Source of the DNA: Tomocerus qinae
Taxonomy: Eukaryota; Arthropoda; Collembola; Entomobryomorpha; Tomoceridae
Direction of reading: 5' to 3'
DNA length: 64,000 nucleotides
Assembly (NCBI GenBank): GCA_020055645.1
Contig: CM034546.1
Span: forward strand, 111,073,375-111,137,374
The notes below the pieces were generated by a model. It was not told where the DNA came from, did not search any database, and saw only the letters and a program-made list of their open reading frames with translations. Numbering within the stretch: the stretch's first letter is position 1; every line of letters starts with the position of its first letter. Position numbers and translations under genes: made by a program. Positions 1-64,000 of this stretch are shown here, piece after piece.

Positions 1-3000
1 GTGTGTAGTACATAATTGTTGTTGCATAAAAATAGAAGCTATTGAACACTGTTAATGTTATATCATTTAGCATTTCATTAACATTTAATACGATGAAAAA
101 GATTCAAATACATAATTAACTTACGTACTCATGAATAGGTTACGTATACAGGAAAGCGCCATTAAACAGAAAAGCTAACAGACTACCACCTTTAAACAAC
201 ACAATGGAAAATAAATAATTTTTACAACACTTCAGACACATTAGAATGGTATTGAGTACTGAGTACTTTCCACTTTCATTTTCAACGCCAGAAATACGTG
301 TATTTGGCCATGAAATTTCTTCAAAGTCAAACTCTAGGTAAGTATAATGCGTAAAACAAACAAAAAACATTTAATGAATACATTTACATTCTAGCTTATT
401 TCCATGATATTGCAGCTTTGAACAAACAACTACCTACCTACAATTAGATCAGTAAAATTACGTCTGCTAAAAGCATTGTGCAAAGAAAGCATAATGCAAA
501 GATTATTAGGGACGCACAACCAGCAGGCTCATCTTATTACATGGATGTCAAATTATGTTGATAAGTAAATACAATTTTGATTTCTCAATTTTAGCAACTG
601 ATTACTGCAAATTACTTGTAAAATATGGGCATTTTTGCATAGGGAATGGCTCTTCAAAAGTAACTGATTTTACCAAAGTGTATCGAACGACTCTTGTAGA
701 GAGTTAGCAATCTGTAATATTTGGCATATCCTAATGGTAATGTAATCCCAAATTGCTGTAACTGTGAAACAATCAAAAAACATTTGCCTTTTAATCGGAT
801 TATTGTTAAACTATTAAGTACACGGAAAGGTATACAGTGCATTATCTGTGATTATTATGCAAATGTGTTCTAGATACGATACAATACAACTTTATATACA
901 TACGGAAGGTATCAATATTTAACTTACACAGGTAAAGGTAAATAAACGATGCCGTATTTCTTTCTAAGCGCCCTGTTATACAATGTATTTGCAGTAATTG
1001 GAAAACCTGTATTTACAGTTGATTTACCCTACTTAGTAAGATGTAATGTCAAAGTATACAGTGTAAGTGATATTAAGTTATTCATAATTTGATTAGCTGA
1101 TGATGAGCAGAGTCCATGGGTATACATTAAATCCTTGAAAAAATCACAATACTATTTGGTAGCATAGCATTTTATTGTTCTCGTGGCTTGGTACAATGCT
1201 TGATGAATAAATCATATACATAAAAAAGAAATTTTGCAAGACTAGCCATGATTTACTAAAGAAAATACGGTACTAGAGTTGTCTTAAACTCTTGTGCATA
1301 ATTATTAGGATATTAGGTAGGTATGTAACGTAATACAGATTGACATTGTGAATCACAAACAGATTTTTCGACTTATCATAAAGTACACATAAAATAATTG
1401 AACTCATTTTGTCATAGTGTACTATTCGTTTCATTCAGATGAGTAGAGGACATTAGTAAACATAAAAAATCTAATTGTATGGGACCATAATTGAGTATTG
1501 AGTGTAACACTTGAGTGTAACAGGTAATAAACGAAGGCTCTGGGGCAAGGTAGGTGGAGATACAGGTATCACTAGAAACCAGCGAGTCGTTTACGAAAGG
1601 AGTCTGTGTTCTCAATAGTGTCAACTCCAGCCTCCAGCACATTCATTCAGTGTTTTGTGATACTACTTTAATACAATTTTTACTTCGTGCAAGTTAAATA
1701 GCAGAGTAATGTAAACTGTGAACTGAACACCCACGTTGCACTAAGAGGAACAATTATGTGAACCAGACAGTTACACATAATAGCAATAGAAGCTATAAAT
1801 TTTACGATGCCAAAAGCACCAGTAGTACTATTTACATAACGAATTATAACAATTTTTGATTCATTACATAAAAATAAGTACCTACCTCCTTTCGGCAAGT
1901 AAAAAAGTGAGAGTACAATTGCATATGCAAATTATGCAATTTTGTAAGTACTAATATACAACAATGGCAGTGACAGTGGCCAGCAACAATAAACAATAAT
2001 ATGCATTTATCCAAAGGATCAAATTAACCAAGATTTCAAATAATTTGTGTTGTTTCAGTGTATTTTACAGTTTAACAAGTGTAGTTTTCAGTGTATGAAT
2101 TTAGTTGTGGCCATTATTTTCATCAATTTACGGTCGCAACTATAGGTATTCAGGTTTGAGAATTCTTTATGTAATGTCCTTTGAAAATGAAGTAACCGGG
2201 GCTTTTTATAGTAATTGTTAATGAACGTACTGATTGTATGTACGCATTTTATTTTAGAGTTCATAATTTTCCTCATGATGTCAATGCAGTATTCATTGCC
2301 TGGTGTAGGTGAGAAGTGAGAACTAGTACAAATAAACCCTTGCAACACCGCAAGAACAGATACCAGGATTCCACAGAGAAGTACGACTAATAATTTGTTA
2401 TTTTGTAAGTTGATACGGTATAGTATAGGTAAACGGACACAAAAATATTGCGCAAAATAACGTGCTGAAAGCGTTGATGAAGAAAGGTGAGAAGGTTAAT
2501 TTCTAATTGAGACTATTCAGCATATTATTACCATACAGAATATGAATACCAATAGTGAGTAATGAGTAGTAACTATATTTATTTCTATTAGTGTGAGTTT
2601 CTATTAGCTATTAGTGTGAGTGTGTGAATACATTATAATATTAACTGTAAACCGGTTGCTGAGAATCAGTGTATTTCATAACATTTATAAAGCTTAAAGT
2701 TTAACAAATTACATACGACTAAGATTATGTGTGTATAGGTAACAACTATAGGTTTATACAGTAAAGAGATTTATCTTGCACATGCTGTTATCTTTGTTGT
2801 CTATCTAGCAAGTAAGTGAATTGACGAAGGTAAAAGGAAAGGTAGACGTAGGAGATAGAAGATGATTGGGGAAGGGATGGAAAGCATAGGAGGATGGGAG
2901 GGGAGATTTTGTGCTGTTTTGATAGGATTCTGCATAGTGTAGCTAGTTATAGCCATGGATTTACGTAGTAGAGACAGAGATAGAAAGATTTTTTTAGTTA

Positions 3001-3325
3001 CTTAGTATTAGCACATAAAGTAATGTACGTAGGTGCATTAAGTTATAGAAAGATTTGGTTAGGTTGTTGTTATGTAGCTGGATTGGTTAAATGTGAATCT
3101 GAAATTGTAGTGAGTAAATAGGTAAAGCTAGTAAATAGTAAGAGTGTATAGTAAATTCACTTGCTGTAGAGACAGAAGAGGGTTAGGATAGGAGGAATGA
3201 GGAACTTTAGTGAAGTAAATGGTAACGTAACGTAACATAACGAGGAGTTGAACTGAAATGCAATGCTGCGATGCTGGTTTGGTCTGGCTGAGTGAACTGA
3301 AGTAGTGAAGTGAGGCTGAGCTCAC
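1..3325. other. Upstream non-coding sequence, no gene recognised
   Basis: AT-rich DNA with only short frames broken by stops on both strands. A good isolated 5' splice site (CTCTAG|GTAAGT) sits on the + strand at 337|338, after a short open frame that starts with ATG at 310; its meaning is unknown. From about 2820 to 3320 the + strand becomes purine-rich with many GGA and GTAG strings, then flips abruptly to pyrimidine-rich. A short CGTAA tandem lies at 3222-3235. Confidence 0.5.
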
Positions 3326-3686
3326 CTTGCTATTGCTATGATGGTTTGACTTGGCTCCCTGCTGCTGGACCAGACCCAAGCACTAAGGTAGGAAGCCGAA
3401 TCAGTTCTCTCACCGAGTTCTGCCAATGTGGATGTGTACTACCCGCTCCCGCTACACACACTTTTCTCACTCACCTTTATACTTACTTTAGTAGGCAGAC
3501 GTACGTAACTTTAGACAAGTCGAGCACCAGCACTGCACATACCTTTAGATACACAACAACAGATAGTTTAGTTCTTGTCTATTTACGTTTGTTCTCATCT
3601 CCTCCTGCTTCAGATTTTATTTGTACGAAAAAGCAACTCTACTGAACTTATGTACAAACAAATACAACACTTTATATATAACTTAC

Positions 3687-3727
3687 CTTTGTGGTTCAGC
3701 AGTGAAGTCCACTCAAGTCCAGTCCTC
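3687..3727 (-). other. Possible second exon of the divergent minus-strand transcript
   Basis: On the minus strand a 41 bp segment is bounded by a pyrimidine-containing acceptor (CCATTTTCACTCAG, ending at 3728) and a near-consensus donor (CACAAAG|GTAAGT, exon end 3687). It lies about 480 bp downstream of the candidate exon ending at 4208. More minus-strand donor-like sites follow at 3475 (AAAG|GTGAGT) and 3326 (GCAAG|GTGAGC). No conserved peptide is seen; a long non-coding antisense RNA is as likely as a gene. Confidence 0.22.
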
Positions 3728-4207
3728 CTGAGTGAAAATGGTTGTTACGACTTCATACGCCACATGACAATGTGCTAATAGTGTTAAGTTGTTTGTTTTC
3801 TTGGTGAGAGAATCTTCTTCGCTCTACTATACACAAATATAAAAGATAAATATATATATTATTATATACTTATATAGCAAATAACTTTGAAGAAAACACC
3901 TAGAGAAGAAAGGAAGACAAGGACACATGCCCATTGACATTCATCATTGCTTCCTCTAGTACTGATTGTCACTTGTCGTTTTGCCCTCTTATGTCTTATT
4001 GTTGTCAAGAATTAGGAATAGGAGTGACGTGACAGGAAAGAAAATTCAATTTGATTTGTGATTTTCACTTGACACTCAAGACAAACGAAAGGAAAAGTAA
4101 AGAGACGTTATATACTACGTAAAGGTGCACCCACCACTACAACAATTTTCTACATCTACAAATACACAAAATACAAAAGGTAGTTGACGTTTTCGGTTGG
4201 TTCTTAC

Positions 4208-4401
4208 CTCAATAGAGAGTATACCTTTGAGTCTCGTCTTCTTCGTCCCCGCTTTTAAAGCAACCAACTGATTGTGTGAGTGAAACAGTTTCAGCTGTTT
4301 ATTTGACAACTTTATTTGCACACTTGTTCTTATTCTTATCAAGCCGGAGCGAGTGCACGTTTAAATCTTTTCCCATAATTGACTGACACAATGACATGAC
4401 A
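4208..4401 (-). other. Possible first exon of a divergent minus-strand transcript
   Basis: On the minus strand a strong 5' splice site reads CTATTGAG|GTAAGAAC, with exon end at 4208. Upstream on that strand a 32-codon frame starts with ATG at 4401 (MSLCQSIMGK...) and stops before the splice site, so the exon would be mostly 5' leader or non-coding. The opposite-facing zfh1-like exon begins about 260 bp away, so the GC-rich island may be a bidirectional promoter. No protein is recognised. The left edge is set by the splice site; the right edge is a guess. Confidence 0.25.
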
Positions 4402-4659
4402 GGAGGTGAAAATTCTTTACCGCTTTTCTTCCTACTTCAAAATCCAGAAGACAGCTTACACCTTACAATACAAAGAAAACCGTGACAAATGATTACAACT
4501 TTATGACATTTGTTTTACTGATTTACACACTGCATATATTCAAGAAGTTTATTATAATATTTGTTTACATTCTCGGCCCCCGGTTCGCCTTATCATTCTT
4601 TCTTATCGCAAATTCGTCAACCACGTCTGTTCGGGACAAGATAGAGATAGACAAGGAAG
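4330..4659 (+). promoter_or_regulatory. Probable promoter and 5' UTR of the zfh1-like gene
   Basis: This is the GC-richest part of the left 8 kb, with CpG-containing stretches around 4346-4360 and 4571-4740, directly upstream of the first coding exon. A TATA-like string (TTATAATATTT) lies near 4550-4562. ATGs at 4488 and 4503 would open upstream frames; the one from 4503 overlaps the main start out of frame. Initiation therefore probably lies downstream of about 4510, or those uORFs reduce translation. The transcription start cannot be fixed by eye. Confidence 0.4.
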
Positions 4660-4747
4660 ATGATGGCAAGTGTCAGTCAAGTTCAGGCCGCCGTTTCAAA
4701 TTCGGCCAGATGTCGCCGGAAACAGGCCAAACCGCGCCGAAAAAAAG
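4660..4747 (+). CDS. zfh1: First coding exon (partial gene) of a ZEB/zfh1-like zinc-finger repressor
   Basis: Seen: ATG-ATG opens a frame of 29 complete codons plus one base that runs into a 5' splice site (AAAG|GTCAGT, GT at 4748). An in-frame TAG at 4648-4650 lies just upstream, so the start is here; the second ATG has A at -3 and G at +4. The peptide begins MMASVSQVQAAV and ends with the basic motif RCRRKQAKPRR followed by KK. Known: ZEB1/ZEB2 begin with a closely similar Cys-(Lys)-RRKQANPRR motif on a tiny first coding exon before a very long intron; SALL, FOG and TSHZ proteins have related N-terminal RRKQ motifs, several of which bind RBBP4 of the NuRD corepressor. As I recall, the ZEB1 exon also ends in phase 1, as here. 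Inferred: N-terminus of an arthropod ZEB/zfh1 orthologue acting as a nuclear repressor. A spalt- or teashirt-class gene is the main alternative, because no zinc finger or homeodomain is in the window. Confidence 0.58.
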
Positions 4748-5157
4748 GTCAGTTTCCTGTTGTCTTATTTATAAGCTTTTATCCTTAGATTTCAGTGTTC
4801 TTAAGACATTTACTCAAATGGTACACAGTACACATCGATTGCTTATCGATTTTTGAACGTGATCATTCATCTATCAGGATTTCAGACTCAGTAAATACCT
4901 GTATTTGAAAGACACAGTTCATAAATATTATAATGAGTTATGATTTCGAATTTTAATTTAACAAAATTCTCTCCGTTATTACACAACATACTTATGTCAT
5001 AATGCTTATGCTTGCTATTTATGTACGCATTACTAAATGAATATACCATGCCTTCGTAAACTACTGCATGTAAGCATGGATATATAGTTATTTGTAGTAT
5101 AACTATATTATAATGCTGGAAAACCGACACTACTGTGGCCATATCATAATGTGTCAT

Positions 5158-7448
5158 CTAATCTTTTACATTTATGTACATACAAAGAGATCTATTTACA
5201 TTTACATTATATGTCTACAGTATCGACAAATATTTGTTGTGCTATTTTGTACCTTTTCCTGATTCCATATATTACATGGCATGATCCGCAAATTAATATT
5301 AAACAGCAAACTTTAGGTATAGTTCAAAAAATGAATATGAACTGCGTAGACGAATGTTTATGACCAAACCAAACTAAAGCCAAGCTACATAATTCCAACA
5401 ATGGATATTAAGTAGTCAGAATCCGTAGATACTTTTGCCCAAGTTTCTGAAATGCAAGGTACTACAAGGATATGAACTAATGGCAAAAGTAGTGTTTGAT
5501 AACTACTTGCCAGCTTATGCGTCGTCATTTGTCATTTACCTTTTGCTCTAGTTTATAACGATAGTTTTATGTTGATTAGCATGATTAGTCATCTAATAAT
5601 ATTTACCAAGCTAACAATGAGATAACACGCACAATTTGCCTAACAGTTACAGGAATATTTAATGTTTGGATTAAAAGTTTTGAGTTAGTAATTAGCTACT
5701 GTCTGTATATGTTAATGTTATAGATCGAATGGCAAACAAAACACCTTCATTTATTCAACTTTACTCTAGATTTTACTGTTTGCTGATTTTGTTGAATAAA
5801 TTAATGGGGAAACGTTATAAATGGATTAAATCAGTGTAGTAATGACACCACACATCGCGTATGACAATGACATGACATGTGTTTGACAAACACTTCTAGA
5901 ATTCGTTCGTATAAGTCATGGCGTTATATTTTTAGCAATATTAGCCTTAGCATGTTTGTAGCAGTCAACATTTTGGTAGGTCAATTTATCTAACCGAAGA
6001 GGAGCAGGAGCAGCCAACTCTAAGTTGTCTCAGCTGCTTGGTGTCAATTCATATCGTTCATTCAGTATAATATGTATGCAAGTAGCATAACATGACTGTT
6101 TATGAATGGTTGAAAATGAAAGGAAATTAATGCGAAATCAGTTGTAATTCTTTTTACTTGCGTTGGGAATGAAGTGGTTAGTTACATTAAAGATAGTCAA
6201 CAGCTACTTCGATTCTGTCTTGAATTCCCTGTGGATTTGAGATTCACTCAAATTGCGCTATGTAGGAAAACATATAGCAGTAATGGTTTCCTTACTATAC
6301 TGTGTATTTATGTATAAAGACTCTCTTTCAGTTACAAGCTCTGTTCAACTGTTTAAGAAGAGCATTTGTAGGCATCGCGGAAAACAAGCGACTGTTCCTT
6401 GGTTGCTTTTTTGCATCACACGATATCGCAATAATGTACACTATATAGATCAGTGGGCTTTTTTAACTTCAAAGTAGAACTTAGATATGAAGTATAAATT
6501 CCTGTGTGTGTATAATAACAGCTTTGCTTTGCTTTTCTTGAGCTGATTCTATAGATATTTAACTTCACAGAAAATTCACAAAGCAGATCAGAACTGTCGA
6601 GAGTTTTTTTAAAGATCTAGCTGGGAGAGATGATAGAGAGCGTTTGCTTTTTACTGGCAAAAGAAAGCTTTATAATACATGCCCTGGGAAAAGGCTCTTC
6701 AACTGACAATATGCAATTATATCTGAAGGTGTTTTTAAAAGATTTATTCACAACCGAAAATCATTTTTACGACTTTTCCGCTATATCAAATCAAAGTTAC
6801 AGCCCCTTTCCCCTCATAAATGTAGCTAAATGTGTATTTTTGCCTTGAAACAGTGTAGTGGTTAGGAGATTGTCAGTACTTTTAAATTGTACACTGCTCT
6901 CGGAAATTTACGCAATGGGATTTGAGAGCAATGCAGAATTGGACGTATAGTGGTGTATTTTATTGAGGTGTTCATGATATTTATTATGTAAAGGGGACAG
7001 AGAAGGTGCATATGGACTATAGATCCACGCTAAGCTCTAACTGAACTGAAATCCAAGCCAAGAAAGTATGGTGCTTAAAAATTGGAATATTATTACCTAC
7101 GTTATGTTCATGTGTCTAGTTTTAGCATCATATCTATTCTCTGTACAAAAATCCTAACTCAAAATAAGCGACCCAACCCATAATACTCTCTGACACGTAC
7201 AGATACATAAAATATAATAATATTTATTGTAAGTATGATGCAGATACATAATACTGTTGTACAGTTCACAGATACGTAAATGTATTATGTACTACACACT
7301 ATTGTAATGCATCTAGACTACGTCGGTCTCTCTTTTCCTGGCTACCTACTTTAAAAAATTGATTGCTAGCTAAAAGCTAATCTTTCAGTATGGAATATGG
7401 ATTGAATGGATCGGGTCGGATCAAATTATGTGTTTGGAGGGGTGGTTC
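5158..7448. other. AT-rich intronic sequence
   Basis: Only short, stop-broken frames lacking any recognised protein. A GTGTTTGACAAACAC palindrome lies at about 5879-5893 beside repeated GACATGAC strings, similar to strings in the promoter at about 4390-4400. Nothing else identified. Confidence 0.4.
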
Positions 7449-7480
7449 GTATAGAGCTTTCATTTTTTTAGGTAAGAGTG
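7449..7480 (+). other. Strong recursive-splice-like site (ratchet point)
   Basis: The sequence AGAGCTTTCATTTTTTTAG is followed immediately by GTAAGAG, so a very good 3' splice site and a very good 5' splice site touch at 7471|7472 with no exon between. This is the (Y)nNYAG|GTRAG layout of zero-nucleotide exons used to remove long insect introns in steps. It lies 2.7 kb after the exon 1 donor, on the same strand. No clean CTAAY branch point is visible just upstream. Confidence 0.5.
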
Positions 7481-10400
7481 TGATTAGATTAGCTCTTTGT
7501 AGAACGAGTTTGTGACAATTGTCCCTGTTTGGGTCGTAATGGTCTGACTGGAGGTGGAGGTGCACATATGACGGCGTTAGGGAGAAATCGAATGCAAATG
7601 GTGACGTGTTCTTTATTTCCTCTCATGTCCCTGTAGTGTGTCCTACAAAAACAGAAGATATTGAAATTCTCTATCTGTGCTGTTACAGTTATGTTATGAC
7701 TACTGTATCTCTAACTAAGTTAAGTGTAACTGCAGGGGCTCCGAAAATTTCCCAGGACCAGTTAATGCCAGGTCAAGTCAGATTGTTAGTGAATTTATGA
7801 GTTTATGGTTGGAAAATTTCAAGTTAGGTATACTAGAGGTGCTTTTTGTTTCGTTTATTATGTTAGACAGTGGTACAGGCTTTGTTTTTAGAAGAAGGAG
7901 TACTAGTATGACTAAAACAATGGCTGAATTCAAGGGCTCCGACAACCTCATATCCTCTATATGAATTATTAATGGTTTTCTCCTATAGACCCGTGTAAGG
8001 GATGAACTAAATATATTAGAGTCAATACCTTAAAGGTACCTGACATTCGGTCGTAAAATTCTGTTCTGCCCATTTCTGTTTTCAGATCCCTTAAAACTCA
8101 TTTTCAGCCACCCGAAACGACCTCTTGTCTTAGTTTAGTCCTCTCTTCCCCCTTCTCGCGGTGAAAAATCTGTTGAAATCGAAACGAATATGTGTTGTAG
8201 CCTCTCTGGAGTAATGAATGGCTTCTTTTAACTCTCTGATGCTAATAAGCATAAGCACAGCCTTCCGTTGCGTTGGCGTTATCTTTTCGACCATAGCACA
8301 TATACATAGGTACCTACTTATTATTGTACACAGATTTAAGTAAGTCTGCTCGTGTATATACTCATACTTAATACCTATAGTTAATCTTCTTCTTGCTCAC
8401 GTAAGAGTAACCTTTGAAATCGACAGTCTAGTGTTAGAAGGTAAGGAATTTCAACATGATCGTCTGGAAATCTGGTTTGGCTTTTCATTTGGCTGCAAGA
8501 GAAATTGTCAAGCCATTAATGAATTAATGTCTTTGTTATCAACATTAACTGAGCCATGAATAATCGTCCATGAAAGTTCACGTGTACTGCTTAGTAAGTG
8601 ATTTTGTAAGTATAGTGTCTGTATGCTTATAATATTCATTTTAAGCTTTTCTAAAAATCATTGCTTTAGTGTATTAAAGAAAAATAAACATCAGTGTTAA
8701 TTACATTGATAATTACACATTGTTGCACAATCAAAGGATATTACTACTGCTTTAGCTGAAATATTTTTTGTACCTCTACTTCACTTTTTATTATACTGGT
8801 ATATCAAAAGAAACTGTTAGGTAGACTATATGCATGCATACTTAAGCACATACCATGCTATAAATACTCTCCTACATAGTTAATAGCAAATATCTGTGCT
8901 GCATTACACAATGCAGGAAACATTTGCTGAGGAAACTCTTGTGGCTTTACTTAACAAGAAGTCCAAGTATAAAATTGCTCACCTTCGTATACACTCTTTA
9001 GTTGTAATATTTGTACATTATATACTTAATATTATAAGTATGGTTACGTATTTGTGTATATATATGTAGTGTATATGGTTTGTATTATGTATGTTGGTTA
9101 TAACTACTTAAGTGTTAAAATTCCAAAGTTGTAAAAATATTTTGATTGGTTGTGCTAAAATGTACGTACCGTCCTACCTTCTGCACTTTCGTAGACAATG
9201 AACACTGAACACCTCATAACTTGCTGGAAGTAAGGACAATGCGCTTACCTGACGGAATTTGTGTATACATTTTAGTCGCAATTCTTAGTGTAATTGGTTT
9301 TGCCTGTAAATAGTTAAAGGAAATGAATGTAACCAATACATAACATTAAATGTAGCGTAATTATATTCTCATTCTCAGAAACAAGGTAGGAAGGAAACGG
9401 AGAAAATTATTTTGTTTTCAAGCGAAACTGTAGTAGAATTTAGATATGCAAGAAATTAATGCTGAGTTACATGACATGATAATAGGAAGGTGGCGACATA
9501 ATTTAAATTGAACATCAGAATATGAAGAGTCGACTAACATCTAATGGCATACCTTATCAACCGTGATAAATTGCAGGTTGTTTACTTGCAAAGTTCCCTC
9601 TAAAAGACTTTGAACTTTGTCTCGTGTTGATGACCTATATATATATAAATACAACCAGCGAGAATTGCATATACCTACCTATAAGTTTATGTACAGTACA
9701 TGCATAATATATTAAAGCGAAAAGGTTTACATTCACCAAACGAAACCACAGAGCTCCTTGTCATGTTTCTTAGTTTTAGTTAGTAGTTAGTAATACTGGT
9801 TGATTAAGGGAAGATGAATAAAGAGTTTGGATGACATAAAGAGACAGGACGGCAAGCACTAATGTTAATGTACATAGACAGAGACAAAGCAATGGAAGGG
9901 TGAAGGAGTTACATATATTAGTATAGAAAATTGACTTAAAGCCTTATGGCTCCCCTTGATTCAACCGAACTGTCTGTAATGTGACTCCTGATGGCTTCTA
10001 AATTTTGAGTAAAACCAGTTGGGGTGAAAAAGACCCTGGAAACTGTCATTTTTTGAAGATATGTTCTGTGAGATTATTAGGTAGTTCAAGATGAGGTGCC
10101 TTTGAAGGATCCATTCTCTTTGTACATTTATATAATATGTGCTATTAAGAACTCTGGTCTTGACGACCAGTAAAGCTGCTCGGTTTTGTATTATAAAATG
10201 AAAATCCAATCTAGGAATATCTATACAGTGTTTGTGGACACCATAAACTGTAATAGCATATATTATGTGGGAGTCGGAAAAGGAAGATGGGATTTGGGGT
10301 TGCATTAGTATTTGGTGTTACTCGTCTTGAGATCAGACGGCTTCTTATGTGAATGTGTTAGTCTTAAGTTGATGAGAAGAAAAGTAACGTGAAAGGTAGA

Positions 10401-13400
10401 AACACATGCTGTTATTGTATTAGTGTAGATATGGAGATGGTACCTAACTATAGATAGAGTTGAAACAAAGATGAGGATGTGGATGAGATGGTGAGATGCC
10501 ATTGCTCACGGGGATCACCGGGACGGGAGGACCCTTCCCTTCCTTCATGTTTCTTTGACTGACTTCAGAAATTAACGTGTGTTTTTATTCCCAGCTGTTG
10601 TTCTCCAATCCAATACCTACTTTACTTTCGTCTTCGTGTGGGGGGTGAGAGAGACTTTTTCAGACAAGACAACGCTACCGTTCAATTTACCATACACACT
10701 AAACCCATACATACATTCTACACTATCATCAAGAAGCCCACGGAACTGTCTTTAAGTGTCTTACTATATAGGTAATAAACTAAACAGCCCAGCTTCAAAC
10801 AAAAAATACCTTACATCACGGCTACATGACTTTTAGTTCAAGTGCATGTAGCTTATATGGAATTTGCTAGGGTTGATCTTTCCTTTCAGTTTAGCGTGTC
10901 TATACAGTTTAGTATTTTAGTTTCATGACTTCAGGAACATGTTATACTAGTGGTTTGCGATAAGACTGTATTATCTATGTGTTTCATGTGCAACTGTACA
11001 ACAGATACACATTAGGTACTTGTGGGACTTATTAGGTATGCATCAATATATACAGTTAACTAATACACAGCAAGTGCATTGTAATATTGATGTAAAGTAA
11101 ATGGTAGTACTAATATAATTTAACAATCTATGTATTCTGCTCTGTATAGGACTAGCTATGAATATAATGTAGTATTACTGGCTAAAGATAATGTACAGAG
11201 AGAATACAATAATGGTGTGATGAGAAGACAGACCTGGAATTTCGCTCTTGGAGAATAAGGAGAGATAGAAGGTAGACGTGCATCGTCTATAGCATCATTG
11301 AATCCGGATGCATCCATATGTTAGAACCTATCCTGTCTGATTTAAACGTATGAGTTATGTGAGACACCGTCGAGCCGAGACGCTTAGCTGTCATATAAAA
11401 CGTACCTCCTAGGCGTCACGGTACAAAAACTTTGTGGGCTTGGATGAACCAATTCTGAAGATTGAATGAAACAGTTTATTATTGTTACTTAACAGTTTGA
11501 TGGTAAGAGACTACACAGAAAGCAGAACAGATAGAAGTCACAATCACAGTTGCTGGTGTGGTGTAATAAGTATAGCTTTTCTAACGGATGGATGAATCTG
11601 GATCTGAAGAAGGTGTAAGCTTCCCATGTACTTCTACATGTACCTACGCATTGTGTGGTACATGGAAAAGTTAAATTAATGTAATGTATGTAGAAGGTAC
11701 ATGTGGCTATAAGTGATGTTGAATTAATATGTATAATGACATATGGGTTTATATATACAAAGTGGTGACACAACAGACATTCGTACCTAGCATTCACATA
11801 CTAATTTTCCTTCTGTTGTATTTCATATTGTGTTATTGTATGCATCAACTAACGAAACTCAAGTGAACGACATATTATTTGTATTTTGTGTTGTTGTTAA
11901 GTCAGTCCAGTGAGTGTATGCGTTGTACTTACTCAGAAGTAAGCTGGACTCGTTGAGCTAATCAGCTCAATGCATCCCATCTGGTTGAAAGGATGTCACA
12001 TCTCGTTGTGATATTCAAAAAGGAAGCTGGAGTCAAGTTAGGCAGGCAGGAGGAAAGTAAATGGAAAGAGTGGAGGTTGCTGATTAGGTACTGATTAGTC
12101 AGTCCATGTTCATTGACCCTTAGGGCACTGTTCTCAATTCAGAATGGCTGCCGATGAATACACACAGTTGTACTATTAGTACACATAAGACACACAATAT
12201 ACAAATCTCTCTACACAAGAAATGAAGAAAAGGTCACAAAAAGGGCTAAGATGATATTAAAAGGTGATGTGAGTGAATAATCACTCTGTCTCTGTTAATC
12301 CATACTCGAAACTTACTTAATCAGACCCAACCAACTATTTGCTTCGTATTCATGCATTACACTCTTGCCTTCAGTATGTAGGTACAGGGATTTCATATCT
12401 CTCTCTGATGTGAAGCAAAGTAGGCATATTATTCTACATTCCACCGCGTACATAATGCTTTATGTTAGGTACTTGTAAAATCATATAATAACTAAAGAAG
12501 AGGAAGAAGTTTGTTTTTCTCTCTTTTAAGAACACCACTAACCAATTTAAAGTGTCACTCCATTGCTGATGTTAAGCTTCAGTGATAAACACCAGCAGGC
12601 CAACCAGATCTCTTCTATGTCTTCCTTGTACGTATTACTTATACTACCTACTATATTACTACCTAGTAATGCAACCTACAAGGATAATTGATCCATCAGA
12701 TTTCGTCAGGCGGCATATGAAATTAACCGTCGTGTTTGTTTTCAATATTTTATATTTGCCTGCTATTTTGTTATGAAAGGAAACATTTGCTTTGCATTTT
12801 GTGTTACATCACCTTTGGTTTTGCTCGGTTTCAATTTGTGTACCTATGTATTGGGGTTAAATATTATATCCGCTGAGAGAGTCATGTTAACGTATTTGAT
12901 ATACCATTCAACAGTGCGCTAAGCAATACACGGATAAATTGATTTCACGACACATTCTAACATTTAACAAGGATGCTTTACCACCTATAGGTACACATTT
13001 AACTGGAAACATTGAAATAACATTATTTCATAATTACCTAATGCTTTATATAAGTTGCGTTAGTAGTAGTTTAATATGTTGACTATTAAATCAGCATTTT
13101 ACTAACAATAGTTAACTAAAATAGATAAAAATTATGAAATTAAAAGAGGTGACTAATTATGTAATGTGATTATGTAGTGTCCGTTCATTGTTAATGTTGG
13201 GTAATAATGAGTACTCTGCTAATCAGTGAAAACGATTTAATTACATATTCAATGACACTGACACTTTTGTTAATCGATGGCAGAGCATAGTGTTGAGAAA
13301 AAATTTATTACTTCAGTAATGATGATGAATATGGTAAACAATTAAATTGTTTATAATATTAAGCGTTTCGTCGTTAGATAGTATATACTGTTTAGAAGCA

Positions 13401-13464
13401 TACATTGTTGGTCTATAGTAGCGATGGTATGCGTCCTTTGAATCGTGTTAATATCAATAATAAT

Positions 13465-13498
13465 TACTCGGCATATTTCAGCTTATCATCAGGTGAAT
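13465..13498 (+). other. Weak recursive-splice-like site
   Basis: CATATTTCAGCTTATCATCAG touches GTGAATAC at 13492|13493. The acceptor tract is reasonable and the donor only partly fits consensus. Confidence 0.18.
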
Positions 13499-16179
13499 AC
13501 CAAAGAGAGAGAACAATGTGAAAATGAGGAGCAAGGATAGAGAACTGTATAAATTCTCCTTATGCCTTTCTGAATGGTACATTGTCTCTTAACTTGAGGG
13601 CTTGCACAATCGTCACCATAAACATAATGTAATCAATGACACAAAAGGGAAAGGTACGAATTTCTCGCTCGGTGATTCTAGAGCTTATAAATAATAACTC
13701 TAACTGCTGCGAAGCAGTAAATACCTATTCAATTCTGCCTAGAACTTCTCATTGTTTTCTCGAATTATAATACGAACATTAAATCTTCTCCTTTCTGCTC
13801 ACATACAAATAGTGTAGAGACATTAGGCAACTGGTCTTATCAAACTTTGCCTGTCGTTCCTTCCTGTAATGTGGTAGATTGCATAGAAGACATTATAATA
13901 GCTCTGGGCGTCACGGTGAGCTCATTTACCATTAGCCATTTCACTACGCGACTCAGGTCACCTTAAAATTCATTATGGCATGCTCATTAAACACGGATTG
14001 TTTTACTATGCGGCTAAATTCGTAGTTGCACTATAACATAATGTACAGGGAAAAATGGCGATGTGGCTTGATGTGGTTTTCGTACACTTACACTACTTTA
14101 TCCCAGAGAATGTACCTAAAAACCAATAATACCTATATAATTATTATTACTTAGTAAAATACACTTCACATTACTCGCCTTTTATGATTCATAATGTTTG
14201 GTAATCATTATAATAGGTACCTTGTTTCGTTTTCTAAATTATTAATACCTTATTGCCTAACTTATAACCATATACTGCCTAACTGGAATAATTGCAGTTA
14301 ATTACTGTCATAAATAGATGAGTTTGTTGAGTACACATTCATTTTCCTGAATGACACTATCAGTTATGGTTAGAAATTAAAATTAATGTATTTTCTGCAT
14401 TATACAGCTTAAAACCTGCATCTATATTTTATTTTGTAAGTACTATCCAAGGAAAAAGCGATATCATTCACCTAACCACTACTACTGAATGGACACCAAA
14501 AATTATTCATTTAATAACAAGTATTACTAGAAAGACTAACAGAGTACATTCAGTGCAAGATAAGTCATGGGTATCCATATGCTAGTAGTTCTCTGACATT
14601 AGCGTGGGGAAGAAAAACATCCAATTACCTGATGAGAACAGGTGGGTTTGTTTTACGTTGGCGTTGATTGGCTATCCCTTCAGCCAAATGCATGATGATG
14701 GCTCCCTTTCTGTCTTACTTGACTGCTATCAGTTTAGCCGCACATCCTCCATGGAAATTGACTGTTTACCTTTATCTTCGACTGGAGCGGAATTGCTATC
14801 ACTGTAGCAGGTGTACAAAACTTCACGGAAATGTACGATGCAAGTGTGTAAACATGACAATCTATGTGTGAACAAATCACATATGCTTAACATTTATTTA
14901 TACAAACAGGTTAGTCCGATGAAATATTGATAATAATAGACATTCTTCTCACAGGATAATGTATACAGTTTGTGTGTTATTTATATGAATACAACATGGT
15001 TAAGTGGGACCAATGCAACAAGGGTTCATCACGCAACAAAACATCCTTATCAAAAATTGGTTTATTGAATTGTTATTGTTTAAAGAGATAAACTATGTAT
15101 TTTAATACCTAGCTATAACATTTTTGACAGTTGTGATGAAAATTCATCAGAAATTCATTGAGAATTCTTGTTTTATATGCGTAGATGATACATATTGTTA
15201 TTTGGCTCAATGTTGGTAGATACATTCATTGGCTAATCGTATGTAATATTATGTGTAATGCAGAGCATGCAGTAAAGGTTGATGAATGACCTGTGTACCT
15301 GTCGGAATGAACATGAAGGATTATCTCGAGAAGGCAGGTACACAATGGCTGTCAGGTAGGATCCCTTAGAGAACAAAAGTAAGAACCACCCATTTCCACT
15401 TTCTCTTCGATCGACTTGACGTTCTTTGACTTTGGCAAAGGTTCAAAAAATGAAGGTGCGGCACATGGTAGCCCATAGGACATTCATAGAGAAGAAAAAG
15501 ACCAGTGGAATGAGGATACATTCATGTGAGATAATATCAGAGAGAAAAAAGGAGCACCTAAGTAAAAAGAAAGACAGTGTTCACAGACAAGACAATATAT
15601 TATTCTTATGGATAAGGTTGAGTAGTATGTACCTATGTGGGGTAGAATCGAGGTTGCAAAAATGAAGAAATGTAATGCAATATTATGTGAGAGAGAGTAG
15701 AAGTAGCATTGAGGTTGAGTAGGTGCTAGGTTATAAAGATAGATAATAATATAAAGGAAGGGTTTGTTGGGGGCTGAGTGAGTGAGAGATGAAGTTTCAT
15801 GGGGGATCGTCAATTGCTAAGATTTTTGAAGGAATTGAGAAGTATTGGGATTGGGATGTAATGGGTTCTGACGAAATGTTATGTTATGGCAATGGCATAT
15901 GGAGGCAATTTCATGCATGGCTATATTCAAGAACATTGCTTCGACAGTTCTGCCGATCTCGTATGTACTGGTAGAATCATTGCTAAAAGGATGAGAATAT
16001 TTCGGTTTAAATCAGGACAAGAACTGATCCATGTAATATTATAAGCTAAAACCAGCAGAGAAGGAAATCAGATTTTCCAATGAACATAGGTGAGAGTGAG
16101 CAATTCTGGGGGAGGGAGAGGGGCAGGTATTAAGACATGGCCTATGGACATTTGTGTGTCTGTCTATGTATCATTTGAA

Positions 16180-16224
16180 TCTTTCTCTCTCTCTACTTTC
16201 TTGATCTGTGCAGCTAGGTATGTT
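16180..16224 (+). other. Recursive-splice-like site after a long CT tract
   Basis: A long pyrimidine tract (CTTTCTCTCTCTCTACTTTC, from about 16181) leads to GTGCAG|CTAG|GTATGT. Either the CAG at 16213 or the TAG at 16217 could be the 3' splice site, and the TAG directly touches a GTATGT donor. It is in sense with the putative host intron. The CT tract may instead be a simple microsatellite. Confidence 0.3.
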
Positions 16225-19200
16225 CCTCTACTGACTGATGTAAAATCATATGTATAATGTGCAGCAAGGAAAATATCTGTATGTGATGGACTCAGTCATA
16301 TAATTCGAAATGGAAAAACTACCTTAGAAACAACCCACATGTAGCAAGGTATACTTAATATACTTTGCAATTGCCATACCTAGGCAAGGAACATTTGTGG
16401 AAATTTGGTTTTAAAAATGCTGATCGTGTGAAGGTGATTTCGTAACTACAGCTTCATACTTCACCACCCAAAGGCTATCATATTATATTCGCTCTTCTCT
16501 TATGATGTGCTCGCGTCAGCAGAATATTTCTTGACTTTTCCTTCACACGTACGCTCATCATCGGCTTGAGCAGAAGAGAGATGCCTAGTCACTCCCGACT
16601 GTCTTGTCTTCTCTATCTATCTGTAAATAGTTATTCCTTCTATCTGTATCCCTACATCTTTCTGTATTTCTCTACTCCTTCTGTTATGTGTAATACAAGC
16701 GGCAGGTCCCCATAACATAATACCTAGGTACTCTTATTTCATTCCATGTCATAATGCACACCTACTATGGGATCTTCCAATCACTAGTAGCTCCACAGTC
16801 TCCGTCTATGTAGGCCTAGTCTACATAAAATGCAATCTTCACTCAACTCTTATATTTATTATAATCAGAAGTATTCAATATACAGATATATCAGTTTTGG
16901 GAATCGAATCTGCGTTTTAGTAGTACAGCAGCACACAGCTATTGAACTTTCATACTTTTCTGATGTTCACATTTATTTATGCTCTGTAGAAATCCTACTC
17001 AAATACCATCATGCCTTACATTCAATTAAATGAGACATTCCTTGTAGTACATTTACAGCGATATAAATATTGAATCAACTCCCGTTTTCAAACATGTTCG
17101 TGAGATATGGGCAATTGTTTTGATTCCTTAATATGTGTTTCTTTTCTACAGCATGTTGTTTTTGAATACCTGTGAACATGTAAATAACTCAACACGCATG
17201 TCATTTATCATACGAAGATTATTTGCAATTAAATTACATTTAACCATGTGATTGCGGCAACTAAGTCTTAAATTCACTAGTCAGCAATGCTAGCAAGTGC
17301 CGTTTGGTTGCTAATTTTGATAAGAAAAACATTCAAAGCCCAGCGATTATACAAGTAATCAGAAAATGTGTATAGTCTCAATCTCAACAGCCAACTTTAT
17401 TCAAGCAACTCAAAAATTATGCTACCGATGCATTATCCGTAAAGCTATAAAGTTATTCTATTGTCTTTGTGCGTAGTTTGTTTAATGTCGTTGCTCGTTT
17501 TGCATGCTTTGAAAACGTAAGACTGTCTATACCAATTATAATGAGGTATTATAAATAGCTGTTTAATGCTTTTCGATGAGATGAGGAGTCGTTTGTGATT
17601 CACATTCACAATGGTGTGCAATGCTTATGCACTGCGTTGATTTGTTGGTTGGAACATTTTACATAAAGTTTTACTCATTGTTACTATAATATATAACCAA
17701 CTTTGACCCTGTTTCTAATGATGAGATGGGATGTTAATATATAGATGCATGGAGACGTCAATCTCTATTACCTACTTCGTACATTAAATTCTGTTACGTA
17801 GTACGAGTATGAAAATTGTGCTGGTATGCTGGTAATGTTGTATAAGGACAATTAGTACATCGTCCAGTGCATACAAATACAATGATATCAGTTGAGAGCA
17901 AGCACAAAGGTATTCTGTATGGAGTAGTAGAGGACTTGTGTACAAATGGTGAGCATTTGAAGTTGTTTGTATTCATTAGGAGAGTGAACTAAATGTAGAC
18001 CAGTACGAACTATGTATTTGTTGTGATGTAGGATTTTATTTACACGTATGTATATACATATTATTACCTTAACAAGCCTTATCAGCTCGTCCTGTTTTGC
18101 TTTTTGCTTAACCTCCTCGCGTCCGTTGAACAAATACAGTCATTCATTCCATCCTTCATTACCCTTTATTCACGGCAGCAATAATTTTTATCTGGTACGT
18201 ATGATGCCATAATGCTAATGTACATCTTGAACTGCTATCCTCTGCGTATATTTTAGTATTTACTATACTAATACGTAATAATGAAACATAAATAGTCAGT
18301 CAGGAGTCAGAACAGAACTATCTCTATGCTTCTGTAATGACTAATTATTAATTATGGTTTGAGCAACTGTGATGGCTGCCTACTGCGAAAAATGGTTGTG
18401 AATAAACATTTATCACGTACATGGTTGCACTGTTTCCAAACAACAGTTTTTTCTGCGTGGAAAACGTTTGCTATTTTTGTGCAGATACTATACTTGCTAC
18501 ATTTACATAGGTATGTAGTACATAATAAATTCGTGTATGCATAAATTAGAGTAGGTACTATGAGCTAATGGTATGCTTCACTCTATATACCTCTGTCTCT
18601 ATGCTTTTGCGACAGAAGAATTGTATACTTATTTTATCCACACGTATGCGTTTTTATGTCGATAAAAATGAGATACGATGCAATTTAGAATTATAAAAAT
18701 AACACTTTTACAGTCACCAATGACGTGATAGGAAAACCATGAAAAGTAAGGATTCTCCAAAGTGAAAATACAAGTCTTTGTTGTATGACCTCGTTTTTAT
18801 GTTTTCGTAGCAATCCATCACAGGCTAAAGACCGTTTGAGTGACCTATTGATTAACACACCATACGATCCAGCCCGGTCATCCCATCACACAACTTCCCA
18901 TCTTTACAGATAAAAGAATTAAGATGTTATACTGGAAAGAGTGAGTAGGGTGTTTGTATTATGGTGTACGTTGAGAGATGTTGAGAAGTAGTGAGATTTT
19001 GGTAATGCTGTTACATGGAGTACTATAACTTGTTCGAGATATATGCAGATAGGTCTAGATTTGTAGCTAGAACGATTATCATTAAAGAATTATATCTAAC
19101 TGTGTTGTAAGTTTAGCTTAAAGGTTGATGACTTTCTTATCACGTAGCATGCATTTTTGATTAAATACCAAGTATTAAATGGGCGAGCCGAGGGTGAGAG

Positions 19201-20508
19201 TGAGAAGTTTGGTCTTCAAATCTACTTGCGGAAATCATCGAGCCAGAGCAGAGAGTTAAAACACAGAGAATGGAGGTAGTGAAGATAAAGTTTGTCTGTC
19301 TGCCTGCCTGTTAGTCAAGTCAAGTCAGCTAGGGTAGGCAGAGGCAAAGCAAAGCTGAAGAATGAACGGAGAAATAAGAGCAAACAACAAAATAAGGTCT
19401 ATAAATAGATGTTTATCCGTACGTTCGGAATGCTTTTGCGAGTTGTTCTCTATGAACTATGCATGTAGCTCTCGTTCTTTCTATCAGCTATGTGCCCTGC
19501 CTTATTGCCTACCTACCTACATATGTATGTATGTATCTCTATGTAATATAACTGTCTGGAGATGTGAGATGACTTGACTTGAGCGAACATCAACTTAACT
19601 ATCAGAAGGTATTTCTGTGTTGTTAAGCTTTTAGTGGAGTGAGTGAGTAATCACAGGTGCCTGACTGGTCGGTGTACGAAGCTGAAGGTATTATAAGAAT
19701 GGCACACCTCGCTGTATGCAACCCTAGCTTTGGGTTTATTTTGGGATTGGCAACTGAAACTCAACTCAACTACCTGAACTCAATGCTATCATCCTCCTCC
19801 TGTCTGCATACTTACTTTTCCATTCTCTTATGCTCTCACTCGGTACACAGATACTCTATATAACTTTTCTGTGTTATGTAATGTACCTTTTGCTTTGAAC
19901 ATTCATTTCATTACCAATGTTTGCTCTTTTACAAAGCTCATAAAACGTATTACTCTATGCTTGGCGTGCATGCATACATTCCAACTATTTACCTTAAGCT
20001 AGCTCCTTCTACAAAGAATAAGAACTAGGGATCGAATGAGATAAAAGGCAATGCGCTATTTCCCGACTCTTCGTTTCTGGGTACACCTATGAATTCTACT
20101 CGATTACTAAACCTAATTTTTAAATACATAGTCATATTTACATTGTGAACATATTGTATTATTGGCCCTATTGCTGCGCTGTATAAATTCTTTAGTTTGC
20201 GATAGTCTCTATACGTACGAATTAAAACCTACATAACATTTTTTCTGTTTACACAAAGGGTATTCTAAGTAGAATTGAACATAGAGAACATTTTAAAGAA
20301 GAAATGACGAAATTACCAAATACAATGAGTCTAATGGTTTTGAGATTCAATCAGCACATTTTCTTTCGTTAAGCCACTGATCATGTAAGAATGGATGCAA
20401 TTAGAAATGTCATTTATTGTCATATAAAATAGAGTTTTCTATCTCCAGGAAAGCTTTGTGGATAAATACTGTACTTATGTACATGGAATACAATTGCAGT
20501 TATTAATA

Positions 20509-20520
20509 GTGCACGTGCAC
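20509..20520. promoter_or_regulatory. Perfect palindrome with central E-box
   Basis: GTGCACGTGCAC is a 12 bp perfect palindrome centred on CACGTG, the core bound by Myc/Max and clock-type bHLH factors. Single CACGTG sites occur elsewhere in the window, but this is the only fully palindromic 12-mer of the type that I noticed. Function is not demonstrated. Confidence 0.2.
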
Positions 20521-22744
20521 TTGAGCGCAGTAGGAAAATGCTTCGGAAATTATGACATTCTCTTCTCCAGAAACGGCAATTATGATTAGTAGAAGTTAGT
20601 GGATACTATATCCATAACCGAGGGAAAGAACTACCTAGTAAGGTATTCGTGTGCTATTGGGGGTAAAGAGAGCTTCGTGGAAACAATGAGGAGAGAAGGG
20701 AGGTTAAGTGAAGGGAATAATAGTTAATTGACAATTGATGAATACACAGGATGATTAATCTTTCTTTTGCACGGAAAAGATAGGTTGAGTCGAGTGGAGA
20801 GCCGGATGCCTCAATCAGAGAATGAGGAAGGGCCATAGGGCGATTAGGTTAAATTATCTATACTATGGTAATGAATCGCTCTTCATATCAAACGTCCGTT
20901 TGCTTCTCTAACTCATACTCATCATCGTCTAATCAGGTGCGGTTGCACTCGTACTTTATATGCACTCATTTCATTCAGCTCCACATGTGTTCCCCATTTT
21001 TCTTCTTTGGCCTTCTGCTATACTCTTCCTCATACTCACTGTTTTCAAATCTAATATACGCTACTATACTGACGTGACTGTGAAAAACATAAAATTAGAT
21101 AGTTAAAAATATAAAGTTTAACAGATACGAACTAGTAATTTGCATACCTTTGTCTTTATGCACTTCATAGTATACCAAGTTATGCCATCCTCCTGCTATT
21201 TTCGGGGATGGTAATCACTAATATTTTTTTCAACAAATATAGTAGCATGATTGTATGATATAGCTAAATATAAACTGTAACATTATGTCATGTGAGTGTG
21301 TTCATTTTTAACCACAATGTTATCAAGTATAGTATTATTTACCATGATATTACCATGTCAAGGTATAAGGTATAGAGCACGTTTAAGTGCAAATGTAGGT
21401 ATTTATTAGTTAACCGAAACATGCTCAATAAGGATAATACTTTGATGCTCTCTTTGAACAGGGCCTTTGTGTTTGTGCAGTGTAAATCAATTGCAATTTG
21501 CAACTGCTATTTACAATTAGAGTGTATTCATTCGACTACAATCTGTTAGAAAGCGGGTTTAATTCAAATCACTTTGTTCTGTAGCTCAACTTTGTACAGA
21601 TAAATGTGTAATGAACAATGTGTGGTTTGCATTTCTAGTAGTTTGATAAAACTTAAACCTTGGCTATGTACATTAATCACAGTCTAAGAATACCTATTCA
21701 TTACTACGTATATTCTTCTGGTTTATGCGTTAGTAGGAATATATTTTTAGCGTATAGATATACCGAGGTTTATACAGAAGTAATTGGAAGGCATTTATTA
21801 CGGTAGCTTAATTGTCAAAGCATACAAGTTTATTGTTTGTATTGATCTGATTGCTAAAGTTGGAACATTAGAACAGGTAATTGCCATGCTGAAATTAATG
21901 ATGTAATTATTGAAAGGATTGCTAAAAAGTAGGATTGAAAACGTAACCTAAATTGAATGGAATGAAGTTTTGAGTAGAAGTTTGAACATTTTATCTGTTT
22001 AGGTAGTGCATACGGTTTGCATCTGGATGAAGTATTATTTGCTTAAGTCTTTATATAGGTTATGGAAATTATATAGTAGTGAGATGTATACCAGGTGTAT
22101 ATTATAAGGATGTGGATGATATGATAAGGTTTGGTAAAGTGGGTAGATAGTCAGAAGTTATTTTGCATAGTATGCCGGTAAACATAGAAATAAAGAAAGA
22201 AAAAGTTTGGACACAAATAGAAGTTTGTAGTCTTTAAGCGGTAGGAGGAGGGAAGCATATGGGATTGAATCTGGCTGGAAACGGTAAAAGCATGTATATA
22301 TAGGAGAGTTGATAGTTGATGTTGATACGTTGGCTTTCGACAGTTAAAGTTGCAAGAGAAATTGTGAGAAAGAGAAGGTTTGTGTGTGGGAAGTGAGTTA
22401 GGAAAAGAGAAGAAAACATTGGTACGATGAAGTTAAGTCGGGATCAAGAATAATTTTTTATCGGGAGGAAGGAAAAGTTTGACTGAGTCTTTTCTCAGTA
22501 GAAGTTAGTAGTAAGATGTGATGGGATGAATGCATACATACTCTTAAGGTCGTACGTATGGGCTTTATTACCTTCTTAAGAGGTTCTAAGAAGGTGGGAG
22601 CGTACCAGAATGAAATAAGGGACGGTGAAAAGCGAAGAGGAAAGTTGTAAAGGTAAGACGGAGGTAAAAAGTGAAAAGAGAGCTATATATGCAAAGAAAC
22701 ATTAAGGAACTGCTTATATCTACTTTTACATGTTAAGAAAGCGA

Positions 22745-22758
22745 AGAGAGAGAGAGAG
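22745..22758. repeat. (GA)n microsatellite in a purine-rich block
   Basis: GA dinucleotide run of about seven units inside a long purine-rich stretch (about 22600-22860). Confidence 0.8.
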
Positions 22759-23335
22759 GAAGAAAGGCTGACTGCATCCAACTCGACTCAAAGAATAGAA
22801 AAGGAATAGAGAAAGAAGAACGGGAGAAGTGGAGAGAAGAGGGGATCTGCGAGGTTACTAATGCCCACAATAAATTACGATGCAATGCAAAACCCCAAAA
22901 TCCGCTGTGCTGATTTCACATTTCCGTCTGTTACTTTTCGAGATCTAACGTGGCATGGCCATGAAGTAAGCGGGAGTACCTTCCTTCTTCTTCTATCAAT
23001 GTGCTACTACATAATAATACGACTACACACTCTATCTACCTATGCATACCTATTATCCTATCTAATGTCGTATTACTCTATTTGTTAATACAGATACATA
23101 TAGAATGCGGAGAGTGTAGTAGTAGTCTGTCTGTTATGTATTTAAGTACCTCTTGTTTGAGAAGGACTGCTAGGGTTGTTCTGTGTTGGCTTCACTACAT
23201 GCATCCTAGTATCTTTCTGTCTGTGCACTTCACCATTATATATTGTAGTGAGTGCTGTGCTATTTTATTCGAGACGACTAAATGCGGTTGGTTCGGTGAC
23301 TGCTCAAAGTAACATGTTCTGTCTGTATGAATAGA

Positions 23336-23353
23336 AACGTAACGTAACGTAAC
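23336..23353. repeat. (CGTAA)n short tandem
   Basis: AACGTAACGTAACGTAAC, followed by a CCGAC-type doublet. The same five-base unit is repeated at 3222-3235. Confidence 0.7.
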
Positions 23354-25883
23354 CCGACCCGACTCATCATTATACGCTAAAGCGACTGTGCTTTGTCTGA
23401 AACAGGGAGAATTTATATTTGACTAGGTATGGCATTTCAGAAGTGTATGATGTATGTAGTGGTTGCTCGGGTTCCTTCTCCACTATTACGCTTTACATTG
23501 TAGGCAAGTGCATCGTGTTCACTCACTCATAGTCTTCATCTCCTCGTCGTTCACAGTGTGTTACTACCTTCATATATCTAAGTAAGCACTAAATATGTGA
23601 ATGCACATTTACTAGAAGACAGTAGTAGTAGTGGAAGGACTCCTCTATGTAAATATGTACTTGGTATGCATGTGTACATATGAAAATAGTAGTTGAACTG
23701 GCTATGGTATGCAGATAAGATGGGATAGGTTCTTCCATTCAGTTCACTTAAGTGTGGAAACGGATGAGCTACAAGGTATGTGTATTTACTCGTCTACTTA
23801 TATGTATGATTTGTGGCTGTGTCTTCCACCTTGTATGTTCTGAGGATAACAATTTTTCACACCTCTTAAATTCATTTCTCGCTGGTTTATGGGAGCAAAG
23901 GAGTAGATTCTTGTAGACGGAGAGTGAGTGGAAGTTTTCACGCGGAAAGCCTTTCACTGCCAGATCTATTTCCTCATACATAACCAAATAAGTAGGCTGC
24001 ATGCTGCACATCCTTACTATTGAAGAACTACCACCACTACATACTATACTATACCATCATCAAAGTGCACCACAACGACCTGTGGAGTTGAAAATGGAAT
24101 TTTTCCTTGTCAACTCGTTGCGTGTGAAGAATTCGAAATCCTTCCCGATGTTTAATTTTTGAACTTTTCCCAAACTTGTTTCTCCGACACTACTTCTGCA
24201 CAAAATGGACTTGGTAGTAGGTGTAATACGTATTAAGGAATGCCTACCAATACTACCCCCTTGCTCCTTATAGCATGTACATGTAGTAACTATTACACGT
24301 ATATACACTGAATCGTAATGGAATGTGTGCTAAATATCAATAGGGTTGACTCAGTATGATATTACTTTTATGTATATATGTACAAATGCTTTTAGTTTTT
24401 GCAAGGCAAAAGATACATTTTAGACTTTGGTTTGCAATGTGATGTAAGTTAAGTAGAAGAGTGGAGTTAAGAGGTGTTTCTCACTATGTCGCACGTATTA
24501 TGTACACCACATACTACTTTATATTATATGTAGGTGACTTATATTGTACGTAACGTGTAGAGTTTTATCGTCGAAGAAATCTAAAAGTAAAGTGGACCAG
24601 TCTCATAGAAAACATTGAGTTCTTAGAATTACGGAGGAAGTGATGTGATTTAGGAATCCTAATGGATATCCGGTTTCGTACGAGGAGCAAAGGTAGGAAG
24701 GAATCCGTTGCAAAGGAAGCCTAATCTCGAAATGAGTAAGTGGGTTTCCCTTCACAATGGCATGTTCATGGCGCCAGTCGCATCGCAAGTCGCAAAGCTA
24801 CGCTTCTTTCTTGTATACCACTTACTTTTGCAACTCCTATGTTCTATACACTTCTTAGATTCATAGCCAATGGAATAGTACTTGGTTAAAAGCATCTTGT
24901 TGGGCACGGGTTCAGAATAACATCATGATGACTGCATATTGCTTACAACGGTGTTATGTGCATTTAGTAGAAAGATATATCTTCTAGTACCTCATGTGTT
25001 ATGCTATAGTGGTATCTATGCGGTAGGCACAACACTTGCTGTAGTATGACGTGGTAAATGCTTTAATATAAAATGGAATACCTTAGAAAAGACAGCTAAA
25101 CATAACTACGTATTCAATGTGGAAAACTTAGTTGTAGTTCAGAAGGGCAGAGAGCACAGATCTCGGATGAGTAACTATAGATAGATATATGTGACCAACC
25201 GACCTATACATAAAGAATTTATTATCTGTCGTAATGTATAGCTTACATGACCATGGCGGTGCTTCGATTGACGTGACTATTCCGAGGTAAAATAAAAAAG
25301 CAAAATCGTGCTACTATCGTAATAACAGGAGTGAGTTATTTGGTATTTGTTCCAGCAATGTGGTTGCATTATATACGTCGATGAATTAATTTTCATACGA
25401 AACTTAATGATTTGATGAATAAATTCGAAAGTAAGCTAAATGCCATATATTATAAGAAACTCAAGAGAATAAAAACAGAGTTAGAAATATGCAGATAAGG
25501 ACGTATAATCAAGTATGATACAGGATATACAACGATTGCTAATTATGGTACAACAGTACGTACCAGCCTGATAAATGTAATGACTAACTACTTGTAAATG
25601 CTTAAGGATTTTCCAAAGAGTTGTAGTAAATTATGAATGTCATGATTGCATTATATTTTAAAAGTCAAGATGTGCACATTTTTAAAAATATGCATTTCAA
25701 CTTGTTTTGAAAAGTAGGGTATACTATACTGAATTAGTATTCAAGTTATCAGCAGAGGAGATAAAGCAACGAAGTAAGTGAAGAGACTATTGTGAAGTGA
25801 TAGTGAGTGTGGTGGATGCATAGAGTTGGGGTATTAGTTTGTGATGGAAGTTAGGGATGTGAGAGAATGAGAGGGTGATAGCA

Positions 25884-25988
25884 ATGGCGACGGTGAAAGC
25901 TAGCAAGGAGGAAGATCGGGAACATATTCTGTATTCTGTCTCGCATATTCGGGAGAACACATTCACGCAGAGATATATGACAGCGGAG
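25884..25988 (+). CDS. Candidate first coding exon, 35 codons, product unknown
   Basis: Seen: the ATG has a good context (GCAATGG), an in-frame TGA lies just upstream, and 35 codons follow with GC-richer composition than the surroundings. The peptide starts MATVKASKEEDREHIL and ends TQRYMTAE. It ends at a consensus donor (GCGGAG|GTGAGT, GT at 25989), in phase 0. Upstream sequence is purine-rich and offers no acceptor tract, so this looks like a first exon with its own promoter rather than an internal exon. Its phase does not match the phase-1 end of the exon at 4660, so it is unlikely to be an alternative start sharing the next zfh1 exon; a nested or separate + strand gene is possible. No family is recognised. 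An open minus-strand frame overlaps but has weaker signals. Confidence 0.35.
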
Positions 25989-26099
25989 GTGAGTTTCCCC
26001 TGGATTGGATGCCTGAGTGGTTTCACTCTCTCCCGGTTTTGCCTGACTGGTTGGACGTGCCCTGTGTGGATGCAATGTCCTGTTCTGTGGAGCGTCAAT

Positions 26100-27600
26100 T
26101 CACTAGGTTGGAGCCAGAGCTAAGTTAAGTCAAGTCGACCAGAGAAAGATGAGAGGAGAGGTAGGCAGAATGGAGGAGCATTGCATGAGTGTCCACTAAC
26201 GATAACGACAGCATGACACCCCATATGATGTCAACTTCCCCTTCCTGCTACATGCGACATCCTTTTCATCCCAATGAAACATCTAGCGTCCCTTCGTTCC
26301 TATGACCATCTCTCTATACCTTATTATATCTCTACAGATTATATAGTAGTCCAGCATCTATATTAGAATAAGGCATGTCTTATCCAGATACTGACTGTAC
26401 ATTAAGTTACTAGTTACTTTACCCTCCCATCTGATATACATAAAGATGGGCTACCATTTTTCACCGATTCCATCAGACTTCATTTATTACAACCAAACTC
26501 ATTAGTTTTGAATGAGGCAGATGGGAAAACATGTGTGATATGATTCCTAGACTGTCCCTCACCATACCTTGTTAATTCAGTCAAAGAATTGAACGAAGTT
26601 AGAATATTATACGACATGCGAGAATAATTTGTGCATGCCATTCTGCAGGGACGGAAAATAACCTGCCAACAAGTGCGTGCACTGGACACAATTACTAACT
26701 CGTTGAGTATTCACATTATTATGCTACTATATTTCCCTGGAAGTCTGTCTGTCTGTCGCCAAGTCATCCAAGCCTATCCCTTAGTATATTTGTATAGAAG
26801 CGTAAGCAAAAGATTCTTGTTCTTGAGCGAAAGTATGTTCGCAAGAAATGTCCGGTGAATTCGCCTCGCCAACAGGATGTCCATTGTGATGTCTAAATCT
26901 GGCAGAGTACCCAGAAGATAGGAGGGAAATTTCCCTTACCTTTACGACCTGAAAGTTTATAGCTCAAAGTAGGTGAAAGCGAAGATCGGAATTATGTTTG
27001 CGTCTGTGTTATGTACATTGGTGTATGTCTGATGCTGTATTTGAGATGCATATATATGTGAAGTTGTCATGTCTGGGCTGACGACGAGGCGATGGCTGCT
27101 CGGTCCGATTCGCCTGCACAACTTGAATAGCTAAATATCCGGAAGTGAGTTGGTTGGTGACTTAGATAGTATTTATATGGTCATAGTATTTCTATGTACA
27201 TAGTTTCACATTGAATGTTGGTTTATTATCTAGTAGTTGGGGGGTAAATCCATAGAAAAGTTTTCAACTAGACGTATACCTACATACATGTAGTTGAAAA
27301 AGATGGTGGTTGGATGAAGTTGAGTCGGACAGGATTAGAAACTTCAGAGAAAGTACTTCTTGTATTTTGTTGACGACTCTATCTCACAGGGAAAGTTAAG
27401 TGTGTTTTACACAGAACTGCATGCAGGAACGTTCTTTAGCTACAAAGATGGTTTAAGTAAGCAAAGCAAGAATTGCTACTCCTAGTACTACATTATACAT
27501 TTAGGCATTACTACTACATGCTATAACTTATTATTGCTATTGTGTATCTATATGGTTTTAGGTTTCTGTTTAGTAGTATGTTCTACTCCAGGCCATGGTG
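26100..27600. other. Non-coding sequence between two candidate exons
   Basis: Mixed composition, somewhat GC-richer around 26000-26200 and 27060-27130, with many short frames and no convincing exon. Nothing recognised. Confidence 0.4.
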
Positions 27601-27660
27601 GTTTGGTTTGCTGCGTAATATACATATGAAACACACATATATGCATTAGCACATGCACAG

Positions 27661-27870
27661 GGTACACCGTTCATCCAGAACAAATTTTGTGGCAAAGTAA
27701 GCGGCAAGCAAAGTTTCCTGATTGTACTCGCGTTGATGATGATGAGGCTTTGTTCCAGTTAGCTAAAGAGAAAGTGTCTTGGTTTGGATTGTCTAGCCAA
27801 CTAAATTCCGCTCGTAAGTACAGATATGAATTAGAAAGCCGAGCCCACATCATCATAAGCATAATTGAGA
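27661..27870 (+). CDS. Candidate internal exon, 70 codons, product unknown
   Basis: Seen: the frame is open from 27630 to the TGA at 27876-27878. A GTAAGT donor (GAGA|GTAAGT) lies at 27870|27871, and a possible but pyrimidine-poor acceptor (CATGCACAG) ends at 27660. If spliced there, the exon is 210 bp with phase 1 at both ends, which would keep frame with the phase-1 donor at 4747. The peptide has ordinary amino-acid variety, with segments WQSKRQAKFPD, DDDEALFQLAKEKVSWFG and KYRYELESRAHII, unlike the charged or serine-rich products of the nearby purine and pyrimidine blocks. No domain recognised. The weak acceptor is the main doubt; it could be a pseudogene fragment. Confidence 0.28.
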
Positions 27871-29664
27871 GTAAGTGAGTCAAGTGTGAACTGAATGCAG
27901 TACATAATAAGTAAAAGTTTGGCCTTAGTTAGTCTCACTGAGTTCCGGAACAGTCCGTAGTCCCTTAATGCCAACTATAACGTATATTCGCCTCAACGAT
28001 CATAATTGAGGGGAATGATGGACGCTCTTTTTATTCTAGACGGAGAGATCCCTCCAAGGCATCTTTGAGTCTTTCTCAATCTAAAGATAAATGTGTATCA
28101 CTATGTATTTCACAGTTGAAAGGAGAACAACTAAGCCAACCTTTCCATTCACCCGACCACCACTTTCTTTACTTTCCACGACGCTTTTTACCACTAACAC
28201 CATAGTGAAACCATTTGTAAAAAACTTGTTTTTTTGCCAAGCAAAGACAAGCAACTATCTATTTATTTTAAATATTAACGCATTATTAGTGGTTGAAACT
28301 TTTTTAAAAAGAAACTTTAAAATTAGATAATTAAAGAATTTTATTTTAATATTTTGCAATACAAATGTTTTCATGGGGGAATCCTGTTTTTGTTGAAGTT
28401 TTAATGATGTTTACATATAATATGAATCGCAGTAGTAATGCAATAGAAATTGTGATCCAGATAAATTGAGTTAAGTAGGGATGAAAAATGTGAATTTGTA
28501 GTGGTGAGGATGAGAGAGTGGTAAACGAGTGTAATCAAGCTTTTAAGTACATAAAACAGATACTTAGGCGAGGAAACCCCAACGCTAGTAATGTAAGTAT
28601 ACTAGTGTCCGTATCTGTAACTCTAACGTGCAATGAGTCAATGATAGTCTTCTCCTGGGATATATTTTATAGAGCTCCATAGAGTTGTGGCTTATAGTTT
28701 TATATGGAGTTGTAGGCTTTTAGCAGTGTTGGTAAGTGAGCATAATAGGAACACTTGGTTTTCTTTGGTATGCCGCTTGTCTTCTTTCAGCGGAGGGAAG
28801 AGTAAAGTGGAAAAGGATATTTCGCGAATCAATAGGTATTTCTAAAGGAATAAATGTGGCATCCCATCACACAGAATAGAGCTAAAGTTAGTGTAATTGC
28901 TGTGGAATTGGAGCCAGCCACCACTACTCCTAGGTATCCATACAACTCTCTAGCTTTTGTATGTAGCCCGTCGTGTCGTCTCGTTAGAAAACATTCTAGT
29001 ATGCCATGCCCATGTATCTTGTAGCGTGGTCAGACTATCACCAAGCCATCCACCTACCTACCTAGCTATTTATTCCACATGCCTTTTACACAAAGACATT
29101 AGATTAAACGATTATGGCTCTCTGCAGTAGCGGAGTCACTCGAAGAACGACGTGGACGACCTAGCCAAAGAGCTCACCAATTCAACAAACACATACTACT
29201 TACTTGACAATGCAATACAATACAATAACCAAGCTTTCCTATTTCCTATCAAATCAAGCGATCTACTGCCAATCCTCTGCAAATACTTCCGTAACTACAA
29301 TTAATAAGTGTAAATACTCTTACATTGGGATATTCACGCTCATTGTTACCTATACACTTCTATTGTACTTTTACTATCATGGACACCCTTGGCATTCCTA
29401 TCACTCGTAATATCTCTTTGCCAAATTCCCCCGGTCTTTGTGATGCTCTGCATTTTATCTCTCGTACAAGGAACACGTTAATATTATAAACATGTAGAAT
29501 TAAAAATGACACTTTCTCCCATGAGAGTAGCTAACGTAATTTTTTTCATAGTGATTTCATTATCATGTAGATAAACCTTGCATGATGTACTGACAATAGG
29601 TATGCCAAAGTATAAAAGATACAATGATAGTATTGGTATTAGTGCAGTTAGTAGGCAGAAGGTA

Positions 29665-29698
29665 TTCCAATTTGCAATATATTTCACAGGTCAGTGAA
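29665..29698 (+). other. Weak recursive-splice-like site
   Basis: CAATATATTTCACAG touches GTCAGTG at 29689|29690. The donor hexamer GTCAGT is the same as the zfh1-like exon 1 donor. The tract is short and the branch point unclear. Confidence 0.2.
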
Positions 29699-32600
29699 TA
29701 AGTTTTCCATTAGTGTGTAGCAAAGTAGTAGTGTGTAAGTAGGTATATGTGAGGAATTAGTGGATGGCTGGCGTAAAGATTAATTTGTACAACCAGAGTG
29801 AATGTATAAAGTGAAGGAGAGAAATACATAGATGAGTGTAATGAAGTTTTTGCTGGTGGTGGATCCGTACGTGCCTTGCTATTGGATTAGCTGGTAAATG
29901 TTTGGTCTGGTTGTACTAGGTATGCATGTACACAGACAGAGTTGAGTGTGGATGGACGAAGGAAGCCAGAGAGGAAACTAAATAGTCGAGGTAGTGTGTT
30001 GGTTGTGTTCTGTTCTGTCTGTATGTAATTGTGAGATGGATCCAATGGGGAACTAAAGTTGTGTGAAGTGAACCAAACTAACACTAATAAGTATTACAGG
30101 GAATGAAATGGAGAATTAGCGATAGTGGGACGAGAGAATAGAAAGCTCTCCTAATCTGATCCGGTCACAGGTGTGACAATGCAACTTGCCTGTAGTATTA
30201 GTCTTCGGTTCATCCAATTAATACCAGGTCTCAAGGGAATTACGCTCGCTGACTGGCTCTATTTTTTCTCTCGAATGTGCGAACTGGCGAGTAAGTGGGC
30301 AAGACGCTAGAGAATAACAGAGAATGAGAAAAGAAGACAAAGTCTGGGCAGAAGGAAGGAAAAGCAGGAGACAAGGGAAAGGAAACCAGAAGAGAGGAGA
30401 AGGTTTGTTAGACAGCAGAAGCTTGGCATTCCATTCCTAATAATACTTAGCTGGTGTAGTGTGTCTACCTTGGTTGGTTGGTAGGTACTAGACACGATAC
30501 AATGCTCTTTCTTGCCCTATGCTGTGGATGTGGACGAAGAAACAGAGATTCATGCTAAGCTATATGTGACATGAGAATGGGAAATTGTATGGAAGGAAAG
30601 GTTTTGTTATAGTAAGTAAAGTGTGGAATGGATGGTAGATGTAAGTATAAGTAAGGTTTACCTGCCTGGTCTGGCATAACACAGGGAAATCCCTGTGCTT
30701 TCTTCTCCTCCTTTCCGTGCTGCCTTCTTATTTATCGATCTTCTATCTAATTGGGCGAAATGCAGGTAGAGCAGCTGGGAAAAATGGCTATTTCATCTTC
30801 CTCTTCGTTTACACGGAATAAACTAAAACCTATTGATTGTGCGTGGTCAGAAAAACATTGAGCACACACAGAATATTTACGAATCTCTCGCGGCACACAC
30901 AACTACATTTTCCTCACTCAGCACAATAAGCTTGAGTCTTGAGAGGATAGTTGTTGCTACTTAGTCAATCAAATAGACATTTCATACATCTTTAAGGTCT
31001 AGTGGAATGAAATATATTTATTAGCTATATATATTACTCCGAGTAATGAATAGGATTATAGAATGATGGAAATCACATGTAGTGGCGGAGTAATTCTTGA
31101 ATCAAAGTTGATGTGGTTTTTGGATTCCTAGGAATACATGCATTATGTAATAGGAGACTAACAAGGACTTACTATATGGTATAAATGATGTAAGTAGATG
31201 TATGAGTTTTGAGTTATTAGAGGTGAATTGGAAAAAGTAGGTCAGAGGGATATGCAACAACTATTTGTGTATATTGGTATAAGTAGCATGAGTGTGTCTA
31301 ACATATGGAGGTGGTATGGTTATTGGTATGCGAGAGACATATCGTATATGTAGTGCAACAAAAGGGCTGGAAAGTAATTGGGAGACATGAGGAAGAAATG
31401 TATTACCCAGCACAGTCTTTGCCATTAACCTCTTTCAGAAGTTGATGTGAGAAGAGAGCACTGGTTGTTTTCCTTTTAACTTTCCACCTGAATTTTGGCG
31501 TAAACAGAGAAAAGATCGCTTCGCTTCAACTGAGCATTTGTTCTATGAATCGCAAAACTCAATAAAAACTTAGCACTGCATGCCGTGCTGACTTTATTCG
31601 TCTTTCCATGGAACTCAGACTTGTGTGCCTATCTTTCTCATTCTCATCTCACGATCACTTATTGTTAGATAGACTTTTTGTACCTTTTTTCTTTCTTTTG
31701 TCGGATGGTCCATGCAGACCTGATATAGTAAATAGAAGCTGACTGCTTTTCCCCGGTGTGGAACATATAAGGGGTATATGGTACTTAACAAAATACCACA
31801 CCTAGGCACATGCTATCAAAACGCAATGCAGTTACCTACAGAAGTTGACTATTCGAGACTTATGCTTATTTATTTTTGTGTGTAGTGGATTCTACAGAGA
31901 TAGTAACTTCATTTATTCTGTCATCTGTACTACTTAGTATGAAATATACTTGCAATATTTAGTATAGTAAATTGAAAGGTATTTGTCTGTGTATAAAGAC
32001 GTGCCAAGGTACTAAGGAGAGCAAAGTGTTTATAGTATAATAGGTAGGTACTAGGTAGGTATGTACTCTGTGTAGGTAAGGCAGTAGCTTTTTGGCTTTC
32101 TGGAAAGAAAAGCATCACCATGAAATGATTACTGTTCCTATCCATCACTGTTTTCCTCGTACTACCTTTGAATTTTTCATCCTCTTCACTCTTCATCAGA
32201 ATCTTCTCCCACTGCACTTGGCTTTTCGTGGCATTTGATGAAATGGAACATGAAGATCTAACTGAAGTCGAGAGCGAGTTGGAGGCTGAACAGAAGAGAA
32301 TCCCTAGTCTAGTCTGAACAGTTTCTTTATTGCCATAATAAGCCTGTCACTTTGCTCGTTCCCACTTCCTCTCCCTAAAAGTCCCACTGGACCCACGTTT
32401 ATTTATCGGTGATTGATTAGAATTATTTGTTTCTGTAGGGACTAACTGGTTCTTTATATCTTCTTTCGAGTTCTTTGTTGGAGAATCTCTCAGCTATTAA
32501 TACTCTGTAAGGATAAAGAACAGATACAGGAAGACGGTAGACAACAGAGCGACCGCAACCTATTCGGAAATGTATAAAATAAATAGAACACAGTGTGTAT

Positions 32601-34151
32601 GTATTTGTCTTGTGTATCAAGGCTGAAGAAAAAAATGTTTGTTCTCTATAGCTATTGTTGGGGAGATAATGGGAGGAAAGCGTATAGGAGATTTTTGGCA
32701 ATTACAATAAGAACACAGGTTGCCTACCTAAACAAAACAGTTTTCTAAACAAAACTTGCTGTTCGCAACTCTTTCGCGATGAATAGAATAGCTATCCCTA
32801 CTACACAAGAGGAAGTCAGAGCAAAACAGTATCAGCACTGCAGAATCATTCCTTTGTATACATAAGTATTCATTCATTGGGTAGCTCCTATTTAGATATC
32901 TACTATAATGCTATTTGTCTAAAATGCACTTTCTCTAGAAGGAAATAGTGGACAAAAGTTTTTGTCAGATTGGCTCTAGTCCCAAAGGGCTTGAATTCTC
33001 GCTGCGATTACTGTTACTTACTTAATACTCCGTATAGGACATACCTCCATGGTTATACAAGTTATAGACTCCCGTCGCTATTACCACGGCGTTCTTCTGA
33101 TGTTCTCCGATTATCCAATTTCATTAACTTGGCACAAACACGAAACACGGCAAAGTTGTTTGTTTAGATATGTATGCAAAGGAAGCTAACGATAAGTAGA
33201 GAAGCAAAATTCAACATGAAGCAGGTTCAACATAATGTGCACGTTTACACTTATTATACGCCCGCATCAATGTGATTTGACTGCTCTGGCGGCGGAGACA
33301 AACATTCTGTTTACTGTTACTACAGTGTCATTTACGTGTGTTTCAAAAGGGCTCAATGAAGCTATCATACTAATTTCCTCATTCGATGAATTTACCTTAA
33401 TCACCTTTCTTGTTTCTTGCACACCATTATATGAGCTCGGCTAAGTTTCCAACACTTCAACCAACCTATACTACTGTAATTCCCTATATAAGTGGATATG
33501 TTTCAACCTACAATTATATGCAGTATACTATTTAAGTATGTACTATTTCTGTATTTACACATATAACAATATAGTAATGTAGTTTGGTACGCTCTAGTGT
33601 TTGTTATGCTGTTGTAATAGAAAAGAATGTGTGTTAGTACATGTGCTACATTGTAGAACCTGTAAATGCATAGAAAGAGTCGAAAAACATTTGCTAAGAT
33701 ACTTTATATCTCTGTTCACACAGCAATTAATGTTAACTAATGTCTAGAATGTTTGGTATGCTTTATGCTTTGGTGAATATCTATTCGTGGGCAATAGAAC
33801 TTTTATAATAGAGGTTATATGCGTTTCATATGGTTAGTTTAAATTCAGATAGCGAGAGTCTAAAGATATTATCGTGTGAATTATTCGGAAAGAATGTGAA
33901 GTGTAGTATATATTTTATGAAGAGGTATGCCTAGCGGGGTTCAGGTACGTATATTACAGGGTAGTCTCATTGTGAGTCTTGTGGCTATAATATTGGCAGA
34001 TTTAAGATCAAATTATTTTTGATAAACACGTATGAAGCCTTTATGTATGATACGTAAGGTTTTGTTCAAAATCCAATATTTTATAGCCTTGGAAATTTAT
34101 TAACAATGGAGAATATGAGGAGTATCTCGACTCTCCAGATGAAGGCTAACT

Positions 34152-34173
34152 TAGGTAGGTAGGTAGGTAGGTT
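34152..34173. repeat. (TAGG)n microsatellite
   Basis: About five tandem TAGG units. The same tetramer, and its complement CCTA, is scattered singly or doubly through the whole window. Confidence 0.85.
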
Positions 34174-36297
34174 ATTACATACGATCAACTTCAAGTCACT
34201 ATAACTAACCGTAGAAAAGGTTTAAAGAGAAAGCTTTATCGATTCTAGATATCACAAATCAATTTTCTGTTATGTAAGCTTCAAAAGGTCTCATGGTTTA
34301 CGAAGGTAGCGTATAGGTATGTAAGACATAAATGGGAGGGAAACTGTATAAATAGGAGTAGAGGAGAGCCATTCTCATAGTAGGACACGACTCGTGGTTC
34401 TTAGGTAAAATGTACTTACCTAATGGCGGATATGATAGGGAAAATTGAACTTGCCTTCCCGCTCCTGCTCGTTTTCTTCAATCAAGATCCATAAGTTATT
34501 TCTAAGTATAAAGGGCATGTCACCTTTATAGATATGTAGCTTATCGTTACGCTAGCCTGGAAATATGGAAGCAAAGTGCCTCAGAACGGAGGTAAAGCAA
34601 AGACACTTTATGTATCTACTACTATGTTTTCATTAGAGTTCTTCTGCTTCATTGCTATCGCTGTCTCCTTCATTATTTCGTCGGTTTTGTGAGCAATTGT
34701 ATTTTCACATTCATTTTCCCTCCAGAGGAGAATCATCCCTACAAAATATATTCGGTAGTATATGAATCTATCCACCACATGGCATGGGGTACTTAAGGTG
34801 ACGTATTAAATACATCTACCCTAGTTGAACTTGATCAACAAGGTGATTTCATAGGATCTCTCAGCGTTTAAATGCTTTATAGTGTCAGTGATATTATGCT
34901 CTTAATGTGTGAGAATAAATCTTTAGCTCCTGTGTAAATGATTTTTGGTGACGGAAGCCGAGAAGGGTTCTACCTCGCACATGTAGGACATGTACCTTTG
35001 CAATAAAAAGTAGGGATGCGTGCAGTGGGATTCAAAATGTTATTGAATTGATAACGGGGACAACAGAAGGAGAGAATGTGTGGATTATAACCGAAGCGTG
35101 GAACTAATGGGAACACGTGCGAAAAGTCAACGAATTGTGGCGATTAGCTTTGGAGATGAGACGTGAACGTTGGAAATTGTTAGATTAGAGGTGGACGAGA
35201 TATTAGACATAACCAGGGATCTTTTACAATGAACTAAACTAATCGCGGCAGGTAGCCATACACTCACTTGTAATGTGTGGGGACTCGTGATGCGATGCGT
35301 CAAAAGAAAAACGGTCCATGATTCAGGGGATTTGCACAATGAGTCAATTCATGTGGAAAGAGGGGCGGCTGGGTAAGTCTACTGTATACTCTCTACCTTC
35401 AACCTTTGATCGACGGCATTAATGTATCCAAAGAATAAAATAATGTTCAACTATAACCATAGCTAAGTATATAAATAATATTTGATATATATCATTTGTG
35501 TGTATTTGTTGTATCTAGCAAATGTATATAGGGAAGGTAAATAACGAGAAGAGGTAGTGCTGACTGCCTGAACAAAGTTTGCCGTGTGTCCAGTCAAGTT
35601 TAGCTCTATTTCTCTGTAGACTCAGATATTTACTTGCGAGACTAAAGAAGTGCGCAGGCAGTGATGCAACCTAGGAGCAGAGAAGTAGGTATTTATTTGT
35701 ATTTCCACCTTGAGAGAAGTTCAAGTGAAAGTACGATGCTGTTTTGTCTCCTGGCAAAAACGTGACAAGTACGGAAAGTAATTTGAAAGCTTTTAATCCT
35801 CCTATTTCTCTTATTTCTCACGAAACAAACTCAGCGTCTTGTCCAGACTAAAGATAGTAGCAACTTTGTAAAATTAACCTCTGTCGCACTCATCTGTCTT
35901 GAATTTATTCTGCTAAGAAGTGTAAGACTCACTCACGTTCACCTGCGTCGCAACACAGGGACTGTACATAATGAAAACAACTCTCGGAAAGTTTACCTAT
36001 ATATTTTAACTATTTGGTAAAACTCTTGTATTTAGGGAGTTTAAATTGAAGCAGGTGTTGTGTTTCAGGAGGGAGGGTTCCTATCATGTATAAAACTGTT
36101 TCTAAATATCTGTACTACCTATAGCATATAGAGACCTTAGAATTACTGCATTTTCCAAGATCAATAGAATAGGTCTAGTAACTACGTAATTATACGTACT
36201 AATGATAAGTCACCTAGTAGTGAGTCAACAGGAGAAAAGCAAAGTTTGTTGTCACAGGCATAGGAGCTATAGTAAATGCAAAGTGCTTATTAACTGA

Positions 36298-36528
36298 TTA
36301 AAAGGAAGAAATTAATCCTAATGCTAACATTATAAGCAATGCCAAGCGTTTATCTTTGTTTACAAAAGTAATAAATGAAGTTGCATTAGATTTAGCTAAG
36401 CAAGCAAAGCTTGTGTCTGGATTCTCGGTATTTTGTTCGATGTTGCTTGGTTCTTTGTTAGTTAGGTTTGTTCTTTGAAAGAGAAATAGTCGGTTGGTGG
36501 TCGCTGGGATTGAGTGGAAAACAAACAT
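36298..36528 (-). CDS. Small ATG-started frame, 76 codons, doubtful
   Basis: The frame begins with a true ATG at 36528 on the minus strand and ends with TAA. It encodes a polar N-terminal two-thirds and a hydrophobic end (LALLIMLALGLISSF) that could be a short membrane segment. Residue variety is more protein-like than most frames here. No family recognised and no splice sites assigned. Chance is a real alternative in a 64 kb AT-rich sequence. Confidence 0.15.
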   Translation of the reverse strand: MFVFHSIPATTNRLFLFQRTNLTNKEPSNIEQNTENPDTSFACLAKSNATSFITFVNKDKRLALLIMLALGLISSF

Positions 36529-36914
36529 TAGGAATTACCTACAGTTTTGTAGATTTTGTTCTGTAGGAGGCGAAAGGAGGAAAGGTCAGTATGACGTAAA
36601 ATTCCGTGTTAACAAATCCCATTGAATTCACCTGCTTGACGGGTTTACTTACTTGCGCGTATCTCTAGAAAATATCCTAGTGTTAAATGAAATGAAAATT
36701 GGTACATCTTTTCAGTACATCGGATAGCAGTTTGCAGTTTACAAAGAAATCCCTTGATAGCAAAGACTTGTGCTGATGGCCTTGTGGGAATTAATTAGTC
36801 CTAATTGATACCATTCATCTTCGTTATGTAAAAATCTCGTTTTACCTTGGCCAGTTTAAAAAGAGATGGGTTGCAGTTGTACTGTCGACTTATCTCTAAA
36901 AGTATAGTACTATT

Positions 36915-36950
36915 GGCCTAATACACTATATTATATCTTATAGGTAACGC
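36915..36950 (+). other. Moderate recursive-splice-like site
   Basis: A CTAAT branch-like motif at about 36918-36922 is followed by an AT/T-rich tract and CTTATAG touching GTAACG at 36943|36944. The branch spacing is right; the donor beyond GTAA is poor. Confidence 0.22.
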
Positions 36951-38134
36951 AATAAATAGTAATCTTATATTCTGTGTACCTTTGAAATGAATATGATATT
37001 CTGCTAACGATATATATAAAGCAAAGTAGTTTATACGTAAGCATATTGCTCGTAGTGATACATAAGTAAAGGAGATGCATCTTTAATAGAATGGATATGT
37101 AATAGGTAGACAAGTTACAGATAGTCGTAGAGTTTTATCAGGACGGTTTTGTTCTGCGTGGATGAAGAATGAATCGCATTGAAACTAAGAAACGGTGTTG
37201 GGTGACGCAGCTGTAATATTAGAGCTAGTAGATGTATCTCGGCAGTAGTAAAAGTGTAGAAATAGTTTGCTTGGAGCTTTTATCTCGAGTTTTTAGTGTG
37301 TGGAGTAGGTATGTGTATAAAGCCCGTAGCTATCTATATTGAGTATGAGGACGTGAAGCACGTCACATTGAAACTCGTATACCTTAGCATGTTTTTGTGA
37401 GTGTGATGTTATAAAATGGATTGGCAGAGTTGTGGCACTTGGTTTACTGACGCCGTCCATGGTGTTGTGTTGGCAGGTTTTGTCTGGCCTGTTTAACTCT
37501 GCTCTTCTGCTGCGGTGGATGTATGTTGTTTTAATGTAGGTATTTCGTCGTTTCGCTGCTTTGGTTCGGTTAGGTTGGCTCTGGCTGGTTGGTTCGCTTC
37601 CAACGGAGAAGAAAAAGTTTTGTCACTGAAAGTCTCAAAGGTGTTGATTTAGAATTCAGGTATGCCTTCCCTGTGAAGATCCCCTCGACTCTCGACAACA
37701 CTCCCGTCTATTTCCGTACTTTTTATAATCCTCTTTGCCTCTGCACATGCATTATTTTCTTCACACACAAACTTCTCTTTTCCGTCATCCTTTACTTCTT
37801 TAACTCTCTCTCTCCACACTCTACGTTTTTGCAACAATTCACTGACTCATAAAACAGTCCAAAGAAACACTATCTTATTCTCATTCTATGGTTAGTAGTG
37901 GAAAGAACGTTAGCAGTCATCATAATTACTTCTTCTACTGCCCATGAATTTCTAATGGTACAACATTCCCTATTTCGTAGGTGCTTTTATCCTGAATTGC
38001 ACTGTGCTCTTTCCTTTCAATGTTCCCACCTGGTAGTCTCAACCTTCTTCCCTACAGAAATGTGGTTATCTCTTCCAAATGGAAATGGTACTGTGCAGCA
38101 CTCAAATAAATGTTCTAAAGGATAAACACCAAAA

Positions 38135-38356
38135 ATGTCTACATTGCAAGATCAGATAGAAGAGACTACACTTTTTATAAACCCTCCCTCTGATTTCACA
38201 GATCTCTATTATGTACACATGGCGTACCTTTGCAGAGGCAGAACTTATGCAAAAAATACTTTTTACGTACCAACTCTAAGACGCAAATATAAATGTGTTC
38301 TAAATGCTACCAAATATTATTTCATGCACATACTAGATACTGGTAATATTGCATGA
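38135..38356 (+). CDS. Small ATG-started frame, 73 codons, doubtful
   Basis: The start context is favourable (CCAAAAATGTC). The product starts MSTLQDQIEETTLFINPP, is tyrosine- and lysine-rich later, and ends before TGA. No known domain, signal peptide or membrane segment is evident. Kept only because of the true ATG, the A-rich context and the mixed composition. Confidence 0.15.
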   Translation: MSTLQDQIEETTLFINPPSDFTDLYYVHMAYLCRGRTYAKNTFYVPTLRRKYKCVLNATKYYFMHILDTGNIA

Positions 38357-38399
38357 GTTCTAACCGGACACAATAAGTACTTCAAAACTTTTATGCACT

Positions 38400-41300
38400 T
38401 ATTCATGTTTTATAATAATATTAGAGCAAAACAAAAAGTAAAGACATCTCATTTCATCTTCGTAGATTCATCCTCCATTTCTGGGTTATAACTTAACTGG
38501 CTAAATATTACATGTGTGTATACATAGAGTATTTACCAGTGTATTATGTAATGTGGGTATACATACATACGTATGCACGTACATAAATATGTAGCATCTA
38601 GTTATTCCGTGCACATTCTGTAAGCATATAGGTACATAAAATATAATAATACTATTACAGACAACACTCTTGTACTGTTAGTGGAACGAAACACAATAGT
38701 ACAAATATTTATATTGTGTTAATATAGAGAATACAGACATTATTATACAGTTCTTGAGAGACACATGTCTTATGCCTTGCCGTCTCTAATGATATAGTAC
38801 ACAAAATGCTTGCATCACATACCTATGCCAAAGGAGATGTGTACAAAGCTATTTTGTACGTTTTTACGTGCCGTAACATTTCAGCTCGCAATCACATCCT
38901 CTCCTTTTTATAATCATGAAGTTATAATATTATTTATGTTGTCTCTCTTCTTTGAGACGTTGCAAAACTTACCTACATACGTTTAAATAAGATGCATGTG
39001 TGCACTACTTTGATGAATCATGGATATTTCATTAAAACCTAACTGATTACAAGTACTTCGTAAGCGTCAGGGTCAAATTAAGCCACCTTAATCTTTTCAC
39101 TGCCTCTTTGCTATGACTTGTTTTGCCTAATCAGTACAATCAGGAGACAGTCAACTAGAATTTCATGTGAAGTAGACCTGCGTTGATTGCAATACGAACA
39201 CGAATTACGTTTGTGACATTTTTACATGAAGATGTCTGATCTTGCTTTTTTTGTCTGTTCGTCAACTCCACTACTCTACAGATGTAATGGTGCTATTGAT
39301 ACTGCAGATATGCTGAAGGACTAGGCAACTAACAAAGAGGTACTTTTTATATAATCAAATTTTATTACTCAACAGAATGTCATGAACGAACAATACGAAG
39401 GATACGTAATGCGTATTATTTTACAATCTTTATGCTCAGCAATCTTTAGGTACTTACTTACATGGAAAATTATTTGTTTTGTTTGATGAATCATAATAAT
39501 GCATTGTGTTCTACTGGTCTTATGCTACTTGTCTACGTTGTCATCATAAATTACAGTTATAAGTACCTATTATATAATTTAACTATTAATCGAGGCACAA
39601 TAATCTTTAGTCAACACCGGAACAACAATTTTTTATATTTTCCGAACTTTTCAGACATAGTAGTAACTGTCTCGGTTTTATATTTTAATCTATAGTAAGT
39701 AGTAAATACTGCTGAAAATAAATTGTAAATTATTATATTATTTCATGAAGTATAGTTGCACTACATTATAAAATCGGTAGACCCTTCATTACATCATGCG
39801 TTTTACCTTTAAAACTTTGTATTGGGATTTTAAAATCTGTTGGCATCCCTTGTACTCAGTTTTCATTTTAGGTACTTGCATGCCATATTTGCATGCTAGG
39901 GTATTTACTTTTATTAACCACATTGATAGATTTTGGTGAATAAAATAATTTTAGTCCTGATGAATTGGGTTCATTATATAGCGAGAACATGGCAAGAGTA
40001 GGTATAAAACCATTATAAAACGGATAATGCAATTATCCATGAAGTTGAATTAAATTTAATAAAATTATAATACAAGTTGCGACCTAACCATATTGCCATA
40101 TCGGTTAATAATTTGCCTGAAAATTGTATTGACCATGTAGAATCAGGTACCATTGTTGATTCCCAAGAATAAATGATTTCAAAGGATTAGCAAGGATGAA
40201 AATATCCAATCTAAATTGAAAATAGGAGACGGTTGTAGTTAATTCTGTAAGCAGTGCTTTGAGGATCAACTGCTATTGGACATTTTGTGTTGATGATTGT
40301 GTGCGGTTGTGATGTATGTAGAGAGAATTAAAGCAGAACGTGTTTATAAATCTGCACGTAGACATGTGGATTGGATATTATGGCTTTGAAGCCCGCATAG
40401 ACTGAAGAGCCAGAAGGATAATGGAAATGACTGAATAATTCACCACCATACGATACACATATGTACAGTTTGGAGTTGCGGACCTACCTTTTAGAAATTG
40501 AACATATGTACTCGTATATCTACTTAACTATATCACCATGCCTGGGTACTTGTGAGTTAACAATACTGTTATACGGTAGACATTAGATATCACTAGAGAA
40601 ATACCTACCTACCTCTTTAAGGTGAATTGAATGTGATTTAGCTCTATGGAATTGAAAGAGATGTGATTTAGTTGCAGGAATTGAATAAAACGCCCTTCGA
40701 TAACATCATGTTATGTTATATCTGAGCTTTATTTTTATTCTTGTGTTAAGTTACGCTCTGTTCATGTTCAGCTATGTCTGCAGTCTGTATACTTTGTCGT
40801 CGGATTAAATTACCAGGTGAATGAAATTCTACCTGGTCTCCTCTTCTTTGCTATTATTATCGTTCCAAATTATTCTCGTCAAAAGATTCTTCCGACATTT
40901 CGATAGAAAACTGCGCCAGCATATTTTACACTACTTTTGTAGCAATGTACGTAGCTTATGATAAGAAAAATGTTAATAGAGTCTGGATGGAATGCACTTA
41001 CTATGTGGTATACCTAGTACATGTTAATAAACAAAATTGTATGTAGATATCTCATTGCATTGTATCCTATTGTGCAAGTTTTGTACGTAACATAATGTAA
41101 TAGCTATTCACTTACCTCCACTTATCTTTAGATGGAAGCATTGAATAATGCATGTAGTTTTATTTTATGACAATGTGGATAATCTGAAATGTTTTTGTAC
41201 TTCTATCTTTACTTTTATACTTTATACATACGTAAAGGTACTCATATTCTATTTTCGTCCGATAAGTCGGACAGTTCAATTTGTTTTACCTGAAGCTATG

Positions 41301-42300
41301 GTATATTTATAGATGGAACTTCTAAAGAACTCTTGGATATCTGTTTACAACTTTTATATAAGGTTTATAGAAAAGTGTAGGACAAGCAACGAGAGTACTT
41401 GAATCAAATCCCTTATGTCCTGTACTTAGTTAGTATGTAGTAGTGTGTAATTTGGGTTCACAATCAGTGCGTTCACAATGCAATCACATCGCAACAACCC
41501 TTACAGTGACAGGGAAGGTACAGACATACTTGCCATTAGCAAAGCTTTTACTTTTTAGCTATTATTATTATTATTTTAAAGCACATTTACGTGTGCACTT
41601 GTGAAACTGTGAGTAGCATAGGTACTTATCCTTCCTTTTCTATTTCTGCGGATGTTGTGGGACCATGCACTCCTATCCTCCTTATCGACTAACTGCTCGT
41701 GTAAAATTTTAAGCAAATATGGTACAATACTACCAAGAGTATGTTATAATACGAAGTGATCTCATCTTTAGTAGCTGGCCTGCAGACTCACACAATATTA
41801 TAGGTAGCTCGTGAAATTAATTGGCATGGAAGTTGTGTTTTCCCATGAGGAGAAAAAGCATTTATTCAAACTGTTCGTTGTAGTGGAAGATGGAATACAA
41901 TAGATAGGCATCGAATGGTAAAAAGGGGGACCCATCACTCTTCAGTCAGATGTGTTATGGCTATTGTATTGTGATTCGATTTAGGAGAAAGGACAGATCT
42001 GACTGAGAAGACCCCTTCCCCAATCTTGTGACCACTGTAGATAAACATTTTGTAATTACATTTATTTACGGCCGTTCGCTTATCTACCATCTAGGCTCTT
42101 CCAACCATTGGGACAAAAGCACGTTTACCCCGAGAATACTAGAACAAAGAGGTAGCAGCACTCTTCATCCTCTTATACCTTTCGTACAGCAATGATTTCA
42201 AATTCTACTAAATGCTAGAAAGATTTAATATTTCTTATCTCTATGCGATGGACTTGAAACTCGAAGGGTATATTCAAAGTTTTTCAAAATATTCTAAATA
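38400..42300. other. AT-rich non-coding sequence
   Basis: Strongly AT-rich, with a short ATT run near 41562-41576 and CTAC runs near 40605-40615. A moderate acceptor and donor pair lies at 39871. No coding signal. Confidence 0.45.
39850..39878 (+). other. Weak recursive-splice-like site
   Basis: CTCAGTTTTCATTTTAG touches GTACTTG at 39871|39872. The acceptor is good, the donor weak (GTACTT). Confidence 0.18.
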
Positions 42301-42301
42301 T

Positions 42302-42493
42302 GTAGTAGACTGGGAGGGATACAATGACTCTCTCAGACTAGACTGGGAGTGATGCCTTTGGTAATAATTACGTGATAATTACCAAACGGTAATAACTAGA
42401 GAAATGATACTTGCACCATCGATTAAAACTAGTTAAATTAGTCTAGATTTAAAATTTTATTAAATAAGTACTAACATCCCAATCAAAAGATAT
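42302..42493 (+). repeat. Left arm of the MITE inverted repeat
   Basis: Imperfect inverted copy of 42532-42713. The outer 20 bp match with a single difference and divergence grows inward. Confidence 0.8.
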
Positions 42494-42531
42494 TGCAATG
42501 AAAGCTGACATAGTAAAAAAGAATTTATGTG

Positions 42532-42713
42532 ATATCTTTCGAACGGGACGTCCGATCTTAATAAGATTTCAAATCTGGGATAATTAGACTAGTTTTAATC
42601 GATGGTGCTAATATCATCTCTCTAGATATTACCATTTGGTAATTATCATGTAATTATGACCAAAGGTATCCCTCTAGCCTGAGAGAGCCATTATATCCCT
42701 CCCAGTCTACTAC
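42532..42713 (-). repeat. Right arm of the MITE inverted repeat
   Basis: Mirror of the left arm. A small deletion relative to the left arm lies near 42675, where the second ACTGGGAG-like block of the left arm is shortened. Confidence 0.8.
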
Positions 42714-42958
42714 TATACTCTAAATAGTTAGATTTTGTCGAGCAAAGCAGTGTCATCTGAAAAAGTTAAAAGTGTCTTCCACGGGTCGCAAGCAGATTTA
42801 ATTGTTAGAAATGTATTAATGAAGGCGCCTGATAGTATTAGAACTATTGAAAAAGTTGGAATGCATCATTGGCGATATAATTTTAACATTTTCAATGCAA
42901 TCGTAAAGTTAAAAATGTTTAAATGAGGTAAATACAGTAAACTACATTTTAGTTTCAG

Positions 42959-42976
42959 TTGACAAAAATGCTTGAG
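42959..42976 (+). other. Candidate 18 bp microexon
   Basis: A T-rich acceptor (ACTACATTTTAGTTTCAG, ending 42958) and a consensus donor (CTTGAG|GTGAGT, GT at 42977) enclose only 18 bp. In frame 0 it reads LTKMLE; the other two frames contain TGA. Both splice sites are among the best in the window. It could be a neuronal-type microexon of an unseen gene, a decayed ratchet point, or a chance pair. Its only open phase does not fit directly after the phase-1 exon at 4747. Confidence 0.25.
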
Positions 42977-43059
42977 GTGAGTTTTTATGCATTTGTTTTT
43001 AGCTATTGTTGGATATAAGGTATTCTGAATTATGAGGACAAAGGGTTTCAAAGCTATAC

Positions 43060-45290
43060 GTACCCTTCTGTGTAGTGTGTATATGCAATAAGGAACGCTC
43101 TATTCATAGTGCCTAGGTACTTAGCCACTGGCAATAACTGACGTTCTTCCCTTTATCGCAAAAATGGGCACGTGCATTCATGTCCTTATTTCACCTACAG
43201 TTGATGACAAAATCGAAAAATCTGATCCCACATCAAATGTTTAGCTGACGCACTGGTTTCAAAGTATTCATCTATCTACAGGGCTACATATAGCTAAAAT
43301 ACTGTACCGTTTAGTGGCATATTGTGTCAGTTTGCATGTATATAATATTTACCTATATTACCTATATGGAGTTTGAGGGATTTAAGAGTCCAATCCGAGC
43401 TGTTATATTGGTGGCCAAAGGGTCCTGTTGTAGGCATAATAATATGTGTGAGGAGAGTACAAAATAAACCTCACAAATGCCATAGACATTGTAAGTCATA
43501 TAAATAGTCCGTAGAACTCTCGTAAATCTGTACATTCAGGGCTTGTATTACTGTAGACCTCGGCCTGTATTTTGTCTGTGATTGCATCTCAAGGCATGAA
43601 AGAGCAATAGTGCACAATGCATCAGTACTTTGGCTGCCTGTCAGGTTGAGCTTATTGAATTGGTCTGAGTGATTCAAGATTTAAGAGAGAGGTTTGTTGT
43701 TGATGGACATGTATGATGATGTAACTTGTGTACATGAAGTGAAGTTGTAGAGTAGCGTAATTTAGTTGGCGTCTGCTGGTAACTTTTTGATAGGGACTTT
43801 GGCTACACTCCTCTCGACTGATATTCAGGTCTTAGACTCTGTTACATTCCCCTATTATTTATATTTAGGAGTAGAAACTTGAGCTGGTAAATTTGGCTGG
43901 GAGCATGTGCGTGATAAGAAAACAAGGAATGTATCATTTCAAAGAGTGTTAATTCAAATCGCAAATGGCATCTGTAAGAAAGATAGGCTTTGATTTTCAC
44001 ACATTTTCCTTCAATCTATCAAAAGCTGATGTGACATTGAATGATTTTTCAACTTAAGTTGACCCTTCCATTCTTAAATCCATCTAATTCGTTTTCCGAA
44101 ATGAAAATGCTGCATTTGGTTACTGAGTATACAGGAAGTTAGTCTAATCGGGAAATGAAAATTCACTTACGCTTGTCCACTGGGAATTTTTTTAACTTCT
44201 GATGTAGTACTATAAAAATTCTTAAATTGTGATAAATTGGATGTGCAGGTTTCTTTGAAATGGAACCCCTGAATTTTCTTCGTACTACAATGTATACCTA
44301 CGTGGATTTCATGATGTACGTAGTTACATGGAGGATGTTTTATGTATAATTAGTGTTCTGACAGTAAATTCTGGAATGATTGAGTCACGGTGAAATTAAG
44401 GAATCATTTCCTGTTTGTATCTGTGTTCCAGTAATTGAGGAGCGGGTTGTTGAAATTTAGTTAGATGAATGAAGGTTTTGTAGAGAGAAGTAATGCTAGT
44501 AAAGAAAAGCCATAAATACATTAAGCTGGTTGTTTGTTGTATCTACCTAAGCTATTACTACCTTAAGTTTGGTAAAAGTACTAGTGTTATACGGATGTAT
44601 TGTTTGGAAGTAAATAATTTCCATTGAGGATCATTCGGGTTGGTATTGGGAGAGTAAGTGAAGCCATTTGTCTGTGTTTAATAATAGCACGTGCAGAGTG
44701 TAATAGGTATTTTAATAGAAAGTACTTTTATTCCAAATATTATGGGAGTCTGTTTGTCGTAACGGAAGAGGATTCCTTTAGTAATAGTAGTAACTGCACT
44801 AACTACAGTAAGAATAGCGGTGAGTGAGAGAGAGAAAAGAAGAAAGGAAAAAAAGGAACAGTAGGATGAGATGTAAAGGAAAGTAAAGATTTTCTCGATA
44901 GACCTAGTTTGTTGGCGAAAGAAAAGATGTGTGGTAATGCGAATGTAAAGGAAGACTGAGAGGCTAGAAAAGAAGCCAATGCCAAAGAGCGTCGTAAGTA
45001 GTAAGTAGAAAAGGGAAAGAAAGCTCTCAAAATGCCTTTTAGTTACAAGATGCTTACAATGTAATTATCCACAGTAAATGGGGTCGTATGCTCAACATGG
45101 GGAAAAAGGTTGTGTGGGTTTCCATGTTTAGGTAGTTGGTGGAAAGAATTTCTTGGGAATTATATCTACCTCTCTGTATAACGGAGTATCGTATAAAGGA
45201 GCTTTACGATTGCTCCGTAAGAATTTTTATGATTCTTGTTGCCTTGTTGATTACCGTGTGATATGGGATTTTATTTGCTAAGGTCCTCCG
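43060..45290. other. Non-coding sequence
   Basis: No recognised gene. Around 44820-45020 the + strand is A/G-rich, which makes minus-strand frames rich in Ser/Phe/Leu; these are treated as compositional. Confidence 0.4.
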
Positions 45291-45390
45291 TTCGAACTCA
45301 ACTGCGTCTCCCTTCCATCTCCTCCCGTCCATTTTTATACACCGAAATACGTATACATTGTGGGAGAGCTGAAGAAAGAATGATGGAACT

Positions 45391-45519
45391 TTGGAGAGAT
45401 ATCATGTTTTTATGGAAGATGACTTCTTGTTCCTACACCTGTGTGATAAAAAGACTTCTAGTACTAGAAAGCAAGTTAAAGCAAGTCGGATAGTAGATCA
45501 ACTGAGTCAGACTATAAAG
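45391..45519 (+). CDS. Candidate exon, 43 codons, product unknown
   Basis: The frame is open from 45373 to a stop at about 45661-45663, and a good donor (TATAAAG|GTATGT, GT at 45520) cuts it. The segment before the donor has protein-like content (RYHVFMEDDFLFLHLC, then SSTRKQVKASRIVDQLSQTIK). A strong pyrimidine run lies at about 45305-45340, but the nearest AG is some distance away (GTGGGAG, about 45367), so the 5' boundary is uncertain. No family recognised. Confidence 0.22.
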
Positions 45520-45879
45520 GTATGTTTGTCTGAGACAGAGAGTGCCGAATCGCTTCTTTGCTTCCTAGTCACTCTAAGCAATTCGGAGCAGTGTCCAATG
45601 GCAGTCAGTCAGTTTCTGGATCTAAATCTGTGGATAGGGACAAACTACTTCACATGTACATAGAGAAGGAATAATAATCCACCTAGTGAAACTTATAAGA
45701 TATCGGCATATGAAAGTGGATTTTTTGTCTGCACATATGCCACTGCTGTGGGAATATGAAAAGTCATTTTTACGATCGCTCAAGACTTTTTTGGCAGACA
45801 AAATGAAGCTAGCGGTCAAGCCATCAAAAAGCTCTCCTATAGTCAAAGTCGTCGTGTGTCCATCATTTTAGCAAGAGTG

Positions 45880-48100
45880 CGAGAGCGAGGAAAGAAAGAC
45901 AATTCGATCTGAGTCTCTCTCCTACTAAACATTACCACGACTGTTCTTCGTCTATCTACATATAAGAATTTCCTGGACGATGATTTCCTTTCCCTACCAG
46001 TCACTCTCACTGCATTGTAACATGTAACTGTAAAGATTTAGCTACCACAGGAAGACGACGGTAAGAGGGACGGTGGTGTAGCAGATGGCATGGTTTGTCG
46101 TTCAGGACCAAATTTTCATATTCACCATCATTTTTTCCCTTCTTTCAAAATACAAATCTCTTCGAGGTTATTTCTTTGTGGGAAGTCATCATGGTTGAGG
46201 TTCGTTGGTGATTTCGTAGCTGGAGCGTCCACCACATAGTAGTCTAGATCTACTAGAGGCTAGCCTAGAACTGGACTCAACGTCTGTCACAAGGTAATTT
46301 CCTTCTTTCCTCTAACTCTCAACAGCAAATCGACTTGGCAGTCTTCGACTCTGACTCCACTGATGTGACTGACTGAGTGAGTGAGCCAACCAAACCAACC
46401 ACCAACCTCTCCACATTTTTTTTCTCTTTTCTTTCCTCTGACTTGCAATCTTCAATCTTATTTGAATTTGAATGTGGTCACCGTGTTTCTATTCTCTCCT
46501 AGTAGCTTCAACTTCAACTGTTCGGATAAATGAGATCTGCTCGTGCAATTTAATGTCTCCCCTAATTCATCTCTTTCCATGTAGCCAAATGCTCAAATTT
46601 AGTCATTCCCTTCCCATCATCATCATTCTTCCCTATATGCACTATACTATATGCATATAATGTACCTTAGGTGTCTAGGCTAACTTACTGTATCCCACAT
46701 TCTCTTCTCTTCTGGTCTGACCGTAAAGAAAATCTGCTCGGATTCTCTTAATGCTATGTAGATATATGCATATCGCGAATGAGCTGACTGATTGTGAACT
46801 ATGGAGTCAAATCTACGATGGGGCAGGCAGGGCAGGGCAGACCAAGTCATTCCAGCAACTTATCAATTCATGCAATTTTACTATTTTGTGGCTCACTGCC
46901 GCATTCACTCTATTTTCTCAAGAGAACTTCTCCGCATTTAATAATTCCGGCTGTTGATAAATGAACCAATAATGTCAACGAGACAAAATTGAATAAGACT
47001 TACCTTAATGGATACGTGACATAAACCCCACTTTATATAAAGAACGCTTCTTCTCTCCCACTCATACATAAGTAGCATCCTACATAGAGGTAAGACCTGC
47101 TCTCAACAACTGAACTGCAAAGACACTGTCTCAAATATACTCTTTGTCACGGTAATATAGTGCCATTTCTTCTTCTCCCGTCTATACTATATTTAGGAAA
47201 TATATGTACTACTACTTACACTACATTTAGCAAACATAGCCTATAGCATATAACCGTATATAGTGTGTGTGGTTTCTGAGTAATATACTAAGGCGGTACA
47301 AGCATTGAGTCTTAAATGGAGAATGCCGGATTGAATGGAAGTCGGAAATACATCTAATGGATGTGGATAGGGCATAAAGTGTTTTTCCAATTTTTGAAAT
47401 CGGAGAGCTACTCGAGTTCTAGAGAAAAGTGAGGAGTTCAATTCAGTTGAGTCAGTCTGATCTTTCCTTTAGGAGTTGAAGGATAGCTATAAAGAGAAGA
47501 TAGTCAATTCCAGTGTGGAACTGGATGCTACATAAACACCGTGCCAGTTAGTCACCTGTTTCGATTCCCAGAGATTCTCTCAACCTTTCTAAATACTTTA
47601 TTTCAGTATACGTGTGTACCGTACTTAGAGCAAGAAGTACATTTATGTACATACTTTAACTCTAGCGTATCTTCTGAACTCTGCATCAATTCTCAATCCA
47701 CGTTGGACGCTAAAGAGCCTTTGACACATTACTGGGATGATGCGATGACTTCAATCTTCCCTCATCTATGTCTACCTTTTGGCTACCGTTTCACGTGAAG
47801 ATCTATTTTCTCGCAGGAAACTTTTCTTCCTCCAGATCCCATTGATTCTCGGTTTACTCAGTGACTTCGTCCGGTTTTCGTTTGTTTTGTAGTACATGCC
47901 AGTGTATTAATGTTTCACTATGTGAAAGACCTAATTGTCTATTTTGAAGGGAAGCCCGACCGAGCCAGTCTCTGTTTGAATAGCATGATTCCCCTCTTTG
48001 CTTTGAGAGCTGAAGCCAGCGAGCCAGGTGACATATAACCCTATCTCAATATTTGCATTGAGATTTAGACGACTGACCGTAGGCTACGCAAACGTAAAGT
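45880..48100. other. Non-coding sequence with a pyrimidine-rich block
   Basis: From about 46250 to 46760 the + strand is C/T-rich, including CCAACCAAACCAACCACCAACC-like cryptic repeats near 46385-46410. No gene recognised. The LTR element inserted just downstream, at 48107. Confidence 0.4.
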
Positions 48101-48102
48101 AT

Positions 48103-48106
48103 GTAC
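48103..48106. repeat. Target-site duplication GTAC, left copy
   Basis: GTAC immediately before the left LTR. The same four bases immediately follow the right LTR at 50834-50837. Confidence 0.9.
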
Positions 48107-48500
48107 TGTAACACAAAATGTGTGTATCCCGGGTTCCCTCGGCACGGCAACTAAAACTACTGATGAATTTAGCAGTGCACTGAGTGCAGTGCAAGATTAT
48201 GCAATACCAAAGTATGCAGTGATGGTAGTATGCCAAATAAATAGGCTGATGCTATTTAGGCAGAGAACTACGAGAGTCTCAATAAGAGAGAGAGCCTGTC
48301 TCCGGAACGGGAGCAGGAGGAGAAGATCTTCTGAGAGAAGAAATGCTTCTGAGGGAAAATGGCCCTCGGACAACTGTTTATATATGAAGAAGCTCCTCCT
48401 CTCCCAAAATTACTTTGTTGCCATTGGCTAGGCCAAATGGAACATTCCAAGTTGTTTCCAAACAACTGGAAACCTAGGAAACGAATCGGCATTCGTGACA
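48107..48500 (-). repeat. 3' LTR (in element orientation)
   Basis: 394 bp, identical to 50440-50833 by eye. It contains a strong hairpin at 48445-48471 (TTCCAAGTTGTTT pairing with AAACAACTGGAA) and an adjacent imperfect inverted repeat at 48421-48440. An open frame on + from 48120 lies wholly inside the LTR and is not a gene. Confidence 0.93.
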
Positions 48501-48516
48501 CAGCTCCCCCTCCAAA
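48501..48516 (-). other. Polypurine tract
   Basis: TTTGGAGGGGGAGCTG on the minus strand ends exactly where the 3' LTR begins, the position required for plus-strand DNA priming. AATAAA on the same strand (complement of 48535-48540) lies just before it. Confidence 0.8.
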
Positions 48517-48540
48517 CTGAGTTCTCTAGGAGGTTTTATT

Positions 48541-50419
48541 GACTTTACAATTTTTCATCATCAAACAACATCAATTTACAAATTCAAAATTCACATAACA
48601 AGATTTACGAGACAAATAGATATTGAACATTACAGTCTAATTACAAAAGGAAATATACATTTTACATAATAATACAAGAAAATAAACATAGAAAGAAACA
48701 CTTTCACTTCCTCTAGGTGTAATCTCCTCCAGTAAACATTTTCCGGTGTCGATACTCCTCGATATACTCTCCCCCTCCTCCAGAAATTGGCATTCTAGTA
48801 CTTGAAATCCATTGAATCCACTAGTAGGTGGTAGTAGTCCTTAGAATCCTTTCTCGTACGACAATTATCCATTTACTCGTTTGACAGTCATCCACTTTCT
48901 CGTACGACAATAATCCATCTCCAATTTTCTTCGTCTTTAAAGTGCAGACATTTCTTCGCCTAATCCTCGAGAACAACATTTTGATTCTCATACGACATTT
49001 TTTTGAAATTTTTCATTTTACAAAAAATTTCTCCAGTGGTAGCTTCGTTTTGTAGTAGCATGCTTAATCAATTCATCATTCACTGCGACCCGGGCTCGAA
49101 CTCGAGACTGACGGATCCACTTAACAAGAACCATTTTGGTTACAAATATCCACCACTATCATCAACAACATAATCATCTGCAGGCACAGCCATCGCGCAT
49201 GCAGGAAACTTAATTACTATCATCACATAGATATAGCAAATCACAAATTTCAGGCAGGCTACCAATTTAAAACATGAGATGCAATCCATAGAGAAGAAAT
49301 AAGAAGTGAGTTCAGGGTGTCTACAACAGACTGAAATATTTCCTCGGATGGCGATTCTTCATAGATCCCAAAATATTTCCGAAAAGTTGCTTTTCTGCGA
49401 CGGCTTTTCGTATTCTATAATGGCGAAGAAAAGAGACGAGGTATATTTCCCCAGCATCTTTGGTTGAAATTCTTCATCTGAGAATAACATCTCGCTATAC
49501 CACAGGTACATTCGCATAAAAATTAAATTAAGGACTTTTTGAGATTATCTTTAGTTTTTGTCATGCACTTTCTTCATATATGGAATGAATTCAATCTACA
49601 AACGTTCAACAAATTTCTCACATTCTTTGCGGTTCAGAGGACGGTTAGTTTTTCTGTCAGGTTGTTACTGGTTAGAGTATCTTCATTATTTGGTCTCTCA
49701 CTAGGTGGCAGTGTGATTACTGGTTTTCTTATTTCTTATCAATGGTATCTTTACTAGTGACATGCGATTGTTGAGTTTTGTATTATAGCTGGTAGCAGAA
49801 TTTCAATAAGGAGACAAGTTTTGCAGTAAGTTAGCATTTTTCAGAATAGCGGGAACATTACTGGTAAATTTTTCGGTTTTTAGAATCCAATCAACTATTT
49901 AACTTCTTCTCCTGGCTCAAATCGGTCGTAAAAATTTGATGACAATTTTCCATAGCAGTTGGTTTTCTTCCCCCTCCGACGGCAGTTTCTCCTCTCCATA
50001 GCATTCATGGTGTGAATTTCATCAAAAATGTTTACTTTAAATTGGTTACCGTGAATTACAAAACTGGTAATCGGTTGGCAAAAACGAATAAATAACTGGT
50101 AGATAATAGAGATTTTCATTAAACAACATTACTAGTCCTCCATCTGTTACGATAGTTTCGATTTTCCAGTTGATATAGCAGATTTAATAGTAAATGCGTA
50201 CATTTTCAGATCCGAATTTTCCAGCAGCAGCAATAGACGGCGTAAAGTTTTTGACAAAAGAGTAGGCATATAGAATTTCGGGTACTTTAGTCACTGATGA
50301 AATACTGCTAAAATTATTCCAGCGTACTACTCAGTATAACGGAACGGCTATACCTACCGAGTACGAAGAATAAGCAAAATATTTTTAACAGTGTGCATGT
50401 AGATTAGTGCTCGTGAACC
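48541..50419 (-). other. Interior of the retroelement, non-coding
   Basis: About 1.9 kb of AT-rich sequence. The longest frames are about 70-75 codons and lack zinc-knuckle, aspartic protease, reverse transcriptase YxDD or integrase motifs. GC-rich patches lie at 49085-49120 and 49180-49205. Confidence 0.7.
49085..49105 (-). other. B-box-like motif inside the retroelement
   Basis: The minus strand reads GAGTTCGAGCCCGGGTCGC, close to the tRNA/SINE B box (GGTTCGANNCC). The flanks do not fold into a proper T arm and no clear A box was seen at the right distance. It could be a captured tRNA or SINE fragment, or coincidence. Confidence 0.25.
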
Positions 50420-50437
50420 AAGTTGGACCGGCCCCCA
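50420..50437 (-). other. Probable primer-binding site
   Basis: On the minus strand, 2 nt after the LTR end, TGGGGGCCGGTCC starts with the TGG expected to pair with a tRNA CCA end. The first seven bases and several later ones agree with sites that use tRNA-Pro, but the 3' part (AACTT) does not fit, so the primer tRNA is not settled. Confidence 0.6.
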
Positions 50438-50439
50438 AT

Positions 50440-50833
50440 TGTAACACAAAATGTGTGTATCCCGGGTTCCCTCGGCACGGCAACTAAAACTACTGATGAA
50501 TTTAGCAGTGCACTGAGTGCAGTGCAAGATTATGCAATACCAAAGTATGCAGTGATGGTAGTATGCCAAATAAATAGGCTGATGCTATTTAGGCAGAGAA
50601 CTACGAGAGTCTCAATAAGAGAGAGAGCCTGTCTCCGGAACGGGAGCAGGAGGAGAAGATCTTCTGAGAGAAGAAATGCTTCTGAGGGAAAATGGCCCTC
50701 GGACAACTGTTTATATATGAAGAAGCTCCTCCTCTCCCAAAATTACTTTGTTGCCATTGGCTAGGCCAAATGGAACATTCCAAGTTGTTTCCAAACAACT
50801 GGAAACCTAGGAAACGAATCGGCATTCGTGACA
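50440..50833 (-). repeat. 5' LTR with promoter (in element orientation)
   Basis: Identical partner of 48107-48500. On the minus strand it carries a CCAAT box (complement of 50756-50760) about 40 bp before a TATA box (TATATAA, complement of 50711-50717), followed by an initiator-like CTCAGAAG. This supports transcription on the minus strand. Confidence 0.9.
50711..50717 (-). promoter_or_regulatory. TATA box of the retroelement LTR
   Basis: TATATAAAC on the minus strand, with CCAAT upstream. The same sequence occurs in the other LTR at 48378-48384. Confidence 0.6.
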
Positions 50834-50837
50834 GTAC
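50834..50837. repeat. Target-site duplication GTAC, right copy
   Basis: GTAC immediately after the right LTR, matching 48103-48106. Confidence 0.9.
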
Positions 50838-53800
50838 ATAGACTCAATGGTTTAACGTCCACTCAGTCTCGACTCCTATTTATCTTGGGAAATTATATAC
50901 TCAACTACACAGAGAATTCAAGGGAGAAAGAGACTAAACTATATAATCCTATCGAATAACTTTCTGCTTGTAGCTTTTTCTTTTCTCCTTTGACATGATA
51001 TGCGGGAAATACATATGGTGAAATATATTTATACTGCCACACACATCTGTATAGACTCAGTTTCTACCTACATATAGAGGTTATATCTATTTTTTCGCAA
51101 CGTTATTAATTTTTCCGGATTGAAAGGCAGTTTGCTTATGCCCGTTAGGCAAATAGGCAAAAGCAAACAGATCCACTACAGTAAAGCAACTACGACTCTT
51201 CAATTTGTCCATATGTACAGGATTTTGTGCTCGAGATTAACTGTAGCTCTATCCTTTTTGCTACATGTGCCTTACCTGAGTTCAACATACCGGATACAGA
51301 TTTACATAAAGCATGCATAGGTATATGGGTGATACTTAGTTTGCATTACCTTCGCTTAGCTCGTAGATTCACTATTGCCGGCATATGAGCAACGAGATTA
51401 AAGTCGAGGCTGAATAGAGCTATCATGAGCTGCTTTCAAAGAGTGTGGCATACAAAGGATTTAAAATAGGCAGCAATGGTAAAGCTAACCCCTGCCCTTA
51501 TTTATACTGTTTTATACTCTGAACCTACTCCATTTATCGTTTAATAAAATGAAACAGACAAATGAGCACCGGATTTAGTTTAAATGCGACAATCGACTGG
51601 AAAAATACATCTAAATATATTGTATACATATTATAATTATTATTGTACTCAGGAACACTAACTGAAATTGGAACTTAATATGAATGTCTCTCTTTTCAGT
51701 AATTTACTCAAATAGATTTTGAATTCATTGGCTTTGAATTATATTTGAAGTAGGTTAGTATTGCGGGAATTTATAACGAAACAAGGAGGTAAAAATGATA
51801 AAAAGAATTCTGCAAAGCCTGCCGGTAACTGGAAGTATGTGTACTTATGGCATAGTTTAATGGGGAAATTACATGGTTTTGTACGTGCTTGTTATGCTGC
51901 CATTTACACTGGTGAAGATGAAAGTGAGCATAACCAGAACTCTAGGCAATTTGTATAAAAATAACATAATGAGTGAACTAAATATTATAGTGTAAGGAAC
52001 TTTGAAAATCACATATCTCCTCGTGACCTTATGATTTGTTCATTTAAATGTATTGGTATGTAAAGCGAAGGATGATTCAGTAAGTAGTGCTGGGTCTTGA
52101 CGGACGTTTTAGTAAAAAATGTGTAGGTACTATCTCAACGAGATATAAATTACATGGTATATAGAAGAACACATTGCTTGTTTGTAAGGCATGTAGCATT
52201 AAAGAGATTTCCTTTGTAGGAAGGTGTAAATATTAGAGATGATATTGTATGGAAGTATAAGCTACTATATCTGTTAGTAGGAAAGTGAATTTGTGTAAAA
52301 TCTAAATATAGGATCATGTAGCATTAAATTTGGGTGCAGGTGTGTTCTGTATAGACATTTGATGCAGCTAAAATGTAGAGTAAGGAGATAGGGAGTGGAG
52401 GAATCTCGTTTGGTTGTCTTTTGGCAAAGTCTGTGCGGGAGTGAGTGCTGCGTTAAGAAAAATGCTGAGGGAAGCAGACACAAAAATGTATCCTCGGGAT
52501 AATGTTCCCTGGTTGGTTGGTTTAAGGCGTCTTGAATAGATAGGTAAGGTTGTAAACCGAATTCAGGCTATCGTCAATGGTAGAGTACCATAACAGGAAT
52601 GCTAACAAACGAGTCTGCTTGGTGATCTTCATGGCACCAGGTACATTCACTAAGTACGAAGTAAAAAGCTGATTCGAGTTGACAGGAAAGAAATCACGAT
52701 GAAAGTTTTCCAAAGTTGCTCGTCAGGCTGGTAGAGTGGGGCCGAAATAAAATAAAATGGTGTAGTATACCTAAGTGAGCTTGAGAGGAGGATTTCTGGG
52801 AAAATGCATGTCTTTGCTTTTGCTCCGTGCTGAGTAGTTCAGTTCAGTTGAGTTCGCCTCAGCTCTCTTCTCTCCTATTCACCTTACGTGAAGGTGAATT
52901 TATTGGCTAGCCCAGGCAAGTGATGAAATTAAAAATAATGGCTCTGTTGATACCAGATTAATTCTTACTTTTAGTAAGTGCATTGCATCAACTACGAATG
53001 TAGCTACCTACAGACATTTCTGGCCCGAGCTCCTATTTGTAAAACTGGAAGCTTATATCCCAGACACTTTTATACTTCTCCTTCGCCCACCTACTACTTA
53101 TATATACTTATTACGAACATTATATTCTGATCTCTCCCTCTGAAAAGCGTAGTGAATGTATCAATTTAATTTACCTAGCTAGGTGTCTACTAGTGTCTAC
53201 TATTCTGTAGTTAAGTGTATATCCAGCATACCTCCTAGAATTTGAGCAAGTAGAACTACATAACAGAGTAACAAGCACTCTGAATCTATTTGCTAATTTC
53301 TATATTGTATTTGACAATGGGCAGAAATCCAATTGCACAAATTAATGTTTTTCTAGCTGGAAAATGAAATGTATGTTCCTACCTTATCTTCATTTAACAT
53401 CGTATTACATGACATTAGTATATAGCTTAGATGTATAGAGTTTTTCCTTGAGGTTGCTTATAGAAATGTTGTGTATAGTGTGCAAAGATGAAATATAATG
53501 TGTTTGTGTACTACTTATTGTTAGGTGTATGTAAAGTTTAGTTGAGAGTGTAGTGCAGTTGAAAAATATCCTATTTCGTGGCGAAATATGAGTTGAGGAC
53601 GAAGCACCTGCGAAAATACTTGAAGCGAAATGCAGCTGTGACAGTATTATGAAAGTGTGAACCAAGAGCACGTCTCCTCACTTTTGTTGCATCTTGAATC
53701 TGAATGTTGTATTCGATCACTCAGGCCAGGCACATTTGAGCTACGGATTTCTTGAGACTTTTCCCTTGAGTAGTATACACACCTTATATTGGAGTAGACA

Positions 53801-54200
53801 CATACTACCTAGGTAGGGAATGTGTTGTAATACTTAGTCAAGTCAGCGTCATGGCATTGGCAATTCATCCTACTACAATTCCCATTCCGACTATATGAAA
53901 AATGGTAGAAGCCTGAATGTATATAGAATGGATATTTTAATGTGCCTAATATAAGTAGTAGGGATATATACCAAGGAAGACAGAAAGAGAACAGAAGTAG
54001 AGAATCAAGAATGACAGAGGTGACTGGGTAGTTTAGGATTGTATTTGTAGGCTTAGTAGTTGGGTGGTGTACCTAGATATCTACCTTCTGTTGGGGCCTG
54101 GTAGGTAATGTAGGAGAAAGGCTAAACCAATTCACTTTTTCCAAAGGATTTATCCGAAACTTTTACCTGCTGCTTACACAAAACGTACAGATTTGTGGCT
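50838..54200. other. Non-coding sequence right of the retroelement
   Basis: Short frames only. One + strand frame (51761-51958, GTG/TTG-type start, with segment NWKYVYLWHSLMGKLHGFV) looks mildly protein-like but has no ATG at its start and no assigned splice sites. Nothing recognised. Confidence 0.35.
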
Positions 54201-54226
54201 TCCAGTTGGCAATCTTTAGCATTCTA

Positions 54227-54250
54227 ATGGAACGACGCAGTGGCAGTGAG
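54227..54250 (+). CDS. Candidate tiny first coding exon (MERRSGSE)
   Basis: ATG at 54227 opens eight codons ending at a consensus donor (AGTGAG|GTAAGT, GT at 54251). A TTCCAG acceptor-like site ends at 54203. It is 164 bp before another exon candidate at 54414, but the phases do not join in an open frame, so they are not obviously the same transcript. Confidence 0.2.
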
Positions 54251-54413
54251 GTAAGTGAGTGGGCTGTGGATTTCATTGCAGGATTTAAAAAAAGATCCGG
54301 ACTTGTGAGATATATGTGTTTGCTAACAACATTGTATCAATGTTTAGGAAGAGCTTGATAGACGTTGTTGCGGCTACATCTACCTATTTATCCTACCTAC
54401 ATAACTTACATAG

Positions 54414-54484
54414 TCGTCGTCGTGGCCTCGTCGAGGAAACGAGCGTTAGGTTCAGGATGGGATAGGAAAAGGAGAGACGCAATG
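54414..54484 (+). CDS. Candidate internal exon, 71 bp, CpG-rich
   Basis: Seen: a long pyrimidine-rich acceptor (TTTATCCTACCTACATAACTTACATAG would be its core, ending 54413) is followed by 71 bp with several CpGs and a consensus donor (CAATG|GTAAGT, GT at 54485). Of the three phases only the one with two leading bases stays open, which is exactly what the phase-1 donor at 4747 needs. It would encode V plus a basic peptide containing ASSRKRALGSGWDRKRR. It exits in phase 0. Inferred: best candidate in the window for a second, possibly alternative, exon of the zfh1-like gene. The peptide does not resemble the acidic segment that follows the motif in vertebrate ZEBs, so confidence is modest. A CCTCG-T-CGAGG hairpin lies inside. 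Confidence 0.33.
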
Positions 54485-54999
54485 GTAAGTTCAATGCTGC
54501 GGGAAGGATCTATGAGCCGTGTGAATAGAGGTTAGCTCCAGAACTGAAATATATACATAAGTAGATACGCATTAGCTTCGTAAGTGTATTGATACTTACT
54601 TGACTACCTATAGAAATAAAATGCAGACTAGGGACTCCAGCTTTCTTCAGACCATTTCCACTTTGTGCCTGATTTACAAGAGTTTTCTCTCTCATGTTAT
54701 ACTTCACGTTCACTTACCTAGAAAGTAAGTCTACGCGAAAGCTCAATGACTAGCATAGGCATTGTTCTACATAACTCCCTTCATTCTATTAAGCACTTAC
54801 CTTCTCTCTATTTTCTCTTTCTTTACTTTACAAGACTCTGCAGCCGAATTCAATGCAAGCCTATTCACTTGATTCTTCCTTCTACAAATCCAAACCTCGC
54901 CTCTCACTCACTCTCGCCCTGTCTTCTTCCATCTCATCTCTTCGCTTTTTTCTATCGCATCCCAACCTTTCACTTTGAATAGAAAATGCTGATTATTAC

Positions 55000-57900
55000 A
55001 CACTTCCTACCAAGGTATGCTCGACATACACATCAAAGACACCTATCCCATCCTCTTTTTATTATTCATATCAAAAGATCAGTCTAGACTAGACGTTTAT
55101 TTATAACTCTATACCATGTTATATCTACCTTCTATCTACTAATGTATGTACATAGATACCTGAATGGTAATTACTTTACTACCTAACCAATTCCTCTTCG
55201 CATAAAATCTTTGCTTAAAATAATTCTGCCAATTATTATTAATTCTTCAGTTTTAGAAGGCACTAATTTTTTTCAGGAACATAATTAATATATGTTAAAG
55301 ATCTAGGTGAAAACTCATAGGATAGTCATATTTAATGGCCAAGTATTGAATTTAAAATGTGTCAAATTGTATAATGACTTATTGATGTAGAATTAATTGT
55401 GTAATTTGCGGGACAATGCTAGTAGTAATTGTGTAGTTAAGAGTTGTGAATTTATATACATAATATCGGACAATAGTAAATGCAGAATGGAATCTCACCT
55501 TCTTGTGATAAGAATATGAGATATGTTCGTTATTGGAAATTAGAGGAATGATTTTGCGGAACGGTAGACATGACCTTGGATTGTTGAGCAAAGTATTTGG
55601 GATATAATAAGATATGTGAATTGTGTAATTGGATGCGGTAGGGTAAAGTAAGGTGGAGAGAATCAGTAAGAAGAAAGGTATGGATGTTCGGTGAGGTTGT
55701 AGGAGACGGAATGAAGTAGCTATGCGATTTCCTAGAGTGGATGCATAGTTATAGTGTGGTATAGAGCGAGATAATTGGAACGCAATAGTTAGGTATGTGC
55801 TTTGAATATGATGAGATGGGTGAAGTTGGGATGAAACAGAAGAGGAGAGGCCAAGAGTGTCGGAGTCGGAATGGAAAGGCGAGTTGAGTTGAGTGAGTAC
55901 TGATATAATATAGTAGGAAATTCTCGAGTGAGAGAATGGAATGGAAGAAGGGAGAAGATGGCGATGATGATGCGAGGGAGACAGGACAGAACAGGATGGA
56001 CGTTGAATGAAATACGTAAGGTTATATTCATCTGCTCACCAATTCTAACTTATATCGTAGGTAGGTATGTTCCTAGCTCCCTCCTGTTCCACGCCAGAAG
56101 AATAGGTAAAAGAAGCTTAGGCTAAATGCAAGGCAATGTGAATGTGATGCGGTATTTAAGGGAAGTTAGACAGACTTGAGACTTGAGTAGAGTGCCCTTA
56201 TATACTAGATATTATATATGAATACTTTTATATACAGACATATCTGGCTGTAGGTGTGCTGTGCACATAATATTACGTGAACATTGGATCGACACAAAAG
56301 GGAAGAGTGAGTGAGTGACGGAGTGAGAGGAAGATGTGTGAGTACTAGTTCAAGGGAGAGATAGAGTAGTAGATGCATGTACTATATTGTGTGTTGTGAG
56401 TATATATAGAGTGATCTGTAGAGAGAGAGATCTGGTTTGGCTAGGGCTGCCTGATGGTCTGGCGTTGATTGTACATGTCCGTTTAATGGATTCCTTTGGG
56501 ATGTTCATGGTGGTGTGAGTGAGAGATGAGGAGAAGAAGGGATGCTGATGCTGAGGTTCGTCTACAGAGATCCTGACGCGACGTGTGCATTGATGAAATG
56601 AAAGGTGGGGCGCCAGAAAGGAGAAGCGTTCCAGTGAGGTTCTGTGTAGGTGCGTCCGGGTGATTCTCTATCACTAACGGAATGCATGCCAGCAGTCATG
56701 CGGGTGAAAAGGGAAGCCAGAGCCCTTCCTTGATGTGATGTGATCTCTTATATATTATTCTCTCTATATGTATATATTACCTTTCACATACGTGCTTAAC
56801 TATATCTAAATATATCTAAATATATACAGGGATGCTTACATATTATTACAGATACTTTATGTGTGTATGTTTGTAGACAAGGCTTGAGTTAGTAGGACTT
56901 ATAACGCTCTCAAGCCAACGAGTCTCATATGCTCACCCGGGAATCAATACCCACCGCAATCCGTCATTACCTTCTTGCTTACCTACACACACGACCAAAC
57001 TACCTCATGGCCAGTACTAATATGTATAGTATAACTATATAGTACTCTCATACCATACCTAACATCATTTTGGGTATGCATGTAGTGTCTTCTTATTTTG
57101 TTACCTTATATATATAGTAAATATATATGGCATGGGGAGTGTTGTATGCATAAGAACTAAGTTTGGTTGCGATTAGTTCGGAGGGTGATGGTTTGTTAAG
57201 GTAAGGGAAAAGCATGTGTAGCAGAAGAACGTAAGAAAGATGAGCGAGATGAGAAAGGGAAAAGAAGGAACGGTGAACCTGACTCACAATTAGACTGCTA
57301 GAGAAGTTGAGAGTCCTAGGGTGAAGTGGTATAGTAAAGGAAGGGAAGGCTTTGGAGGTTTGGTTCCGTTGATAAGGATGGACGGAAAGTGAAGAGGGAA
57401 AGAAGTTGCCAACGGCGTTGCCTAACATTACAGAGAGCGAGTCTGTGAATTCCTTCAGCGATGCAACACCTTCCTCCATTTCCATTTAGTACACCTGACA
57501 TGTACCTTCTTTGATGTTGAAATCGGAATTGATTCCACTTTCTCCACTCTCTTCGCTTGATGGATGTTAAAATGCATTGACGTCGTGCTCGAGGTATTTC
57601 TCGTCTCTTCTCCTGACTCCCTCCCTCCTGTCCTTTCCTTATACTGGTAAGTGCCTATATTATTATTATTCTACCACTCACTGTTATGCACTTGACTATA
57701 GAAGCTCTCTCTACTTACATTTTGACATGGTTCTTGCTCCCAGCCCACTATGGATGGCTATTATAGTCATCTTCCTCTTTAGAATTCTATTTCACCTATG
57801 CATAGACACTATCTGTCTATCTGTGCACTCCGGTGAGACTACCTTTTGAACTGTTTTCGTTTTGCTTGATGAATTCCTTGTACTTTCATGCCCATAGTGT

Positions 57901-60000
57901 TAGAAATATCTGAGAAATGCAAAGTAGTGGCTACATGGATATAGTAGCTTGTCGTTTTCAAGAGATAAGAAACACGTTTGGATGTGGATGTTGTTAGTGT
58001 GACTGCAGTTGCCATTATCCTATGTGTCAATATGGATGGACGCTGCTTTGATCAAACCTTCTTGCTTTTGCTGTCAATGGATGAGTGGTTTGCAGAGGTG
58101 TGTGCTCTGCTTCTGTGAGTTATGCTTAGTAGACATGGCAAAGTCCCTCCCACTCGGAAAACGCTAAGTAGTAAGCATATTATCAATCTTATTATACAGC
58201 GTACCTAGTACAATGTAGGAAACATTATTCATCATAAGCGAAGACTAACGATGTCATATCATAAATACCTACATGTATTTGACATAGATGTATTGTTAGG
58301 TAGAGTGTACACGAGAAAGGGAAAGAGATCTGGGATTCCCTAATGCACCTTTAACAACTACAAAATTGGCTGGGTACATACATTCGACTCTGGAGGCTAA
58401 CAAGGTGTTTATCTTGGCTCACTGATTTAGATGCTCTCGTAAAGGTAATAATGTTGCCTCTAGTTGACTACGGAAATTACATTGGACTGATTGTGAGGAG
58501 AGTGGAGTTCAGTTCAACTTGAGAATCCTCCTACTCTCATCTCTCATTCACTTCCTCTACCTACCTACCTATGAGACTACATATACACACATGTACATAC
58601 ACTTCAAGAGCCTTTTTGCAAACGCATACTTCTACACTATCAAAATAAGGATCTGATATACTATAGGTAGGAATGTTGTGCTAGAGCTACCTCAGCCAAC
58701 TAGCCCTGTCCTATCCTATCTACTACTCAAAGTGAGAACAGAGACAGATAGGCTCCGAGTTGATGTAATATTATGGTTCGCTTCGACACTGATACATTGA
58801 TCGCCTTCGTGTGACATTTTGTTTCTTTCATGACGATGACGACAGGAGGACAAGGGGAGCGAACGTGTGAGAGAAAGAGATAAATATATTTGGCATCTCG
58901 AGGCGAATTCCAAGAAGGATACACCAACTTCTTCTCTATATATACACAAAAATAAGTTTTTTTACACAAAAATCCCCTATAGTGTTACCTACTTACAGAT
59001 TGCTACATTATACGGATTCGTAGAAGTGTATTTACGTATGTTACATAAGTGTGCAGATACATTTCCACCGTGTCTTTGCTAGCTATCTGTCTCTTACAAA
59101 CATCAAGGATGTAGTTCTTAGGCTACTAATGTTGTAATGTCTTGTTCTAAGGGTTTGGTTACTTACTGTAAGGAGATATCTTGTACATACTTATATGTAA
59201 TATATATCTGTTCCAAGAAGAGTGGGTACAGTATAAATGGATGTTGATGTTTTTGTTGATGATGATGATTCTGGGGATAGTCCTATTGATATAGCAGTAA
59301 GGTATTATTTACTGATATACTTGGGAATAAAGTATATTAGAGTATGAGTGGCTACTATAAGGTTTCGTGTCCAAAGCAATCGAACTCATTTAGGAGATTG
59401 AAGGGCATTCTTTTGAGAGTAGTAGAAAGTGGACCACGTTATAGAGTTAATAACAGTATAGGTATCATGGTATTTATTACCGTGCTAAATACGTAAGGTA
59501 TGTGACATAAGGTTGTTGAGTCCTGGATGTGAGATATTATTCGTGGAGAGATATTTACCTTGACTCAACATTGTCATAGACATATAAAGGAACGTATTAT
59601 TAGTGCTCAGAAGAGAGAAAATGAGGAGAGCCATTATTTGTTGGAGGTGAAAGGAAGGAAAGGACTGAAAGGAAGTTAACTGAACTGAGTTTTAGTGAAA
59701 GTTTTTGGTCGTATTGATTTTGTGAGGTGCGAATAACATGGGGTGCGTCACCTGTTTAACACTTTCGCCTCTCGACTCCCAATCAAGACTTTCTTCGTAT
59801 CCGTAGGGAATTTCAAGTGAAGTTTCCTCTACGTTGTTACATGCCTTTCTAATAATACAGCTGCGTCACCCTATTTATATGAAGGTGACGGTGATGAAAG
59901 TCTACCTTAGTCATGAACGTATTCCATTTGTAGGTAAATATCTATGTGTATCAAATACTAGGTCTTAACGACAGCTATACATACATTCCAGATATAGGAG
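55000..60000. other. Non-coding stretch with GC patch and purine-rich blocks
   Basis: From about 55600 to 56720 the + strand is G/A-rich with repeated GAGTGAG and GTTGAG strings. A GC-richer patch with CpGs lies at about 56400-56720. A (CTAC)n run is at 58557-58570 and a (GAT)n run near 59258-59270. No gene recognised. Confidence 0.4.
58557..58570. repeat. (CTAC)n microsatellite
   Basis: CTACCTACCTACCT, the complement of the TAGG unit seen at 34152. Confidence 0.75.
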
Positions 60001-60301
60001 TAAATTCCATCTGAACCTCCTCATCGCATCTCACCTCCCTTCTCTTCTGCTCTCCCGTCGTCTCAGCCATTCTGTCTACTTATTTAACTAAGTCTTCCAC
60101 TTCCTTTGCTTTCCATAGCCTTGGCTCATCTTCTCAATGTCTATAGAACAGACATTTTCTTTCTACCTGAACCACTTTGTGCTATAATACATCCTGCAGT
60201 TTACTCAAGTGATGCAATGCTTACTTAGCACAATAGCTTCCTAGTATTACCGCCTCCTGCTCTTCTCCTCCTCCTCCTTTCCAAATCTTTCCTCAGGATA
60301 T

Positions 60302-60348
60302 TTCATTCTATTTATTCTCTACTTCCTAGACGTGCCTTCAGGTAAAAG
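60302..60348 (+). other. Recursive-splice-like site or acceptor
   Basis: A long T/C-rich tract runs to GTGCCTTCAG at 60341 and is followed at once by GTAAAAG. The acceptor half is excellent and the donor half is moderate. It lies only about 500 bp before the stronger site at 60855, inside a pyrimidine-rich block (about 60000-60370), so the tract may be compositional. Confidence 0.28.
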
Positions 60349-60826
60349 ACACTTTTATTACTTTCCATTTCTGACAACTCAGTCCAAATTACGTTACGCT
60401 ACAAATAGCTATCCATTATATTATCTACTTTGTTATAGACAATGTACATTTGTACAAATCAACGTTCATTGAAACAAAATGTTTAGATGTCTACCGTGAT
60501 ACAATTTGTCTAGCTGTCTTAAATTAGTGCAGGTGTCATGCTCACTTAACCCTACTAAACAGTAAGAAGGGTATACCATTTTGATTTGCTTCTGTAACAG
60601 GAGTGTAATGAACAAGGGTTGTTTATTGACTCATTAAATACTACTACTTACCATTTATTACAGGTGCTAGTATAATATTATTCAATGATTGCTGTTTTTT
60701 TTGGAAGAATAACAACTAATGTTAACATCCAATTAGCATATATCGATGTCACTGTGTCGTGCCATTTTATACAATGTTAAAAAAATTACATGTGAAGTTA
60801 ATTATAATTGGTTATTTGTATGATGT

Positions 60827-60866
60827 AACTAATAAACTTTTTTTATATATTGCAGGTAAGAAAAAA
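60827..60866 (+). other. Strong recursive-splice-like site with branch point
   Basis: A branch-point-like CTAAT at 60829-60833 is followed by a T-rich tract, then TTGCAG directly abutting GTAAGA at 60855|60856. All three parts of a ratchet point (branch, pyrimidine tract with AG, consensus donor) are at normal spacing. Alternatively it is a plain acceptor for an exon starting GTAAGAAAA. In phase 1 that exon would stay open for only about 15 codons before TGA, which makes the recursive reading more attractive. Confidence 0.5.
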
Positions 60867-61379
60867 ATCTGTTGGTTCAATTTCCTGCTAGAGAGAAGCT
60901 GAAATCCTTACCGAGTTCCCTGGGACTATTAAACTACAACTTCCTGTAATCAGTAATGATTTGTATGCTTTAGAGTTTTCGAAACGATGTCTTTCATAAT
61001 TATTATTGTGTTACATGATTAGGTACTAAAATAATGAACTTACAGATAAATAAGTAGATTTTAAAAATATAAATCGAAGTACTGAACTGCTAGGTTGTGT
61101 TTATTTGTGCGATAACATTGGTGTATCTGTTAGGAAAATGGAAGGGCATTACATTTTTAGTGAGTTTTCTTTGACATAATTGTTGTTTACAGATTTATTA
61201 CGACATTTTTTATTCATGTATGCTAATTATATAGAAACAATAGGGCAGTGTTTGTTTCGGATGTTAAGGATGTAGGCGCTCTGTATATAGACGTCTTATG
61301 TTTACTTAATCTAAAATGTTATACAATGTTAACTTCAATTAAGATCTGTGTAAAACGTACAGCGTGTAACATTCAATTC

Positions 61380-61409
61380 ATGGCAATCTCAAGGTGGACT
61401 CAAAACAAG
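61380..61409 (+). CDS. Candidate very short exon (MAISRWTQNK)
   Basis: ATG at 61380 opens ten codons ending at a good donor (AACAAG|GTAAGA, GT at 61410). A possible acceptor (ACGTACAG) ends at 61361; an exon from there would also be open in phase 1. Short length makes chance likely. Confidence 0.15.
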
Positions 61410-62630
61410 GTAAGAAAAGTAAATTAAGTCTGAAAAATCGGATTAGGGAAACAGCAATTACTTGGTAAAACAGTTCTCAAGACAATTTTATTAGCACACA
61501 TTGTTGGCATCAAATCTGAATTCTGAGCTGACTGAATTAGTCATTTGATTCTGAGCCAGTTAATTTCAGCTTAAAAGTGAAGGCTCAAAAGTGTATTTAG
61601 TGTGAATATTGAACCCGGGCTTGATATGAGATCTAGGCTGACTTGACTCCTGCACATTTACCGACTAAAAGTATATTACTATTGCAAAACGATTCCATTA
61701 GTTCCACCATTGCACTTAACATAGTTGAGAGCCAGTGTAATATATGTGCAGCATAGAGGATTCTGTACTAATAAATAAAGCAGTAGATGTAAATCGAGAG
61801 CGATGAATTATTTAGTGCTACCAACCAGGTATACATTTATTACGCAGTGCACTGTCAATCTTATTTTTTGGCAAATGATCTGGTACAACATTGTTGAGAA
61901 TTCTTGAGTTCTCTCTAACTGGATTTTTCTAACGTTGGCAGCGTAGTGCTAGCTTTTGCTGAATGTACAAAATTAGTGTAGGTAGGTACCTAATTAAATT
62001 ACCTTTTCTTATGCTATTTTTAGAATATTTACGTAGATGAAAAAAATGGTTATGTTATGATGATAGTTAAAGTAGAAAGTGTCATGTGAGTAGGTTGTAA
62101 CGACACGTTATTCCAGTCGTATTTTACAATTCTGTACAACATGCGAATAGTTTTGTCACTAATGCTCGCGGAGTAAATTGTGGCATAGATAATATCTGTA
62201 GCACAAACCCTTTTTGAAAATTGTACATGCATTCTAAAGGAACAAATGGGAAACACATAGGTATATTGTAGGTAGTAGGTAGCTAGGCTCTGTGACACGA
62301 AAAGTTAGTCACAGAAGATTCGCTCTGAAGGACATACATGACACATGAAATTGTAGATTTTATTGTACTTGTCTACCATTGCATAATATAAGGAGGAAAA
62401 AAGATGCATTTCAGTACATTACGGCTGCTATATACTTCTTATGTACACACTTGACAATGTGATGTGCGAGATCCCTACTACTGTAAATTATTTTATTTAC
62501 AATACTGTTGCAGATATAGTTTTGCTACGTGACGATTTTCTTTGCTCGACATGAGTGTTAAGCTTCTTTGTTCCGAACGTAATGTAATTTACTGATGACT
62601 AATGTTACATTTGTTCATTTTGGTCTTCAG

Positions 62631-62725
62631 GGAGTAGACAAGAGCGTTTTGAGAGTATGGATGAGCGCCTGAGTGACGGGAATGAGATGCGTGTGTTGCA
62701 TTGCATACAGCTAGTTTACGAATAG
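62631..62725 (+). CDS. Candidate exon after a very strong acceptor
   Basis: Seen: a branch-like GACTAATG at about 62597-62604, then a T-rich tract and GGTCTTCAG ending at 62630: one of the best acceptors in the window. The next sequence is GC-richer. Only the phase accepting one base from upstream stays open, giving GSRQERFESMDERLSDGNEMRV and onward to a TAG at 62723-62725. That phase matches the donor at 4747. The acidic content is closer to what follows the N-terminal motif in ZEB proteins than the other candidates. No strong donor is seen before the stop, so it would need a weak donor (near 62690) or be terminal. Confidence 0.27.
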
Positions 62726-62729
62726 CTGC

Positions 62730-64000
62730 TAAGCTCAATATGTAACTTTTACATTTTGCCACGTAATCAATTTTGAATGTAATATCCCTGCACCTTTTTT
62801 ATATCAGATTATTATGGATGTGCGTTAACAATTGGGCATTATTACCATTTGCATACGAAATAGATTGTAACGTGTAGTGCTATAAAAGCAAAAGCGCTAA
62901 GACAGCAATATGTAAAAATTACCTATTACAAGGTACGTTTCTATACCCATATGATTAAGTGAAAATTACTAATTATAAGTACCAAGATGGGTAATGACGT
63001 AATACAATTCTCGTTTGATGTGCATAGATAATAGTAGCCTGAAAAGCAAATAATTATACAAACTAAAGTCAAGGTTCACTGTAAGAGTTAGGGATTGAGG
63101 AGAGCGTCATATGGAAATCACCTGCCTTGGTCTCGGATTTCATTTTAGCATTTTTTAAAAGCTGTTTGCTTAGATTGGGGACATTCAACTGTTAGTGTAG
63201 AAATACTACGTGAAGGCACGACTGGGACTATTAGATGCACTTTGGGTCTCTATGCTTTCGTTTATGTTGGGTTTTGTGTTTACGGTAGCGTTGTTATATA
63301 ACATTTGTGTGCAACGTAACCGTATTTTTAGTTTGTTAGAACAAATGTATGTATGTGCACATACATGTGTTTATTATGTTTAAGTGATGGTGCATTCATG
63401 CAAACATGCACATAGCTGAATGTGTATTTATTCCTGCTATTAGAGAGACAACAGATACATAATACATGTTTAGTAAAGCTATACCTACTGCCTAAATAGA
63501 CGTATTGCTCTAGCTGTACACAATGAAATGGTAGAGAGTGGCAAAGTGGAGTTGTATTCTCGCCTGCTAATGTGAAATGTAATGTAATAAAGTATGGAGG
63601 AGACGAGAGCGAGAGAGTGGATAGGAAGAAATGAATGTGATGCCGTGAAAAGCACAGATGTTAGGAATATCAAATGGTGAAACAGAAGTTTACTAATGCA
63701 ATGTAAGTAGACAGAGAGGACAGGTTACGTTAGGTGGGTTCCTTTATCTGTTAGCTCTCTCGTTAACTGGTTAGGTTAATTATGTAAGCATAACTGTTAT
63801 ATCAACTCCTAGAGTAGATATAGTGTCTATATAGAGTATAAAGTGTATTTACTTTTATAGTTGGATCTTCTTTTGTGTGTGTATGTGTAGTGTGTGTGTG
63901 GTGATTGTATAGTTACTACTACAGATATGGTGGTATGCATATAGTAGTAAGTTAGTAGTTGATGATGGTGGATAATTAGTGGGAGAGAAAAGTTGAACGT
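62730..64000. other. Non-coding sequence to the window end
   Basis: AT-rich, with a GT-rich run at about 63872-63902 (TGTGTGTGTATGTGTAGTGT core). No exon seen. Confidence 0.4.
63872..63902. repeat. Interrupted (GT)n microsatellite
   Basis: GT run broken by TATG and AG interruptions. Confidence 0.75.

Follow-up and report, generated by a model that had tools for sequence, protein, structure and literature searches.

A tiny start-codon exon with a NuRD interaction motif, probably joined over a 161-kb first intron to the zfh1 (ZEB-family) gene of Tomocerus qinae

The zfh1 genes are well known, and that of Drosophila has a layout of C2H2 fingers, homeodomain and C2H2 fingers. Vertebrate ZEB1 and ZEB2 have two zinc-finger clusters, a homeodomain that deviates and no longer binds DNA, and CtBP motifs, with four consensus sites (PMC8304685). 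In ZEB2, the start codon lies on a small exon which carries the NuRD motif. This exon encodes 24 residues and ends in AGGAAAAACG, that is R K N plus a single G (PMC4505893). In the numbering of that article, the start codon is at 523 and the exon ends at 595, which gives 73 coding nucleotides and a phase-1 end. The NuRD interaction is lost when R22 of ZEB2 is changed to G (PMC8304685), and ZEB2 deficient in the NuRD interaction motif (NIM) fails in Schwann cells (PMC6379090, PMC8304685). The consensus of the N-terminal NIM is described as RRKQxxP and its partner as RBBP4; SALL, BCL11, FOG-1 and ZNF827 carry this motif at their N-termini, and ZEB2 itself is placed in an 'internal' class, RK(x)xxPxK/R (PMC11602157). 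In the fly, a single zfh1 gene is listed (PMC2889900), and it was proposed from genetics that Zfh1 and Mi-2 cooperate in silencing Notch-responsive enhancers (PMC6379090). As for the motif exon in an arthropod zfh1, no report was found in the open-access literature among the matches listed. Among the same matches, zfh1 and RRKQ occur together only in PMC4505893, on human ZEB2, and the available passages of PMC9890238 gave nothing on the N-terminus of Zfh1.

The DNA analysed here is a stretch of 64,000 bases from the collembolan Tomocerus qinae (hereafter the window; C1:111073375-111137374), and the genome searched with it comprises 334 Mb in 115 contigs. On the + strand, window positions 4660-4747 translate into MMASVSQVQAAVSNSARCRRKQAKPRRKK plus one G, followed directly by a GT donor. 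The coding part of this exon is thus 88 nt, or 29 codons and one nucleotide, and ends in phase 1. The NIM-like sequence RRKQAKPRR occupies 4714-4740 and fits the RRKQxxP consensus (PMC11602157). An in-frame TAG at 4648-4650 leaves no start in this frame earlier than the ATG at 4660. The splice donor is GTCAGT at 4748-4753 (AAG/GTCAGT at 4747/4748). Coordinates, frame, motif, donor and phase all hold, and a tiny coding exon at 4660-4747 is confirmed. A preliminary description of this DNA had reported an 88 bp exon with an RC-RRKQAKPRR motif and a phase-1 donor, and all of these agree, with the one correction that 88 bp is the size of the coding part and not of the whole exon. It had also pointed to a longer overlapping frame in a different phase, which is found at 4410-4856 from stop to stop (148 aa) and has no Pfam match. 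In the genome searches made, exon 1 occurs once: a DNA search and a peptide search (E<=10) each matched the window alone. The 29-residue peptide by itself gave no match in Pfam and PDB searches. A bacterial promoter scan, which is not applicable to animals, returned chance-level numbers.

The resemblance of exon 1 to the start exon of ZEB2 extends beyond the core motif, over RC-RRKQAxPRRK. The exon ends in CGA AAA AAA G, read as R K K plus G, so that ARCRRKQAKPRRKK plus G stops at the residue, and in the phase, at which the published ZEB2 exon stops (PMC4505893). The counterpart of R22 of ZEB2, the second R of PRR, is kept, and the peptide also fits the 'internal' RK(x)xxPxK/R class in which ZEB2 is placed. 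In a local alignment with the 24 residues of ZEB2, the exon-1 peptide scores 57, a value reached by none of 2000 shuffles of the peptide. The N-termini of other NIM proteins score lower: 28 for BCL11B, of which 19 residues were compared (a score equalled by 13 of 2000 shuffles), and 32 for SALL2, of which 10 residues were compared (equalled by 3 of 2000). Both proteins start with MSRRKQ and, over the residues compared, do not show the RC-RRKQ...PRRK context of exon 1. SALL, BCL11, FOG-1 and ZNF827 are not known to have a homeodomain.

The preliminary description had expected, on the + strand and no more than about 200 kb away to the right, a gene that combines C2H2 fingers with a homeodomain. 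The window was extended by the 200 kb that follow it on the contig, giving 264,000 bases without N. The whole body of a zfh1/ZEB gene, with an acceptor of compatible phase, was found there on the + strand, separated from exon 1 by 160,974 bases. The absence of any zinc-finger gene over this distance, which had been named as the outcome that would speak against the reading, was thus not observed. In the scan of the 264 kb, zinc fingers and homeodomain on the + strand begin near 165.9 kb in window-equivalent coordinates, and the only confident C2H2 fingers on this strand are those of zfh1. Exon borders were set by eye alone, from a three-frame print and homology. The resulting model has ten exons on the + strand. 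Exons 2 to 5 lie at window-equivalent positions 165722-165966, 166273-166416, 168623-168748 and 169493-169748, exons 6 to 8 at 169970-170794, 170886-171064 and 171184-171540, and exons 9 and 10 at 171624-172230 and 172304-172506. GT-AG borders occur at all nine introns, and the coding sequence of 3,030 nt encodes 1,009 residues with a single terminal stop. For exon 3, an alternative acceptor 3 bases away also keeps the frame. The acceptor of exon 2 (TTAATTGTAG, splice at 165721/165722) is in phase 1, as is the donor of exon 1, and AT TCG at the beginning of exon 2 completes a GAT codon with the final G of exon 1.

The modelled protein has seven fingers in a 4 + 3 arrangement, a homeodomain and one PLDLS, and Pfam recognises in it both C2H2 fingers and the homeodomain. 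The N-terminal cluster of ZEB proteins consists of four fingers, the last of CCHC form, and the corresponding fingers of the model begin at 165883, 166273, 166366 (continuing at 168623) and 168656, the last being CCHC-like. The fingers of the C-terminal cluster begin at 172158, 172315 and 172399. Between the two clusters is a single homeodomain at residues 578-633 (Pfam E 2.6e-14). A finger signature, FSHSGSYS-SH/QH, is one that we take to be typical of ZEB, and no paper on it was found in the open-access literature. Exon 8 encodes the CtBP motif AEQPLDLSTKK; the whole protein has one exact PLDLS and two PLNL, against four consensus sites in ZEB (PMC8304685). The homeodomain retains its WFQN core, in contrast to the vertebrate ZEB homeodomain, which has lost DNA binding. 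The long isoforms of Drosophila zfh1 possess two more N-terminal fingers (PMC5919756), and planthopper Zfh1 is described with nine fingers (PMC9515195); the finger scan of the 264 kb found no N-terminal fingers beyond the seven of this model. The sequence after the stop codon, which would include the 3'UTR, was inspected for regulation. There, the 7-mer CAGTATT, presumably the seed site of miR-8/miR-200, is absent within about 30 kb, and the weaker AGTATTA occurs at 173187 and 174802. Farther downstream, at 184087-184512 (L014:87-512) on the - strand, is an exon for a SAM domain, and a frame beside it has an FCS-like cluster of cysteines. We take this combination to be of polyhomeotic type, and it suggests a polyhomeotic-type gene on the strand opposite to zfh1.

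Exon 1 is most probably (about 92%) the start-codon exon of the zfh1 gene of this genome, which would encode an NIM and be spliced over a 161-kb intron to exon 2. We infer the junction 4747/165722 from phase, frame and likeness to ZEB2. The zfh1/ZEB-class repressor proposed in the preliminary description thus gains support from a gene body of compatible phase and from the ZEB2-like end of the exon. After splicing over the giant intron, exon 2 would begin the zinc-finger and homeodomain body. The two zinc-finger 'hands' would then place Zfh1 on its target sites, while the exon-1 peptide would dock NuRD, a remodelling/deacetylase complex, by its RBBP4-type subunit and CtBP would be recruited by the PLDLS of exon 8. 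By recruitment of NuRD and CtBP, the targets would be shut off. The binding of NuRD by the exon-1 peptide and that of CtBP by PLDLS are both predicted from the motifs.

The identity of the gene body was compared with other loci of the genome. The best genomic match of the model homeodomain is the zfh1 locus itself, and the three best matches of the first finger cluster all lie in the zfh1 gene, the fourth being 50% identical. The genome searches gave no second zfh1 locus, so that on these searches the locus appears to be the single zfh1 of the genome, compared with two genes, ZEB1 and ZEB2, in vertebrates. At C2:23.03 Mb, apart from this locus, an open frame of 1,945 residues has three homeodomain matches and fits zfh2. 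Taken alone, the homeodomain has its nearest solved structure in 2da3 (E 7.8e-12), which from its old entry name we take to be ZFHX3, while 2e19 ('Transcription factor 8', presumably ZEB1) is 27th of 45 listed structures; it is therefore not to ZEB that this homeodomain comes closest. Such an order would be explained by the divergence of the vertebrate ZEB homeodomain (PMC8304685), and with that divergence, closeness to the ZEB homeodomain is not defining for invertebrate members. Elsewhere on C1, open frames with C2H2 zinc fingers form large clusters, for example at 18.0-18.4 Mb and 59.6-60.0 Mb among the matches listed, which suggest a lineage-specific expansion.

Because exon 1 ends at a ZEB2-like residue and phase and a compatible zfh1 body follows, the window beyond 4748 would be the first intron. 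Its first 59,253 bases (4748-64000, + strand) fill the rest of the window, and its end would lie outside at 165721, for a length of 160,974 bases. The preliminary description had explained the lack of genes in the roughly 59 kb that follow by a giant first intron of a developmental repressor. Such an intron is indeed the likely content of this stretch, which makes up about 37% of it and not the whole. No significant zinc finger was found in intron 1 (best i-E-value 0.51), and no Rfam match reached the gathering score in the 264 kb. Open reading frames of at least 100 aa number 23 on the + strand and 48 on the - strand of the intron. All 23 on the + strand were compared with Pfam (one over its first 101 codons only) and none reached the cut-off; 22 had no match and one, a 113-residue frame at L008:463-801, matched YIF1 weakly. 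As a gene, this frame was rejected as probably a chance match, since it stays below the cut-off, the genome has its real YIF1 matches elsewhere, at C2:4.26 Mb, and no other relative of it was found in the genome. On the - strand, 12 of the 48 were compared, of which 11 had no match and one was hAT-like below the cut-off. This hAT-like frame, at L005:2376-3821 (- strand), has 482 residues and a weak match to hAT-type transposase. Two identical direct repeats of 394 bases (48107-48500 and 50440-50833), with TG...CA ends and GTAC flanks outside, look like a young short LTR element of about 2.7 kb. An inverted repeat at 42347-42674, with 117-nt arms that are 86% complementary and 94 nt apart, is possibly a MITE or foldback element. 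The intron is probably regulatory DNA, and it could also hide a gene of small exons without known domains. Being so large, it may contain a small exon that escaped detection, or another first exon for other isoforms. Long phase-1 introns have been described as a class in human and mouse genes (PMC7259759), and no paper on the first intron of ZEB2 was found in the open-access literature.

Exon 1 may be used in some isoforms only. Promoters near exon 2 would then produce Zfh1 without the NuRD motif, and the giant intron would part two regulatory programmes. This is compatible with exon 1 being the start-codon exon of zfh1, so that the odds of the two overlap, and we regard it as a real possibility, somewhat short of even odds. 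Precedents exist in Drosophila zfh1-short, which has another start site and is shorter than the long isoforms by two N-terminal fingers (PMC5919756), and in SALL2, which switches its MSRRKQ motif by the choice between first exons E1 and E1A (PMC7937961). The model itself has an in-frame Met at residue 52, in exon 2. On the other hand, a single zfh1 isoform is described from planthopper transcriptomes (PMC9515195).

The same Met could serve a very different history, in which exon 1 is a chance open frame with a coincidental RRKQ-like peptide and zfh1 starts at residue 52 or at another first exon. The junction is, after all, read from sequence, and when the 334 Mb were searched with a loose DNA pattern for RRKQxxPRR, 6 sites matched, while the reversed control matched 2. 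On translation, three of the six, exon 1 among them, have exact RRKQxxPRR. Thus the bare motif is not rare in the genome, and exon 1 owes its significance to position, donor and phase: it is on the correct strand, upstream of the body and in the correct phase, and its likeness to ZEB2 exceeds the core and ends at the same split codon. When the 264 kb were scored against the ZEB2 core (from PMC4505893), exon 1 reached 46, far above everything else: the second-best + strand site had 31, no - strand site exceeded 28, and 20 simulated sequences of 264 kb had maxima of 23-29. A chance frame is thus very improbable. It is scarcely credible that exon 1 is owned by another NuRD-motif gene, whether of the spalt, BCL11, FOG or teashirt class, and that zfh1 is downstream by coincidence. 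The 'AKP' of exon 1, which we take to resemble the spalt type, counts in favour of such an owner. Several C2H2 repressors also start with RRKQxxP (PMC11602157), but the alignment favours ZEB2, the confident fingers on the + strand of the 264 kb are those of zfh1 only, and ownership by spalt or BCL11, the two classes whose fingers were compared with the genome, was rejected because spalt-type fingers have their best genomic match at C2:26.06 Mb and BCL11-type fingers at C3:3.28 Mb, on another contig.

Similar exons were looked for elsewhere in the genome. A loose pattern of ATG, an S-like codon and RRKQxxP has 7 genome matches, compared with none for the reversed control, and three of the seven read MSRRKQxxP on translation. 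Two of these are open into a phase-1 GTAAGT donor, at 40 nt in the case of C2:17440634 (MSRRKQSNPKPLK; L026) and at 46 nt in that of C2:24755960 (MSRRKQAKPRAVLLK; L027). The frame of the third closes after 13 residues, and no donor is listed ahead of its stop. The remaining four are not MSRRKQ: the second codon is a stop in two of them, and the other two, MRRRKQ and MCSRKQ, are without a listed donor. No zinc fingers were found in the 10-kb stretch downstream of each of the two open exons, and the spalt-type fingers on C2 lie on the strand opposite to the MSRRKQxxP exons. In a ZEB2-BCL11B fusion, the first 24 residues of ZEB2 replace the first 19 of BCL11B (PMC4505893), from which it would follow that the first coding exons of the two genes end in the same phase. 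In view of these two exons, the fusion phase, the switch of SALL2 and zfh1-short, a first exon that serves as a portable NuRD tag is plausible, though not proven. We tentatively suggest, while holding it to be rather unlikely, an ancient separable module in which a tiny start exon with the NuRD motif ends at a phase-1 donor and is followed by a long first intron. It would have been kept in zfh1/ZEB since before the split of arthropods and vertebrates and would recur in unrelated repressors, and promoter choice alone would decide on NuRD recruitment.

A 2021 review considers it 'not firmly shown' that invertebrate Zfh1/ZAG-1 and vertebrate ZEB are orthologous (PMC8304685). A start exon with the NuRD motif that is shared between them, with the same intron position and phase, would be simple evidence for this orthology. 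If flies keep the motif, exon 1 also suggests a physical link behind the genetic cooperation of Drosophila Zfh1 with Mi-2/NuRD. Tiny exons far from the body of a gene are presumably easily missed by annotation, and models of zfh1 may therefore be without their repressor tag.
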